Positions 1-64,000 of a stretch of 64,000 nucleotides of DNA are shown here, one piece after another. Source of the DNA: Aporhodopirellula aestuarii (GTDB lineage: Bacteria > Planctomycetota > Planctomycetia > Pirellulales > Pirellulaceae); assembly GCF_023701485.1 (NCBI RefSeq), contig NZ_JAMQBK010000025.1:6620-70619 (forward strand), read 5' to 3'. The translations under genes and the position numbers were made by a program. The stretch's first letter is position 1. Each line of letters starts with the position of its first letter. Below the pieces are notes generated by a model that was not told the DNA's origin, did not search any database, and worked only from the letters and a program-made list of their open reading frames with translations.

Positions 1-43
1 ATTGTCGTTATACCGAATCACTTCTATGTGCCTGCTTACCGAT

Positions 44-1459
44 TCACTCCGATTCCGCGTCGGCTTTGGCATTCCTTTTAGCCTCTTGCTCGAGCTTCTC
101 GACTGCGTCGCGGATGGCGGCCTCGTTCTTCTTTTCTGCCTCAGCGGCAGCGGCTGCCTCGGCGGCTTCTTCTTCAACTTGTTCCGCGGCGACGGGGTCG
201 GCGATGTACGGTTTCTCGTTTCGGTATCGAGTCAGCATTTTTTCGGCAAACTCTTTGACATCCGCCGGTGCGATCTCAACCACCTTTTCTTGCCAACCGA
301 CGGCGTCTTTGAAATTGCCCGCAGCAGCGTGGGCGGCCGCCAGGGCTGAGAGATCCCCGATGTTCCCGTATGCGTTGATCTCGCACGCTTTCTCAGCCGA
401 TTCGATGGCCGCCTTCGGGTCACGCAACGATTTGTCGTCCGTCGTGGCGAGCAGCCAAGCCCGGTTCTGGTGAGCGAGCGCGTAGTTGGGAGCCAATTCG
501 ATCGCGCGGTCATAGTCTTCCAACGCGGCCGCGGTTTTGCCGAGTTGGTAACGGTTGTAGCCTCGGTTGTTCCAAGCGACCGGATCCTCGTCGTTCATTT
601 CCAAAGCGGCTGAAAAGTCGGCAGCGGCGGCGGCGAATTCGCGTTGTTGGAATCGGATGTAACCGCGTCCCATGATCGCGGCGACGTCTTCGGCATTGGC
701 GTCGACGATTTTGTCGAAGTCGGCGATCGCTTTTTCCAGCTGGCCGGCCGCCTTGTAGGCGATCGCACGTTGCCGCAATAACGCGGCGTTGTTTTTGCGA
801 ACGTCGAGCGCGGCGGTGTAGTCGCGAATCGCTTTTTCGTACTCGCCCTGCCCCATGTGAACGGCCGCGCGGTTGATCAGCGGTGTGACGTCGTCGGGAT
901 CGATTTCGAGTGCTTTGTCGTAGTCGGAGATCGCGGCTTGGTGTTCGCCTCGCGCGGCCAGAAACAGTCCGCGGCTGCTGTAGGCGTGTGCCGCTGTGTA
1001 ACCTTTTTCGATCGCGGTATTGAAATCGGCAAGCGCCTCGTCCTGTTTGCCGAGTGCCCACCAAGCGGAGGCACGGAGGGTGTAGTAGCGTCCTTCGTCA
1101 GGGAATTCCTCGATCAGTTCGGTATAAATTGATGTCGATTCCGCCAGCTCCACCGCGTTGACTTTGTCGACGGCTCCGCGCGTCCCATCGTGCGTGACGA
1201 TGACGTAGTCGTCACCACGGTCCTCCACCACGGTCAGTAAATCTCCTTTCGCGATCACGTCCACCACTTCGTCGCCGGTGGCGAATTTCATCTCAACCCG
1301 GGCGACGACGGGCTGCCCCGGGCTGGCTGCCAGAGCCAAACCCGAGCTGAAAAACGTGATCGCCAGCGCGGCGAGTCGGCACCCGAAAGCGACAGGTGGA
1401 CAAATGTGTTTGTCCCCGAGGGGCGGGTTTGAGTTCGATAGGAAGAGGCTGCTTAACAT
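44..1459 (-). CDS. secreted or membrane-anchored TPR-repeat protein
   Basis: The N-terminus has a hydrophobic stretch (LAALAITFFSSGLALAA) ending in a likely signal-peptidase site. It is followed by an SH3-like beta region (about residues 45-100 of the mature part) and then a long run of tetratricopeptide repeats with the usual A-x-x-D-x-x-x-A-I/L spacing (for example ALADFNTAIEKGYTAAHAYS and AISDYDKALEIDPDDVTPLI). The C-terminal 60 residues are a charged Glu/Ala/Lys helix. TPR arrays bind other proteins, and this one probably works outside the cytoplasmic membrane. The partner is unknown. I chose the ATG at 1459; a TTG at 1486 would add nine residues. No close gene shares its strand, so it may be a single transcript. 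Confidence 0.8.
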   Translation of the reverse strand: MLSSLFLSNSNPPLGDKHICPPVAFGCRLAALAITFFSSGLALAASPGQPVVARVEMKFATGDEVVDVIAKGDLLTVVEDRGDDYVIVTHDGTRGAVDKVNAVELAESTSIYTELIEEFPDEGRYYTLRASAWWALGKQDEALADFNTAIEKGYTAAHAYSSRGLFLAARGEHQAAISDYDKALEIDPDDVTPLINRAAVHMGQGEYEKAIRDYTAALDVRKNNAALLRQRAIAYKAAGQLEKAIADFDKIVDANAEDVAAIMGRGYIRFQQREFAAAAADFSAALEMNDEDPVAWNNRGYNRYQLGKTAAALEDYDRAIELAPNYALAHQNRAWLLATTDDKSLRDPKAAIESAEKACEINAYGNIGDLSALAAAHAAAGNFKDAVGWQEKVVEIAPADVKEFAEKMLTRYRNEKPYIADPVAAEQVEEEAAEAAAAAEAEKKNEAAIRDAVEKLEQEAKRNAKADAESE

Positions 1460-1874
1460 CCGGTGACTTTCGGGCGAGATCGACAAAGGTTCTTCAAATG
1501 AGACTCCGGACGAATTGGAACCGTTTACAGAGGGCTTTTGAAGTCCGTTGGAGCGGGAATCGAAACGTTTTTTAACCTTCGGCGCATCCCAGGCAGCTGA
1601 CCAACACCCGAGGGCGATCTGCGGGTTCTAGGTCATTTTTCCGCATCCTGCAGATTGTTCGGGCTCTGACGATTGCGTTAGTATGGGCAAACCGCGACAC
1701 TTTTGACGGTTGGTTGTTTTGCGCAAAAAGTGACGATTGAAGATTGAACGGGCGGTGGTTCCGTTTAGTCTTGTTTCCTGGTGGTTGGGGGGGATGCCAT
1801 CGCCCGGAATATCGGTCCTTTTTCCCGCGGTTGCCATTTCGGCTGTTACTAAATTTTCTTTGAGGAACACTCCA
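1460..1874. other. intergenic region between divergent TPR and YTV genes
   Basis: About 415 bases separate the two divergent starts. I see no convincing gene here. Both promoters must lie in it. An in-frame open stretch runs upstream of the YTV gene from 1737, but it lacks a signal peptide at its own start, so I treat it as leader sequence. Confidence 0.5.
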
Positions 1875-3572
1875 GTGAAATCCATGTCCTATTTCCTGGG
1901 TATCGCGACCGCGATGCTCGCTTCTTACGCGACAACCGCGGCGGCCCGTTGTCAACCATGTGGTGGTTGTTCCGACCCATGTGGCAGTTCGCCAACCGTT
2001 GTCAGCACAGGATGCGGCGGAGCGGTTGGTTGCGGTCAAGGCTACGTCGTGCCGTCGGGCTACAGCTACGGTTCGAGCGTCAGTTACGGATCGTCCGTTT
2101 CGGTCAGTAGCGTGCCCACGACGCAAACGTTGTGCGAGCCGACGACCGCGTATCGCGTGGTGATGAAGCCGACCTACGTCACCGAAACACGCCCCGTGGC
2201 GGTGCAGGAAATGCGTCCCGAAACGCAATACCGCACCAAGACCGTTTACACCACGGTCCCGGTTACCGAGGAAAACTATCGCACCAAAGTGACCAACGTA
2301 TCGAAGACCGATACCAAAACGATCACCTACACCGTGCTTGTTCCGACAAAGAGCGAGAAGACCGTCAACGTGACCGAAACGGTTCCTCAATGGTCGGAAG
2401 TTCCTGAAGAGTACACGGTTCGCGTACCCACCCTCGTCGATGTCCCCGAAGAGTACACCGTCAAGGTGCCACGCCTTCGCGACGAAACCTTCACCTACAC
2501 CGTGAACGTTCCTTATCCCGTAACGACCCAAAAGACCCGGACGGTTGTCAACGCCGTTCCTGTCACCAAAACCCGGACGATCCAAGTCGACGTTCCGAAA
2601 ACCGAAATGAAAACGGTCACGAAGGATTACGGCCACTGGGAAGAGCAAATCGTTGAAGTGCCCGCCGCTCCTGTGGCGACCAATGTCGTTTACGCCAGCG
2701 GTTGTGGCACCAGTCATAGCAGCGGATGTCGTTGCGGTGGTTGCCGATCGGCCTGCGGCGGTTGTGTCACCGTTTCGGCATGTGGCGGTTGCGGCGGCGG
2801 TAGCTACGGCGGATGCGGCGGCAGCGTCAGCTACTCGGCTCCTGCAGCAACCAACTGTGCCCCCACCACGACGACCAAACGCGTCTGGGTTCCCAACGTG
2901 ACGACCGAAACGGTTGCCGTGACGACCAACACCAAAGAATCGCAAGTCGTGAGCTATACCGTGTACGAACAAGAATCGACTCAGATTCCGTATGAGTGCA
3001 CCACGATCGCTTACCGTCCGGAAACCCGTACGGGCAGCAAACAGGTCGTCGAATATGTCGACGAGCCACGCACCCGCACTCGCAAAGTCGTTCAGTACAA
3101 CGAAGAAACTCGCACCCGCATGCGTAAGACTTTGACGTACAACACGATCACCAAGACCGAAACGATTCCTTACGTCACCTACTCCACCGAAGAACGCACG
3201 AAGGAAATCAGCTACACGTACAACGTGCCTGAGTACACCGTCGAGCCTTACCAAACGACCCGCTACGAGCGAGTCGCGGAAGAGCAAATCGAAGAGTACG
3301 TGGTCAACGTCCCTCACACGGTGATCAAAGAGCAAACCGTCCAAGTTTGCAAAATGGTTCCGACGTTGGTGGAAGAGACCATCAATCCTTGCTGCAGCGG
3401 TTCGTCGACCGGCATCATCAGCGGTGGTGTCATCAGCACCGGCCCTTCGGTCATGCAAGGCGGCTGCGGTTCACCCGTGTACTCGGCTCCAGTGATGTCG
3501 ACGCCCGTGCTCAACAGTGGTTGTGGCGGATGTGGTGCTCCCGTGAGTGCCTCGCCCTGCCATGGTTGCTAG
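1875..3572 (+). CDS. secreted cysteine-rich YTV-repeat protein (planctomycete cell-wall type)
   Basis: The start is GTG at 1875 with GAGG about ten bases upstream; an ATG at 1884 is also possible. A signal peptide (YFLGIATAMLASYATTAAA) is followed by a Cys/Gly-rich segment, a long threonine- and valine-rich repeat region with many YTV-type motifs (EEYTVRVP, EEYTVKVP, FTYTVNVP, VSYTVYEQ, PEYTVEPY), a second Cys/Gly-rich linker and a Cys-rich tail ending CHGC. The YTV domain (Pfam) was defined from Rhodopirellula baltica, and YTV proteins are reported from its detergent-insoluble cell-wall fraction. The many cysteines suggest disulfide cross-linking. A structural wall role is inferred from family and composition. 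A long opposite-strand open frame over it is a composition artefact. Confidence 0.85.
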   Translation: MKSMSYFLGIATAMLASYATTAAARCQPCGGCSDPCGSSPTVVSTGCGGAVGCGQGYVVPSGYSYGSSVSYGSSVSVSSVPTTQTLCEPTTAYRVVMKPTYVTETRPVAVQEMRPETQYRTKTVYTTVPVTEENYRTKVTNVSKTDTKTITYTVLVPTKSEKTVNVTETVPQWSEVPEEYTVRVPTLVDVPEEYTVKVPRLRDETFTYTVNVPYPVTTQKTRTVVNAVPVTKTRTIQVDVPKTEMKTVTKDYGHWEEQIVEVPAAPVATNVVYASGCGTSHSSGCRCGGCRSACGGCVTVSACGGCGGGSYGGCGGSVSYSAPAATNCAPTTTTKRVWVPNVTTETVAVTTNTKESQVVSYTVYEQESTQIPYECTTIAYRPETRTGSKQVVEYVDEPRTRTRKVVQYNEETRTRMRKTLTYNTITKTETIPYVTYSTEERTKEISYTYNVPEYTVEPYQTTRYERVAEEQIEEYVVNVPHTVIKEQTVQVCKMVPTLVEETINPCCSGSSTGIISGGVISTGPSVMQGGCGSPVYSAPVMSTPVLNSGCGGCGAPVSASPCHGC

Positions 3573-3767
3573 CACGCGGTCACGGTGCTTCAAGTCGTCC
3601 TCGTTTTGAGATGATGACAACTGAGACGATTGAAACTTGACCGATTGAATCTTCTCCTGGCGGCAGACTCCGCTCTGTCGCTCGCTCGGACTTCTCGGCC
3701 AAGCCGTCAAGTTTAGCTCTACATCTATCTTTGCTATCGCCAGATGCTGAACTGCTAACAAACGATA

Positions 3768-3799
3768 CCGCCGTTGCCTTCGGGTCGCGGCGGTTTTTT
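3768..3799 (+). terminator. rho-independent terminator
   Basis: CCGCCG (3768-3773) pairs with CGGCGG (3788-3793) and is followed directly by six T residues (3794-3799). It lies about 195 bases after the YTV gene and before the DUF1559 gene, so it probably ends the YTV transcript. Confidence 0.75.
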
Positions 3800-3834
3800 A
3801 TTGGCGTGATTTTCGTTGGCGTTGTCTCTTTCTT

Positions 3835-3864
3835 GTAGCCACCGTCGCCAGACGGTGGAACAAG
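3835..3864. repeat. short dispersed palindrome, ACCGTCGCCAGACGGT type
   Basis: The core ACCGTC-GCCA-GACGGT with flanks GTAGCC...GGAACAAG recurs at 47703-47731 as GTAGCT...GGATCAGG. Two copies 44 kb apart with the same flanks suggest a dispersed family and not a chance hairpin. Confidence 0.6.
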
Positions 3865-3974
3865 TTCTATCGAGCCCCGCTGTGCCCCCCGGCTTTTCCA
3901 AATGCACTAGACTGGGCGATACGGGGGGATCAAACCCTCCGGCTACTCCCACGACCAGTCCTCCGGAGGAAATG

Positions 3975-5636
3975 ATGACCCGACCTCGAACTGTGATTTC
4001 GGTAGGTGCACTGACGCTCGCGCTGACGACTCTGATCGCGTTTCCGTTATCGCACCGTGCTGCCGCTCAAGAGCCTGCCACGGTAACGACCCCCATCACC
4101 CGATACGTTCCCGACGACGCATTGGCGACGATGATTTTGTCGCCGTCATCCTGGTTTGAGAACCCGATGATTGAGATGTTCCCCATCGAAATCCTGCGGG
4201 TGCAAATGAGTGAACAGTTCGGCATCGATCCGTTTGACATCGATGAAGTGAAGATGGTGGTTGCGCTCGATCCCCAAACCATGCAGCCGCTCGTGGGCGT
4301 CGTCATCTCGCTCTCTGCGGCGCCTGACTATGCACTTCTGCGTGAGGCGATTGATGCCGCCGCGGATCCGGTGCAGATCGATGGGCATGAGGCTTATGTC
4401 ATCGATGGGCCGCCAGGAAGCGTGATATCGCAGATCGACGAGCAGACGCTCTTCGTCGGTACCGCGAATTACATGCGACCGATGTTGAATGCCGAAAACG
4501 GCACCGGTGAATTGCCATCTTTGTTGCAGACGATGACGCACCAGTCAGGGCTCACCATCGCGATGGTGACCGAGCAGGTCCGCCCGATTCTGAGCGGCGT
4601 TGCGATGCAGGGTGCCGGGAATCTCGCGCCCGATCTTCAACCGCTCGCGCAAATCCCCGGTCTCACCGATGCGATCAAGGTCCATGTCGATTTTGGTGAG
4701 GGGTCAGGCGCCTTGCGGCTCGCGTTGGTGGGCACCGACGAGGTCGCCGCCCAGCGAATCGAGTCGATCCTAATTGATTCGATCGTCGCAGCCCGCGTGT
4801 TGGCAATTGCAGAAATCAACCGCAGTCTGGCGAACTCGGATCAATCCCAGGCGATGCGCGAAGCCACGGATCGCTACGCCAACCGCATGGCCGACATGAT
4901 CACCAAGAATCTGAAGCCGACGTTGCGCGGCGATGAGGTGGCGATTGAGGTCGAATCGAGCGTGAGCGTGGCGACGACCGGTGTCTTGGTCGGATTGTTG
5001 TTGCCGGCTGTTCAAGCAGCACGTCAAGCGGCTCGACGCATGAGTAGTTCCAACAACATCAAACAGATCATGCTGGCGATGCATAATTACCACTCGGCCT
5101 ACAGACAATTGCCCAAATCAGCGATCACGGATGACGATGGCAAACCTCTGCTGAGTTGGCGGGTTGCGATTTTGCCATTTATCGAAGAGCAAGCGCTTTA
5201 TCAGAAGTTTCATCTCGACGAACCTTGGGATAGCGAGCACAACCTTCCGCTGGCCAAAGAGCTGCCCGCGGTTTACCAGTCACCGGGCGTTACGCTCGGA
5301 CCTGGGATGACCGTCATGCAGGCGGTGGTCGGCGAAGACATGGGCATGCGGCCCCTTGAGAAAACGGCGTTCCGCGATTTCCTCGATGGTTTGAGTAATT
5401 CGGCCTTAATCCTCGAAGTGAATGCCGAAGCCGCGGTGATCTGGTCGAAGCCTGAGGACATTGAGATCGACAAAGCGAATCCCCTGCAACATCTGGGCAA
5501 ATTGAGGGAAGGCGGATTCCATATCGGTATGGCGGACGGCGCGGTAAGGTTTTTCACAAACAGTACCGGCCCTGAATTCTTCCTGCGTCTCCTGACCCGT
5601 GCTGGAAAAGAAACGATCGACCACGACCAGTGGTGA
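3975..5636 (+). CDS. exported DUF1559-domain protein with extra N-terminal domain
   Basis: GGAGG at 3965-3969 fits the ATG at 3975 (five-base gap) better than the ATG at 3972. A signal sequence ([26 protein letters not shown]) comes first, then about 300 residues with no family I recognise. After that comes a typical DUF1559 core: [53 protein letters not shown] and a C-terminal [12 protein letters not shown] that corresponds to the H-x9-DG tail. DUF1559 proteins are hugely expanded in planctomycetes and normally start with a type IV prepilin leader (GFTLVELLVVIAIIG). Here that leader is absent and the pilin-like LLPAVQAAR helix sits about 330 residues inside the protein. A pseudopilin or surface role is inferred only. 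Confidence 0.85.
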
Positions 5637-5776
5637 TTCCCGAAAGAATGTTCCCGAGAGTTCTCGCCGTGTCGCCTTTTTGTCAGTTTTCTACAACGGC
5701 TGGTAAAGAGTCGGCACGGCATATGCATCTTTAACTTCGTTATCGACAGGTGAGATCAGTTTGATCTTGGCAGATG

Positions 5777-5801
5777 AACCTCGCAATTTGTGAGGTTTTT
5801 T
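5777..5801 (+). terminator. rho-independent terminator
   Basis: AACCTC (5777-5782) pairs with GAGGTT (5792-5797), and the T-run continues to 5801. It lies about 140 bases after the DUF1559 gene. Because it is a terminator, a start for the next gene inside it (5790) is unlikely. Confidence 0.65.
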
Positions 5802-5879
5802 GTGTCACAAATCACGCCCGTTTTCCGCTATTCACATATAGACGGAACCATCCACCTTCAGCCCACAACGAGTTTTACG

Positions 5880-6125
5880 ATGGATACTTCGAACGAAAAT
5901 AGCAGCCGCGCAGGCCGTACTTTAAAACGAATTCAATCGATGCTCCGCGTTCACGAGCGACTCGGGGCTTATGCAGCACGTCTGCAAATCAAGGTTGAAA
6001 ACACGGCGGTCATTCTTAGCGGTACGTTGCCCAATCAAGAACTGCGAAGCGAACTGGTGCCGACGATCCGTCGTGCCGGGGTGCTTTGGCAAGTGAAAAA
6101 CCGAGTCGACGTCGCCGCGTCGTAA
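5880..6125 (+). CDS. small BON-like protein
   Basis: An 81-residue cytoplasmic-looking protein. Its second half (RLQIKVENTAVILSGTLPNQ ... RRAGVLWQVKNRVDV) has the pattern of a single BON domain: a short beta strand, the V-x-L-x-G-x-(L/V) turn, then a helix and a final V-x-N-x-(V/L). BON domains bind phospholipid or other ligands and occur in OsmY-like and secretin-associated proteins. There is no signal peptide, so an intracellular role is likely. I chose the ATG at 5880 because the upstream in-frame start at 5790 lies within a terminator. The match is weak because the domain is short. Confidence 0.6.
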   Translation: MDTSNENSSRAGRTLKRIQSMLRVHERLGAYAARLQIKVENTAVILSGTLPNQELRSELVPTIRRAGVLWQVKNRVDVAAS

Positions 6126-6146
6126 GTCGACACTTTGAATCGCAAC

Positions 6147-6210
6147 GCAGAACAATTGTTTGTTCCCCTGGGGTGCTTTGCCAGCGGAGAAGTCGAAACA
6201 ATTGTTCTGC
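6147..6210. repeat. 14-base perfect inverted repeat between convergent genes
   Basis: GCAGAACAATTGTT (6147-6160) is repeated inverted as AACAATTGTTCTGC (6197-6210), with 36 bases between. A second hairpin, CGAGCGAC/GTCGCTCG, lies at 6312-6332. Both sit between the convergent BON-like and cytochrome-WD40 genes and may work as transcript ends, though neither has a clear T-run. Confidence 0.5.
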
Positions 6211-6378
6211 CCTCTCGGTTGATGTGAATCGACTCCAACGAGCCACCCCCATCAATCGTGGACTTAGAAGTTCTGACCGATCATTATGCGAACCGGCTGA
6301 ATCGGCACCAGCGAGCGACAATAGGTCGCTCGAAGAACTTCGATCTTGAAGCAATCCGTACGAACGAAGTGCGGTTGC

Positions 6379-8388
6379 TTATTGAATCGCGGCAACGAGT
6401 TGCTGCTTCTTACGCTCTTGTTCGCTCATCTGAGCGGCGACCGCGTCGTGGGCCTGCTTGGCTTGCTCCCACGCTTTCTGTGCGGCATCGACGCCAGCTT
6501 TCTTTTGAACGACGATTGCCTCGGCTGGTTTGATCTTAGCCGCTAGTTCCGCCGTCCGGTTTTTCTCTTTGTCGGCCTCTGCTAATCGGCTGACTGAGTC
6601 GCGTCGGGTTTGTGCGATTTGTGACAACAGATTGGCTAGGTTCGATTCCACCGCGGCGACGATCTCGATCTTGGCCGCGTCAGGGGCATCACCCAGCGAC
6701 AACCTCGCGGCGATCACTCTGTCGTGCTGATCTCGCGAGCTGGTGATCAAGGCTGGTAGTTTTTCAGACAACTGTTTTGATTGCTCACGCAGCGAAACCT
6801 CGGTCGCTTTGCTTTGCTCAACCGCCGCGATGCTGGCTTTGTGCGCCGCCTCCGCGTCGTTGAGTGCTTTCACCGCCGCGTCGAGTTTTGTTTTCATCTC
6901 CTGTTGGGATTTGGACAACGGTTCGAGCTGCGTGCGGATGGACGCGAGTGTTTGTTCGACGGCTTTCAATCGTTCGGCCGCGGGTGGAGGATTGGCGGCC
7001 AGTGGTGTTGTCACCGGTGGGTCGGCGATGGTCGTGATCTGAACCGTTCCGGTCCAATCGCCATACGCGACGCGGGTTGAATCGTGCGTGATCGCAGCTT
7101 CGAGTGCCGCTTCGGGCGTCGGTGGGAACTCTTTGATCTTGTTACCCGACGCGTCCCAAAGTCGAACCTTCCGATCCTTCGAGGCGGTGACGAGTTGGCC
7201 TTTGTGATCGAAGCGGACTGCCATCACGGCGCCGCCTCCGACGTTGATCGACTTGATTGCTTTGCCGGCGATCATGTCCCACAATTTTACAGTTCCGTCA
7301 TCACTTGCGCTGGCGAGCACGTTGGAGTCGTCACGCCACGAGATTGAGTTGATGGCACCTTTGTGATCCGTCAGATCGAGGAATTGTCGTCCCGTAGCGG
7401 CCTCCCAGACGACTAACCCGCCGCTGCGATCTCCCGATGCCACCAAGACGCCATCGGGGCTGAACGCGACCGCGTAAATCCAGTCGGTGTGCTTCTTCAG
7501 GTCGAACAACAGAGCGCCATCGGTGGCGTCAAAGATTCGCAGCATCTTTTGCGGGCCACCGAGCGCGATTCGCGACATCGTATCGTTACAGTCGGCATCA
7601 AAGACGACGTCGTATTCATCGCCGACCGTCGCGACCCGCGATCCGGTTTCAATCTCATACACCGCCGCGATTCCACGCACACTGTGTTCACCGCCGCCCG
7701 CGATCAGGTAGCGGCCATCACGGCTGAATCGCAGCGATTGGGGGATTCCTTCTTCAAACGGAAGAATGCCTAGCAGTTCGGCGGTATCGGCGTGGTACAG
7801 CACGATCTGTTTTTGACCGGCTACGGCAATCAGCGGAGCCCAGGGGCTGGCACCGATCGCAGTGACTGCGGAGGCTCGCTCGGTGACGACCGGAACTTTT
7901 TGAGGAAGGGTTTTAGGCATCGGCGGTGGCCCTTCCGGCTTGCCCGTCGAAGGGGCCGCAAACGCCAAGGCGTTTTTCTTCTTTGCTTTGGCTTGGCTGC
8001 CTGAATTTTCGAGGATGCCACCTTCGATCCATGCTTTCAAGATCGCCAACTGTTCGGCAGGGATCTTGGGCTGTTCAGGCGGCATGACCGGCGTGTCATC
8101 GTGGTTGACGAGTTGCCACAACCGACTGGCGTCCACATCGCCATCGTCATAAACGACTTCACCACTACCGCCGCCTTCCATCAGCGCGCCGTAGGAATCA
8201 ATCGCCAATCCACCACGTTTGTCACTTTGGTTGTGACAGGTCATGCAGTGTTGTCTAAAAATCGGCTTGACGTCGTCTTCATAGGTCACCTTCGCGGGGC
8301 TGCCTTCGGCGGCGGTCGCGAGCGTTGTCGATGCGCCGAGGAAGGACAGGCCGAGTGAAGCGGCCGCAATCAATCGAATGGAATTCAT
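6379..8388 (-). CDS. planctomycete cytochrome c (PSCyt1) fused to WD40 propeller and coiled coil
   Basis: Signal peptide, then a c-type heme motif CMTCH (C48, C51, H52) in a PSCyt1-like domain with the later MPPEQP segment that supplies the usual Met ligand. Then come WD40 repeats (for example HTDWIYAVAFSPDGVLVASG and HKGAINSISWRDD...VKLWD) and a C-terminal coiled coil of about 190 residues rich in Gln, Glu, Lys and Ala. It is the last gene of a four-gene leftward operon. The ATG at 8388 starts ten bases after the upstream stop; a TTG at 8415 would overlap that gene. Such proteins are typical of planctomycetes and usually sit beside DUF1549/DUF1553 and DUF1501 genes. A periplasmic redox role is inferred, and the substrate is unknown. 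Confidence 0.85.
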   Translation of the reverse strand: MNSIRLIAAASLGLSFLGASTTLATAAEGSPAKVTYEDDVKPIFRQHCMTCHNQSDKRGGLAIDSYGALMEGGGSGEVVYDDGDVDASRLWQLVNHDDTPVMPPEQPKIPAEQLAILKAWIEGGILENSGSQAKAKKKNALAFAAPSTGKPEGPPPMPKTLPQKVPVVTERASAVTAIGASPWAPLIAVAGQKQIVLYHADTAELLGILPFEEGIPQSLRFSRDGRYLIAGGGEHSVRGIAAVYEIETGSRVATVGDEYDVVFDADCNDTMSRIALGGPQKMLRIFDATDGALLFDLKKHTDWIYAVAFSPDGVLVASGDRSGGLVVWEAATGRQFLDLTDHKGAINSISWRDDSNVLASASDDGTVKLWDMIAGKAIKSINVGGGAVMAVRFDHKGQLVTASKDRKVRLWDASGNKIKEFPPTPEAALEAAITHDSTRVAYGDWTGTVQITTIADPPVTTPLAANPPPAAERLKAVEQTLASIRTQLEPLSKSQQEMKTKLDAAVKALNDAEAAHKASIAAVEQSKATEVSLREQSKQLSEKLPALITSSRDQHDRVIAARLSLGDAPDAAKIEIVAAVESNLANLLSQIAQTRRDSVSRLAEADKEKNRTAELAAKIKPAEAIVVQKKAGVDAAQKAWEQAKQAHDAVAAQMSEQERKKQQLVAAIQ

Positions 8389-8398
8389 GGAGTATGGC

Positions 8399-10966
8399 TC
8401 AGTGATTGAATACAAATTCGCGACCGTTGAGCACGGCCCAAAACACGTCCTCGAAAATCTGTTGGGCGTCGGCGTTTTCTTCCGCCAACATCGCCAAGAC
8501 TTCGTCTCGTTCGGCTTGGTCAGGCATTCGGCTCAGCGAACGGAGATAGATCCGATCGAGAATCTGGTCATGAGTCAATTTTTCCTGAGTGAGCCATTTC
8601 TTGATCACGTTTCCAGAACTGATCTTATTCGAAACGGTATCCCCGTTGAGCAAATGCAATGCTTGGGACAGCGAGGGATCCGTTGTCGCTTCACAATCAC
8701 AAACGGTTGTCCGTGGTGATCGTCCGAACGTGTTCAGGAAGTAATTCGAAACCGCACCGTCGGCGATCTGCACGGCGCGACTTCCTAGAGGCAATCCGCT
8801 GAACTTTTCGTTCGACTCGGTTACCTGGCAGATGCAATCGAGAAGGCTTTCAGCAGGGATTCGTCGAATCACCGCGTGGGCGTAATTGCGTGTGTCGTGC
8901 GCGTTCGTTTCGTTGGTCTGACAACTACGCTCGTAGGCACGGCTGACGCAGATGTCTCGCACTAATTTGCGGAAGTCGTAGTTGTATTCGATCAGCTTTT
9001 CGCCGAGTTTATCGAGCAGTTCCGGGTTGGTGGCCGGATTGCTGACGCGGAAATCATCGACTTGATCGACGATGCCCACACCCATGTAGTGTGCCCAAAC
9101 TCGGTTTGCGATACTGGTTGCGAAGAACGGATTCTCCGGCGAGACCAACCAATCCGCCAACAGGACGCGTCGGTCCTTGCCACGTGTTTCGGGTGCGGGA
9201 CCACCGAGCAGCTTCGGAGCCACGTTTTGACCGGTCACCGGGTGCTTGGTCTCACCGCTGAACCGGTTGTACACGATCTGTTCACGATAGTCTTCGGCTT
9301 GTTTTCGTCCGACTTGGGCAAAGAATGCGGCGAAGCCATAGTAGTCGTCCATGGTCCAGCGATCGAAGGGATGGTTGTGGCATTGAGCACACTGCGTACG
9401 GATCCCCATGAAAACTTGAGCGACGTTTTCGGAGGTCTTTAGCGTGTCCCGCTCGATTTGATAGAAATTGGTGGCGGGTTCCCCAAACGTTCCACCGGTG
9501 CTCGTCAGGAGATCGTGCACCATCTCGTTGATCGGGACGTTTCGTGCGAATTGGTCGATCAACCAGTTTGCGTACAGAAGTGCCGATTTCTTGCTGACCG
9601 TGTTGCTGCTTTTGATCATCAGCAATTGCGCGAATTTCATCGCCCAAATCTCGCTGAATTCTTTTTTAGCGAGTAACTGATCCACCAACGCTTCCCGTTT
9701 GTCCGCCGCGGGGTCCGCGATAAATCGGAGGACTTCCTCTTCGGTCGGCAGCAGGCCTGTCACGTCGATGGTCAGACGACGAATGAACTCTTCATCGGTG
9801 CACGGAGGGCTCGGCAAAATCCGCAATTGTTGCAGTTTCTTATCAACGAGTTCATCGACGTAGTTGCTCGGCTGCGACTTGGGCGGCGTGTATTTCAAAC
9901 CCGCGGGAAGCGTGAGGATTTGGCTGCCGACGGTGTGCGTGTCAAAGCGAGCCATCACGAATGCTTCGCCACGTGAGTCCGCCGTCACGACACCGTCCTG
10001 TTCGATCGCAGCGACGGAGGAGTTATTGGTTGAGAACGCCGCGAGGCGACTGAGGTCTCGCGTGGTACCGTCAGCGTACGTTGCGACCGTAACCATTCGC
10101 TGTAGCGCCCCCTCACCTTCGAGAACTGCTTGCTCAGGATAGATCGCTACCGACTCAACCGCGGGCGGCATGGCATCGGCAGGATCGTTTTTTGCGCCCG
10201 CCTGCAACCAACGATGCAGCGTCGCGTAGTAGTCGCTGTCGACGTCAAACAGTTTTCCGCCGGTGTGAGGGACCGCGCCAATCGCCTTCTTCAAAAACAG
10301 GCTTTCGGCGGGTAACGCGAGGTTGATGCGACGAACTCCGATCTCACGAGTGATGCGCTGGTAATCACCTTGAGGGTCAAAGCCGAACAGGCTTAGGCGG
10401 AAACCGTCTTTGCCTCGTGCGGCGCCGTGACACGAACCCGTGTTGCAGCCTGATCGCGTGAGTACCGGCATCACGTCTTTGATGAAACTGATTGGCGGGA
10501 TCGTGGCCGCCTTTTCGACTTTGACGGGAACCCGCACCAGGCCGCCGTCGTATCGGGCCGCCAGCACGGTTTCGCCGTCGGCAAGCGGGCGTAGGATGTG
10601 ACCGTCAATTTTCGCGAGCGATTCGTTCTCGACCGTCCAGCGGACGCGATCAGTGACGTCCAACGTGACGCCGTCGTCTCGTCGCAGCACCGCAACGAAG
10701 GATTGGAAATCGGACCCGGAATTGAGCGAAATGGTTTCGGGGTAGACGTCCAATTGGATCTTCTTGCGAGGATCCGGTTGAGAAACGCTGGCATCGGGCG
10801 ACGCCGCTATTGCGGATCGCGAGAGGACCATACACGCCACCAATGCGGATACGTAGATCAGCACCCAAAACACAGTTTGGCGGGTTGTGTGGCTAGCCAA
10901 TCTGGGATGGGCGATCGGACTCGGGACAGGTCGATGTCCGGCAACGACACGGCTAGATCGGATCAT
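8399..10966 (-). CDS. DUF1549/DUF1553 (PSCyt2-PSD1) heme-binding protein with Ig-like domains
   Basis: The protein is 855 residues long. It has an N-terminal membrane anchor or signal (residues 32-54), a bacterial Ig-like (Big2-type) region around 70-150, a heme-type motif CNTGSCH at 174-180 (C-x4-C-H), a second Ig-like region around 272-355, a DUF1549 domain from about 365 with a normal CAQCH motif at 526-530, and a C-terminal DUF1553 domain from about 600. These families are known almost only from planctomycetes and relatives and have no proven reaction. The start overlaps the upstream stop as ATGA (10963-10966), so it is translationally coupled to the PPC protein. I infer a periplasmic electron-transfer or polymer-degrading complex. 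Confidence 0.88.
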   Translation of the reverse strand: MIRSSRVVAGHRPVPSPIAHPRLASHTTRQTVFWVLIYVSALVACMVLSRSAIAASPDASVSQPDPRKKIQLDVYPETISLNSGSDFQSFVAVLRRDDGVTLDVTDRVRWTVENESLAKIDGHILRPLADGETVLAARYDGGLVRVPVKVEKAATIPPISFIKDVMPVLTRSGCNTGSCHGAARGKDGFRLSLFGFDPQGDYQRITREIGVRRINLALPAESLFLKKAIGAVPHTGGKLFDVDSDYYATLHRWLQAGAKNDPADAMPPAVESVAIYPEQAVLEGEGALQRMVTVATYADGTTRDLSRLAAFSTNNSSVAAIEQDGVVTADSRGEAFVMARFDTHTVGSQILTLPAGLKYTPPKSQPSNYVDELVDKKLQQLRILPSPPCTDEEFIRRLTIDVTGLLPTEEEVLRFIADPAADKREALVDQLLAKKEFSEIWAMKFAQLLMIKSSNTVSKKSALLYANWLIDQFARNVPINEMVHDLLTSTGGTFGEPATNFYQIERDTLKTSENVAQVFMGIRTQCAQCHNHPFDRWTMDDYYGFAAFFAQVGRKQAEDYREQIVYNRFSGETKHPVTGQNVAPKLLGGPAPETRGKDRRVLLADWLVSPENPFFATSIANRVWAHYMGVGIVDQVDDFRVSNPATNPELLDKLGEKLIEYNYDFRKLVRDICVSRAYERSCQTNETNAHDTRNYAHAVIRRIPAESLLDCICQVTESNEKFSGLPLGSRAVQIADGAVSNYFLNTFGRSPRTTVCDCEATTDPSLSQALHLLNGDTVSNKISSGNVIKKWLTQEKLTHDQILDRIYLRSLSRMPDQAERDEVLAMLAEENADAQQIFEDVFWAVLNGREFVFNH

Positions 10967-13449
10967 GAGGATTCCTTTTCTTGGCGAAGCTGTTCGAGTC
11001 GGCTGAGCGGTTTGGGCGGAGCGTCGGTTTTGGGTTTGGGTTTCGGTTTCTTCTCGGGTGCCGCTGCGGGGTCTTTCTTGACGACCGGCTTGTCCACTCG
11101 GATCTCTCCGGTGCCATCGGTTTGAACCATCGTTTCTCCGTCGCGGCTAATCCGAGTTTGGACATTGAGCGTCTTGTGGACACCCGTCTTGGCATCGGCA
11201 GCGATCTTGAGGGGAAACGTTACCGAGGTGCTTTCGAGCGTTACCTTCTGCACGGGAGCCTCACAGGTCACGCCGTTGGGGAGGCCGACCAGTTGAACTT
11301 CCATTTCGCCTTCGATGTCACGAATCTTTTCCATCGTGACCATCAATTGTGTTTCACCTCCCGTTTCGGCTGCGGCGCGGGGGAACTTGTAGTTAAAGAC
11401 GGCGTTTTCGACGTCGAGCATGATCGGTGCTGATGCAACGGTTTGCGTGCCGAGTTTGGTGCCGTAGCTGACCTGCATCACCAACGGCCACGTTCCCATC
11501 GCCGCGTTCGCGTTGGCGGTGATCGGAATGGTCACTTCGTTTTGACCTTTGTCGATCTTGCGACTGTTGTTGACCCCGACACCCGGAGGGTTGTAGAGCG
11601 TCTTGAGATACACCGCGTTCTCAAATCCCTCGTTGCGTTTAATTCGTACCAACAGTTCTTTGCTGCCACGGCGGAGCACCGGAGTTTTGGGTTGAACCAA
11701 CTCGATTGAAAACGGCATCGCCTCGCAAACGGCCATCACCGCTTTGGGGGTCGAGTGTTCAAGCATGGCACGGCGGTTTTGGCCGAGGACAATCTTGTGG
11801 TGTTGTTGCAAATCGGCGGTGAGCACTTGATCGCCTTGTTGGCCTCGGCCGATGACGTCAAAGAATGTTCCCGCCAGCGATGCGTCGGCGGAAGCGGTGA
11901 GCACGACCGGGATTTCGATTCGTCCAGGAGGAATCGGGAACGTTTGAACCGTGACGCCTTCAGGCACGCCGTCTAGTTCCAAGGCGATCTCGCCGTTGTA
12001 TTGATCCCGTTTGGCTTGCACCATCATCGCGCCATGACCTCCGATCGGGACGGGAACCACCATCGCTTCGTCGCGACGAAGTTCCTTCAAATCGAGGCTA
12101 AAGCTCGGCTCGAGACGGCTGACTTCGATCAAGTAGTTGTGCAGCGGGCTACCGCCACGCAAGTGATCGTAGATGCGGATCGTATGTTTCGAGTCGCTCG
12201 CGGCGGTGAAGTCGAAAGATCCGTCAAGTTTGCCGCCGATGTCGTCGCTGCTTTTGAGCGTCTTGCCGCTGGCATCGAAAACGTTCATCACACCATCAAG
12301 GGGCGAGCGAAGTGTTTCGCGTGCATACAGTTGGACCCGGAATTTCTCGTTCTTTTTGCATTCGAACGTGAAACAATCGAAATCACCTGGTTCCCCGATC
12401 ACCCCGGACAATAAAGCGGGCACCGAACATTCGGGCGCTTTGCGGTGATCGTTGTTGGGTTCCACTTCGTTCACGATCGGCAGGTTGCCAACGCGAATCC
12501 AATTTGGCGATGGTGAGATCCCAGATTTGTCTTCCGTGATCACCGGGTAAGGTTGCGTCGGTGTTCCGCGGCTGTTTTCAGGGTTGATGAAATCTGTTGG
12601 TAGTTGGACCGATGCGTCGGTGATCGTGCCGTCGATATCGATGAGTTTTGCTTTCAGCAATTCACCCTGAACACCGCCGGAGGGAATGATGGTCGTGGGT
12701 CGCGGAAACGAACCGACGTGCAGCCGATATCGGCAGATGTTTCTTTGGCCGAGGAAGGAACTGTCTCGAACCAAAACCGTGTACTGGCCATCCTCTTCGG
12801 GAGTAAACGAACAGATGCCGTCTTGTTGAAACAGGAGCGAGTCGTCGCTCACCGCGACCTCAAAACGTTTGTCATCAAGGATGGCGATGTATGGATCGAG
12901 GATGTCACGATTGGAGAGGCTCCATCGGTGACGCATCCCTTCGATTTCAACCGTCAGTTTCTGTCCCGCTTTAAGTGAGACGCGAAAGTGATCGACATCC
13001 TCACGGTCGACATTCCCTTCGACGGTACAGTCCATCGGGATTTCTTGTGGTGTAGCAAAGTCGTTGTTCGGTTCGACTTCTTCGACAATCGGCATCGTTC
13101 CCACGCTTAGAAAACGCAGGTTCGTGATTCCGCTCGCGGTCACCACACGAAACGAATACATCCCCGGTTGCAAAGTCGCTTCGGTTTTGACTTTGAGTTC
13201 GATCGATTTGTTGTCGATCGGTTTGCACTCGATGACCTCGACACCGGGCTGATCAAAGAGAACTTCCCGAGCGTCAGAGAGTTGGTTTCCATGTAAGACG
13301 ACAGTGGCTTCACCGCCACGTGTCACGCCGAGAGGTTGGTGATGGGTGACGACCGGGAACGCCGCCATCGCCGCCTGTCCAAAACAGATCGACAGGACGG
13401 CGGTCGCAATGTATCGCCGAAACATCAGGCTGTGGGAGATCGATCGCAT
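10963..13449 (-). CDS. secreted PPC-domain (pre-peptidase C-terminal) protein
   Basis: An 828-residue exported protein with signal peptide (YIATAVLSICFGQAAMA). An IPT/Ig-like region (GVTRGGEATVVLHGNQL) is followed by two PPC-type domains marked by EEVEPNNDFATPQEI and NEVEPNNDHRKAPE, each followed by a D-x-D-x-F/D-x-F strand pair. Beta-sandwich repeats follow. The C-terminus is a Lys/Pro-rich tail (PAAAPEKKPKPKPKTD). AGGAG lies eight bases before the ATG at 13449, and the gap to the DUF1501 gene is 15 bases. PPC domains are carbohydrate- or protein-binding accessory modules. No peptidase domain is present, so this is a binding or scaffold partner of the operon. Confidence 0.85.
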   Translation of the reverse strand: MRSISHSLMFRRYIATAVLSICFGQAAMAAFPVVTHHQPLGVTRGGEATVVLHGNQLSDAREVLFDQPGVEVIECKPIDNKSIELKVKTEATLQPGMYSFRVVTASGITNLRFLSVGTMPIVEEVEPNNDFATPQEIPMDCTVEGNVDREDVDHFRVSLKAGQKLTVEIEGMRHRWSLSNRDILDPYIAILDDKRFEVAVSDDSLLFQQDGICSFTPEEDGQYTVLVRDSSFLGQRNICRYRLHVGSFPRPTTIIPSGGVQGELLKAKLIDIDGTITDASVQLPTDFINPENSRGTPTQPYPVITEDKSGISPSPNWIRVGNLPIVNEVEPNNDHRKAPECSVPALLSGVIGEPGDFDCFTFECKKNEKFRVQLYARETLRSPLDGVMNVFDASGKTLKSSDDIGGKLDGSFDFTAASDSKHTIRIYDHLRGGSPLHNYLIEVSRLEPSFSLDLKELRRDEAMVVPVPIGGHGAMMVQAKRDQYNGEIALELDGVPEGVTVQTFPIPPGRIEIPVVLTASADASLAGTFFDVIGRGQQGDQVLTADLQQHHKIVLGQNRRAMLEHSTPKAVMAVCEAMPFSIELVQPKTPVLRRGSKELLVRIKRNEGFENAVYLKTLYNPPGVGVNNSRKIDKGQNEVTIPITANANAAMGTWPLVMQVSYGTKLGTQTVASAPIMLDVENAVFNYKFPRAAAETGGETQLMVTMEKIRDIEGEMEVQLVGLPNGVTCEAPVQKVTLESTSVTFPLKIAADAKTGVHKTLNVQTRISRDGETMVQTDGTGEIRVDKPVVKKDPAAAPEKKPKPKPKTDAPPKPLSRLEQLRQEKESS

Positions 13450-13464
13450 CTGAGAAACTCCTGC

Positions 13465-14784
13465 TTAGCTGATGATGTTCTGAATAACCTTGCCGCCGTC
13501 GACAATTTCAATGGGTCGGGCACCGGGTGCCATCAGTTCTTTGTCCGCGACGATCCCCAGCAGGTGATACATCGTGGTCGCCAAATCTGCTGGCGAAACC
13601 GGATCGGAATCCGGTTCGGTCGCGGTCGAATCGGACGCACCATGGATCACGCCGCCCTTGATACCGCCCCCGGCCAACATCACGCTGAAAACCTTCGGCC
13701 AGTGATCGCGACCGGCGTCGTTGTTGACTTTGGGGGTGCGGCCGAATTCGCTACTGACCATCACCAACGTTTCATCGAGCATCCCGCGTTCGCTCAAGTC
13801 TTGCAGCAATACCGAGAGCCCTTGGTCCAATGCGGGCATCTGGCCGTTGATTCCGTTGGTGATGTTGGTGTGCATGTCCCAACTGCCGTAAGTCAGCGTC
13901 ACCAATCGAGCACCGGCTTCGACCAACCTGCGGGCCATCAGCATTCTCGCCCCGGCCTGGTTGCGGCCGTAGCGGTCTCGCATCTTGGCGTCTTCCTTGG
14001 ACAGGTCGAACGCCTCTTTTGCCGCGGGAGTGTCCAGCAAATCGTAGGCACGCTCGTAGAACGTGTTCATCGCGGAAACGTTGTCCGCCGCGGTCGCCGA
14101 AACGAACCGTTGGTTGATCTTATCCAGTACGGTTTTGCGCCGAACGAATCGGTCGGGGCCGACGCCGCCTGCGAGGTTCAAGTCGCGGACTTTAAAATCG
14201 TCGCGTGCCGGATCCGCTCCCAATGCGAATCCGCCGTAGCTGCTCGGCAGGTATCCGGTGCCGGCATACTCATTGGGCACGTTGGGAATGCAGATGTATG
14301 CAGGCAGATTGTTGCGAGGCCCGTATTCGTGACTGACGACGGCACCGAAACTCGGGTACTGCAACGCCGGGCTTGGCTTGTAACCCGTGAACATGTTGTG
14401 TGTCCCTCGTTCATGAGCCGCTTCGCCGTGCGACATCGATCGGATCACACAATACTTATCTGCCTGTTTCGCCAGTTTTGGCATCGAGTTGCAGATCACC
14501 TCACCCGTGTTCGTTTTGGTCGTGCCGAGTTCGCCTCGATACTCCAAGGGGCTGTAAGGTTTGGGGTCCCACGACTCCTGCTGCGCCATACCGCCCGGAA
14601 GGTAAATATGGATGACACTTTTCGCTCGGGCTTTGATGAACTCGTACTGTTTGAGTTCAGCGGCTGCTCGCCTCATTAAAAAATCGGGGAGTGAAAGACC
14701 GAGCCCGCCAGCGGCACCAGCCATTAAAAAACCGCGACGTCCAAAAAGACCCGATTGGGTCAATGGATTTCCTTGACACATCAT
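13465..14784 (-). CDS. DUF1501 protein with Tat signal
   Basis: The N-terminus carries a twin-arginine motif (GRRGFLMAG, R16-R17) and a hydrophobic segment, so export in folded form by Tat is expected. DUF1501 hallmarks follow: SVIHIYLPGGMAQQESWDPK, GEAAHERGTHNMFTGY, GGFALGADPA, and a C-terminal SSEFGRTPKVN-x-x-x-GRDHWP. DUF1501 belongs to the alkaline-phosphatase/sulfatase-like fold, and the DHWP segment carries likely metal ligands. It is the first gene of the leftward operon that continues with the PPC, DUF1549/1553 and cytochrome-WD40 proteins. Sulfatase-like activity in breakdown of sulfated polymers is a common guess but is unproven. Confidence 0.88.
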   Translation of the reverse strand: MMCQGNPLTQSGLFGRRGFLMAGAAGGLGLSLPDFLMRRAAAELKQYEFIKARAKSVIHIYLPGGMAQQESWDPKPYSPLEYRGELGTTKTNTGEVICNSMPKLAKQADKYCVIRSMSHGEAAHERGTHNMFTGYKPSPALQYPSFGAVVSHEYGPRNNLPAYICIPNVPNEYAGTGYLPSSYGGFALGADPARDDFKVRDLNLAGGVGPDRFVRRKTVLDKINQRFVSATAADNVSAMNTFYERAYDLLDTPAAKEAFDLSKEDAKMRDRYGRNQAGARMLMARRLVEAGARLVTLTYGSWDMHTNITNGINGQMPALDQGLSVLLQDLSERGMLDETLVMVSSEFGRTPKVNNDAGRDHWPKVFSVMLAGGGIKGGVIHGASDSTATEPDSDPVSPADLATTMYHLLGIVADKELMAPGARPIEIVDGGKVIQNIIS

Positions 14785-15581
14785 CGTTGTCGGCTCCTAA
14801 CAAGAGCGAAGGGAAGTCTCCATCTGCACCCATGCATGCCGGATCGGATCCGCAAGTTAAGTGACGATCGAGACGCGTGGTGGGAATTTGTTAAAGCTAT
14901 CGCAGCGCGTGATCGCGAGGCTTTTCGCAGTCGTGACTAACAAATTGTGGAGGCGGGAGCTCGAAAGCAAGGCGTAAATGAACGCTGGAAACGATCGAGC
15001 AGAAGGTGGGATGTTGAGGAGTCGCAGGCATTACAAAGTCTGTGGACCCTTCAATGTTGTCTAATGGTATCAAACTCAACCCAGCTGTCAAATCCTGTCG
15101 CACCTGAGCAGGGGGTCAGGAATCGCGTTATTTGCGAAAGAATCGCGAGACACATCAAGCTTGATGGCATATTCACCGTTTGTTCTGCGATCTTTCACCT
15201 TGGAAGCGTCGCGATTGAAGGTGACGAGGCACCGTTTCGGCTTTGCTTCATTGCAGACGCGTTTCGCAGAGAAGACAGCGTCATTGACTAGTTGTCGCTC
15301 TCACCGTCTTCGCGATCTCATCGACCGGGCTTTCGCGACGGTGAGCGGATTTCGCCTCCCGAGAAGCGCGTCGCGTCTTCCGTAGGCTGGGCCAGGTGAT
15401 CCTGGTATCACGCGGGAATGTGGGAGTTTTAGGCGGCTGACCTTTCACTCCGATGGCTGATTTTTCGGTGCGTTGGTCGCCGGTCCGCGTTCGTTTTCGC
15501 GGCCCGTGGTTTTCTGTGGGTTGGGGCGTTTGCGAGCTGTGGCGGTCGCCCCCGTTTTGAGGTGCGGTGGAGCCACTGCTC

Positions 15582-15835
15582 GGGACGTTGATTGTTTTAG
15601 TGCCTTTTTTAGCGGAACGGCGCGAGCGGGCTGTTGTTTTAGGCGTTTCGCAAAAATTAGTGAGCCGACAGCGCTAGCTGCGGGCCTCCGATGGGCACGT
15701 TCTAGCCGTTAGGCCCGCGGCTAGCGCCGTCGGCTCACTAAAACAACAGCCCGCGAGCCGTCCGGTCCCGAGTCACCGGACGGCTCGCGCCGTTCCGCTA
15801 CGTTTGAAATCCTTCAGTCATACAATCGACGTCCC
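15582..15835. repeat. dispersed palindromic element (family P1), split by an insertion
   Basis: The ends are GGGACGTTGATTG and CAATCGACGTCCC. The core starts AGCGGAACGGCGCGAGC (15611-15627) and ends GCTCGCGCCGTTCCGCT (15783-15799). Removing 131 bases (15628-15758) restores the 58-base palindrome seen uninterrupted at 38249, 38407, 46290, 47589 and 50927. Confidence 0.85.
15628..15752. mobile_element. 125-base MITE-like element with terminal inverted repeats and 6-base target duplication
   Basis: The 15-base ends GGGCTGTTGTTTTAG (15628-15642) and CTAAAACAACAGCCC (15738-15752) are perfect inverted repeats. GCGAGC flanks both sides (15622-15627 and 15753-15758), which is what a transposase leaves as a target duplication. 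Inner arms at 15657-15687 and 15711-15741 pair over 31 bases with two mismatches. There is no room for a gene, so it must be moved by a transposase coded elsewhere. Confidence 0.85.
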
Positions 15836-16006
15836 CCGCAGCGGGGGTATCGGCTCATCAGGGATGTCCGATTGGCGGATGCGGTGCCGTAGTCGTGCGA
15901 TAACTCGTGTAAGTCTTGACGTTGCGGTGAAGCCGGGCTACTCTCTTCGCATTAGCCGATCTAACGATTGCGGCCCGCACTATCAGGCAATTTAATACGG
16001 TGTGAT

Positions 16007-16978
16007 TTGCAGCTACGAACCCTCGAACTTTTCTGTCACGTTGCCGACCAGCGGAGCTTCTCCAAAGCTGCCGTGGCGGCTGGCGTTACCCAGAGCGCGG
16101 TCAGTCAATCGATCGGGCATCTCGAAGAGTCGTTGGAAACCACGCTGATCGATCGTTCGAAACGCCCGTTGACGTTGACAGAGGCTGGCCGGGTCTACCT
16201 CAACGGCGTGCGAGAGATTGTGCGTCAGTACAAGGAACTCGAGGACCGCGTCCAGCATCATGGGCGACGGCTCAGCGACACGGTGACTGTCGGCGCGGTT
16301 TATTCGGTCGGGTTGAGTTACATGCCCGAGGCGAAACAGGCGTTCGAGCAAAACCATCCTGATGTCCGCATTCGGACCGAATTCGGTTCGAGTCAGCGGG
16401 TGGTGGAGATGGTGACGAGCAATGAGGTCGATTTCGGGTTGGTGAGCTTCCCGCGAGCGACTAAAACTCTCGGTGCGATCCCCTGGCAATCCGAGCCGAT
16501 GCGTCTGGTATGTTCTTCGGAGCACCCGTTCGCCAGTGAGACCGAGATTGCCGCCTCACGTCTCGAAGGAATTGACATGATCAGTTTCGAGAAGGGTGTG
16601 GTCCTCCGCCAGGCGATCGACCAATGTTTGAAATCGGCTGGAATTACCGTTTCGATCTCGATGGAGTTCGATAATTGCGATTCCATCGTGCGGGCGATTC
16701 AGGCCAACCGGGGAATCGGGATCGTCCCCGAGGCTGCCGTCCGTCGAGAAACAGCCAACGGTACCGTGCGGGTCGTTGCCTGTCGTGAAATTCAGATGAC
16801 GCGACCATTGGGAATCATTTTTCGCAAGCGTGGGAAGCTTTGCCGCGCGGCGATCGAATTCGGTTCCCTTTTGTTGGGTCGCGAAATGGAGCATGACATG
16901 CTCAGTAAAACAGAGGCGGCCAAGGCCGACCGCCAGAAAGGCGAGTCCAAGGATCGGGCCGTTTCCGTGCTGATTTAG
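16007..16978 (+). CDS. LysR-family transcriptional regulator
   Basis: An N-terminal winged helix-turn-helix (LRTLELFCHVADQRSFSKAA, then GVTQSAVSQSIGHLEESLE) is followed by a LysR substrate-binding domain from about residue 90 (VGAVYSVGLSYMPEAKQAF ... GIVPEAAVRR). I start at TTG 16007 because the usual LysR N-terminus (QLRTLELF) begins there; a TTG at 15968 would add 13 residues. It lies 65 bases upstream of gltB on the same strand, which suggests it controls glutamate synthase, much as GltC does in Bacillus. GltC is divergent from its target, however, and here the genes run the same way. The effector is unknown. Confidence 0.85.
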   Translation: MQLRTLELFCHVADQRSFSKAAVAAGVTQSAVSQSIGHLEESLETTLIDRSKRPLTLTEAGRVYLNGVREIVRQYKELEDRVQHHGRRLSDTVTVGAVYSVGLSYMPEAKQAFEQNHPDVRIRTEFGSSQRVVEMVTSNEVDFGLVSFPRATKTLGAIPWQSEPMRLVCSSEHPFASETEIAASRLEGIDMISFEKGVVLRQAIDQCLKSAGITVSISMEFDNCDSIVRAIQANRGIGIVPEAAVRRETANGTVRVVACREIQMTRPLGIIFRKRGKLCRAAIEFGSLLLGREMEHDMLSKTEAAKADRQKGESKDRAVSVLI

Positions 16979-17043
16979 GACGGGGCATCAGCAGCACTCT
17001 TATTGACTAATCGTTTTCACTACTTACTGCATTCAAAACGACG

Positions 17044-21618
<4,575 letters not shown>

Positions 21619-21735
21619 GTTTCATCTCAATCATCACACCCGCGGCATTCGTCGCGGGGGCCGAGGGGTGGGGCGGTCAATCGCTCGCCCCACTCACCAT
21701 CCAGCCATCACCCGTTTTTATTCAGGACCATTACT

Positions 21736-23238
21736 ATGGGAAAGCCCACCGGATTCAAAGAGTTCGATCGCGAGAAAGTGCCATGGCGTTTGCCAGTTGT
21801 TCGGATCAACGATTACGACGAGATCTATACCGAACATAAAACCGACCAGCTCAAGACTCAGGGTGCCCGGTGCATGGACTGTGGCGTCCCTTTCTGCCAA
21901 TCGGCGAGCGGATGCCCGATCGACAACCTGATCCCCGAGTGGAATGACCTCGTTTACAACAACCGTTGGAAAGAGGCGATCGAGCGACTCCACAAAACCA
22001 ACAACTTCCCCGAATTCACCGGCCGGACCTGTCCCGCTCCGTGTGAGGGGGCGTGTGTTTTGGGGATCACCAGTCCACCGGTGACGATCAAAAACATCGA
22101 GAACGCGATCGTTGATCGCGCGTGGCAGGAAGGTTGGATCAAGCCCGAGCCTCCGAAATCGCGTACCGGTAAGAAGGTCGCGATCGTGGGCAGCGGACCG
22201 GCTGGATTGTCTGCCGCTGACCAGCTCAACAAAGCCGGCCATTTGGTCACCGTTTTCGAACGTGCCGACCGGATCGGTGGTTTGCTGCAGTACGGCATTC
22301 CGAACATGAAGCTGTCCAAGAAAGCCGTTCAGCGACGCGTCGATAAAATGACCGCCGAAGGCATCGAGTTTCGCACCGGTGTGAATGTCGGAAAAGACAT
22401 TTCACCGAAAGAACTGCGTGAACAATATGACGCCGTTTTGCTGGCCTGCGGTGCGACCAAACCTCGTGATTTGCCGATCGAAGGTCGCGAAGCCAAGGGT
22501 GTCCATTTCGCAATGGAATTCTTGACTGCCAACACTCAGCAAAGCGTGCATGGCGACAGCTTGAATGGCCGATTCATCAGCGCCGAAGGTAAAGACGTCA
22601 TCGTGATCGGTGGTGGCGATACCGGAACCGACTGCATCGGAACGAGCTTGCGTCACGGTTGCCGTTCAATCGTTAATTTCGAGTTGCTACCCAAGCCGCC
22701 GGAGTCTCGCGGTGCCGACAACCCATGGCCGGAGTGGCCACGCATCTTCCGTGTCGATTATGGACACGAAGAAGCGGAAGCGAAGTTCGGCCGCGATCCA
22801 CGCGAGTACCAAATCTTGAGCAAGAAGTACTTGGTCGATGATGCGGGCAAACTCAAAGGCATTCAAACCGTAAACGTCGAGTGGACCAAGAATGACGAAG
22901 GCGGATGGCAAATGTCAGAGGTCGAAGGCAGCGAGAAGGAATGGCCGGCGCAATTGATCTTGCTCGCCATGGGCTTCTTGGGCCCCGAGCAATATGTCGC
23001 CGAGTCGTTGGGATTGAAGACCGACGGACGCAGTAACTTCGAAGCCGAGCATGGCAAGTTCGTGACCAACCTCGACGGAGTCTTCGCGGCGGGTGACTGC
23101 CGTCGTGGCCAGAGTCTCGTGGTGTGGGCGATTAACGAGGGCCGCGGTGCCGCTCGAGCGATCGATACTTACCTCGAAGGTTCGAGCTGTCTTCCTGCTC
23201 CCGGGTTGACCCTCGGGACGTCGCTCGCAAGCGTCTAG
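21736..23238 (+). CDS. gltD: glutamate synthase small subunit
   Basis: A 500-residue NADPH-dependent electron donor for GltB. Cysteines for two 4Fe-4S clusters are in place (C46, C49, C54, C60 and C99, C103, C107). An FAD-binding Rossmann motif ([20 protein letters not shown]) and an NAD(P)H motif ([13 protein letters not shown]) follow, and a C-terminal [14 protein letters not shown] closes the FAD site. It lies 117 bases after gltB and almost surely shares its transcript. Confidence 0.97.
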
Positions 23239-23405
23239 TCTGGAAGATTCTAAGCAAGTGGTTTGGGCGTTGTTCCCTCGAGTCCTGGAAATCAGGGACG
23301 CGTCCATGCCGCTTCTGAAATGAGCGTTTAATCGATCCGTTGTTTCCTTGCGCGGTACTGTGGATCACCTGCAGCACTGTTCCGTTTGCTTTTCGTGTTG
23401 CCCCC

Positions 23406-24470
23406 ATGAACTTCGACCACCGCTCCTTGCTCAGCGGGCAAACGAAGGGCCCTGTGGCTGCTTCGGCACGTCTCTCCCTGCGAGCGGCGAGTCTCTTCTA
23501 TGGTGTTGCTGCCCGGGTTCGTCGGTTTCAGTACGACACTCAACGCAAGCCGATTCACCACGCCGACGTGCCCGTTATCAGCGTCGGTAACCTGACGACC
23601 GGCGGTACCGGGAAAACGCCCGTCGTTTGTGATATCTGTGCTCGGCTGCGTCGTCTCGGGCTTCGCGTCTCGATCATCAGTCGCGGGTATGGCGCCGGCG
23701 AAAGCGGCATGAACGATGAAGCTCTCGAGTTGGCGGAACGATTACCTGACGTCCCGCACGTGCAGCATCCTGATCGAGTCGAAGCGGCCCGGATCGCGGT
23801 CGATGAGCTTGAGGCAGAAGTCCTTGTGATGGACGACGGCTTCCAGCACCGCAGACTGTTTCGTGATCTAGACATCGTGGTCGTCGACGCGACCTGTCCC
23901 TTTGGTTTCGGTTACATGCTGCCCCGTGGTTACTTGCGTGAGCCCATCAGCAGCCTCCGACGTGCTGGTGCGGTCATCCTGACGCGAACCGATCAAGTGG
24001 ATTCGGCGGTACGCGATCGCATCCGCACACAGATCCAAAAATACGTCGGCAGTCGACCGCTGATCGAAACCACGCATCGGCCCGCGAACATCGTGCTGGA
24101 CCGAGGTCGAACCGAGCCGATCGAATCGCTCGAAGGTCGGCGCGTGGCACTCGTGTCGGCGATCGGAAATCCAGATGCGTTTGAGCAGACCATTCGTGAT
24201 TGCGGCGGCACTGTGGTAGCCCATCAGCGATTGGCGGATCACGATCCCTACGAACGCGAAACCCGTGACGAGCTACTGGCCTGGGTCGAGGAGCTTAAAA
24301 GATCAAACGCACCCGAGTTGCTCCTTTGCACACACAAAGACGCAGTCAAGCTCGAAACGGATCAAATCGCGGGTGTGCCACTCGGCTATCTTCGCATTGA
24401 CCTCGCGTACCACGACGGGGAAGACGAGTTGCAGCGTCTCGTTTCAAGCATCACGACCGCCCGAGACTGA
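23406..24470 (+). CDS. lpxK: tetraacyldisaccharide 4'-kinase (lipid A synthesis)
   Basis: LpxK phosphorylates the 4' position of the lipid A disaccharide at the inner membrane. The Walker A region [16 protein letters not shown] lies at residues 59-74, and [14 protein letters not shown] and [20 protein letters not shown] are both LpxK hallmarks. The start at ATG 23406 gives 354 residues, close to the normal length. An earlier in-frame ATG at 23340 would add a cysteine-rich stretch not usual in the family. The gene is converging with the membrane protein at 24478, seven bases away. Confidence 0.93.
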
Positions 24471-24477
24471 GTCGTTG

Positions 24478-25458
24478 TTAATTCAAAACTTCACCGCCGG
24501 TGATGCGGAGATATCCGATGGCCATGGGCAACATAGCGAGCGGCGTTGTGATGATTTGCCCAACATAGAAAAGCATCGATCCGGCGGTGGCGAGAATGAA
24601 ATACACCGTCACCAGCGAAAGCGTGAGTTTGCGGTGACGCAGCGCCAAGCGTGCTCCCCACGAGAGGCTCGTCATCAAGTCGGCGCGTCCATCTGCGATC
24701 AGAAACACCGCCGGCCATAGCAACCACTGCAGCAAGAAAACGACGCCGATCGCCATCGTACCGATGCTAAGCGTGCCGACCCAAACCGCCGACTTGGGAT
24801 CCATCAAGAACGAGAGTACCACGATCGCGATCACTCCCACGCCGAACATCACCGCGATGAGTGATCCGGCGATGAGAAACAGTCCGCCGAGTCGTAGCAC
24901 GGGCCAGGGGGCGACCGCGAGCGCGTTCAGCACGCCCTTGATCAAGCCAACTGATTGAGCCGAAGAGTGGTATCGCGTGAGGGTGAGCGTGAGTCGCACG
25001 AGCACGATCATGCAGTAGGCGGAAACGGGGGCGAGCAAGAGGCCGACCAATCCGGTTCCGCCCACGGTGATCGCGAGCGTCGTTGCGTCGCCGTTTGTCG
25101 CTCCGCTGGTAAGTTGCTTCCAAAGCCCCGCCAACGCATCCGCGGGCAAGCCGATCAGTGCGATCCAAAGCAGGTTTGCGGTCAGGGATGTTAGCAGCAG
25201 AACCGGCCAGTGATCGCGTAGTCGCACGATCGCGGTCAAGAAGATCGAATCTAGCGACGAATCGACCTCGACCGAACGCATCGCGGTGAGATGCGGGGCC
25301 GCTTGATTGAGCGTGTTGTCTTTGTGCTTGGAGCCACCGTTGAAATCAAAGATCGCCTCGCACGCACCACAGGTCGCTTGCGAACAGGACGTCGTCGTAT
25401 CGATATCCAGTACGGCAAGGCATTGAGGACAGGCCGTGCGGGTACGCGGATTCCTCAT
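24478..25458 (-). CDS. multi-pass membrane protein with N-terminal zinc-ribbon-like segment
   Basis: The first 45 residues carry four cysteines in two pairs (CPQC and CGAC) like a small zinc ribbon. About five or six hydrophobic segments follow (for example WPVLLLTSLTANLLWIALIG, LVGLLLAPVSAYCMIVLV, GVGVIAIVVLSFLM, MAIGVVFLLQWLLWPAVFLI). I recognise no enzyme family. It is the last gene of a leftward group with a DUF2007 protein, pdxA and another membrane protein, starting 28 bases after that protein's stop. Function unknown. Confidence 0.8.
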   Translation of the reverse strand: MRNPRTRTACPQCLAVLDIDTTTSCSQATCGACEAIFDFNGGSKHKDNTLNQAAPHLTAMRSVEVDSSLDSIFLTAIVRLRDHWPVLLLTSLTANLLWIALIGLPADALAGLWKQLTSGATNGDATTLAITVGGTGLVGLLLAPVSAYCMIVLVRLTLTLTRYHSSAQSVGLIKGVLNALAVAPWPVLRLGGLFLIAGSLIAVMFGVGVIAIVVLSFLMDPKSAVWVGTLSIGTMAIGVVFLLQWLLWPAVFLIADGRADLMTSLSWGARLALRHRKLTLSLVTVYFILATAGSMLFYVGQIITTPLAMLPMAIGYLRITGGEVLN

Positions 25459-25486
25459 CGATTCGAATCCTGAGCGAGAATGTCCA

Positions 25487-27166
25487 TTACTTTCCTTCGC
25501 GAGATTTCGGATCCCCAGGCAGTCGATAAACCGCGTAGGTGTCGTTGCGTTCGTCGCCCAGCGGGTACACCTTCACGAGCGGCAGTTGCGGTCCAACGAC
25601 GCGGCGGTCAACCACCATCCAATCCACGCCATATTTCTCGCGGAACGTTCGGAGCCGGTCGTACCGAATCGTTACCCGCATCGTGGAGAGTTCTGTGGGG
25701 AAAATTTCCACAAATCGTTGTGCCCACAATCGCAGGCTCGCGACATCTTGAGGGATGTCTTTCCAATTAACGACTTCGGCTCGATGTGCGTACCACTTGA
25801 ACGATTGCTGGTGGCGTGGGGTCAGCAGGACGGCATCCGGCCCCGTGTTGGCCCGGACAAACCGGCAAACGTTGATCCAGTCCGCCATCGTTTTTCGTTG
25901 TTCCCAGTAGTCCGCATCACTGTGCAGTCCCAGCAAACGATTGCTATGTGAGATCGGGACCCCATCGGTGACGCGTTGCCACGTCGACAGCCCCACGTGC
26001 CAGATCGCGGTGGCAAATACCAGCACGCTGGCGACGCTGCCCGCGGCGAGTTGATCCCATCGAGCGGTGTCACGCAGTCGCAGCCAGAGCGACGATTGGT
26101 CCGACGACGACTGACGCGTGATCAGTTGCGAAATCAGTCCCGCGGTACTGCACGCCAGCGCGAGTGGAGTGATCGCATCGGCCAACCGGAACCAATAGAA
26201 CCGCAACAGTTTAGCCGCCAGGTTCGGTGCAACCGCTGGTAACATCCCCACGCCGAGTCCGACGAGGCTGATCGTGATCGCGCCGGCGGCAAAGGCGCCC
26301 ATCGCGATGATTCGCCGTCGCCGCGGCGGAGTGGCTGTCCGGTAATCAAGCCACATCAACGCAAACATCATCATCGTGATGATCGCGTGCCGCACGTACC
26401 AATCGAAATGGAAAGCGGACGGCAGCAAGTGATGCGAGATGCGAAAATAGGCGTACACACGTGCTGCTGACGTCGCTTCCGCGGGCGAAGCACCCGCCGA
26501 CATGGCGAACGCGGGCAGCAGACCGAGGAGTGAAATGGCACCTCCGGCGAATAACGCGGGGGTGAAGAATCGACGTGGCGGGGATTTACCGTGTCGTCGG
26601 AACCGTTCGAGGTAAATGAACGCAACCGTCCCCGCGACCACCGACCATCCGCCGGTCAAAACATGCAGCGCCGCGGCGCTGCCGAAGAGCAGCCACGTCG
26701 CACTCCAGTTACGCCGCAGCAATTCAGACACGCCAAACAAGACGAGCCCATAAGCGGGGACTTTGGCCTCGATTCCACCGATTACCCATTCGCCGGCGAG
26801 GTTGCCTTCTTGAATCCCTGCGATCCAAACGACGGCGACGACGGGAGCGAGAAAGGGTGGCAATCGCAGTTGTCGGCATAAACGCATCAACCCGCCGGCG
26901 AGTAACCCCCAGCCGATAAATCGACCAATCCACGCCGTCGTTGAGAGCGACCAGAAAAGCGTCGGCCAACCGAACAGCCAGTAATAAACCGCGTGAGCTT
27001 TCCCGGAGGCGACAAACAGATCGTTGCGACACCACGCCGGGTCCCAGAAGTTTTTAGCCTTCGCGAGATAGTGGGCTTCGTTCACTCCCGGCGGTGCGTC
27101 GCCCGCATAAACGAAAAACAATCCCACGATCGCCGCCCAGCCCAGCCATCGTTCCGTATGCCGCAT
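25487..27166 (-). CDS. multi-pass membrane protein, possibly DUF6798-like
   Basis: A protein of about 559 residues with some nine to eleven hydrophobic segments. It opens with RHTERWLGWAAIVGLFFVYAG and GVNEAHYLAKAKNFWDP, and has a soluble C-terminal domain with LLTPRHQQSFKWYAHRAEV and YDRLRTFREKYGVDWMVVD. The overall plan (membrane helices, then a soluble tail with an R-x-E-V-x-x-W motif) resembles planctomycete families of GT-C-like or DUF6798 type, but I cannot prove a transfer reaction. The ATG at 27166 overlaps the pdxA stop by one base (TGATG), so translation is coupled. An upstream start at 27244 would run into pdxA and is unlikely. Confidence 0.75.
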   Translation of the reverse strand: MRHTERWLGWAAIVGLFFVYAGDAPPGVNEAHYLAKAKNFWDPAWCRNDLFVASGKAHAVYYWLFGWPTLFWSLSTTAWIGRFIGWGLLAGGLMRLCRQLRLPPFLAPVVAVVWIAGIQEGNLAGEWVIGGIEAKVPAYGLVLFGVSELLRRNWSATWLLFGSAAALHVLTGGWSVVAGTVAFIYLERFRRHGKSPPRRFFTPALFAGGAISLLGLLPAFAMSAGASPAEATSAARVYAYFRISHHLLPSAFHFDWYVRHAIITMMMFALMWLDYRTATPPRRRRIIAMGAFAAGAITISLVGLGVGMLPAVAPNLAAKLLRFYWFRLADAITPLALACSTAGLISQLITRQSSSDQSSLWLRLRDTARWDQLAAGSVASVLVFATAIWHVGLSTWQRVTDGVPISHSNRLLGLHSDADYWEQRKTMADWINVCRFVRANTGPDAVLLTPRHQQSFKWYAHRAEVVNWKDIPQDVASLRLWAQRFVEIFPTELSTMRVTIRYDRLRTFREKYGVDWMVVDRRVVGPQLPLVKVYPLGDERNDTYAVYRLPGDPKSREGK

Positions 27167-28203
27167 CACGCTACCGACTCGACTAATTCCGACGCCAAAC
27201 GGATCGCCGCGATCATGCTGTGCGGCGAAGCCGTTCCTTTCCAAGCGAGGTCCATCGCGGTGCCATGGTCGACGCTCGTCCGCACGATTGGCAGTCCGAG
27301 CGTGACGTTGACCGCGTCATCAAACGAGAGTGCTTTGAGCGGAATGAGGCCTTGGTCATGATACAGGCACACGTAGACGTCGACCCGTTCCCGCATGGCG
27401 GGTGTGAAGGCGGTGTCCGGCGGCAGTGGGCCATGCACGTCCCAGCCTTCCCGGCGTGCGGTTTCGATCGCTGGGGTAACGATGCGTTCTTCTTCGCCGT
27501 GGCTGAACATGCCATGTTCCCCGGCGTGTGGGTTCAACCCGCACACACCGATTCGCGGCGGCAAAAGGCTCCCACGCCGGCGGTTGCGTCGCTGCATCGC
27601 CCGGCCTGCCATGGCAATCGTTCGGGCGAGTGAATCGGCGTCGAGCAAGCCCGGTACATCGGCCAAGGGGACATGAATCGTTTCTAAAACACAGGCGATC
27701 GTGTCGCTGGCAAGCATCATCCGCACATCAACAGGCTGCCCATCGATCGACATGCCGACCCGGTGCGCGAGCAGTTCGGTATGCCCTGGGAATTCGATCC
27801 CGGCTTGCATCCATGCTTCTTTCTGAATCGGACCGGTGACAACCGCATCGACAATTCCCGCAACCGCGGCATCAATCGCGACGCACATCGTTTCATAAGA
27901 GGCTCTTCCCGTTTCCGCCGAATACGTTCCCGGTGTCACTGCATCGGCGTTCAGTTGTCCGCAGTCGATGATGCAACCGCTGGAATCGGCAGGAAGATTG
28001 ACGACTTGGTCGAGAGAGATCGTTTCGGGCAAGGCGAGGTTCATCGATTTCGCAACACGCGCGAATAATTTGGCGTCCCCCAAGAGCAGCGGGATGCCCG
28101 ATTGAAGGACCACGTCTCGTTGCCACACACGCAGGGCTAATTCGGGGCCGATACCACCGCCATCGCCCATCGTGATTGCTAGCTTGGGGCGTGTTTCACT
28201 CAT
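27166..28203 (-). CDS. pdxA: 4-hydroxythreonine-4-phosphate dehydrogenase
   Basis: PdxA oxidises 4-phosphohydroxy-threonine in the DXP-dependent vitamin B6 pathway. Hallmarks are [13 protein letters not shown] near the start, the metal-site histidines in [23 protein letters not shown] and [11 protein letters not shown], and [10 protein letters not shown]. The ATG at 28203 gives 345 residues. It overlaps the stop of the DUF2007 gene by eight bases, and the distant upstream start at 28257 lies fully inside that gene. Confidence 0.93.
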
Positions 28204-28453
28204 TCTCGCGTTTGATCTCGTTGAGGATTTTCGTCGCCCGCTCAGCATCTTTTTCAAATACTTTTATCTGCACCAATCCAGGGGCTTCGGCACGGAAACC
28301 AGCGGTGAATCCACCCACCGCAATGGCTCGAATTCCTTCATCGGCCAAAACATTCACGAGGACACCTGCCGTCAGCTCGTTGGCACGCTCCGCAACGGTC
28401 ACTAAATTAGCCTCGTCGAGCAGGTCGTCGTTCTCATCGGAGGGCATGTTCAT
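28196..28453 (-). CDS. DUF2007-type small protein
   Basis: An 85-residue protein. [28 protein letters not shown] and the later [17 protein letters not shown] match the single alpha/beta domain of DUF2007 (ferredoxin-like ACT-type fold, called putative signal-transducing). It is the first gene of the leftward pdxA operon. Its target is unknown. Confidence 0.75.
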
Positions 28454-28538
28454 CGTTTTGTTCTTTTAAATTGAATCTTTTAAACCGTTATCATGGTGCT
28501 CGCACATTCAGCAGGCAACACGATACAATACCCACACC

Positions 28539-29504
28539 ATGAACGAACCCACCATCATTCTCTCGGGAACCGATCCCGATCTGCCGAAGGATGTACCTCC
28601 CGGGCTAAAACGATACACAGGCAAGCGAGAAATGGCGCGGGGAGGCACCGCCGTCTTGCAATCCGCCTTCGACCCGGTGACCGGTCGGACGGTGGCGATC
28701 AAAAAATTGCTGCCTGAGACTCGCTTTGATCGTCGCGAACGGCGTCGGCTCTTGCGTGAAGCTCGCGTGACGGCGCAGTTGCAGCACCCCAACACGGTCC
28801 CAGTATACGATATCGGGGAGGATGACGTCGAAGGCGTGTACTTCGTCATGAAACGGATTTCCGGTGAGAATCTTTTCGAGATTCTCAAGCGGATCGCCCG
28901 GGGCGACGAGCAAGCAATTGAGGCGTATCCGATCCCACGCCGGATCGAAATTGTCATGGCGGCGTGCCAGGCCCTCGCTTACGCACACGCCCGCGGGGTG
29001 ATTCACCGCGACGTCAAACCAGAAAACATTTGGGTTGGAAACTTTGGCGAAGTCATTTTGCTCGATTGGGGTGTTGCCAAAGTTTGGGGGCATGCCGACG
29101 ACAACGAACCGATCCAGCAAAGCACGCTCGCGCTCGGTCCAGAGATTGATACGCCGCAATTGCAAACCCTGACCGGCGGCGGCCAACGTCCGGGAACGCC
29201 GCTCTACATGTCGCCCGAACAAATCGTCGGGAACCGAACGATCGACGAACGCAGCGACGTCTTCAGTACCGGAGTCGTGCTGTACGAAGTCATGGCGATT
29301 CGGGAGCCGTTCCGAGGCAAAACGATTGACGAAACGTTCGAGAATATTCGGCATCGCGAGGTCGAGCCGCCAAGCGAACGGTCGCCGCAGTACAACATTC
29401 CGAAAGCGATTGACGCCATTGTCGAACGAGCACTTCAAAAACGTCCTGAGAAACGTTATCAGATGATGCGGGATTTGATTGCCGATCTCCGGGACCTCGT
29501 TTGA
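28539..29504 (+). CDS. Ser/Thr protein kinase, soluble, Hanks type
   Basis: A 321-residue kinase made of a catalytic domain only, with no transmembrane segment or sensor domain. Visible motifs are a weakened Gly loop (ARGGTAV, 34-39), VAIKK with K55, alpha-C E74, catalytic HRDVKPEN (H156, D158, N163), DWG at 176-178 in place of DFG, GTPLYMSPEQ (about 219-228) and RSD with D240. All catalytic residues are present, so it should be active. Its stop overlaps the TTG start of the TOPRIM gene (29501-29504), so the two proteins are co-translated. It is divergent from the pdxA operon; the 85-base gap must hold both promoters. Confidence 0.9.
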   Translation: MNEPTIILSGTDPDLPKDVPPGLKRYTGKREMARGGTAVLQSAFDPVTGRTVAIKKLLPETRFDRRERRRLLREARVTAQLQHPNTVPVYDIGEDDVEGVYFVMKRISGENLFEILKRIARGDEQAIEAYPIPRRIEIVMAACQALAYAHARGVIHRDVKPENIWVGNFGEVILLDWGVAKVWGHADDNEPIQQSTLALGPEIDTPQLQTLTGGGQRPGTPLYMSPEQIVGNRTIDERSDVFSTGVVLYEVMAIREPFRGKTIDETFENIRHREVEPPSERSPQYNIPKAIDAIVERALQKRPEKRYQMMRDLIADLRDLV

Positions 29505-30253
29505 TCGCATACGGAAAACAGCCGACCCACTACCCTTGCGAGGTCGTTGGGCCGGTCGGTTCGGTTCCGCCCCAGTCGGTTCCGTCCCTGTCAGTTCACA
29601 GTACCGTGCCGGGAACCGAATGCTTGATCGTCGAAGGCGACAGCGCGGCGAAGTCGGTCGATCAAGTTCGCGACGCTCGGCATCAAGCGATCTTGGCACT
29701 GCAAGGGAAACCGCTCAATGCCATCAAAGCGGGACGCGCCGCGGTGAGGAAGAACGAAGTCTTTTTGCGAGTCTTCGAAACACTGCTGGGTTATCGATCA
29801 TCGGACACCAGCGGCGTGAACGACCCTCTCGTCCGATTGGCGTCGTCGCAGCACTGTGTGTATGAGTCGATTGTCCTATTGATGGACCCCGACGCCGACG
29901 GCATCCACTGCGGCGTTTTAATGATGGCGTTCTTTCGGAAATTTGCGGCTGATCTCATCCGTGCGGGACGGCTACACGTGGTTCGTCCGCCGATGTTTGT
30001 ATTCCGACTGCCCGGCCATGCTCGCTTGGATCCGTCACAGTGGCCCGTCGCTTCGAGCCCCGAACATGCCGACGCGATCGAGCGAACATTGCGTCAACAC
30101 GGGGTGGACCGTTTTGAAAAAATTCGTCATCGCGGTTTGGGTAGCCTCGATATCCCATTGTTGGGGTACAGCTGTGTCGATCCGGTTTCGCGACGTCAGT
30201 CGTCTTTGACGATCAAAGAAGTCGACAGCGCGATCACCCTGTTCGGCGGCTAA
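29501..30253 (+). CDS. TOPRIM-only protein resembling the GyrB/ParE C-terminal half
   Basis: Motifs align with the TOPRIM domain of type IIA topoisomerase B subunits: VEGDSA with E45, QGKPLNAIKA, and LLMDPDADGIH with D129, D131 and D133, followed by PPMFVF. The final RHRGLGSL ... VDPVSRRQSSLTI matches the conserved YKGLGEM ... DPETRRLLQV tail. All four metal-binding acids are kept. The whole ATPase/transducer half is missing, and the E. coli-type insert is absent. The protein is 250 residues and starts with TTG overlapping the kinase stop. It could cut or bind DNA with a partner, or be a regulator; the function is unknown. It is not an obvious fragment, because the frame is intact and ends properly. 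Confidence 0.8.
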   Translation: MIAYGKQPTHYPCEVVGPVGSVPPQSVPSLSVHSTVPGTECLIVEGDSAAKSVDQVRDARHQAILALQGKPLNAIKAGRAAVRKNEVFLRVFETLLGYRSSDTSGVNDPLVRLASSQHCVYESIVLLMDPDADGIHCGVLMMAFFRKFAADLIRAGRLHVVRPPMFVFRLPGHARLDPSQWPVASSPEHADAIERTLRQHGVDRFEKIRHRGLGSLDIPLLGYSCVDPVSRRQSSLTIKEVDSAITLFGG

Positions 30254-30644
30254 TGTTTCGTCAGCATTGAAACATCGAGCGAGACCGGACGGCGCACGCC
30301 GTTCCGCAAAATCTTTTTAGCGGCAGGACGCGAGCCCTCCGGTGTGTGCACTGGTACCCAATAAACAACCATGCGACTCATCCGGCACCGCCACAATAGG
30401 CCTGTGTTCGAGGCGTGACACCCAGCGGCTTGCGACGCTCCGCTATCAAGTACTTCCTAGCGGCAGGGTGCGGAGCCCTCCGGTTCCAGCAACCCTTGCG
30501 ATTAGGCTACGCGAAACGCCATAACCTTCGCTCGTTCGTAACCGGTGGCAATGGCAACCCTGATTAACGCGAACATTCGTTAACGCCGCAAACGGACCGA
30601 ATCACCACATCCAACAGATGCCGTTTCATGGAAGGATGACGCGA
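30254..30644. other. intergenic region with degenerate P1 repeat pieces
   Basis: Holds half-copies of the P1 palindrome: GGACGGCGCACGCCGTTCCGC (30287-30307), AGCGGCAGGACGCGAGCC (30319-30336) and a similar block at 30459-30485. It separates the rightward TOPRIM gene from the leftward rnc. I see no gene here. Confidence 0.55.
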
Positions 30645-31568
30645 CTATTTTCGTTTGTCGTTCGTGGCCGCGTCATCGACATCGTCGCTGCGGTGCGGAA
30701 TCGGCTGTTGGTGCAGTTCCGCCAAAGCATTCGCTGCGGCACGCTGCTCGGCGTCCTTCTTGTTGTTACCCCAGGCAGGTGCGAAGGCGCGTTGGTCGAT
30801 GACAGCGCCGATCAAAAACGTCTTGCGGTGATCCGGGCCGCTTTCTCGGATCAATTTGTAGACCGGCGTGGAGGCGAGTTCACGCTGTGCGTATTGTTGC
30901 AACACAGACTTATGATTGCCCGAACCTTGGGTGTCGACCGCGAGCCGCACTTCTTCAGCGAGCCACTGCTTCAGTCGATCTCGCACAACGTCGGCACCAC
31001 CATCGAGGTAAAGTGCCGCGATCACGGATTCGAATACATCGCTGACCAGCGACCGGGGGTAACTCCGGTTGCGAGTCACGCCTCGTCCGACGATCAAACA
31101 TTCATCGAGTCCGAGTTGGGTTGCGGTCCGTCCGCATGCCCGCCTGCTGACGACGGCGGACTTGATCTTCGTCAGATCGCCCTCGCTGTACTCGGGGTAT
31201 TCCTCAAACAGCCATTGGCAAACGGTCATCCCCAAGATGGCGTCGCCGAGAAATTCGAGCCGTTCATTACTCGACAACCGATTGGCGGCGCCGGAGGCGT
31301 GAGTCAACGCGGCTTTTAACAGCGAGGGGTCTTTGAATTGGTAGTCCAGGATTTCCTGGCATCGCTGAATCTTGGCGTCTGAGTCCGCGTAGGGTTGGTC
31401 CGCCGCGGCGGTGTCGATCAAGTGAATCGCGCCTGGGTGATTGGTGCGTTGATCGGCAACGAATTGCCCAGGCCCCGCAAGGTCTGAGTCAGACGGGGGC
31501 GGAGCAGGAGAGACGGCGCGGGTGTTCGGGGCATCCTCAGATGCCGGGTCGGATTCTGCAGCGGGCAA
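30645..31568 (-). CDS. rnc: ribonuclease III
   Basis: Cuts double-stranded RNA in rRNA and mRNA processing. The signature NERLEFLGDAIL lies at 101-112, with E102 and D109 as metal ligands, and SDVFESVIAALYLD supplies D177 and E180. A C-terminal double-stranded-RNA-binding domain follows (NHKSVLQQYAQREL ... WGNNKKDAEQRAAANAL). An unusual N-terminal extension of about 65 residues rich in Ala, Pro and Asp precedes the domain. The start could be later, but no better start with a ribosome site is visible. Confidence 0.93.
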   Translation of the reverse strand: MPAAESDPASEDAPNTRAVSPAPPPSDSDLAGPGQFVADQRTNHPGAIHLIDTAAADQPYADSDAKIQRCQEILDYQFKDPSLLKAALTHASGAANRLSSNERLEFLGDAILGMTVCQWLFEEYPEYSEGDLTKIKSAVVSRRACGRTATQLGLDECLIVGRGVTRNRSYPRSLVSDVFESVIAALYLDGGADVVRDRLKQWLAEEVRLAVDTQGSGNHKSVLQQYAQRELASTPVYKLIRESGPDHRKTFLIGAVIDQRAFAPAWGNNKKDAEQRAAANALAELHQQPIPHRSDDVDDAATNDKRK

Positions 31569-31836
31569 TGGAAAACCGTTGGGTAGATTGAAGAGACGAC
31601 GGTAGCTTCGTCAGGCTTCAGTCCCGCGCCGGTGGCCGAATCATCGCTTTCGGCCACCGGTGAGTGACTGTGTCAACGCGTTCAGAATAGTCGAGTCCGC
31701 AAAGACTCGCCAGAGCGTCATCGGTGCAGGAAGAGGACTCAGTCTGGACGCCGCATGGGTCGGCAGGGTTCAATAACACGGTTCCCTCCCGGGGCCGTTT
31801 TCTCCGGCCTCTCATGCCTTTCCCGTTGAGCTGTGA

Positions 31837-34074
31837 ATGTTTGCATCGTTTCGATTCCATCGACTGTTTTGCACGTCGTTCTTACCGTCGCGCTATGCGA
31901 AAATTACTGCCTCGCACCAACCGGCTTCCGCTGAGCGATGGCGGGGGGCGTTCGTGGCAGTATTGGTATTGGGGTGGGGAGTGCTAGGTTGCCTCGCAGC
32001 CATCCGCCCTACTCATGCGGTCGAACCCAATGAAATGTCGCTGCCGTCTGCGGATGCGAGTTTGGGCATCGATCTGCGGGCCGCGATGATCGACGATCTG
32101 AAGTTCCTGACCAGCGAGAAGCTGAAAGGACGTAGCAGCATCGATTCCACCATCTTTGAAGCGGCCGAGTACGTCGGCCGGCGATTTCGCAGCATCGGCC
32201 TGGAAACGAATGTTTTTGGCGATTCTCCACTTCAAATCGTCGATATCTCGGTCGGTCCCAAACTGGCCTCCGAGGAGCAGAATTTCTTGACCATCACGAT
32301 CGCTGGAAAACCGGTCGTGATTGCCGATTCGAACGCGACCGATGACGCCTCGGGTACCGAATCGCTGGCCTTGGAGCGAGATTTCGTTCCGCTGGCGATC
32401 GGGACCAATTCGGGGACGTCCCAGGCGGGTTTGGTTTGGGTGGGGTACGGGATCCGTGCCCCCGAGCACCGGTACGACGACTATGCCGGAGTCGACGTTC
32501 AAGGCAAGGTCGTCATGATGCTGCGTAAGGAACCCGGGGCCAATGATCCCACCAGCCCGTTTGATGGTGTCGATAACTCCCGGCATGCGTTCTTCGATAC
32601 CAAGGTCAGCACCGCGATCGACCAAGGTGCCGCTGCCGTGTTGATCGTCAACGATCCCGCCAGTATCGAGCGGATGGTGCGAGACGTTCAGAAACGGCGA
32701 GATGCGGAACGAGATCGATTGGCAAAGACCCGCCAGCGATTGAGGACGCTGCCCGAGGACGCGGTGAATTCGCGTGAAAAGCTGCAAAGCCAAATCGCGA
32801 GAATCGAAAACATGCTCGCGGACATGAGCAGCCAAGTCGAAGCCGCCGAGCGAGGTTTGTTGGGGGTCGGTGGGGCTGGTCTGAGCCCCCGAAGGGGTGC
32901 TGAGAAGACCGCTGGCGTGGCGACCGGGGATTCTGCGACACGACCGCCGATCCCCGTGCTCAGCATTTCCCGCGAACTCGCCAATCGTCTGATGCCCAAA
33001 CCGCTCGAAGCGATCGAGGCTGCCATCGATTCGAATTGGCAACCTCGCAGCTTTCCCATTGCGAACGTGAAAGTTCAACTCGGCGTGGAAATTTCACCAT
33101 CAACGGTACAGAGCCCCAACGTGGTCGGCGTGTTGCCCGGGCGCGGCAATCTGGCGGATGAGACGCTCGTCATCGGGGCGCACTTTGATCACGTCGGGAT
33201 GGGCGAGTTCGGATCGCTCGCCCCTGACACGATCGAGATTCACAACGGTGCCGACGATAACGCCAGTGGCACGGCGACGTTATTACGGGTCGCCGGCGAG
33301 ATCGCCCAGCTTTTCTCCGGTCCGAACCGACCTGCCCACCATCGGCGGGTTGTGTTCATTGCCTTTACGGGTGAGGAACGCGGTCTGTTGGGCAGCAAGT
33401 ACTACGTCCAGCATCCTCGTTTTCCGCTTTCCTCCACCGTGGCGATGATCAACATGGACATGGTGGGGCGGCTCAATGACAACGAGCTAACGGTTTACGG
33501 CACCGGTTCGGCATCGAATTTTCAGTCGTTGCTGAAGCAAAGCAACGAATTGACGCGTTTTCGGTTGGTCGAAGTTCCCAGCGGTTACGGGCCGAGCGAT
33601 CACGCCTCGTTTTACGAGGCCGGCATTCCGGTGTTGTTTTTCTTTACCGGATTGCATTCGGACTATCACCGTCCGAGCGATGATTTTGACAAACTAAACC
33701 TGGACGGTATGGACCGAATAACCGATATGATCTCTCAGGTCAGCGAACGATTGGCAACGTCGCCCGAACGTCCGGTTTACGTCAAGACAGATTCAAGCGT
33801 GAAAATCCGTCGTCAATTGACGGTAGTCATCGGGGTAACCTTGTCGCAAAAACCGTCCGGCGTGGTGCTCTCGTCAGTCGTCGCATCCGGCCCTGCTCAA
33901 GAAAGTGGTTTGCTTGCGGGAGATCAAGTGGTCAAGGTTGGCAAAACTTCGATTACCACAATCGAGCAATTCATGGATCAATTGCGTCAGAGGTCTCCAG
34001 GAGACCTTTTACCCTTGTTGATTCGGCGAGGGGACGCGGAGCTGAGATTTGACATCAAGTTACGTCGTCGATAA
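31837..34074 (+). CDS. exported M28-family metallopeptidase with PA-type insert and PDZ domain
   Basis: A 745-residue protein. A hydrophobic signal (AFVAVLVLGWGVLGCLAA) leads into an aminopeptidase frame with an apical PA-like region containing a coiled coil (about 285-330). Zinc-peptidase motifs follow: IGAHFDHVG, NGADDNASGTA, FTGEERGLLGS, INMDMVGR and LHSDYHRPSDDF, which supply the two-zinc ligands and the catalytic Glu of M28. A C-terminal PDZ domain (GVTLSQKPSGVVLSSVVASG, GLLAGDQVVKVG) may bind substrate C-termini. It acts in the periplasm as an aminopeptidase or dipeptidase by family. It lies downstream of and divergent from rnc. Confidence 0.9.
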   Translation: MFASFRFHRLFCTSFLPSRYAKITASHQPASAERWRGAFVAVLVLGWGVLGCLAAIRPTHAVEPNEMSLPSADASLGIDLRAAMIDDLKFLTSEKLKGRSSIDSTIFEAAEYVGRRFRSIGLETNVFGDSPLQIVDISVGPKLASEEQNFLTITIAGKPVVIADSNATDDASGTESLALERDFVPLAIGTNSGTSQAGLVWVGYGIRAPEHRYDDYAGVDVQGKVVMMLRKEPGANDPTSPFDGVDNSRHAFFDTKVSTAIDQGAAAVLIVNDPASIERMVRDVQKRRDAERDRLAKTRQRLRTLPEDAVNSREKLQSQIARIENMLADMSSQVEAAERGLLGVGGAGLSPRRGAEKTAGVATGDSATRPPIPVLSISRELANRLMPKPLEAIEAAIDSNWQPRSFPIANVKVQLGVEISPSTVQSPNVVGVLPGRGNLADETLVIGAHFDHVGMGEFGSLAPDTIEIHNGADDNASGTATLLRVAGEIAQLFSGPNRPAHHRRVVFIAFTGEERGLLGSKYYVQHPRFPLSSTVAMINMDMVGRLNDNELTVYGTGSASNFQSLLKQSNELTRFRLVEVPSGYGPSDHASFYEAGIPVLFFFTGLHSDYHRPSDDFDKLNLDGMDRITDMISQVSERLATSPERPVYVKTDSSVKIRRQLTVVIGVTLSQKPSGVVLSSVVASGPAQESGLLAGDQVVKVGKTSITTIEQFMDQLRQRSPGDLLPLLIRRGDAELRFDIKLRRR

Positions 34075-34332
34075 GTGCGTTTTCCTAAGAAAACGGCATG
34101 GGACGACTTTGGAAATATTTTTGGAGAGGGCGGAAAACGGCACAGATCAGTCTTGCCCGATTCGCCCTCGAGTGACACAATTCGAGACCTCGTTGGCATG
34201 ATTCGAGTTTCACTGGCGTAAACTCTGTCAAGTCAATTCGGAGACGTTTGATTTTCGGCGTAGGACGCTGTTTATCAACCGAACGTCTACATGGTTTTGA
34301 AATTCGCATTCACCACGCAAGGAGTAGCGGAC

Positions 34333-34938
34333 GTGCGACTATTTGTTCTTTCGGCCTTAGCCCTGGCCACCACCACCCTCACCGTTCTCGCCCCGACCGC
34401 CGTATCTGCTCAAGAGAGTGGACACCGGATTGCCGTGGTGGATGTTGCATACATCTTCAAGAACAACGAAGGGATCAAGTCCCAAGTCAAACAGGTCGAG
34501 GAAAACCTCAAGGCGTTTGACACCGAATTGCAAGGTAAGCGAAGCGAACTCAAGTCCGCCGCTGAAAAGCTCAAAACATTCCAAGCCGGCTCGCCCGAGT
34601 ACACCGCTCAAGAAGAACGTGTCGCGTCGATGGAGTCCAAACTCCGCCTCGACATGGCTCGCAAACGCAAAGAACTCGCTGATCGCGAAGCGAAGATCTA
34701 CTACGACAACTACCAGCACATCGCTGCAGGCGTCAAAGTTCTCGCTCAGCACTACAAGATCAACTTGGTCTTGCGTTACAACAGCGAAGACATGAACCTC
34801 GAACAAGGTGAATCGGTCATCCGTGGCGTGATGAAGAACATCGTCTATCACGACGAAGCTCTCGACATGACCCCAGGCGTGATGCAGTACCTCGACAAGG
34901 TTTTGGTTGCTGGCAAACAAGCCGCAGGCCGTCAATAG
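34333..34938 (+). CDS. OmpH/Skp-like periplasmic chaperone
   Basis: The GTG at 34333 has AAGGAG eight bases before it (34319-34324), and the signal peptide (RLFVLSALALATTTLTVLAPTAVSAQ) starts right there. I therefore prefer it to the ATG at 34291. The mature protein opens with RIAVVDVAYIFKNN and has a long coiled coil (about 45-125) with the A-x-x-x-R-K-x-x-L-x-x-x-E pattern of Skp, then the INLVLRYNSED strand. Skp holds outer-membrane proteins in the periplasm. Here it lies directly before lpxC, as in many Gram-negative genomes with skp near lpx genes. Confidence 0.88.
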   Translation: MRLFVLSALALATTTLTVLAPTAVSAQESGHRIAVVDVAYIFKNNEGIKSQVKQVEENLKAFDTELQGKRSELKSAAEKLKTFQAGSPEYTAQEERVASMESKLRLDMARKRKELADREAKIYYDNYQHIAAGVKVLAQHYKINLVLRYNSEDMNLEQGESVIRGVMKNIVYHDEALDMTPGVMQYLDKVLVAGKQAAGRQ

Positions 34939-35134
34939 TTTTCTAGCCAACGTCGCTCTCGGGAGCGAATTGGACATGGATCAGAAACGGCAACGGCATG
35001 AGGCCGTTGTCGTTGACGTGTTCACGGACACGTTGATTGGTTGAATCGGTTCGACACATTGTCGAGCCGAGTAAATAGTGAAGCGGGGTGCCACAAGGCG
35101 TGGTGGTCCCTGGCGCGGCAAGGAGGCCCACGCC

Positions 35135-36049
35135 GTGATCGGATATCGAAACGAACATACCATCGCATCGACCTGTGAGGTCACCGGTCGCGGTTATTGG
35201 AGCGGTCAATCCGTCCGTATCCGTTTTCAGCCGGCTTCGGTCGGCACAGGCGTTGTCTTTGTACGCACTGATCTTGCCGGGCATCCTCAATGTCCAGCGC
35301 GGATCGAGTTTGCAGACTCGATCCAGTTCCGTACCAACTTGCAAAACGGCGATGCCAGTTTTGCCATGGTCGAACACCTCATGGCCGCCCTCGCGGGACT
35401 CGAAATTGACAACTGCGTCGTCGAAGTTGATGCGGAAGAAATGCCAGGGCTCGACGGCAGTAGCAAAGAGTTCGTCATCGCGCTGCAATCCGCAGGTCTG
35501 GTCGTGCAAGCGGCCCTCAAGCCGCAATTGGTGATCGAACACCCGCTGCGCGTCCGCCAAGGTGACGCCTGTATCGAAGTCATGCCATGTGAAGGCAGTC
35601 GCTCGCACTTCGGCTATCGCCTCGATTACGGAACCGAAAGTGTTATCCCCAATCAGTCGTTCATGATTGATTTGACACCTCGGCAATTCACGAGGCAAGT
35701 TGCCGCAGCGCGAACATTTGTCACTCTCGAGCAAGCACAACAGCTGCGAAGCAGTGGTGTCGCTCAACACGTTTCGAACCAGGAATTGTTGGTGATCGGT
35801 CCCGATGGGCCTGTCGAAAATGAATTCCGATTTCGCAACGAATGTGCCCGACACAAGACACTTGACCTGATTGGTGATCTATCACTTGTCGGCGTCGATT
35901 TGATAGGACAGTTTGTGTCCGAACGTGGCGGGCACCGGATTAACGGAATGCTTGCCCAGAAACTCGCTCAGATGGTGGCCCACGCGGCCACACCACACCA
36001 AGTCAAAGATGATTCTGAGTCTGTTAATAAGATTCGCCGAGTCGCCTAA
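35135..36049 (+). CDS. lpxC: UDP-3-O-acyl-N-acetylglucosamine deacetylase
   Basis: LpxC does the committed step of lipid A synthesis. GTG at 35135 is chosen because AAGGAGG (35120-35126) lies eight bases before it; an ATG at 35078 lacks such a site. Zinc ligands H81 (MVEHLMAALAG), H240 and D244 (NECARHKTLDLIGD) and catalytic H267 (GHRINGMLAQ) are all present. PGLDGSS and ARTFV are also family motifs. The length of 304 residues is normal. Downstream of it come lpxA and an oxidoreductase. The usual fabZ between lpxC and lpxA is missing. Confidence 0.95.
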   Translation: MIGYRNEHTIASTCEVTGRGYWSGQSVRIRFQPASVGTGVVFVRTDLAGHPQCPARIEFADSIQFRTNLQNGDASFAMVEHLMAALAGLEIDNCVVEVDAEEMPGLDGSSKEFVIALQSAGLVVQAALKPQLVIEHPLRVRQGDACIEVMPCEGSRSHFGYRLDYGTESVIPNQSFMIDLTPRQFTRQVAAARTFVTLEQAQQLRSSGVAQHVSNQELLVIGPDGPVENEFRFRNECARHKTLDLIGDLSLVGVDLIGQFVSERGGHRINGMLAQKLAQMVAHAATPHQVKDDSESVNKIRRVA

Positions 36050-36175
36050 TTTTTTGTCTTAGTTTGTTCTTTGGGTGTCGCTACCTGAAAGCAAACTTAG
36101 ACGAAACGCCAAGCCGTTTAAGCTCACATAGATAATCCCGCTTCGAATGATTGCTCTTTCATTAAGGACTCCCCG

Positions 36176-36985
36176 ATGAGTGTCGTGATCGCTCCTACCG
36201 CCGTGGTCGACCCAAAAGCCAAGTTGGGCAAAGACGTTCGCGTCGGGCATTTTTGCGTGATCGGACCCGATGTCACCATTGGTGACCGTTGCCGTATCGA
36301 AGACCATGTGACCATCACCGGCGTCACCCGGTTGGGTAACGACAATCAGGTTTTCTCACACTGTTCGATCGGATCGCACCCGCAAGATGTGAGCTATCGC
36401 GCCACTCCGACTCGCGTTGAAATCGGCGACGGAAATGTCTTCCGCGAGCAAGTCACGATCAACCGCGCCAGCGAAAAAGAAGACGGCGTGACCCGTGTTG
36501 GCAATCAGAACTACCTGATGACCGGCACCCACATCGCACACGACTGCAATATCGGCAACCGCATCGTGATGGCGAACAACTGCATGATCGCAGGTCATGC
36601 GCACATCCATGACGATGTCACGATCGCCGGTGGCGCCGGAATCCATCAATTCGTTTCCGTGGGCACGCTCGCCTTCGTCGGTGCGATGAGCCGGATTCTG
36701 CAAGACGTTCCACCCTACGTGATCATCGAAGGCTACGACGCGAAGCCGCGTTGTATCAACACCGTCGGCCTCAAACGGCACGACTACACCGAAGATGACA
36801 TTGCGGTATTGACTCAGGCGTTCCGTCTGCTGTATCGCCAACGGATCGGTATCGAACCCTCTCGCGTTGAGATGTTCAAGACTGGACCGATTCGGCCCGT
36901 TCTTCGACACCTATTTGATTGTTTAGAAACCACATGTGGTGGTCGGGCCGGAAGAGGCCGGGACCGCCGAAAGAAAGCAGCATGA
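36176..36985 (+). CDS. lpxA: UDP-N-acetylglucosamine acyltransferase
   Basis: LpxA adds the first acyl chain to the UDP-sugar in lipid A synthesis. The left-handed beta-helix hexapeptide pattern is clear ([I/V]-G-x4 repeats from residue 15 on), with catalytic H122 in THIAHDCNIGN, HPQDVSY and VHQF-like GIHQFVSVG. Its length of 269 residues is normal. It overlaps the next gene as ATGA (36982-36985). Confidence 0.95.
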   Translation: MSVVIAPTAVVDPKAKLGKDVRVGHFCVIGPDVTIGDRCRIEDHVTITGVTRLGNDNQVFSHCSIGSHPQDVSYRATPTRVEIGDGNVFREQVTINRASEKEDGVTRVGNQNYLMTGTHIAHDCNIGNRIVMANNCMIAGHAHIHDDVTIAGGAGIHQFVSVGTLAFVGAMSRILQDVPPYVIIEGYDAKPRCINTVGLKRHDYTEDDIAVLTQAFRLLYRQRIGIEPSRVEMFKTGPIRPVLRHLFDCLETTCGGRAGRGRDRRKKAA

Positions 36986-38085
36986 GCCGCGAACTACGCG
37001 TCGCCGTTATCGGTGGCGGACATCTCGGACGAATTCACGCAAAATTACTCACCCAAGTTGATGGCGCGAGCTTGACCGCCGTTTGCGATCCCGATCTGCA
37101 GGCGGCGGAAGCGATCGCGGCAACCCATCACTGCGATGAGTCGCCCGTCACCGCATACGCCAATTACCGCGATGCGATGGGCTCTTTTGACGCTGCGGTG
37201 ATCGCGGCGCCGACGCAGTGTCACGCGGAAATCGCGACGACCCTGCTCAAAGCCGGCAAGCATCTCTTTGTCGAAAAACCGCTTACCCACGAAGCTGACG
37301 ACGCCCGTCGCCTCGCGATGTTGGCGTCGACCCGCGGGCTCGTGCTGCAAGTCGGTCACGTCGAGCGTTTTAACCCGGCGTTCACTGCTCTCGAAGAATT
37401 CGGCGTCGACGTGAAATATGTCGAAGCCACACGGGCATCGCGGTTCCCGGGACGTTGTCTCGATGTCGGCGTTGTTATGGATTTGATGATTCATGATCTT
37501 GACTTGGTGCTCTCGCTGACGAGTGCACCGGTTCGATCGATCGCCGCCAGCGGCATCTCGGTCGTCTCCGATCACGAAGACATTGCCGAAGCACGTTTGG
37601 AGTTCGAGTGTGGTTTGGTTGCCAACTTAAAAGCCTCACGCGTGAGCCCGTTGCCTGCCCGGGACATGGTCCTGTACAGCCCCGCCGGATTTGCCCAAAT
37701 CGATTTCGGCAAACCCGCTCTCGCAACCGTTCGCGCCAGCGAGTCGTTGTCCAAACGGGATTTTGACCTCGGCACCGAAGCGGACAACCCATTGAAATAT
37801 GCCGATACGCTGTTTCAAGAGCATCTGCAATGCGAAGTGCGTGAGCTCGAGCCACGAAACGCGATCCTCGACGAACTGCATGATTTTGTCATCAGCGTCC
37901 AGTGCGGCGGTGTTCCCGTCGTCGACGGTTCCGCCGGTGCTCGCGCCGTCGCGGTTGCCGAATCGATCCTGCAAGCGATCGACCAGCGTTCGTGGTACGC
38001 GTTCCCGAGCCAAAGCGAGGTGGGCGCCAATGCCATCCCACGTCGTCGGATCGAACAAGACCGCGTCACTCGCCGCGCAGCTTAG
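36982..38085 (+). CDS. Gfo/Idh/MocA-family oxidoreductase, linked to lpxA
   Basis: The N-terminal Rossmann motif VAVIGGGHLGRIHAKLL and the EKPLTHE motif mark this NAD(P)-dependent family. A C-terminal alpha/beta domain has MDLMIHDLDLVLSL, the substrate-side His motif. The ATG at 36982 overlaps the lpxA stop, so the protein is likely made together with LpxA. In bacteria that make 3-amino-sugar lipid A, the GnnA dehydrogenase of this family sits beside lpxA; whether this is GnnA cannot be decided, because the partner aminotransferase gnnB is not seen nearby. A different sugar-oxidoreductase role is equally open. Confidence 0.85.
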   Translation: MSRELRVAVIGGGHLGRIHAKLLTQVDGASLTAVCDPDLQAAEAIAATHHCDESPVTAYANYRDAMGSFDAAVIAAPTQCHAEIATTLLKAGKHLFVEKPLTHEADDARRLAMLASTRGLVLQVGHVERFNPAFTALEEFGVDVKYVEATRASRFPGRCLDVGVVMDLMIHDLDLVLSLTSAPVRSIAASGISVVSDHEDIAEARLEFECGLVANLKASRVSPLPARDMVLYSPAGFAQIDFGKPALATVRASESLSKRDFDLGTEADNPLKYADTLFQEHLQCEVRELEPRNAILDELHDFVISVQCGGVPVVDGSAGARAVAVAESILQAIDQRSWYAFPSQSEVGANAIPRRRIEQDRVTRRAA

Positions 38086-38219
38086 TTCAATCGCATCGCT
38101 CTCCACGTAGCTCGGGCTCCCACGTAGCTTGGTCTCTCCGAGACCAAGACCAACCGGCACCGCTCGGCGATAACTCCTGAATCTATTCGCCGGAGGCGAA
38201 GCAAGGTGGCCGTTTGCTC

Positions 38220-38340
38220 GGGACATCGAGTGATTTAGTGTTCTTCTTAGCGGAACGGCGCAAGCCGTCCGGTCCCGAGTCACCGGACGGTTCGCGCCGT
38301 TCCGCTACTTTTGAAATCCTTCAGTAATCCAATCGACGTC
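38220..38340. repeat. dispersed palindromic element P1, copy 2
   Basis: The 58-base core (38249-38306) opens AGCGGAACGGCGCAAGCC and closes GGTTCGCGCCGTTCCGCT. The ends are GGGACATCGAG and CAATCGACGTC, the same as in the other copies. Confidence 0.85.
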
Positions 38341-38375
38341 ACCCGCAAACGAAGCTTACGGAAACGCTCGTCCGC

Positions 38376-38500
38376 GGGGGAAGTTATTTGTTTTAGTGTC
38401 TTTTTTAGCGGAACGGCGCAAGCCGTCCGGTCCCGAGTCACCAGACGGCTCGCGCCGTTCTGCTACTTTTGAAATCCATCCGTAATACGATCGACGTCCC
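38376..38500. repeat. dispersed palindromic element P1, copy 3
   Basis: Core 38407-38464, in the same orientation as copy 2 and only 36 bases from it. The right end is GATCGACGTCCC. The tail TACTTTTGAAATCC after the core is shared with copies 1 and 2. Confidence 0.85.
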
Positions 38501-38829
38501 TAGCGAACGGCCACACTAATAACTTCACAGCCTGTCCCAGGCCGTGAATTGCAAACGCTACCCGCTTTCGGCGTGGCCCAGCAACGTGAGAGGCGAAAGC
38601 TTGAATACGTCTGCCAGAAATTGACGCTATCCAGCTCGTGCCGGTTTCTCCAGCCTGAGCCTCTTAAAACATTTCGGCTTTGGCGTTTGTAAAATCACGC
38701 AGGTCCGGTTCCCGCAGGACGGACTCGATTTGGCTGTAGGAACCGACCCTCCATCCCATCTCAATTTTCACTACGAACAAAAGCCGCGTTCGCGAGCGAG
38801 GCTAATTATCTGGTTGACACAGGGACTCG

Positions 38830-39570
38830 ATGCCAAAAAGAAAATCTGCCAAACCCAAGCATCCCGACCCGGATCCCAATCTGCCACTCGACCAGCAAAC
38901 GCTCATTGTGGCTCCAGCACCAGGCGATCGTGCCGTGGTCCTGCCGTCAGGTGACGTCGTGCCGGTTCCTGATTCTTGGTCGCTCCTTCCGCCGGGTGAC
39001 GCGGGCGTGACACGGCGAGTCAAAGCCGCCGGTCCGACATGGACGATGAAAGAGCGGAAGGGGCGTCGCGAGTTCTCTCAAGGTTTGTGGGCGGATACCG
39101 CTCAGATCGAAACCGCAAAGGCTTCGATGGAGGCCACCCGCAACACGCCGCAATACGCCAAAGCCAAGGTTGCCGCGAAGGTTCGCCGGGAAGAAAAGCA
39201 GGAAGAGTACGTCGAAGACTTCCACACCGCCGTGGTTGCGTTCTTAAACTTCAATCCGGTGTACGCGTCCATCGCCGATCGATTCGCAGCTGCCGTGACG
39301 CAGCACGCCACGCCTGTCGGCAGCGGCACGGTCGCACGAACTCAGCGCATCCCAATCGAGCGACGGGCCGAGTCGGCCGTGATCGCTTGGATGCGACATC
39401 AGACGACCGCCTACGACAACATGACGATCGCCCGTGTCAAAGGCGAACGGCGCGAAGTCCGGCGACAACTCGCGGCGCAGTCGCGGCGTCTGCTCGAAAA
39501 ATACCGCAGCGGTGCGGACGATGCGATGCAGTACTGCCCGCTCGCCAAGGCTCTGCGTTCTCAGGCGTAA
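38830..39570 (+). CDS. DUF2293-type protein
   Basis: A 246-residue protein. The C-terminal half has the run IPIERRAESAVIAWMRHQT followed by TIARVKGERREVRRQLAAQS, which I recognise as the DUF2293 pattern. The first 120 residues are Pro/Lys rich and then helical (QGLWADTAQIETAKA). No catalytic motif is visible. There is no signal peptide, so it is probably cytoplasmic. It converges with tex, ten bases away. Function unknown. Confidence 0.75.
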   Translation: MPKRKSAKPKHPDPDPNLPLDQQTLIVAPAPGDRAVVLPSGDVVPVPDSWSLLPPGDAGVTRRVKAAGPTWTMKERKGRREFSQGLWADTAQIETAKASMEATRNTPQYAKAKVAAKVRREEKQEEYVEDFHTAVVAFLNFNPVYASIADRFAAAVTQHATPVGSGTVARTQRIPIERRAESAVIAWMRHQTTAYDNMTIARVKGERREVRRQLAAQSRRLLEKYRSGADDAMQYCPLAKALRSQA

Positions 39571-39580
39571 CCCGCGGCCA

Positions 39581-41749
39581 CTAAAACTTGCGTGTCACCG
39601 CAATCCGTTTGCGATCCATGTCGACTTCGAGCACTTTGACTTTCACGACATCGCCGACCGAAACGATTTCACTCGGGTCGCTGACGAAACGGTTGGCTAA
39701 TTGAGAAACGTGGATCAACCCGTCTTGGTGCACCCCAAGGTCGATGAACGCACCGAAGTGAGTGACGTTGGTGATCACCCCTTCGAGAACCATCCCGACG
39801 GCGAGGTCCTCCATCGAGTTCACCGACGAATCAAACTTCGCCACTTTAAATTCGCTCCGCGGGTCCCGTCCCGGTTTGGCGAGTTCCGCGATGATGTCTT
39901 GAATCGTTGGGAGGCCGAAGCGGGAGTCGACAAAGCGTTCTGGCTTGAGTTTTTGGCTCAACGTTGCATTGCCGACGAGTGTTGTGGTGTCCGCTTGTAG
40001 TTCCTTCGCCATCTTTCCGACGACGGGGTAGCTTTCGGGGTGAACGGCAGAGTTGTCGAGCGGTTCTTTTCCGCCGCGGATCCGTAAAAAGCCCGCCGCT
40101 TGCTCGAACGCTTTCTTTCCGAGCTTGGGAACCTTCATCAATTCCATGCGGCTCTCAAACCGTCCGTTTGCATCGCGGTAGAGCACGATGTTCTCGGCGA
40201 GTTTGGGACCGATGCCGGCGACGTGGGCGAGTAGCGGGACGCTCGCCATGTTCAAGTCCACGCCGACACGGTTAACGCATGATTCGACGGTGCGGTCGAG
40301 GCATTTACGGAGTTGTGTTTGGTTGACGTCGTGTTGGTATTGACCGACACCGATCGATTTGGGGTCGGTTTTGACCAACTCCGCGAGTGGGTCTTGCAAG
40401 CGGCGGGCGATACTGATCGCACCACGAACCGTGATGTCGAGATCCGGGAACTCCTTGCCTGCCAGTTCGCTGGCCGAGTAAATCGACGCACCCGATTCGC
40501 TGACCATCACTTTGGTGACATCGAGTTTGTGTTGGGCAATCAAGTCGGCAACGAAGGAGTCGGTTTCGCGGGATGCGGTGCCGTTGCCGATCGCGATGAG
40601 TTCGACATTGTACTTTTGGATCAGGGCGAGCAGGTTCTTGCCGGCTCCGGCGACATCGCTCTTCGGTGGCGTCGGATAGATCGTTGTGTTGGCGAGGAAT
40701 TTGCCCGTGCCGTCAACGACGGCGACCTTGCACCCGGTTCGAAAACCGGGGTCGATCCCGATCGTGACGCGCGGTCCCGCGGGCGCCGCCATCAACAGTT
40801 CGTGTAGGTTCTTGCCGAACACGTTGATCGCTTCTTCATCGGCACGTTCCTTCAACATCTGCAACACCGTCGATTGGGTCGCGGGTTGAAGCAGCCGGTT
40901 GAAACATTCTTCCGCGGCGGTTTGCAGTTCGCGATTGAACTCGAACGAAGGGTTTTTGATGAATGTGGACTTGATATGCGAAATCGCTCGGTCGTCTTCC
41001 ATCGCGAGCCCCACCTTGAGCACGCCTTCGGCTTCGCCACGCAGCATCGCGAGCAAACGGTGACCGGGAATTCGCGAAGCGGGTTCTTGTCGATCGATGT
41101 ACTGTTCGAATTTGGCTGCTTCCTCCTTCTTGCCACGTTTGACCTGGGAAGTGATTTGACCGAACTTCGATCCCTTCTCGACCATCCACTGACGCACCTG
41201 GGCGTCTTCACTCCACTGTTCCGCGATGATGTCGATTGCGCCCGCGACCGCGGTGTCGGTGTCAGGAACCTCAAGATCCGGATTGACGAATGCGTCGAGA
41301 ATTTCTTTTTTGGAACGGTTGAGTTTGGATTGCTGCAGCAGCAAATCGGCGAGCGGTTGGAGGCCCCGTTCTCGAGCGATCGTCGCCCGCGTGCGACGTT
41401 TCGGTTTGAACGGCAGGTAGATCGCTTCGAGTGTGCGAAGATCTGCGCATGATTCGATTTCGCGGCGCAGTTGATCTGTCAGTAAATCCTGTTCCTCGAT
41501 CGTTTTTAAAACGGTCACCTTTCGAGCCGCCAATGCGGTTGCTTTTTCAAGAGCGTCTTCGATCGCACGCAGCGCGATCTCATCGAGGCCCCCGGTGACT
41601 TCTTTTCGATAGCGGGCGATGAACGGAATTGTGTTACCTTCACCCAGCAATTCCACCACCGCCGTGACTTGCTTGACGGGCAAGTTCAGTTCGCGTGCGA
41701 TGGACTCAATCATCTTCGAATCGGTGGCGTTAGCAGTGGAGGTGGCCAT
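39581..41749 (-). CDS. tex: Tex family RNA-binding transcription accessory protein
   Basis: A 722-residue protein of normal Tex length. The N-terminal helical domain (IARELNLPVKQVTAVVELL, GNTIPFIARYRKEVTGGLDE) is followed by a YqgF-like RNase H fold (TIGIDPGFRTGCKVAVVDGTG), two helix-hairpin-helix motifs (VPLLAHVAGIGPKLAENIV and KVPKLGKKAFEQAAGFLRI) and a C-terminal S1 RNA-binding domain (GMVLEGVITNVTHFGAFIDL). Tex binds nucleic acid and affects transcription and toxin expression in other bacteria. It lies three bases after the M41-like gene and is probably in one transcript with it. Confidence 0.95.
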   Translation of the reverse strand: MATSTANATDSKMIESIARELNLPVKQVTAVVELLGEGNTIPFIARYRKEVTGGLDEIALRAIEDALEKATALAARKVTVLKTIEEQDLLTDQLRREIESCADLRTLEAIYLPFKPKRRTRATIARERGLQPLADLLLQQSKLNRSKKEILDAFVNPDLEVPDTDTAVAGAIDIIAEQWSEDAQVRQWMVEKGSKFGQITSQVKRGKKEEAAKFEQYIDRQEPASRIPGHRLLAMLRGEAEGVLKVGLAMEDDRAISHIKSTFIKNPSFEFNRELQTAAEECFNRLLQPATQSTVLQMLKERADEEAINVFGKNLHELLMAAPAGPRVTIGIDPGFRTGCKVAVVDGTGKFLANTTIYPTPPKSDVAGAGKNLLALIQKYNVELIAIGNGTASRETDSFVADLIAQHKLDVTKVMVSESGASIYSASELAGKEFPDLDITVRGAISIARRLQDPLAELVKTDPKSIGVGQYQHDVNQTQLRKCLDRTVESCVNRVGVDLNMASVPLLAHVAGIGPKLAENIVLYRDANGRFESRMELMKVPKLGKKAFEQAAGFLRIRGGKEPLDNSAVHPESYPVVGKMAKELQADTTTLVGNATLSQKLKPERFVDSRFGLPTIQDIIAELAKPGRDPRSEFKVAKFDSSVNSMEDLAVGMVLEGVITNVTHFGAFIDLGVHQDGLIHVSQLANRFVSDPSEIVSVGDVVKVKVLEVDMDRKRIAVTRKF

Positions 41750-41752
41750 GGA

Positions 41753-42307
41753 CTAATGGTTTCGTTGTTGAGCTTGTTGGAAATGATGTCGAACGGATCG
41801 TCCGCTGATCGTCGTTTTATTGAGCAGTTCCTTTGCAATGCATTCGATTGCCTCGACGTGGGCCGCGTCCCTGAGGATGTGCTCCGTTTTGGCCAGCATT
41901 CGTCGCTGCAGCGTTTCGTGTTGTCGCGGGGAGGCCGCACGTGTGCACAATAGATTGGCAACGTCTTTCAAGTCACGTGCGGCGCCGCGGTGGCAATATT
42001 GTCCGGTAAACCGGGCTTCGGCAACCATCCCAGCCATCAGGATCAACACGTCATCTTCGAGCGGATCGTGCGAGCCTTTGAACCGTCCCTTCTTGACTTC
42101 GCAATGCCCGAGTCGTGCGGCGCCGAACTGTGGTTTTCCCGGCGCAATCGTGACTTTGTGAATCGTCCGTCCCAACGAGACCGCCATCACGGCATGCCCC
42201 GCTTCATGGTGGGCAGTCGCGATCTGCTCGGGAGTATGTTCCGCCGGCAGCGGATCGTTGTCGGCGGGGGAATCGTTGTCGGAGTTAGCACGCATGATAT
42301 CGATCAT
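41753..42307 (-). CDS. free-standing M41-like zinc peptidase domain (FtsH type, no AAA)
   Basis: A 184-residue protein. HEAGH at 34-38 is the zinc-peptidase motif, and RGAARDLKDVANL (D112) matches the third-ligand region of FtsH (G-A-x-N-D-[IL]). The helices ILMAGMVAEARFTG and MLAKTEHILRDAAHVEAIECIAKELL also follow the M41 layout. The AAA ATPase and membrane parts of FtsH are absent, so it cannot unfold substrates by itself. It could be a regulatory peptidase or work with a separate ATPase. It is coupled to tex (three-base gap). An ATG at 42295 is another possible start. Confidence 0.8.
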   Translation of the reverse strand: MIDIMRANSDNDSPADNDPLPAEHTPEQIATAHHEAGHAVMAVSLGRTIHKVTIAPGKPQFGAARLGHCEVKKGRFKGSHDPLEDDVLILMAGMVAEARFTGQYCHRGAARDLKDVANLLCTRAASPRQHETLQRRMLAKTEHILRDAAHVEAIECIAKELLNKTTISGRSVRHHFQQAQQRNH

Positions 42308-42531
42308 TGAACCCGATCCGACCCGTTTCCGCTACGGATGCATCCGAGTCGGGGACGTCATGCGTTCACCGCTCAACTTCGCAAAAAGATGCAACCCAAT
42401 AAATAAAAATCACCTTTGTGCACTCACCCCGCGATTGCCGCGGTGACGGATTGCGGCTTTCATTTTCCACTCCTGCGATTGCGACGGTTTGGTTTCGTCC
42501 CGGAACGAAAATCGACCGCCGGAGGACGCGG

Positions 42532-42684
42532 TCAACTATGAGGATGCACGTCGTTTTCGCGATTCAACTTTTCGTACGAGGGGTAGTTCCGCTGTTTCGA
42601 CTTGGTAAACTCCTGATCGCAACCTGGACGAACGAGGATTTTTGATTCGTCGTTCTTCCGGGGAGCGGCATTGATCTTTTTCAT
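42532..42684 (-). CDS. possible small basic protein, unknown
   Basis: A 50-residue frame (MKKINAAPRKNDESK ... NRENDVHPHS) whose codon choice (AAG, ATC, CTC, AAC, GAC, CGC) looks like the neighbouring real genes. A GAAGGG lies upstream of the ATG. The same frame stays open further upstream towards 42780, which would overlap gcvT on the other strand, so the start is uncertain. No family recognised. Confidence 0.4.
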   Translation of the reverse strand: MKKINAAPRKNDESKILVRPGCDQEFTKSKQRNYPSYEKLNRENDVHPHS

Positions 42685-42755
42685 CTCGAACGTCCCTTCG
42701 CTGCCTTGATCCGTTAGCACATAAACGGTCGAGGTGTGCGCCAACGAATCCGCCC

Positions 42756-43964
42756 ATGACGAATTCTTCTGCATCCGCATCGCACGAGCCAGCGGCAAAT
42801 GACAGTCTCGCCAAGACTCCGCTCGACCAGTGGCACCGCAACATGGGCGCAAAAATGGTCCCCTTCGCGGGCTATGAGATGCCAATCCAATACGCGGCAC
42901 CCGAACCAACCGCGACCGGAGAATCGAGCGGCCCCAAACCCGCCAGTGGGATCGTTGCCGAGCATCACGCGTGCCGGACCAAAGCCGCCCTGTTCGATGT
43001 ATCCCACATGGGACGGTTGCGATTCGACGGCGAGGGAGCGGCTGAGTTTCTTGACCATGTTTTGACTCGCCGGGTTACCGATCTGCCCGTCGGCGGCGTT
43101 CGCTACAGCATGGTCTGCAATGCCGAAGGCGGCGTGCTCGACGATGTGCTCGTTTCCCATTTGGAAACGCCCTCCGAACGCCGGTTTCATCTGTTAGTCG
43201 TCAACGCATCCAACCGGGCCAAAATTCTGAAGTGGATCGAGCCCCACCTCGCGGACTTTCCCACCGTCACGATGTCCGACCGGACCGAGCTGACCGCGAT
43301 GATCGCCGTGCAAGGACCCATGGCGATTGAAGTTTGCAAGAAACTGTTTTCGTTCGATCCGTCGCGACTCAAAAACTACGAAGCACGGATCACGGATCAA
43401 TTTGCCAAACCCGTCATCGTCAGCCGCACCGGATACACGGGCGAAGACGGTTTGGAATTGATCGTGCGTGCGGAAGAAGCGACCCGCGTCTGGGAAAACA
43501 TCATGCTGGCCGGTCGCGAAGCCGGATTCACCGCTGCGGGACTCGGTGCCCGAGACACGTTGCGGATGGAAGCCGGGATGCCGCTCTATGGCCATGAACT
43601 CGATGAAACGGTTGACCCGTTTTCGGCCGGTTTGAATTTCGCCGTCAATCTGCCCAACCGCACCTTCATCGGTGATGAAGCATTGCGAGAAATCAAGCAA
43701 AAAGGACCTTCGCGAGTTCGCATCGGACTGCTGCCCGAAGGCAAGCGGCCTGCACGCGACGGTTGCGACGTGCTCGATCAAGACGGCCAAAAGATCGGTG
43801 CGATCACCAGCGGCGGCCCATCGCCGACTCTTGGTGTGCCGATCGCGATGGCGATGGTCGATGCCAAGCACGCCGCCGATGCTCAATACCAAATCGACAT
43901 CCGCGGAAAAACGACAACCGCTCGGTCGACAAAGTTGCCGTTCTATCGTCGAGCCGTTTCCTAA
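42756..43964 (+). CDS. gcvT: aminomethyltransferase (glycine cleavage T protein)
   Basis: GcvT moves the aminomethyl unit from GcvH to tetrahydrofolate. Motifs present are KTPLDQWHRNMGAKMVPFAGYEMP near the start, ALFDVSHMGRLRFDG, SRTGYTGEDGLELIV with the conserved Asp, GLGARDTLRMEAGMPLYGHE and GAITSGGPSPTLG. The length is close to normal for the family. gcvH and a lipoate ligase-like gene follow on the same strand. gcvP is not seen in the window. Confidence 0.95.
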   Translation: MTNSSASASHEPAANDSLAKTPLDQWHRNMGAKMVPFAGYEMPIQYAAPEPTATGESSGPKPASGIVAEHHACRTKAALFDVSHMGRLRFDGEGAAEFLDHVLTRRVTDLPVGGVRYSMVCNAEGGVLDDVLVSHLETPSERRFHLLVVNASNRAKILKWIEPHLADFPTVTMSDRTELTAMIAVQGPMAIEVCKKLFSFDPSRLKNYEARITDQFAKPVIVSRTGYTGEDGLELIVRAEEATRVWENIMLAGREAGFTAAGLGARDTLRMEAGMPLYGHELDETVDPFSAGLNFAVNLPNRTFIGDEALREIKQKGPSRVRIGLLPEGKRPARDGCDVLDQDGQKIGAITSGGPSPTLGVPIAMAMVDAKHAADAQYQIDIRGKTTTARSTKLPFYRRAVS

Positions 43965-44065
43965 GTCGGCCAGTCTCGACCGCTGATCGCGTCCGCTCTT
44001 CTTGGGTAGACTATTAAACGCGTCGAGTTTTCTTTGTTTGTTCTGTTTTCCTCGAGAGAGAATCC

Positions 44066-44464
44066 ATGTCACGCGACACCACAAAACTGCGATACGCCGA
44101 ATCTCATGAATGGGTAGATGTCACCCAAGAAGATGGAGTGGCGATGGCGACAATCGGCATTTCAAAATTCGCGATCGAAGCACTCAACGATCTGGTCTAC
44201 ATGGACCTCCCCGAAGTTGGCCGAACTCTGACGGTTGGTGAAGAATTCGGCGAAGTCGAATCGGTCAAAGCGGTCAGTCCGCTGTACAGCCCCGTGGCCG
44301 GCGAAGTCGTTGAAGTTCACTCGGACTTGCCTGATAACCTCGAAGCGCTCAACGACGATCCTTACGATTTCGGTTGGATCATCAAAGTCAAACTGGATGG
44401 CGATTTGCCGGACACGTTGATGGACCACGCTGCCTACGAAAAACAGTGTTCCCAAGCAGGCTAA
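44066..44464 (+). CDS. gcvH: glycine cleavage system H protein
   Basis: A 132-residue lipoyl carrier. ESVKAVSPLYSPVAGEV carries the lipoylation lysine K68, and the N-terminal YAESHEWVDV is typical of the family. It lies 101 bases after gcvT in the same direction. Confidence 0.96.
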   Translation: MSRDTTKLRYAESHEWVDVTQEDGVAMATIGISKFAIEALNDLVYMDLPEVGRTLTVGEEFGEVESVKAVSPLYSPVAGEVVEVHSDLPDNLEALNDDPYDFGWIIKVKLDGDLPDTLMDHAAYEKQCSQAG

Positions 44465-44654
44465 TGCAAATTGGTGACTCTGTTTCATTCCCACGACGAT
44501 CGACGCGTGGCAACCGCCCCGCGTCGATGCTGCTTTATCCGATCGACGTTATCAGTGGTGTCCGGCACGTGATGCGCAGGCACCAATCACCTTGCTCTTT
44601 GTTGACCGGGTGCGGCACCGACATTGCGAGTCACGATGATCGCGGAGCCGCCGC

Positions 44655-45470
44655 GTGACCACTGAGGAATCATCGACCACGCATGGTCGACTATTGCCGT
44701 TTGAACGTTGCGACGCGGCCGCCAACATGGCCATCGATGAAGCCATTGCCGAGGCGGTGGCGACGCAATGCGTTGCCCCGACCTTGCGGTTCTACGGATG
44801 GTCACGGCCAACGTTGTCGTTGGGGTATTTTCAAGCGATCGCGGACGCTTCGCCATGGGCGAACTTGCCGGTTGATATCGTTCGCCGCTCAACCGGAGGC
44901 GGTGCGATCCTTCACGACCTGGAACTGACCTATTCGCTATCGTTGCCCTTGACTGATGCGGGGCCTGGGGCTCGTGAAGGCGTCTACCAAACTGTGCATC
45001 AGTGCGTCATCGATACGCTGCGATCGATCGGTGTCACCGCGGTGCCCTACCGAGACACAGCGCCCGCTGCCGAAGCAAAAACGCAAGATGCAACGCGGGC
45101 AATTGCATCTGGACTGCGATCAAAGCGTGACGAACCGTTTCTCTGTTTCCAACGTCGCACCGACGAGGATTTGATCTGTAGCGGCTATAAGATTCTAGGC
45201 AGTGCCCAGCGTCGGGTACGCGGCGGTGTCTTGCAGCACGGCAGTTTACTGCTGCAGGTTTCCAAGTTCGCCGCGGAGTTGCCGGGGGTTGCCGAGCTCA
45301 CGGCCGTTTTTTTCGAGCCAGCTGCGATCGCCAATTCGATCGCTGAGCGGATCGGCCGAGCCATGTCAATCGATTGGCAGTTGGGTGAACTTACCGCCGA
45401 CGAACAAGATGCCAGTCGGCGGATCCAACGCCAGCGTTACGCCGCGGCCGAATGGACCGAGCGACGCTGA
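44655..45470 (+). CDS. lipoate-protein ligase/octanoyltransferase-like protein (LplA/LipM family)
   Basis: A biotin/lipoate ligase fold: RRSTGGGAILHDLELTYSL at 77-95, the conserved lysine K179 (SGYKILGSAQRR), and a cysteine C164 (PFLCFQRR) placed as in LipM-type octanoyltransferases. It has no ATP-adenylation tail, so octanoyl transfer (LipM-like) is more likely than ATP-dependent ligation, but this is a reading of motifs only. The start is GTG at 44655. It follows gcvH and probably lipoylates that protein. Its end overlaps the convergent hydrolase gene by 34 bases. Confidence 0.8.
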   Translation: MTTEESSTTHGRLLPFERCDAAANMAIDEAIAEAVATQCVAPTLRFYGWSRPTLSLGYFQAIADASPWANLPVDIVRRSTGGGAILHDLELTYSLSLPLTDAGPGAREGVYQTVHQCVIDTLRSIGVTAVPYRDTAPAAEAKTQDATRAIASGLRSKRDEPFLCFQRRTDEDLICSGYKILGSAQRRVRGGVLQHGSLLLQVSKFAAELPGVAELTAVFFEPAAIANSIAERIGRAMSIDWQLGELTADEQDASRRIQRQRYAAAEWTERR

Positions 45471-46165
45471 GCGACACGTGGAAACGGGATTGTCGTCGGA
45501 GCCGATTCGAGACGTTCTGATTTCAAAAATCGGATCGCCATTTCGATCGCATCTGGATCCGCGAGCAGTCCTTGATGCGTTGTCGGCAGCGTCACGTGGT
45601 CACGCTCACCGGACAAGTGTGTGGCGTCGGGGTTAACGACGAAGTCACGCTCGGCAGCAATCACGCCGACCGAAATGTGTTGGAACGGTGGCAGGCAGCG
45701 GACATAGCTGGCGGGTGTCTCGGACAACTCGATCAGCTGTGGGAAAAATGGTGCGAACGGACCCAGTGGAATGCGAGTCAGCCTTGAGCCCGCATTGGGA
45801 GGGGCCAACATCACGATCCGGCCGCATTTGTGATGAAAGCGAGTCTCAAGTCGGGAGTCGTGAATCGCCGCCCGCGCGATCACGCTGCCCATACTGTGCG
45901 TGACAAAATGGATGCGGCGGATCTTGGTCGATTCGGCCAATTCGCACAGATCACGACTCAAGCGGGCCGCATGATCCACTATGGAACCACGCAGGCTCGC
46001 GTAGTTCCAGTGTCGCGTTTGGTAGCCCATTTCGCACAAAGCGTCATCGATACGCCGCATGCTGCAGCGGCCAGCCAAGAATCCGGGGATGGTCAAAACC
46101 ATCTCATCGGAGGCGATTTTCGGCGCGTGAGACACCACGCTGACGGAAGACTCATACGCAGCCAT
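45437..46165 (-). CDS. alpha/beta hydrolase, lipase-like
   Basis: A 242-residue protein with no signal peptide. The nucleophile elbow THSMGSV (S91) fits GxSxG-type lipases, PGFLAGRC would be the oxyanion strand, and AERDFVVNPDATHL and the later THQGLL supply likely acid and His. By sequence it is closest to the small triacylglycerol-lipase-like or PGAP1-like hydrolases. The substrate is unknown. Its 3' end overlaps the lipoate ligase gene on the opposite strand by 34 bases. Confidence 0.78.
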   Translation of the reverse strand: MAAYESSVSVVSHAPKIASDEMVLTIPGFLAGRCSMRRIDDALCEMGYQTRHWNYASLRGSIVDHAARLSRDLCELAESTKIRRIHFVTHSMGSVIARAAIHDSRLETRFHHKCGRIVMLAPPNAGSRLTRIPLGPFAPFFPQLIELSETPASYVRCLPPFQHISVGVIAAERDFVVNPDATHLSGERDHVTLPTTHQGLLADPDAIEMAIRFLKSERLESAPTTIPFPRVAQRRSVHSAAA

Positions 46166-46471
46166 GTGTTCGTTATCGACAACGACAAAGGGAAACTTTG
46201 ACGAAACCAGTCGCTGCCAAGCCTGTTAGCACCTGAACAGTAGCTACGTTCGCTAGAACGTGGGCCACTACCGGCGGGATTTTAAATGTAGCGGAACGGC
46301 GCGAGCCGTCCGTTCCCGAGTCACCGGACGGCCTGCGCTGTTACGCTAAAACGCACTAAAACAATCAACGTCCCCCGAGACCGAGAATCGTACGCAATAC
46401 CCGCCTCCAGAGCCTCAGCCACGCAAGGGGCCAAACCTCCAATACCTCCACCACAACGTGCCGCTCTCCAG
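46166..46471. other. intergenic region with P1 copy and other repeats
   Basis: Contains the short palindrome ACGTTCGCTAGAACGT (near 46246-46261), P1 copy 4 (core 46290-46347) and a degenerate ACCCGCCTCCAGAGCC block (about 46396-46475) related to the 50.6 kb repeat. I see no gene. Confidence 0.55.
46290..46370. repeat. dispersed palindromic element P1, copy 4
   Basis: Core 46290-46347, in the opposite orientation to copies 2 and 3. The right end is CAATCAACGTCCC, followed by CCGAGACC, the same flank as copies 5 and 6. The left end is worn. Confidence 0.75.
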
Positions 46472-47365
46472 CTAAACCGACGTGCCCATATGATCACCGA
46501 TCTGAGCGTACAGCTCGCGGTGTTGCTGTGAGTTCTCAATCAGGTCGGTATCAAACCGAATTCGACCAGCTTCGAAAATCGTGATCGTCGACGAACCCCC
46601 AAACCGGAAGTAGCCTTTCTCGTCACCTTTTGAGACCGCGGCACCCTCCTGATACGTTTGGCAAATGCTGCCCACGCAAGTCGCACCGATTTCAAGCAAC
46701 AAAACCTTGCCAAACTCGGGCGAATCGAGTTCGGTCACACATCGCTTATTGGTTGCGAGGATGTGGATGTTTTGGCAAAGCGCGATCGGATTGACCGAGT
46801 ACAACGGTCCGTTGATCAGCCTCGTTGGACCCGGGACCCCCGCCGCAGGGAAGTGAAATCGGTGGTAGTCCACTGGACATAACCGCGACAACAAGAGGCT
46901 ACCACCGGCGTATCGATCCGCGAGCGATTTATCGTCGAGCAGCGTTTCCAGATCGAACATTTCACCTTTCACGAACAGCCCGTCGCACCGCGAAAGGTCT
47001 GGAACGCAGAGGTGCCGTCCGTCGGCGGGGAAGACGACCGACGTCGGATCCGGATCGATCGGTCGAGCCTCCGGCTTCAGACGTCGATAGAAGAACTCAT
47101 TGAAGTTTGCAAAGTCATCGACGCTACAAACAAACTCAGACGCATCGAGTTCGTAATCTTGGATGAATGCCGAAATCTTCTCTCGCGTAACGGGGCGATC
47201 CATCCTCCAGCCGTACCAGCGTGAGAACAACGCCCGCTTCACGAGCAGGTTCAACGAGAGCCGTCCTGCCAGTGACCCGTATGTCCATCGCAATGCCTTG
47301 TCCCCGTAAACCTTCTCAGCGCAAGTTTGATCGAGGTATCGGTCGTAATAAACAATCTGATCCAT
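46472..47365 (-). CDS. psd: phosphatidylserine decarboxylase
   Basis: Psd makes phosphatidylethanolamine from phosphatidylserine. It is self-cleaving, forming a pyruvoyl group at a GGSS site; FRFGGSSTITIF near the C-terminus supplies it. VDYHRFHFPAAG and the earlier RRLKPEARPI are also family motifs. The chosen start is ATG at 47365 (MDQIVYYDRYL); the ATG at 47410 would add 15 residues. There is no membrane segment at the chosen start. It has no obvious operon partner: repeats flank it on both sides. Confidence 0.92.
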   Translation of the reverse strand: MDQIVYYDRYLDQTCAEKVYGDKALRWTYGSLAGRLSLNLLVKRALFSRWYGWRMDRPVTREKISAFIQDYELDASEFVCSVDDFANFNEFFYRRLKPEARPIDPDPTSVVFPADGRHLCVPDLSRCDGLFVKGEMFDLETLLDDKSLADRYAGGSLLLSRLCPVDYHRFHFPAAGVPGPTRLINGPLYSVNPIALCQNIHILATNKRCVTELDSPEFGKVLLLEIGATCVGSICQTYQEGAAVSKGDEKGYFRFGGSSTITIFEAGRIRFDTDLIENSQQHRELYAQIGDHMGTSV

Positions 47366-47462
47366 GGCACACGCAAGTCGGCAATCGATGGCATTTGTCA
47401 AACGCGACATTGTGACAGACCACCGAGGCAGACAACACCACCAGCGTTTTAGTCGCGCGGTT

Positions 47463-47539
47463 GGGGTTCATTGCAACCGTTACAGATACCGTGCCAACGG
47501 GCCGCCGCGTGCCGCTCGCGCGTCCACCTTGGCGAGCGT
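47463..47539. repeat. direct repeat of the UbiD-family gene 3' end
   Basis: The 77 bases from 47463 match 47802-47878 with three mismatches, at a distance of 339 bases. The right copy is the last 60 coding bases of the UbiD-type gene plus 17 bases downstream of its stop. The left copy is a non-coding relic. Confidence 0.85.
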
Positions 47540-47552
47540 AGCTCAGTCTCTC

Positions 47553-47674
47553 GGGACGTCGATTCAATTGCTGCGGAATTTCAAAAGTAGCGGCACGGCG
47601 CAAGCCGTCCGGTGGCACGGGACCGGACGGCTCGCGCCGTTCCACTAGGAAGAGGACCATATCACTCGACGTCC
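47553..47674. repeat. dispersed palindromic element P1, copy 5
   Basis: Core 47589-47646. Left end GGGACGTCGATTC after GTCTCTC; right end CTCGACGTCC followed by GCCGAGACC. Confidence 0.8.
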
Positions 47675-47818
47675 GCCGAGACCGCGGCATTGATTTCTTG
47701 CCGTAGCTACCGTCGCCAGACGGTGGATCAGGTTCGGCAAAGGTAGCTACCGATAAAACGCCTAATCTTTCTCTAGAATGCTCTGGCTAGAAATCTGTCC
47801 CGGGGTTCATTGCAACCG

Positions 47819-49651
47819 TTACAGATACCGTGCCAACGGGCCGCCGCGTGCGGCTCGTGCGTCCACCTTGGCGAGTGTCTCTCGGTCTTCGATCAGTGGC
47901 GGCGCGTGGTGTGGTTTGACTCTCGCGTCGATCAGCAGCGGGCCGCGACATCCCCAGTGTTTATCGAGCACAAATTCGTCCACCCCAGCGATATCGATTG
48001 CCGGATTGCTGCGCGTGAATGTTAACCACAACCAATTGTTCAAATTGGCGGCTGCAAATTCGGCATCGTCGCACACCGTGATCAGTGGATATGACTTCAC
48101 GGTGTCTTGGTTCGCAAGCGCATCGGCGAGCTCAGACACCTGTTGGCGGCCGGTTTCCGTTTCATGTTTCGGCGCAGAAATCGCGAGCACGCCCGGCATC
48201 ACCACACGCGCGTCTCGAAAACCTTCCGGGAGCGACAGGTCCGAGGGTAACGTATGGGGAAGTTCTCGAAGTGCCTCGCCACGAGCGGCGATCACGACTT
48301 TGGAACCTTGATTGAGCCCGGTGCCGGAGTAGTCGAGCGTGTCGATGGTGGTGCGGGTGTGGAAATGCAAGTCACGACGCCAGTCGATGCGACGCAGAAT
48401 GTGTTGGAGGAACGCGCCGATTTCGTGAATCTTGAGTTCATCACGTGGATCGTCGGTGATCCAAAGATATTTGGCCAGAGACAGTTGCCCGTTACCCAAA
48501 ATCGCGTTGGCCTGTGTCAACAATTCCTGGGGTTCGGCCGCGTTCAGGTATGACATGTAACGTTCACTGCCGATCGCCAATAACAATGGGTGTACCCCTG
48601 AGGCGTCAACCGCATGCACCGCTTTCACGCCTGGGATCACGCTCGGGATGATCGGATCGGTTAATTCATGAATCAATTGCCCGAAGGTCGTGTCTTCTTG
48701 GGGCGGTCTGCCGACCACCGTGAAGGGCCACACCGCACCGTCGCGGTGCCAGACTTTGTCGACCCGCATGAACGGGAAGGGGTGCTCGAGGGAGTAGTAG
48801 CCGAGATGGTCGCCAAACGGGCCTTCGGGCATCGTCGCGGTAGGGTCGATGCGTCCCACGATCGCAAAGTCGGCATCGGCGTAAACGGGAGCGTGATCGC
48901 CGCGGATCATTCGAGTCCTTCGCCCCGCCAGCGCGCCCGCGAATGTTAATTCCGTCAACCCTTCGGGCAGTGGCATCACGGCGGCCAAGCTCATCGCGGG
49001 CGATCCACCGACCGTAATCGCAACCCGCAGTTCCTCGCCTCGGTCCATCGCCGCTCGGTGATGAACGCCGATGCCGCGATGGATCTGATAATGCAATCCC
49101 ACCTGTGACTGCGGGTCGTATTCATTGCCCGACAACTGCACCCGGTACATGCCCAGGTTGACCCGCATCAAATTGTCCGGCGCCGACGGATCGGCACTCA
49201 GGACTTGAGGCAGTGTAACAAACGCACCGCCGTCATCGGGCCAGCACTTCAGTTGCGGCAATTCGGAGAGGCCGCATGAGTTTTCCATCACGGAACCACG
49301 CCGCACGCCGCGGGGGAGCATGGTCATCGCGGTCAGCGGCACGCCGGCATATCGCATCGGTCGTTTGGGCAACGCCGAAGGATCGACTTTAACTTCGATC
49401 AAACGTCGCACCGATTCCAACGTGTCGCGGAACAGGTAGCGTGCTTGTTCAAGCGACGCGAACAGATTCGATGCCATCGGAAAACGGCAACCGCGGACGT
49501 TAGAAAACAGCACGCCCGGACCGCCGTTGGCATAGACACGACGTTGAATCTCCGCCATTTCCAAATGTGGATCGACTTCGTCAGTGACCTCGATCAAACG
49601 TTGGCCACGACGAAGGTCTTCAACAACGTCTCGGGTACTGCGATGCTTCAA
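47819..49651 (-). CDS. UbiD-family prenyl-FMN decarboxylase
   Basis: A 610-residue protein of UbiD/YclB type, which removes carboxylate groups from aromatic or unsaturated acids using prenylated FMN. GGPGVLFSNVRGCRFPMASNLF, GLHYQIHRGIGVHH, MPEGPFGDHLGYYSLEHPFPFMRV and IPSVIPGVKAVHAVDASGVHPLL are family hallmarks, including the E-x-P-F-G-x-x-x-G metal and cofactor motif (EGPFGDHLGYY). The substrate cannot be told: it may serve quinone synthesis or aromatic breakdown. A UbiX-type partner is not in the window. Confidence 0.88.
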   Translation of the reverse strand: MKHRSTRDVVEDLRRGQRLIEVTDEVDPHLEMAEIQRRVYANGGPGVLFSNVRGCRFPMASNLFASLEQARYLFRDTLESVRRLIEVKVDPSALPKRPMRYAGVPLTAMTMLPRGVRRGSVMENSCGLSELPQLKCWPDDGGAFVTLPQVLSADPSAPDNLMRVNLGMYRVQLSGNEYDPQSQVGLHYQIHRGIGVHHRAAMDRGEELRVAITVGGSPAMSLAAVMPLPEGLTELTFAGALAGRRTRMIRGDHAPVYADADFAIVGRIDPTATMPEGPFGDHLGYYSLEHPFPFMRVDKVWHRDGAVWPFTVVGRPPQEDTTFGQLIHELTDPIIPSVIPGVKAVHAVDASGVHPLLLAIGSERYMSYLNAAEPQELLTQANAILGNGQLSLAKYLWITDDPRDELKIHEIGAFLQHILRRIDWRRDLHFHTRTTIDTLDYSGTGLNQGSKVVIAARGEALRELPHTLPSDLSLPEGFRDARVVMPGVLAISAPKHETETGRQQVSELADALANQDTVKSYPLITVCDDAEFAAANLNNWLWLTFTRSNPAIDIAGVDEFVLDKHWGCRGPLLIDARVKPHHAPPLIEDRETLAKVDARAARGGPLARYL

Positions 49652-49732
49652 CGAACCGGCTTTTGGTGACGGGAGCGACTCGATCTACGAGATGATAACC
49701 GGTTGTCAACGAAGCCGTCGCGTCGGACGCGG

Positions 49733-50461
49733 CTACAGCGAGCGAAAGCGAATATTCTTAAATTCCGCCCACATCGGTTTGCCCGCGTGGAGTTGGAGAC
49801 CGAGCACGCCATCGAGGAGGGCGAGTTCTTCTGAATCCGTGAAGTCAAGAATCAAGCGGCCGTTGAGATAGTGCTGGATGTGACGGCCCTTGGCAACGAT
49901 TCTGACATCGTTCCAGTCGTCCAAACGGAACAGCTCTTTGAATTCTGCAGGGGTGATCAAAGTCTCCAGGACTTCCTTCTTGTCACCTTTTTGAACCGCC
50001 TTCTCTCCGACCAAGCAGATGCGACCCCGGTTAAGACCTTCGCCGTAGATGAACCCCGAAATGTTAGGGAAGTCGACTTCGTTGCGGACTTCGTGTTGAT
50101 AACCCTTGAGCGACCATTTGTTGGGAGCTTTCGGGCTCGTGTTGTGCTCCGATCGGTACTGGATGCCCGAGTTGTTTGTCGCGTTGCATCGGAACGACAG
50201 TTCGAGTTCGAAGTCAGCGGTGTTGCCGTCTTGCCAAATCAAAAACGTGTTGCGATTGGCTTTGTTCTCTTCGGTCGTTTCACCATGAATGACTCCATCG
50301 CGAACCGACCAAAGCCTTGGATCGCCGCTCCATCCTTCCAGGTCGGTACCGTTAAAAAGCGATTTCATTTCGGTGTCGGTGGCCGCAGTTGGCGAATCAG
50401 CCATGGCGGGAACAGCGATACAGGCAACGAACAAGGCGGCAAACGAAACTTCACGAATCAT
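49733..50461 (-). CDS. secreted DUF1080 (3-keto-disaccharide hydrolase-like) protein
   Basis: Start at ATG 50461 (MIREVSFAALFVACIAVPAMA) gives a clean signal peptide. The start at 50524 lies in a repeat and is unlikely. FNGTDLEGWSGD, WSVRDGVIHGE, DFELELSFRCNATNNSGIQYR, and the end WNDVRIVAKGRHIQHYLNG are the DUF1080 jelly-roll signature. DUF1080 is very common in planctomycetes and some members hydrolyse 3-keto-glycosides. It lies next to the 50.5-51.2 kb repeats, with no operon partner. Confidence 0.88.
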   Translation of the reverse strand: MIREVSFAALFVACIAVPAMADSPTAATDTEMKSLFNGTDLEGWSGDPRLWSVRDGVIHGETTEENKANRNTFLIWQDGNTADFELELSFRCNATNNSGIQYRSEHNTSPKAPNKWSLKGYQHEVRNEVDFPNISGFIYGEGLNRGRICLVGEKAVQKGDKKEVLETLITPAEFKELFRLDDWNDVRIVAKGRHIQHYLNGRLILDFTDSEELALLDGVLGLQLHAGKPMWAEFKNIRFRSL

Positions 50462-50518
50462 CAACGACTCCAGCGAACGGTTAAGGTGGTGGGAAATGGG
50501 GTGGGAGGTGGCACTAAT

Positions 50519-51186
50519 AATCATAGCGGAACGGCGCGAGCCGTCCGGTCTCGCCCAAGTTTCTATACCGACAACGCACTCGCTGGACAGCGATACTTTT
50601 CACGTAGCTCGGTCTCTCCGAGACCGATGCTCACGGGCGTTACCCGCTTTCAGAGTCTCAGAGCGACTTAGCTACGTAAGAGGCGAAAACCCCAAAACGT
50701 CTACCAAAAACTTTCGCCGTCCAACCAATGATTTGTCTAACTTCAACTTGAGTGTTGCTTCAACCGGAGGGCTCGCGCCCTGCCTCTAAAAATCATAGCG
50801 GAACGGCGCGAGCCGTCCGGTCTCACCCAAGTTTCTATACTGACAACGCACTCGCTGGACAGCGATACTTTTCACGTAGCTCGGTCTCTCGGGACGTCGG
50901 TTGTATTACTGAGGAATTTCAAAAGTAGCGGAACGGCGCGCGCCGTCCGGTCCCGCGTCACCGGACGGCTCGCGCCGTTCCGCTAAAAACATCACTAAAA
51001 CAATCAATGTCCCCTGAGACCAATAATTGCGGGGGTTACCCGCTTTCGGAGTCTCAAAGAGACTCAGCTACGTAAGAGGCGAAAAACCCAATACGTCTAC
51101 CAAAAAATATCGCCGTCCAGCCAATGATTTGTCTAACTTCAACTTGAGTGTTGCTTCTACCGGAGGGCTCGCGCCTTACCGCTAAA
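50519..51186. repeat. 272-base tandem duplication, second unit interrupted
   Basis: Unit 1 (50519-50790) and unit 2 (50791-51186) match along their length apart from a 124-base gap in unit 1. That gap equals the P1 element in unit 2. The third unit starts at 51187, at an offset of 396 bases from unit 2 (272 plus 124). Confidence 0.8.
50891..51013. repeat. dispersed palindromic element P1, copy 6
   Basis: Core 50927-50984. It lies in the centre of GGTCTCTC/GAGACC, a site that is uninterrupted in unit 1 (50610-50625). Confidence 0.85.
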
Positions 51187-51416
51187 AATCTTAGCGGAAC
51201 GGCGCGAGCCGTCCGGTCTCATGCGAAGTTGGAATGCCGACAAAGCACTCTTTCTCGCCGCCCAGGTTACTTGCCCGCAGGTGGGCACGCAATCATCCAT
51301 CTATCAAGGGCATCCGATCCACAAAGATAGACAAAACACTGATGCAATGGACTGCCGCGGTGGTGAACCGCCTACCGAGCTTCGCGATAACACGAATCCG
51401 ACAGCGGGACGGGATC

Positions 51417-53009
51417 CTAGCCACTGGTCAGGTGTTCGTCGGTTTGCCGCGGTGACGCCAGGCGGACGATCTCGATATCGGACAAACGGGCCACGGCGGT
51501 CTCGAGGTAAATCCCCAAATGGCCGCGCGAGAACCGGTGATCGGCAAGCGACAGGACAACGCGTCCGTCGATGGAAAGTTCAATGTAGCTGCCAAAGGCG
51601 ATCAATTTCACGTCTGCCGAGCCACGGATTTCCCCGTGCCAGAATCCCGACTGCAGCGATGCGAACTGCATCATATGCTCGCCGAGACTGAGTTCATCGG
51701 TACCCCAGGCACGCAGCTGAGCCACACCCTTATACAGGTCCAACGAAATGTAGTAGCCATCGCGGGTTTCAGGATCGATTCGAAACACAAGGCCGCATTT
51801 GCCGAGACCATCCAGGCTCAATTTCGAGGCGAAGCGAAAGTGTTCCAGTTCACCGTCGAAGACGAACGCTTGAAAGCCGCTCTCACACGCAATCTCGAGT
51901 TGACCGTTGTCGAAAACGCAACTCTGTTCCGACGGCTCCGCATCCTCGATCAACCCATGCACGCATTGGGCGGCGATGGTTTCCCGAACGTAATTGTCGA
52001 TGCCCTCAAACGTCACCGCTCGTAACAGCCCCTCATCGTTTTGACGCAAACGCTTCGGCGGCGGCATGATGTTATTGGACAGCCGATCTTGCGTCGTCAT
52101 GGAATAGAAATTCCATAACAACCAACCCTGATCGTCCCGACAGACGCGGCCCGCGTAGTTGCCTTGCGCCAACAGCACGTTGTCGTGATAACTCTGCCAA
52201 CGGTCACGCAAATCATCAGAATGCCAGTAACGGATTTTGGCGTCTTCGCGGATGCTGCCGATCAGGTAGTGGTCGTCGTCAATGCAGATCAGATTGGGGA
52301 CCTCGATGTCGTCGTATAACCGGGGGTGGTGCAGCGGCGGCATCGCTTTGAAATGGTTGGGCTCGACCTCTTTCATCAATGCTACGCACCCCCGCCGAAC
52401 GATCGGTCCATGATTGACGCGAGCCGATGCCATCAGCCATCCGTCTTGGCCATCGTGAAAATAGTACGGGTCTCGAAAACTGATCCAGTGTCGTCCTTCG
52501 TCGAGGGAAGACTCATAAAACGCTGGATCAGGCTCGAGCGGAAAACAACTGTGCTCGTCGTACGGGGCATCGCAGCACGGTATCGCTTTTTGTCGACTGA
52601 ACTTCACCGCTTCCTTGACCCGCTGCGGATCGTTCGGGCCGCGGTGGTCCGCCCAATGGACCGGCGATTTTTTCCAGTGAAACAGGTCGTCGCTCACCGC
52701 CATCCCGATCCGTTGGTAATCCCCGTGGTCGCGGCGAGACAACCCCGTGTAAAACATCCGCCAGCTCCCTGGGTGGTGCGGATCTGGCGAAATGTGCATC
52801 GTCCACAACATCAAATCGTCCCAACTGCCGGGATCACCGACAAACAACGCGTTGTTGACTCGCCGCCAATTGAGCGCGTCCGTGCTCACCGCGTGAGCGA
52901 TGAAATCATGGTTGGGCAGGACCAGGTGAAAGAGGTGATACAACCCGTCGTGAAAGATGACATCGACATCGCCGATCGCTTTCCGGCTGCCAGCGGTTTC
53001 CGAAAACAT
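51417..53009 (-). CDS. GH32-like five-bladed propeller protein, glycoside hydrolase type
   Basis: A 530-residue protein without a clear signal peptide. [15 protein letters not shown] opens the propeller, [18 protein letters not shown] carries the RDP motif typical of GH32/GH-J hydrolases, and [14 protein letters not shown] would place the acid residue of the ECP-type motif (E-V-P here). A C-terminal beta-sandwich (about 360-530) with [23 protein letters not shown] resembles a laminin-G or GH32 C-terminal module. A sugar substrate such as a fructan is possible by family but not proven. The replacement of ECP by EVP means the catalytic site should be checked. Confidence 0.72.
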
Positions 53010-53262
53010 GTTTCACTCAAACGCATATTGGGAGAATTTATGGAGAAGGATGGGTGCGAGTCTAATAGAAAGAAACCGGACCGTCATACGAGCCCCCACG
53101 CGAACTGTGAGCGGTCCCCGATTTCGCCCCACTGAGATTCCCCCGACTCGGCTGGACTTGCGAGGTACGGGAAGGTTAGAGTGAAAGCCTCTGGGCTAGG
53201 CAATTTAGGTCGAGCCGAGAGTCACCGATTTTTATGCTTGCTCACTCGAAAGGACGCACCGC

Positions 53263-54042
53263 GTGTTTGTTGCCGCCTCGACTCTATGTTGGCCCGATCT
53301 GGAACTTCAGGCTGCGATCGAGCTGCTTCAGGATCTCGACTTTACCGCCGTCGAAATCGCCGTCCAGGAATCGATCGGCCCAGCCAAACCTAGTGAATTG
53401 CTTGCCGACGAGGACCGCGCCATCCAGCTCCTGCGGTATACCCACCGGATGGATATCAGCGGATATCGCCTCGAATTGGCCAGCACCGGGGAAGAGCATT
53501 ACGCTCAATTCCACACCATGTGCCGGATCGCGAAAGCCACCAAGGTTGTCAATATTTCCGTCCCCTCGGCTGAAAAGGGGACACCATTCAACGAAGAAGT
53601 CGAACACCTCAAAAAACTCGTCGCGATCGCTGAAGGCGAAGGTGTGCGGCTGAGTGTGCGGTGTATGCTCGGTTGTCTCAGCGAAGATCCTGATACGCTG
53701 CTTGTCCTCTGTAATAATATCGATGGGCTAGGGATCGCCCTCGACCCCAGCGTGGCGTTAATCGCGTCGGCCGAAAATCCGGCGGTCGCCAAAGCGATGG
53801 CGGTCGGCAAGGGCTTTGACCAGTTGCTGAAATACGTCACCAACGTCCAGCTCCGTGACACCAGCAAAGACAAATTCCAAGTCAGTGTCGGGCAAGGTGA
53901 AATCGATTACGGGAAAATCGTCACCCAGCTCGAACGCGAGAAATACAACCGCGCCCTGACCGTCGACATGGCTCCGATGGACGATCACGACCATCGCGTC
54001 GAACTACGAAAACTGCGTCGGTTGCTCGAATCCTTGATCTAG
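53263..54042 (+). CDS. sugar phosphate isomerase/epimerase-like TIM-barrel protein
   Basis: A 259-residue protein of the xylose-isomerase-like AP-endonuclease-2 superfamily (TPVV-x-S/FVAASTLCWPD start, DFTAVEIAVQE, RLSVRCMLG, GLGIALDPSVA, VTNVQLRDTSKDKFQV). The start is GTG at 53263. Normal metal ligands of the superfamily (Glu, Asp, His, Glu) are only partly visible, so I cannot state the reaction. It lies six bases before the Nudix gene and shares its transcript. Confidence 0.75.
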   Translation: MFVAASTLCWPDLELQAAIELLQDLDFTAVEIAVQESIGPAKPSELLADEDRAIQLLRYTHRMDISGYRLELASTGEEHYAQFHTMCRIAKATKVVNISVPSAEKGTPFNEEVEHLKKLVAIAEGEGVRLSVRCMLGCLSEDPDTLLVLCNNIDGLGIALDPSVALIASAENPAVAKAMAVGKGFDQLLKYVTNVQLRDTSKDKFQVSVGQGEIDYGKIVTQLEREKYNRALTVDMAPMDDHDHRVELRKLRRLLESLI

Positions 54043-54048
54043 ACAACG

Positions 54049-54906
54049 GTGAACCTCAACACGTCACGATCGAACCACGACACGCCCGGCAGCATCAGCC
54101 CAGGCGGAGCATTGGGAGCGCTCCACGATTGGAATGCATTGCCGCTTAAACAGATGGCCGCGGGGCTGTCCGAGCGGCTCGAGCGGCTTCAAAACGCCTC
54201 GCTGGCGGACTCGCTCGATTGGAACATGACGCCGCAACTCGCCTACGGTCGCCACCGTGGTCCCGCCCGCATGAATTCACGGCGGGCTGCCGTCGCGGTC
54301 GGAATGTATTTTGATCCCGATTGCGGCTGGGTTTTTCCGCTTACCCGGCGTCCCCACGCGCTCAAACATCACGGGGGCCAGATCTGTTTCCCCGGCGGCC
54401 GCATCGAACATGATGAAACGCCGCCCGAAGCGGCCTTGCGTGAATTCGAAGAAGAGCTGGGGATTCCCGCGGACGTCTACCGGATTTGCGGCAATTTGCC
54501 GACGCAGTACGTCTACGCCAGCGACAACGAGGTGACCCCAGTCGTTTGCGTGATGCGGAAGCCAGAAATGCCGTGGAAGCCCGATCCGGGTGAAGTCGAC
54601 GAAGTCATTTTGTTGCCCCTGGCTGCGGTTTTCGAGCAAGCTCGAGTGCAGCCTATCTGGCATCGACGGGCGGTACAGGCGGCTGCTGACCCGGCCATCG
54701 AAGTCGCCCAGTTTCGCTTCAGTGCCCCCGCGTTCGTGCATCAGTCGCTGCGAATTTGGGGGGCAACCGCGGTGATCCTGGACCAGTTGGCCCAGTGTTT
54801 GCTGCCTCATCGACCTCGCCTTCAAGAGCGGCAATCTCTGCCAACTTGGCCGGACTTCCAACACCAGGCGGCGGAAGCCTCTGGTGTGCGAACATTGAGA
54901 CGATAA
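54049..54906 (+). CDS. Nudix hydrolase, CoA pyrophosphatase type
   Basis: The Nudix box GGRIEHDETPPEAALREFEEELG is preceded by LKHHGGQICFPGG, which is the extra motif (UPF0035) of the CoA-splitting subgroup (NudL/Pcd1-like). It hydrolyses CoA to 3',5'-ADP and phosphopantetheine by family. The N-terminal 60 residues are poorly conserved. Start GTG at 54049; the C-terminus past 240 is an unusual tail. Confidence 0.85.
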   Translation: MNLNTSRSNHDTPGSISPGGALGALHDWNALPLKQMAAGLSERLERLQNASLADSLDWNMTPQLAYGRHRGPARMNSRRAAVAVGMYFDPDCGWVFPLTRRPHALKHHGGQICFPGGRIEHDETPPEAALREFEEELGIPADVYRICGNLPTQYVYASDNEVTPVVCVMRKPEMPWKPDPGEVDEVILLPLAAVFEQARVQPIWHRRAVQAAADPAIEVAQFRFSAPAFVHQSLRIWGATAVILDQLAQCLLPHRPRLQERQSLPTWPDFQHQAAEASGVRTLRR

Positions 54907-54999
54907 ATTGTATCTACTCAGACCTCGGCTCGGAAAATCTCCTGCGGTCGCATAGAACATCCAAATCCTCTTCACAAACAACATCAACAGGATCCAATC

Positions 55000-55323
55000 A
55001 TGGCCTCTGACGCCGTCAAAGAATTCACCGATGCAAATTTCGATTCCGAAGTCCTCAAAAGCGATTCGGCTGTTCTCGTCGACTTCTGGGCTCCATGGTG
55101 CGGCCCTTGCCGTCAGATCGCTCCGATGATCGACGAACTGGCCGAAGAGAACCCAGGCGTGTCGATCGGCAAAGTGAACATCGACGAAAACCCAGGTGTC
55201 GCTCAAAAGTTCGGGATCAACAGCATTCCCACGTTGTTGCTGTTCAAGAACGGCGAAGTCTCCGAGAGTTTTGTCGGGATTCGTCCCAAGGCTGCCCTTC
55301 AAGAAGCGATCTCGTCGGTCTGA
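55000..55323 (+). CDS. trxA: thioredoxin
   Basis: A 107-residue classical thioredoxin. WAPWCGPC with C34 and C37 is the active site, and NSIPTLLLFKNGEV carries the cis-Pro. It reduces disulfides in the cytoplasm. It is 93 bases after the Nudix gene, and the tRNA-Cys follows. Confidence 0.96.
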   Translation: MASDAVKEFTDANFDSEVLKSDSAVLVDFWAPWCGPCRQIAPMIDELAEENPGVSIGKVNIDENPGVAQKFGINSIPTLLLFKNGEVSESFVGIRPKAALQEAISSV

Positions 55324-55546
55324 TTTGAAAAAATTCGTCCGCGGGAGTTCAAGCTCTGCGACGAAAATGTCGAATAGACGGTTATCACCGAGATTGAGAC
55401 CATGAAGGAAAAAAACGGGGCAACCCGGTCTTCCTAAACGGACCAATTTCTGCAAAGTTTGTCATCGGCCCAAACGTTCTCTTCGGAAACGTTTAACTCC
55501 CACGAGAAATTTCTCAAGCGGGGGTTTGGGGCCAATGGATCAGGAA

Positions 55547-55619
55547 GGCGACGTGGCCAAGTGGCTAAGGCGAAGGATTGCAAATCCTTTATTCGTGGGT
55601 TCGAATCCCACCGTCGCCT
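55547..55619 (+). tRNA. tRNA-Cys (anticodon GCA)
   Basis: The acceptor GGCGACG (55547-55553) pairs with CGTCGCC (55612-55618), with U73 at 55619 as usual for tRNA-Cys. The anticodon loop TTGCAAA holds GCA at 55580-55582, and GTGGG-TTCGAAT-CCCAC is a proper T arm. CCA is not encoded. An integrase gene follows 130 bases later, which makes the tRNA the likely attachment site. Confidence 0.95.
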
Positions 55620-55706
55620 CTTTCAAAAAGGCGGATTTTCTTTATAGCCGAAACACCTTTGGGTGACCTGCCGAGTTCTGGCAGCGCGGCGTTTTCTTCG
55701 AAGCGC

Positions 55707-55726
55707 AAAACGGTAAATACCGTTTT
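55707..55726. promoter_or_regulatory. 20-base near-perfect palindrome upstream of integrase
   Basis: AAAACGGTA (55707-55715) and TACCGTTTT (55718-55726) are perfect inverted repeats around AA. The block sits between the tRNA and the integrase start (55750), where an operator or an integrase arm site would be expected. TTTTACCG follows at 55731-55738. Confidence 0.5.
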
Positions 55727-55749
55727 GGGTTTTTACCGAAAGCGTAATC

Positions 55750-56988
55750 GTGCCCAAACTCTCTCAAGCTGTCCCAAAGTACCGGAAACACCGGTCTTCT
55801 GGCCAAGCCGTGGTGACCCTCGGCGGCCGTGATTTCTACCTCGGCCCCCACGGATCGAAAACGTCGATTCAGGAATATGATCGGCGTGTCGCCGAGTATC
55901 TGGCAGGTGGTCGTCAGGTGCCGATGCCTGGCTCCGTCACGATCTGTGACCTCTGTCTGCGGTTTCTGAATCACGCCGAGACCTACTACGTCAAAGATGG
56001 TGTCCAGACAACCGAGGTCGGATCGTTTCGGCGGGTGATCCATACCGTCTGCTCCTTCTATGGTGATGAGCTGGTGGTGGATTTTGGACCGTTGGCCCTG
56101 AAAGCCTGTCGGCTGCAGTGGATCCAATCGGGCGTCACTCGGGAGACCGTCAATAAGAACCAAGGGCGTCTGGTTCGGATCTTCAAATGGGGTGTGGCTC
56201 AGGAAATTGTGCCGCAGGAAATCTGGAAATCGCTCACCGCGGTGGAGACGTTGCACAAAGGACGGTGCGAGGCACCCGACATGCGGGACGTTCCACCGGT
56301 GGAAATCGAGCGAGTGGAGGCGATTCTCGAGTTTTTGTCGCCCGTCGTTCGGGCAATGATCTCGATGCAACTACTGACCGGAATGCGTCCCGGTGAAGTT
56401 TGCAAGATGCGCCCCCGTGATATCGACCGATCGGAAGACGTTTGGGAATACCGCGTCGGCGGGCACAAAACAGAGCACCACGGGCGTGCTCGAACCGTCT
56501 ACATCGGACCGGAGGCCCAGGCCGTCATGACTCCTTATCTTTTGCGAGCAAGCGACTCCCACTGTTTCTCGGCCGCGGAATCCCGCGAATGGCATCGAGA
56601 GCAGGCTGCTGCCAACCGTGTCACACCTGCCTCTTGCGGGAACGCCCGGGGCCGCAAACGGGATTCGCGATCCCCGAGTAAGAACCAACGGCATCCGCGA
56701 GAGTTCTTCACTACGGCGAGCTACGGCCAAGCGATCGGCAGAGCGTGCAAGCGGGCTTGGCCGGTTCCCGACGAGATCAAACATGACGAAGTCGTTTCCA
56801 AAGCATGGGAGGACTCGCATCGTTGGGCACCCAACCAGCTTCGTCACACCCGGGGGACAGAAGTCCGCAAGCGGTTCGGTTTGGAGGCTGCCCAAGTCAT
56901 CCTCGGGCACAGCAAAGCGGACGTGACCCAGATTTATGCCGAACGCGATCGGGACAAAGCGATCGAAGTTAGCCGCCAGATAGGATGA
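55750..56988 (+). CDS. tyrosine-recombinase integrase
   Basis: A 412-residue site-specific recombinase. Catalytic residues are visible as R213 (TGMRPGEV), K240 (GGHKTEHHGR), R365 (NQLRHTRGTE, where an Asn replaces the usual first His), H387 and Y396 (LGHSKADVTQIYAERD). The N-terminal SAM-like core-binding domain lies at about 63-160. It sits directly downstream of tRNA-Cys in the same direction, as in many tRNA-targeted islands, and its 3' end overlaps the next, leftward gene by 20 bases. Confidence 0.93.
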   Translation: MPKLSQAVPKYRKHRSSGQAVVTLGGRDFYLGPHGSKTSIQEYDRRVAEYLAGGRQVPMPGSVTICDLCLRFLNHAETYYVKDGVQTTEVGSFRRVIHTVCSFYGDELVVDFGPLALKACRLQWIQSGVTRETVNKNQGRLVRIFKWGVAQEIVPQEIWKSLTAVETLHKGRCEAPDMRDVPPVEIERVEAILEFLSPVVRAMISMQLLTGMRPGEVCKMRPRDIDRSEDVWEYRVGGHKTEHHGRARTVYIGPEAQAVMTPYLLRASDSHCFSAAESREWHREQAAANRVTPASCGNARGRKRDSRSPSKNQRHPREFFTTASYGQAIGRACKRAWPVPDEIKHDEVVSKAWEDSHRWAPNQLRHTRGTEVRKRFGLEAAQVILGHSKADVTQIYAERDRDKAIEVSRQIG

Positions 56989-57439
56989 TCCGCGGCGGCG
57001 TCGGAACCACGACCGAGAGGTCATCCGCGTAGATACCCAGCTGCATGTCCTCGATGTCGCGCAGTGACCACGACGCGAGGGCTTTGGCCATCAGCATCCG
57101 GTCACGTTTGGACGGTCCGAACGGGCGGCTGATCGCGTAGGCCGGCCGCGGCGATTCGGGTTCATACAGGGCGACCTTCAGCATTTGCGGGGCACGAAAT
57201 TCGACGCTGCTGCCCAAATAGAACTGCCGCGGTTTGCCGATGTCCTCATCGAATCCCGTGATCAGCCACCGCGACCGGTTCAGCAACGGCCGGCGGAGAA
57301 ACTCGGCCACGGTCAGCGGCTCGGCCATCAGGTCACGCACCTTGATCACACGGATCCTCCGGCGGCGGCAGTGCTCGAGTTGATCGACAAGAGTCTTTTC
57401 TGGATACGTCAGGTCAATCTTTGATCCTGGTTCGAGCAT
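56969..57439 (-). CDS. unknown protein of the integrated element
   Basis: A 156-residue protein (LTYPEKTLVDQLEHCRRRRI ... FLRRPLLNRSRWLITGFDE ... RDIEDMQLGIYADDLSVVV). No domain recognised. Codon use and the length of the clean frame support it as real. It overlaps the integrase end by 20 bases and converges with it. Confidence 0.55.
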   Translation of the reverse strand: MLEPGSKIDLTYPEKTLVDQLEHCRRRRIRVIKVRDLMAEPLTVAEFLRRPLLNRSRWLITGFDEDIGKPRQFYLGSSVEFRAPQMLKVALYEPESPRPAYAISRPFGPSKRDRMLMAKALASWSLRDIEDMQLGIYADDLSVVVPTPPRIILSGG

Positions 57440-57498
57440 AGCGATGACACCCTAAATGGCGTTCTATTACGGTTGGGTTAACCGTTCAGGGTGATTTG

Positions 57499-58089
57499 CT
57501 AGCATGACACGTTTGGTCGCTTGGTCCGGTTCGACGCTTTGAGCGCCCAACGCAGGACTTGGAATAAAATGACCGTCACGATCAAACACAACAGCGTCGC
57601 GAACATCGCTTCGATCTGTTCCAGAGCATTGGCGGCCGCACCATAAGCATTGTCAGTTGCAAAGCGATCGCGGTGTCCTAGCACCGAGGCCATATTCCCC
57701 AGCATCAGCAGACACGAAACGATAAATGCAAGGGCGGTCGGAACCAAAAACAGCATCCAGGCAAACTCACTCACCATCGAAGCAGCCATGGATGCGGGAC
57801 TAGGGTGCTCGCCCTTGCCCGGCTGTGGTTCCACGATTGGTTCTGGCACTGGAGTCGCCGCAACCCCCGTATCCGGTGGTACAGGCGGGCTCTCCACCGG
57901 CATGAACGCAACCTCCTCCTCAGGTTCGTCCGCCACCCGCCACAAGCCCAGCTTGTTCTCTTTCCGGCAGTTCGGGCAGGGGATCGACCGGTCATCACCG
58001 ATGCCCATCGTTTTTTTGGTGCTGAAAGACTTCTCGCACTCAGGGCAACGAAGCTTTTCTGAGTTGAGATTATTCGTCGATTCACTCAC
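57499..58089 (-). CDS. membrane protein with N-terminal zinc ribbon
   Basis: A 196-residue protein: CPEC (C-x2-C) and CPNC pairs in the first 45 residues form a zinc-ribbon-like motif, then a Pro/Glu linker, then two hydrophobic segments (WMLFLVPTALAFIVSCLLMLG and FATLLCLIVTVILFQVLRWAL). It starts with GTG at 58089, overlapping the upstream stop (GTGA). Function unknown; such proteins occur in planctomycete islands and chromosomes. Confidence 0.65.
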   Translation of the reverse strand: MSESTNNLNSEKLRCPECEKSFSTKKTMGIGDDRSIPCPNCRKENKLGLWRVADEPEEEVAFMPVESPPVPPDTGVAATPVPEPIVEPQPGKGEHPSPASMAASMVSEFAWMLFLVPTALAFIVSCLLMLGNMASVLGHRDRFATDNAYGAAANALEQIEAMFATLLCLIVTVILFQVLRWALKASNRTKRPNVSC

Positions 58090-58463
58090 TTCGCGTCTCG
58101 CTTCTTCGTTCCCTTTCGCGTCGCCTTCGGTTGAGCCGCTTTCTTGCGTCTCCGCGAAGCGACCGCGTCGGTGATGTCATCGTGTCCGTCCAGGATCGTT
58201 TGTTCATCCGGCGACGGCTCCACCGGTTGGACCGGGGTGCCCGCCCGGTGCATCGCCAGCGAGATCCTCAATTCCGGCTCGAACGATTCGAGTGCATCGA
58301 GTCCTCTGCCCAGCGACTGGCTGTAGTTCACCTGCAGGGATTCGCCCGCATCGAGTTCCTCGGTGCACTCTTTGAACGTGCGCAGGATCATTTCCAGCCG
58401 GACCGCCGCCGCAGCGATGGCTTCTCGACTGACCGGTTCAGGCGTTTTTGGTTTGCGGGCCAT
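58086..58463 (-). CDS. small charged protein of the integrated element
   Basis: The start at ATG 58463 (MARKPKTPEPVSREA) is preferred; the in-frame ATG at 58580 would add an AT-rich hydrophobic stretch that does not look coding. The protein has a helical middle (AVRLEMILRTFKECTEELD) and a Lys/Arg-rich tail. No domain recognised. It lies first in the leftward pair with the zinc-ribbon membrane protein. Confidence 0.55.
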   Translation of the reverse strand: MARKPKTPEPVSREAIAAAAVRLEMILRTFKECTEELDAGESLQVNYSQSLGRGLDALESFEPELRISLAMHRAGTPVQPVEPSPDEQTILDGHDDITDAVASRRRKKAAQPKATRKGTKKRDAK

Positions 58464-58663
58464 GCGAATCAACCAATGAACGAATAGAAAATCAATGCAT
58501 AAATAGCATAACAGGAAATTTAACTGCTTGCCAGTAAAGAACTTGCAAGTGGATTTGCTTTGCCTAAAGAATTTATTCATTGATTCGGTAAATAGTCTCG
58601 CCTAGCATTCGGCCCGTCAGGCAATCGCCTGGTGTTTTGGCAAACCTGCAATGTGAGGAAGAG
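58464..58663. promoter_or_regulatory. divergent control region of the integrated element
   Basis: An AT-rich 200-base gap between the leftward gene at 58463 and the rightward run from 58664. Promoters for both runs must lie here. GGTAAATA near 58587 resembles half of the palindrome found at 55707-55726. Confidence 0.5.
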
Positions 58664-58933
58664 ATGCCGCAATCAGTAACCAAGGCCGTTCAGTTTCGGT
58701 CCAACGCGATCAACGTGGACTGGGACACGTTGGTCAAAGGCGGGACATGGCGACTCGTCAAAGGTGACGACTTTACCGGTCCCCGACGCAGCCTCGTTGT
58801 CGTCGCTCATCGCGAAGCAAAGGCACGGGGCAAGAAAGTACGCACGATCAGCGACGGCGAAGACTTGATCGTCGAGTTCTTCGCGCCGCCCAAACGCAGC
58901 ACGTGCAAACCCTATCGGAGGGCGGGCTCGTGA
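58664..58933 (+). CDS. small unknown protein, first gene of the rightward run
   Basis: Start at ATG 58664 with GAGG about eleven bases upstream. The 89-residue protein reads PQSVTKAVQFRSNAINVDW ... RRSLVVVAHREAKARGKKVRT. No domain recognised. Its stop overlaps the GTG of the DUF1580 gene. Confidence 0.6.
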   Translation: MPQSVTKAVQFRSNAINVDWDTLVKGGTWRLVKGDDFTGPRRSLVVVAHREAKARGKKVRTISDGEDLIVEFFAPPKRSTCKPYRRAGS

Positions 58934-59280
58934 GCGGTTCGGATGTCGACGTGGCCGTGACCGATTGGATCGTCTCCAAAGAGATCCCCGCCGCCGTCGA
59001 AGACATGACGGGGTTTCGGCCCCACATCAACACGGTCAAGCGGTGGCGGTCCAACGGTGTCGCCGGCGTGCGACTGCGGTGCGAGTACTTCGGGGGGACC
59101 TACCGCACCACGCGGACATGGTTGGCCGAATTCTTTGCCGCCTCCAGCGAAGCGAAGCAGACACGACGGTCCCGGCGCAATCCAACGCACGCCGGACAAC
59201 CGCGTCGGCCAATCGGGGAAGTCGCCAAGCCGCGGGCGATGACGGCGCGACAGCAGTTAGAGGCACGCGGAGTTTTGTGA
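58930..59280 (+). CDS. DUF1580-type protein with helix-turn-helix-like pattern
   Basis: A 116-residue protein starting with GTG at 58930 (GTGA overlap). INTVKRWRSNGVAGVRLRCEYFGGTYRTTRTWLAEFF follows the DUF1580 pattern: a short recognition helix, then a winged strand pair. DUF1580 is known from planctomycetes, often near integrases. It may serve as excisionase or regulator in the element. Confidence 0.75.
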   Translation: MSGSDVDVAVTDWIVSKEIPAAVEDMTGFRPHINTVKRWRSNGVAGVRLRCEYFGGTYRTTRTWLAEFFAASSEAKQTRRSRRNPTHAGQPRRPIGEVAKPRAMTARQQLEARGVL

Positions 59281-59315
59281 ATGTTGATTTCAGTCTTTAC
59301 GGATGAGGTTTTGGA

Positions 59316-59591
59316 ATGTTGGTGTTGAGTCGAAAGAGTGGCCAGCGAGTGGTCATCGGCGGCGAGATCGTGGTGAGCGTGATTGAAATCCGCGGCGACA
59401 AAGTGCGGCTCGGGATCCAAGCGGCACGGTCCATCCCCGTGCATCGCGAAGAAGTCCACGAGGAATTGCAAAGCCGAGCAAGGCACGAGCAAGACTCCCA
59501 AATGGAAGTCGATGCGAACACCGAGGCTGCCCGCACGTCGTTGGCGATCGATGCGGCCGCGAACAACTCGGGGCGGGAGCAGCGGTCATGA
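59316..59591 (+). CDS. csrA: CsrA-type RNA-binding translational regulator
   Basis: A 91-residue protein. The first 50 residues are a full CsrA fold (LVLSRKSGQRVVIGGEIVVS, then IRGDKVRLGIQA) with the RNA-binding R44 in PVHREEV, and L4 and R6 in the first strand. A C-terminal tail of about 40 residues rich in Glu, Gln, Ala and Asn is added to the normal 60-residue length. It has GGATGAGG seven bases before the ATG. CsrA binds GGA motifs near ribosome sites to repress translation. It overlaps the next gene as ATGA. Confidence 0.93.
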   Translation: MLVLSRKSGQRVVIGGEIVVSVIEIRGDKVRLGIQAARSIPVHREEVHEELQSRARHEQDSQMEVDANTEAARTSLAIDAAANNSGREQRS

Positions 59592-59794
59592 AGCAGGACG
59601 TCACCTACTCGGCCGAGCAGGCCAGCGTTGTGTTAAAGGTTTCACCCGCCAAGGTCCGGTGGCTGATTCATCGGCGGTATCTCCGCGCCCGTCGTTTCAC
59701 CACGTCCGACGATGTCGTCATCGCACGCCTGGAACTGGCTCACTTCGGAATCGCCTTCGGCGTCCCAACCGGAATCTCTGGAGGACTGCGATGA
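59588..59794 (+). CDS. small helix-turn-helix DNA-binding protein (MerR/excisionase-like)
   Basis: A 68-residue protein (QASVVLKVSPAKVRWLIHRR, YLRARRFTTSDDVVIARLEL) with the short winged-helix layout of excisionase or MerR-type domains. Its place in a run behind a csrA gene and an integrase suggests it is an excisionase or promoter-binding factor of the element. Start overlaps the csrA stop (ATGA). Confidence 0.7.
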   Translation: MKQDVTYSAEQASVVLKVSPAKVRWLIHRRYLRARRFTTSDDVVIARLELAHFGIAFGVPTGISGGLR

Positions 59795-60225
59795 CGCGGC
59801 GCGACCGTTGCCACCGCGAGCAAGCCACGTTGTTCGCGTTGATGGAATCCGCACCCACGCACCCGATCGCGCCACCGCGATCCGGGCAACTCGTTCGTGC
59901 CACGGATCCGGCGACCAGCGAAGCGGCGGCAGAACGATTGGTTCGATCGGGAGCCCATCGCAGCAACCTGCTCGATGCCTTAGCGCTCGTTCGACAAAAC
60001 CCCGGTCGAACCGCATACGAACTCGACGCGATCGACGAAGCCAACAGCGGCAACGTTCGCGACAAGACAGACCGGCGAATCAGTCGCCGACTTTCGGAGC
60101 TTGCCGACAAGGCGGCACCCGAGATTTTCAGAGGCAAGAAACGCGACTGCCACGAAAAAGGATCGCCATGCGCGACATGGTGGCCCATCGAAATGTACGA
60201 CCAAATCACCAGGAATTCCCAATGA
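59791..60225 (+). CDS. unknown protein, possibly winged-helix type
   Basis: A 144-residue protein whose ATG at 59791 overlaps the previous stop. SEAAAERLVRSGAHRSNLLDALALV followed by RTAYELDAIDEANSGNVRDK resembles a winged-helix region (phage-like wHTH). The C-terminus has three Cys/His-rich positions (CHEKGSPCATWWPIE). No family assigned. Confidence 0.6.
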   Translation: MTRRDRCHREQATLFALMESAPTHPIAPPRSGQLVRATDPATSEAAAERLVRSGAHRSNLLDALALVRQNPGRTAYELDAIDEANSGNVRDKTDRRISRRLSELADKAAPEIFRGKKRDCHEKGSPCATWWPIEMYDQITRNSQ

Positions 60226-60485
60226 CCATGCAACTGCAAAAGACCGACGACATGCCCGACGCACTCAACAACACCGACTCACCACGCGACACCAACGGTC
60301 GGTGCCTCGTCCCCGGTGCAATGTATTTGTTCTCCCGTCGGGGCCGCGCCAAGACCGAGAACGTCATCGCCCAGCACGACTACGAAAACGACGAGTGGAT
60401 CCTTGTTCCCGTCGACCGCCCCCGTGACCGCCAGCCCTGGAACACGTTCCCCGATCCCGACGAGGTCAAATTCAAACGCGTTTAA
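60222..60485 (+). CDS. small unknown protein
   Basis: An 87-residue protein overlapping the previous gene as ATGA (60222-60225). MYLFSRRGRAKTENVIAQHD and WILVPVDRPRDRQPW suggest a small beta-rich fold. No domain recognised. Confidence 0.5.
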   Translation: MTMQLQKTDDMPDALNNTDSPRDTNGRCLVPGAMYLFSRRGRAKTENVIAQHDYENDEWILVPVDRPRDRQPWNTFPDPDEVKFKRV

Positions 60486-60549
60486 CACGCTGGCTGTCCA
60501 CCGCCCCGAAACTAATCAACCGCACCCAAACCGTACGAAGGCTGCCCCC

Positions 60550-60843
60550 ATGGGAGTGATCACCAGCTCACGTCGCATCAGTGACAAGTCACGCCGTGAA
60601 CTCGCGCAGATCATCGCCAAGTATGGAGGTGACCTGTTCCGGTTTGTCAGCACCAAGACGACCGATCGGATCGAAACATCCGACGGGTTTGTGGGGGCCA
60701 CGATCAGCCGGTGCCACGACGGCATCGCCTGGCACGTCGACGGTCCCGATTCGTTTCCCGGCAGCCGCGGCGACGGACCGACGCGAGAAGCCGCCGTCCG
60801 AATCCTCTGTGTCTTGCTCAGTCGGAGGGCCAGCCGGCTGTGA
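60550..60843 (+). CDS. small unknown protein
   Basis: A 97-residue protein (GVITSSRRISDKSRRELAQI ... GDLFRFVSTKTTDRIETSD) starting at ATG 60550. Its stop overlaps the next start as TGATG, with a 64-base gap on the upstream side. No family recognised. Confidence 0.5.
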   Translation: MGVITSSRRISDKSRRELAQIIAKYGGDLFRFVSTKTTDRIETSDGFVGATISRCHDGIAWHVDGPDSFPGSRGDGPTREAAVRILCVLLSRRASRL

Positions 60844-61919
60844 TGAACGAGTCCACCCATCCCCTGCTCGATGAGATCGACGAACGCAACCGCCTCGATG
60901 CGCTGCGTCGTCGCGCCTGCGCCCGTCGCTGCGAAGCGATGGAACGTGCGCTCGTTGAAACCGGGTTCGCCAAAGGGACCTCGTACTGGTCCGTTGCCAT
61001 GTTAATCACCCGCATCAGCAGCGACTGGGAACCACTGCAGCGGTCACTCGATGACTTGGCCAGCGACAAGGCGATCGCCACGACAACCAACTGCCTCACG
61101 TCACGCAAACGCATCGTCCGTCGCGCCCTTCACGAGCTCGCGTCCTACGGACTGATCCGATTCGAAATCACCGATGGAGCCAAGCGACGTCGCACCCGAC
61201 GCGAATCCAACTTGTGGATCGAGCTCAACCGAGCGGGAATCGAAGGGAAGGAATCGCTCGAGAACTGGAGCCGAGATGCGGACAACGCGGCGGACACTCA
61301 GGCGGACAAAACCCGGACAACGCAAGAGACAGCGGAGCGGACAACCGACGGACAACGCGGCGGACAACCCACCGTTCTCTCTTTATACCTTCCCTTAGAT
61401 GCCCAAGAACCCGTTTCCCCGTCACCCTCCGAAACCAAACCCGAAGCCAAACCCGACGCGAAACCCCAAACGAAAACCGAGACGACGACGACGGAAGTTT
61501 TTGATTCCGTTTTCAAACCATTGAAGGACGCCGGCGTCGAACGGGTTCGAGCGTTGATCAACGAATCCAAGCGGTGTGGCGTCTCACCCGACGAGCTCGC
61601 CGACGCCGCCTACGTCGCCGCGTACACCCCCGGCCTCACCGGCGGCGCGATCTTCGACTACGTCCGCAGCGGCGGATGGCCGGTCTCCGGAGTGCGATCG
61701 GCCGAGCATATCCGCAACGAGCGAGCGACACGGAGCCATGCGATCCGCAAGTCCGTCGCGGCCGACGCGGCTCGATCCGGCAAAGCGATCCCCGATTGGT
61801 ACATCGCCGCCGTCACCGCCAGACGATTGATCGAGCGCAATCTCGACGAGTTCGTCACCCCCGACGAACGTCAGGCACTCCACCGATTGGAATTAAAAGA
61901 GAGCAAGTCCGCAGTATGA
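60843..61919 (+). CDS. replication-initiator-like protein of the element
   Basis: A 358-residue protein. The N-terminal half (SYWSVAMLITRISSDWEPLQ, DLASDKAIATTTNCL ... IVRRALHELASYGLIRFEI) has the layout of a winged helix found in RepA- or phage O-type initiators. A Thr/Lys/Pro linker (160-250) is followed by a C-terminal helical part (VRALINESKRCGVSPDELADA, VAAYTPGLTGGAIFDYVRSGG) of DnaD-like type. It does not match one family clearly. The TGATG start (60843) couples it to the gene before. Confidence 0.55.
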   Translation: MNESTHPLLDEIDERNRLDALRRRACARRCEAMERALVETGFAKGTSYWSVAMLITRISSDWEPLQRSLDDLASDKAIATTTNCLTSRKRIVRRALHELASYGLIRFEITDGAKRRRTRRESNLWIELNRAGIEGKESLENWSRDADNAADTQADKTRTTQETAERTTDGQRGGQPTVLSLYLPLDAQEPVSPSPSETKPEAKPDAKPQTKTETTTTEVFDSVFKPLKDAGVERVRALINESKRCGVSPDELADAAYVAAYTPGLTGGAIFDYVRSGGWPVSGVRSAEHIRNERATRSHAIRKSVAADAARSGKAIPDWYIAAVTARRLIERNLDEFVTPDERQALHRLELKESKSAV

Positions 61920-61934
61920 AACTCTCCAAAAACT

Positions 61935-62042
61935 TCACCCTCCCCCCGGGAGGGTCGAGCGAAGCGAGGGGAGGGCCGGGCACAAACCCAACACTCACCC
62001 TCCCCGGCCCGAAGCGGGCCGACCCTCCCGAAGGGAGGGTGA
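61935..62042. repeat. inverted CTCCCC/GGGAGG repeat between element genes
   Basis: A compact inverted repeat with the arms CCCTCCCCCCGGGAGGGTCG (from about 61938) and the mirrored GACCCTCCCGAAGGGAGGGT (62021-62040), around GGCCCGAAGCGGGCC near 62003. It lies in the gap between the initiator-like and the GNAT-WYL genes. Confidence 0.6.
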
Positions 62043-62114
62043 AGCAAACCGCACGACCCCATTCGCCCCCAATCACCAATGTCATTTCAGCAACCAAGTC
62101 CCCAGGAGACCATC

Positions 62115-62720
62115 ATGAATCGATGCAAGATTGAATCCCGATCCAACGTCGTCGTGGTCGACGCGATCCGCGATGGCGACCTGCTCGGGTTCGCCCACGT
62201 GGTTCCATGGCGAGACGGAGTGTTCGTGTGTCGGTTGCAAGTCAAGATCGAACATCGACGCCAGCGAGTCGGCACCGAGATCATGCGATGCATCCTCACC
62301 GAACACGGCGACCGTCCCATCTACCTGCACCCCGCTCCCTTCAACGGCGAGCCCATGGACACCAATCAACTCACCGCTTGGTACCAACGTCTCGGTTTCG
62401 AACCTTGTCCGCTCGACGTGGGCACCGCCCCGATCCTCCGCTACCAAGAACCCGAGCGAATGGACCGCTCACAACTTCGACACCTCCTCGTCGAAGCCAT
62501 GGCCGACCCCGATCACAAGGCCGTCACGATCACCTACCGATCCAAGCAGCACGTCCTCACCACACGCACCATCAGCCCCATCCGCTTCGAACCCGCCGGC
62601 ACCGTCCTAGCAACCTGCTGCGGCCGAGGCGAACCCCGCAAATTCACCTTCGATCAAATCATCACAGCAGAAAAGCGTGATGCGAGTGACGTGTTGATGC
62701 CGGAAGGAGTGGATAGCTAG
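62115..62720 (+). CDS. GNAT-like acetyltransferase fused to WYL-like domain
   Basis: The start is ATG 62115 with AGGAG (62103-62107) ahead of it. The N-terminal half has a GNAT layout (GDLLGFAHVVPWRDGVFVCR, VKIEHRRQRVGTEIMRCIL with the Q/R-x-x-G-x-G/A acetyl-CoA loop, TAWYQRLGFEPCPLD). The C-terminal half, KAVTITYRSKQHVLTTRTIS ... ATCCGRGEPRKFTFDQIITA, follows the WYL pattern (I-T-Y-x-S ... R-x-F-x-x-x-x-I), which normally senses ligands or nucleic acid next to a DNA-binding domain. I do not know a described GNAT-WYL family. It is the last gene of the rightward run. Confidence 0.65.
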   Translation: MNRCKIESRSNVVVVDAIRDGDLLGFAHVVPWRDGVFVCRLQVKIEHRRQRVGTEIMRCILTEHGDRPIYLHPAPFNGEPMDTNQLTAWYQRLGFEPCPLDVGTAPILRYQEPERMDRSQLRHLLVEAMADPDHKAVTITYRSKQHVLTTRTISPIRFEPAGTVLATCCGRGEPRKFTFDQIITAEKRDASDVLMPEGVDS

Positions 62721-63345
62721 CCGAGTAGTATCAGTACTCCATAGCCTTGGAGTGGAAACAAGCCGGACTCTTTCTCTGCAATTTCTAGGTCATCATTCCA
62801 TTTTGCGCGAGATGCATGTGTTGCATTGCTCAATCTTCGCAATTTTCCCTGTATGGGCACTAGTTGCAAATATTTGGAGATCGATCAGGTTGCTTCTTGA
62901 GCGTGCGATCAAGCTCCACGTCATCTGTGTGCGATAATACCTTTAGGGCAAGCATTTGGCAGTGCTTTTGAGAAACGTTTGCTGCAAACGTGGGGCATTT
63001 CGGAAGCGAACACTGCCAACTGTTTTGGCGATTTCTGCGCCCGTTGTGACTAAAAGGGTGTTTGGTTTTCTATTGAGACCGACGCTTTTAAGGCACACGG
63101 GCCAGAACGCCTTTCTCGCTTATGCAGCAAAGAACTGTGTGTCACCTTTTATGGCTGCAGTCGTCGCGTCGTAGTGAAAAAAAGCGACGGAATTCTTTTA
63201 AGGTCGTGCGTCGCCTTGAACCCTCTATACAATGGTCAGTGCAGCGGCACAGAGTTCATCGACCGCTCACAATTGTCATATCAAAGTAATTGCGCGACTG
63301 TTGATTTGTGCAGTGTGTTACCTGAGCACCAATAGAATTTTCCTG
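62721..63345. other. AT-rich non-coding region at the end of the element
   Basis: About 625 bases with lower GC than the rest of the window. Two short open stretches (62752-62937 and 62956-63174) show no domain. An 8-base match to the tRNA-Cys 3' end (CGTCGCCT, 63209-63216) is too short to call an attachment site. Confidence 0.45.
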
Positions 63346-64000
63346 ATGAATAACGACGCACTCGAGCGTGGAGAACAACATTTCATCCGTACTGAGCAGT
63401 GGATGACGTCATTTTTGTCGATTCTTCTCCTCGTCGTGCTATGCCACGACGTTGCTGCGCAGCAGACAGTTAGTGAAGTTGAGCAGACAAACGCTCCTAT
63501 CGCGACGGCCAGCAGTTCAGAATCGGGCAGTTTGAAGTTCCAATTCAGTGAAGCGGCATGGCCAGACGTGTTGCGCTGGTTTGCCGATGAGGCTGGACTG
63601 GCATTGGACATGACAAATGTTCCCGATGGCACATTTAACTATGTCGACAATGAATCTCACACGGTCCGAGAGGCGATCGATATTCTCAACGGGTATCTGC
63701 TTCCACGCGGGGTTGTTCTCTTGCGACGTGACCAATTCCTGGTTTCGATCGCGACGGATGACCCCAACCTCGCAAACATGGTCCCTACGATCAGTTTGGA
63801 AGAGCTGGCCGAGCGTGGCGAAAACGAACTACTGCGAATTGCCGTTCCGCTTTCCGGATTCGAATTGGGGCCGGTAGCCGAGCAATTGCGAGGCATCCTT
63901 GGTGCGAAGGGGGTCGCGTTACCTGTCGACTCATCGGATTCGATCGTTCTGCAAGGTTTCGGTAACAGTCTTCGAACGGCCGTCGAGTTGATACGTCGTT
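63346..64000 (+). CDS. secreted secretin-N-domain-like protein, cut by the window end
   Basis: Starts at ATG 63346 and stays open to the last base. A hydrophobic segment (SFLSILLLVVLCHDVAAQ) looks like a signal peptide. Then FQFSEAAWPDVLRWFADEAG ... FNYVDNESHTVREAIDILNG and a second region LAERGENELLRIAVPLSGFE ... VAEQLRGILGAKG resemble the N-domains of secretins (GspD/PilQ-like), which are common in planctomycetes without a pore domain. The right part is outside the window, so length and final domain are unknown. Confidence 0.7.
   Translation, partial: MNNDALERGEQHFIRTEQWMTSFLSILLLVVLCHDVAAQQTVSEVEQTNAPIATASSSESGSLKFQFSEAAWPDVLRWFADEAGLALDMTNVPDGTFNYVDNESHTVREAIDILNGYLLPRGVVLLRRDQFLVSIATDDPNLANMVPTISLEELAERGENELLRIAVPLSGFELGPVAEQLRGILGAKGVALPVDSSDSIVLQGFGNSLRTAVELIRR

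Follow-up and report, generated by a model that had tools for sequence, protein, structure and literature searches.

A kinase gene overlaps a gene for a solo TOPRIM protein

The stretch of DNA analysed here (the window) comprises 64,000 nt of contig NZ_JAMQBK010000025.1 from Aporhodopirellula aestuarii, whose 9.07 Mb genome is assembled in 165 contigs (completeness 100, contamination 3.32). Positions 28539..29504 (+ strand) encode a Hanks-type Ser/Thr kinase of 321 aa (PF00069), with an ATG start codon and a TGA stop codon at 29502-29504. The next gene (29501..30253, + strand; TTG start codon at 29501-29503) encodes a 250-aa protein that we refer to as the solo TOPRIM protein, a paralogue of the GyrB/ParE cleavage core without the ATPase and transducer. 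Its TTG start codon lies over the kinase TGA in a TTGA overlap (29501..29504, + strand), which confirms the arrangement given in the preliminary description. The TOPRIM start codon lies one base before the kinase stop codon in 12 of the 13 genomes of the genus; in the thirteenth (G001), the TOPRIM gene starts with an ATG 15 bases past the kinase stop codon, and the gene order is unchanged. In other genera, an ATG lies close to the aligned start position of many solo TOPRIM genes, and the presence of start codons at the matching place in relatives supports the TTG as the start of the TOPRIM gene.

Both reading frames look to be under purifying selection. By the Nei-Gojobori method, dN/dS was 0.07-0.10 for the solo TOPRIM gene in five of six pairs within the genus (the sixth had infinite dS) and 0.02-0.06 for the kinase gene in five pairs, with dS above 1 in every kinase and solo TOPRIM pair measured. 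No Rfam model matched positions 28000-31000. A short interspersed repeat, AGCGGCAGGnnGCGAGCCCTCCGG, occurs in the window in nine copies with up to three mismatches at 15776-51216 (number expected, 0); the copy nearest the unit, at 30319-30342, lies just 3′ of the TOPRIM gene.

The kinase matches PF00069 over residues 27-310 (E 6.6e-40), and its open reading frame stops right after the kinase domain. Both this score and the catalytic Lys, Glu, HRD and D(F/W)G elements identify it as a Hanks-type Ser/Thr kinase: K55, E74, D158 and D176-W-G are all present, at the positions reported previously.

The solo TOPRIM protein retains the metal site and lacks the ATPase half

The solo TOPRIM protein scores 37.4 bits with the Toprim model PF01751, above the cut-off of 23.1. 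At E up to 1, Pfam gave no ATPase or transducer match to the 250-aa protein, and its NCBIfam matches reach only the C-terminal part of the gyrB and parE models, with scores short of the curated ones (85.0 versus 740, 76.0 versus 882.4 and 72.1 versus 723.35 bits). Pfam and NCBIfam therefore both bear out the earlier proposal that the GHKL ATPase and transducer domains of GyrB and ParE are missing. The N-terminus falls approximately at the start of the TOPRIM part of GyrB/ParE, and the P-x-KL-x-DC lead of ParE and GyrB is found there in about two-thirds of 32 solo sequences, and not in this genus.

We examined conservation in 45 sequences, of which 32 were alignment rows and 13 were fetched from profile hits, and in eight further copies that the profile found and the pattern missed. 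Since alignment rows from outside the genus were mostly picked by the DPDADGIHC pattern, invariance in the first alignment is partly a matter of choice; the eight further copies, with the 13 profile-fetched loci, provide a freer check. The TOPRIM Glu and the DxDxD metal site of GyrB/ParE are present: E45 (codon 29633..29635, + strand; in VEGDSA) and D129, D131 and D133 (in DPDADGIHC, residues 129-137; 29885..29911, + strand) are found in 45/45 rows and 8/8 further copies, so that the metal site is kept in 53/53. DPDADGIH is a signature of the family; the following C137 occurs in 44/45 rows and in none of the eight further copies, all of which have Gly or Ala. Beyond the metal site, G69-K70-P71, N73, H136, P164, R211-G-L and R231 are invariant in the 45 rows, and all eight further copies keep E-G-x-S-A, Q-G-K-P and DPDADGIH, one of them having RGI in place of RGL. 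The acidic residues, RGLG (211-214) and DPVSRR (from 227) lie where the preliminary description had put them.

Compared with ParE and GyrB, the solo group shares Q at position 68, Pro in place of Ala at 130 and Arg in place of Lys at 211, and it has lost the RRxFI segment. QGKPLN (68-73; 29702..29719, + strand) is the counterpart of the RGK-x-x-N DNA-binding loop, with Q68 replacing the ParE/GyrB Arg; position 68 is Q in 42/45 rows (R in three) and in 8/8 further copies. By our own reading of the sequences, that Arg would correspond to R482 of Mycobacterium tuberculosis GyrB, which excerpts of the published work place in this loop of the quinolone pocket (PMC2923608). RGLGS (211-215; 30131..30145, + strand) is the counterpart of the KGLGE hinge motif, which reads RGL(G/A)(S/other) in solo proteins, with the K to R change in 45/45 rows. 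In a three-way alignment, the C-terminal RRxFI segment of ParE/GyrB is absent from all 32 solo rows; neither the KGLGE hinge motif nor this segment is therefore retained in its GyrB/ParE form. Within the genus, 24 positions are fixed or nearly so and are rare in 25 rows from elsewhere. They include S185, which is Ser in 12 of the 13 genomes (Tyr in one) and Ser or Thr in only 1/25 rows elsewhere.

The AlphaFold model of the solo protein has a mean pLDDT of 90.4 and a pTM of 0.89, and the PDB structures that it matches best are cores of topoisomerase IV and gyrase (5eix, E 3.6e-15). A profile search of the PDB likewise returned gyrase and topoisomerase IV core chains as its first four matches (E 3.1e-49 to 8.7e-49). 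Viral matches at E of 0.001 or less numbered 28, and those that carry a name are topoisomerases.

Solo TOPRIM proteins form a separate group, seen here only in Pirellulales

The genome also encodes a complete GyrB (open frame of 911 aa) and a complete ParE (644 aa), which answers the question, raised in the preliminary description, of whether the organism has normal copies of both. We built a tree from the TOPRIM regions of 32 solo, 12 ParE and 16 GyrB proteins. The solo proteins group together in it with support of 100/100, and a branch of about two changes per column splits this group from all ParE and GyrB rows, every one of which falls outside it. Several solo rows are long-branched, as the tree program warned, and the inner order of the group is unsure; the stem of the solo proteins of this genus is itself long (1.36), as are several other solo branches. 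The solo TOPRIM family is, on this sequence tree, monophyletic, and makes up a third class of TOPRIM cores beside those of GyrB and ParE.

When 396 genomes sampled from the order were searched with a profile, 75 proved to have the solo gene; they belong to families f1 (the source family, which we take to be Pirellulaceae, the family of Rhodopirellula) and f8 (the second family), and in one case to f7. All 24 positive genomes among 397 sampled from the class are Pirellulales, and a sample of the phylum, for which we applied a stringent limit and a previous profile built from 13 rows, yielded one positive among 246, namely the source genome itself. As far as we have searched, the solo family is special to Pirellulales. 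Within the source family, the profile detected the gene in 61 of the 170 genomes that are at least 90% complete, representing 11 of 55 genera. A DNA pattern for DPDADGIHC matched 58/241 genomes of the family, with at most one copy in each, and the reversed control pattern had no matches among the rows listed. A scan of genome contigs with the peptide pattern returned four loci, all in this genus (Rhodopirellula, Neorhodopirellula). Copies in G003, G008, G395 and G431 were flagged with one internal TGA; their translations are open, and we took the flagged TGA to be the gene's own end. One solo copy (G370:C1:854227-854820) has an internal stop, in a genome that retains topoisomerase IV. Long frames at 13 fetched loci of the second family initially resembled fusion proteins; by reading, they share a start motif further in and look like unrelated GC-rich upstream extensions.

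We also rejected a phage or mobile origin, as no viral relative was found as far as tested: 127 stretches of viral contigs matched the pattern and none encodes a solo relative, and 618 phage records that match are all below 60% identity, the four annotated ones among 15 listed being topoisomerase or gyrase. Outside the genus, neither reading nor clustering of neighbours revealed a partner gene in a fixed place, and neighbour clusters common to at least three genera are antisense to the TOPRIM region or occur at varying places. In these limited searches, which gave no viral relative and, outside the genus, no neighbour family in a constant position, nothing pointed to a role in defence. We found no description of the solo TOPRIM family in the open-licence PMC literature on planctomycete and Rhodopirellula topoisomerases and GyrB paralogues.

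The solo gene co-occurs with topoisomerase IV

Among 49 genomes selected with a strict pattern, two GyrA-type and two GyrB-type genes were present in 24/24 solo carriers but in only 10/25 non-carriers. A profile search of those 25, together with three carriers, found a divergent solo copy in G316 and the copy with a stop in G370. We then considered the 170 genomes of the source family, classed for topoisomerase IV by the number and E-value type of the profile matches, among the matches listed; the classes were checked with PF00521 in 15 genomes, and 24 carriers were checked separately. Among the matches listed, topoisomerase IV was present in 53/61 solo carriers versus 46/108 non-carriers; eight carriers lacked it, 62 non-carriers were gyrase-only, and one genome (G469) was undetermined. 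By genus, again among the matches listed, 11 had both the solo gene and topoisomerase IV, six had topoisomerase IV only, 37 had neither and none had the solo gene only, such that the solo gene occurs in 11/17 genera with topoisomerase IV and 0/37 gyrase-only genera. These counts cover this one family and, like the Fisher tests made on them, ignore shared descent, which could give much of the pattern.

Two further observations concern the enzymes themselves. Gyrase-only lineages are common in the family, topoisomerase IV being seemingly absent from 70 of 169 classifiable genomes among the matches listed (62 without and eight with the solo gene). G384 has four profile matches and two GyrA-type genes, with no solo copy among the matches listed.

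The eight carriers without topoisomerase IV all belong to one genus (g11), in which the enzyme is present in other members. We read this as the solo gene having probably arisen while its host lineage had topoisomerase IV and having outlived the loss of that enzyme. The eight exceptions weaken the idea of a strict dependence of the solo gene on topoisomerase IV, and indicate that ParC is not obligatory.

Pairing of the two genes is confined to one genus

A tblastn search placed the kinase, at 74.8-100% identity, next to the TOPRIM gene in 13/13 genomes of the genus. The coupled unit proposed at the outset is thus real and genus-wide. We examined ten loci of the genus over about 6 kb on each side, the window included: all ten have the pair, nine have a DUF2007 gene, five have pdxA and three have rnc, and the pair is retained at loci with neither pdxA nor rnc in view nearby. 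The DUF2007 gene (PF09413; 28196..28453, - strand), for a putative signal-transducing protein, is divergent from the kinase gene; we do not claim it as a member of the unit.

This kinase was near none of the 29 solo loci examined in other genera. Four of these loci do carry other kinases no more than about 6 kb away, with identities of about 30%: in L062 and L072, both of genus g14, the solo gene is immediately preceded, on its own strand, by the gene for a different PknB-like kinase, and in L080 and L084 the kinase genes are farther away. Planctomycetes encode many kinases, and we accordingly treat these four cases as a curiosity; the g14 neighbourhood could be a second, looser association or chance. 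Relatives of the kinase itself, at 47-76% identity, occur in 10/47 genomes outside the genus (60-genome sample, E up to 1e-60), some of which carry no TOPRIM gene. G023 and G025 encode both a kinase relative and a solo TOPRIM protein, at separate places. The genes 3′ of the kinase vary among genomes in the seven of 13 fetched loci in which the kinase was located by motif, a set that excludes the G025 orthologue. Given that the kinase elsewhere lies apart from the solo gene and that its downstream genes are variable, the coupling is most simply read as having arisen once and been retained in one genus. The expectation that the genes would be found side by side in planctomycetes was borne out within the genus (13/13) and failed elsewhere, where they lie apart. 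A general kinase-TOPRIM system is not supported, given the wider range of the TOPRIM family, the 29 outside loci without the kinase and the kinase relatives without a TOPRIM gene.

It is possible that the two proteins are functionally unrelated, and that an adjacency inherited from the ancestor of the genus persists because overlapping ends resist separation. One origin in one genus would suffice for this, and kinase relatives without a TOPRIM gene, like the separate locations of the two genes in G023 and G025, are as it predicts. However, the pair has been kept in 13/13 genomes despite dS above 1, whereas pdxA and rnc are near it at only 5/10 and 3/10 loci, and G001 preserves the same order with a 15-base gap and no overlap. 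We regard an accidental pairing as a serious possibility, somewhat short of probable. If the proteins are instead related in function, the coupling suggests that the kinase may act on the TOPRIM protein. A phrase search of the open-licence PMC literature found no paper on GyrB phosphorylation together with a kinase; a table seen in excerpt lists M. tuberculosis GyrA and GyrB with succinylation and phosphorylation, with no kinase named there.

A possible ATP-independent subunit for ParC or GyrA

We tentatively propose, at somewhat less than even odds, that the solo protein docks on ParC or GyrA as an ATP-independent cleavage-core subunit that is tuned by the kinase in this genus. The solo protein would take the place of ParE or GyrB on ParC, or on GyrA where topoisomerase IV is absent, and once docked would supply Mg2+ for cleavage and religation. 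With no ATP gate in the solo protein, the complex would be expected to carry out ATP-independent relaxation or nicking, as a natural analogue of GyrA2/GyrB47-2; alternatively, a docked solo protein might temper the full enzyme through mixed complexes. In one genus, the solo gene would have come to lie behind a Ser/Thr kinase gene, and co-translation could let the kinase modify and switch the solo protein. A candidate phosphorylation site is S185, within VAS(S/N)P(E/D)HA; its replacement by Tyr in one of the 13 genomes counts against that role.

Two precedents make docking plausible. According to excerpts of the published reports, the isolated TOPRIM domain of M. tuberculosis together with GyrA breaks DNA, with some nicking, in assays with moxifloxacin (PMC2923608), and GyrA2/GyrB47-2, which lacks the ATPase half, relaxes DNA without ATP (PMC7897471). 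We consider docking to be the best explanation of the separate tree group, the conserved residues, the matches of the AlphaFold model, these precedents, the co-distribution with topoisomerase IV and the 13/13 link to the kinase. Against it stand the loss of RRxFI, the eight carriers without topoisomerase IV, the want of a fixed neighbour outside the genus and the confinement of the pairing to one genus. In particular, the absence of RRxFI and the changed KGLGE suggest that docking on ParC or GyrA may be lost or altered, and the missing end segment and changed hinge lead us to consider a free-standing nuclease or a regulator as alternatives.

Other TOPRIM nucleases work on their own, and the solo protein could have left the type IIA machine to become an independent metal-site nuclease that cuts or processes DNA or RNA. 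Such a nuclease would be expected to keep the metal site while losing both RRxFI at the C-terminus and the Glu of KGLGE, to persist in the eight genomes without topoisomerase IV and to have no fixed neighbour outside the genus, all of which we observe. It would not be expected to keep the GyrB-specific GK-P-x-N loop, H136, P164, the R-G-L hinge and R231, or to co-occur with topoisomerase IV by genus, and we consider this explanation rather unlikely.

An inhibitor or assembly regulator, competing with ParE or GyrB to form idle mixed complexes that the kinase releases or fixes, would account for the retention of just the portion turned towards DNA and the A subunit. It would also fit the finding that, in this family, every genus with the gene has topoisomerase IV, though one of them includes members without that enzyme. 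However, a decoy needs no order-wide conservation of all catalytic acids, and the conserved E and DPDADGIH motifs are more than a pure decoy should need; moreover, the solo proteins lack a C-terminal segment that is conserved in ParE and GyrB. We judge this role to be unlikely.

It is hardly conceivable that the solo gene is a decaying or recent gyrB/parE fragment, as its missing N-terminal half and the internal stop in the G370 copy might suggest: the tree, in which all ParE and GyrB rows fall outside the solo group, and the spread over the order Pirellulales rule out a recent gyrB fragment, which the preliminary description had named as a refuting finding, and dN/dS of at most 0.10 in those pairs of the genus that could be measured, together with the conserved metal site, also speaks against decay.

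The docking proposal in its fullest form holds that Pirellulales have a third B subunit, free of an ATP gate, that makes an ATP-independent complex for cleavage or relaxation with ParC or GyrA and is switched by a co-translated kinase in Rhodopirellula-type bacteria. That whole combination we consider improbable; if true, it would be a kinase-gated natural counterpart of the laboratory enzyme GyrA2/GyrB47-2.

Comparison with known systems

Type IIA topoisomerases are regarded as ATP-gated machines. A gene for the cutting half alone would show that the ATP-free core serves cells as a component in its own right. The solo gene, with its acids conserved over the order and its place beside a complete gyrase and usually topoisomerase IV, would offer a simple test of whether a cell can run and regulate a cleavage core on its own, with phosphorylation perhaps acting as the switch in one genus.

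The type II topoisomerase of phage T4 (gp39, gp60, gp52) has a split large subunit, with the TOPRIM part a separate protein. The T4 entry 8yo3 (gp39-gp60 subunit) is a weaker sequence match to the solo protein (E 6.9e-13) and, unlike the phage enzyme, the solo protein is accompanied in its host by a complete ParE and GyrB. Other Hanks-type kinases of Pirellulales share PF00069 with the present kinase, as orthologues or paralogues, but only in this genus have we seen the kinase adjoin a solo TOPRIM gene. Compared with the GyrB/ParE core, the solo protein lacks RRxFI, has Q in place of the loop R in nearly all rows and has R in place of the K of KGLGE. Tuwongella immobilis has a second GyrA/GyrB pair, whose GyrB paralogue, according to excerpts of the report, is shorter than the main GyrB and is without the insert between the Toprim and C-terminal domains (PMC8567305); we infer from these excerpts that it is otherwise a complete, full-length ParE-type subunit. 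Among the closest counterparts of the solo protein are the constructs GyrB47, GyrB27, ParE30 and M. tuberculosis TopBK, which share its fold and metal acids and have a similar extent (TOPRIM, tail and hinge); unlike them, the solo protein is the product of a natural, separate gene with its own group in the tree.
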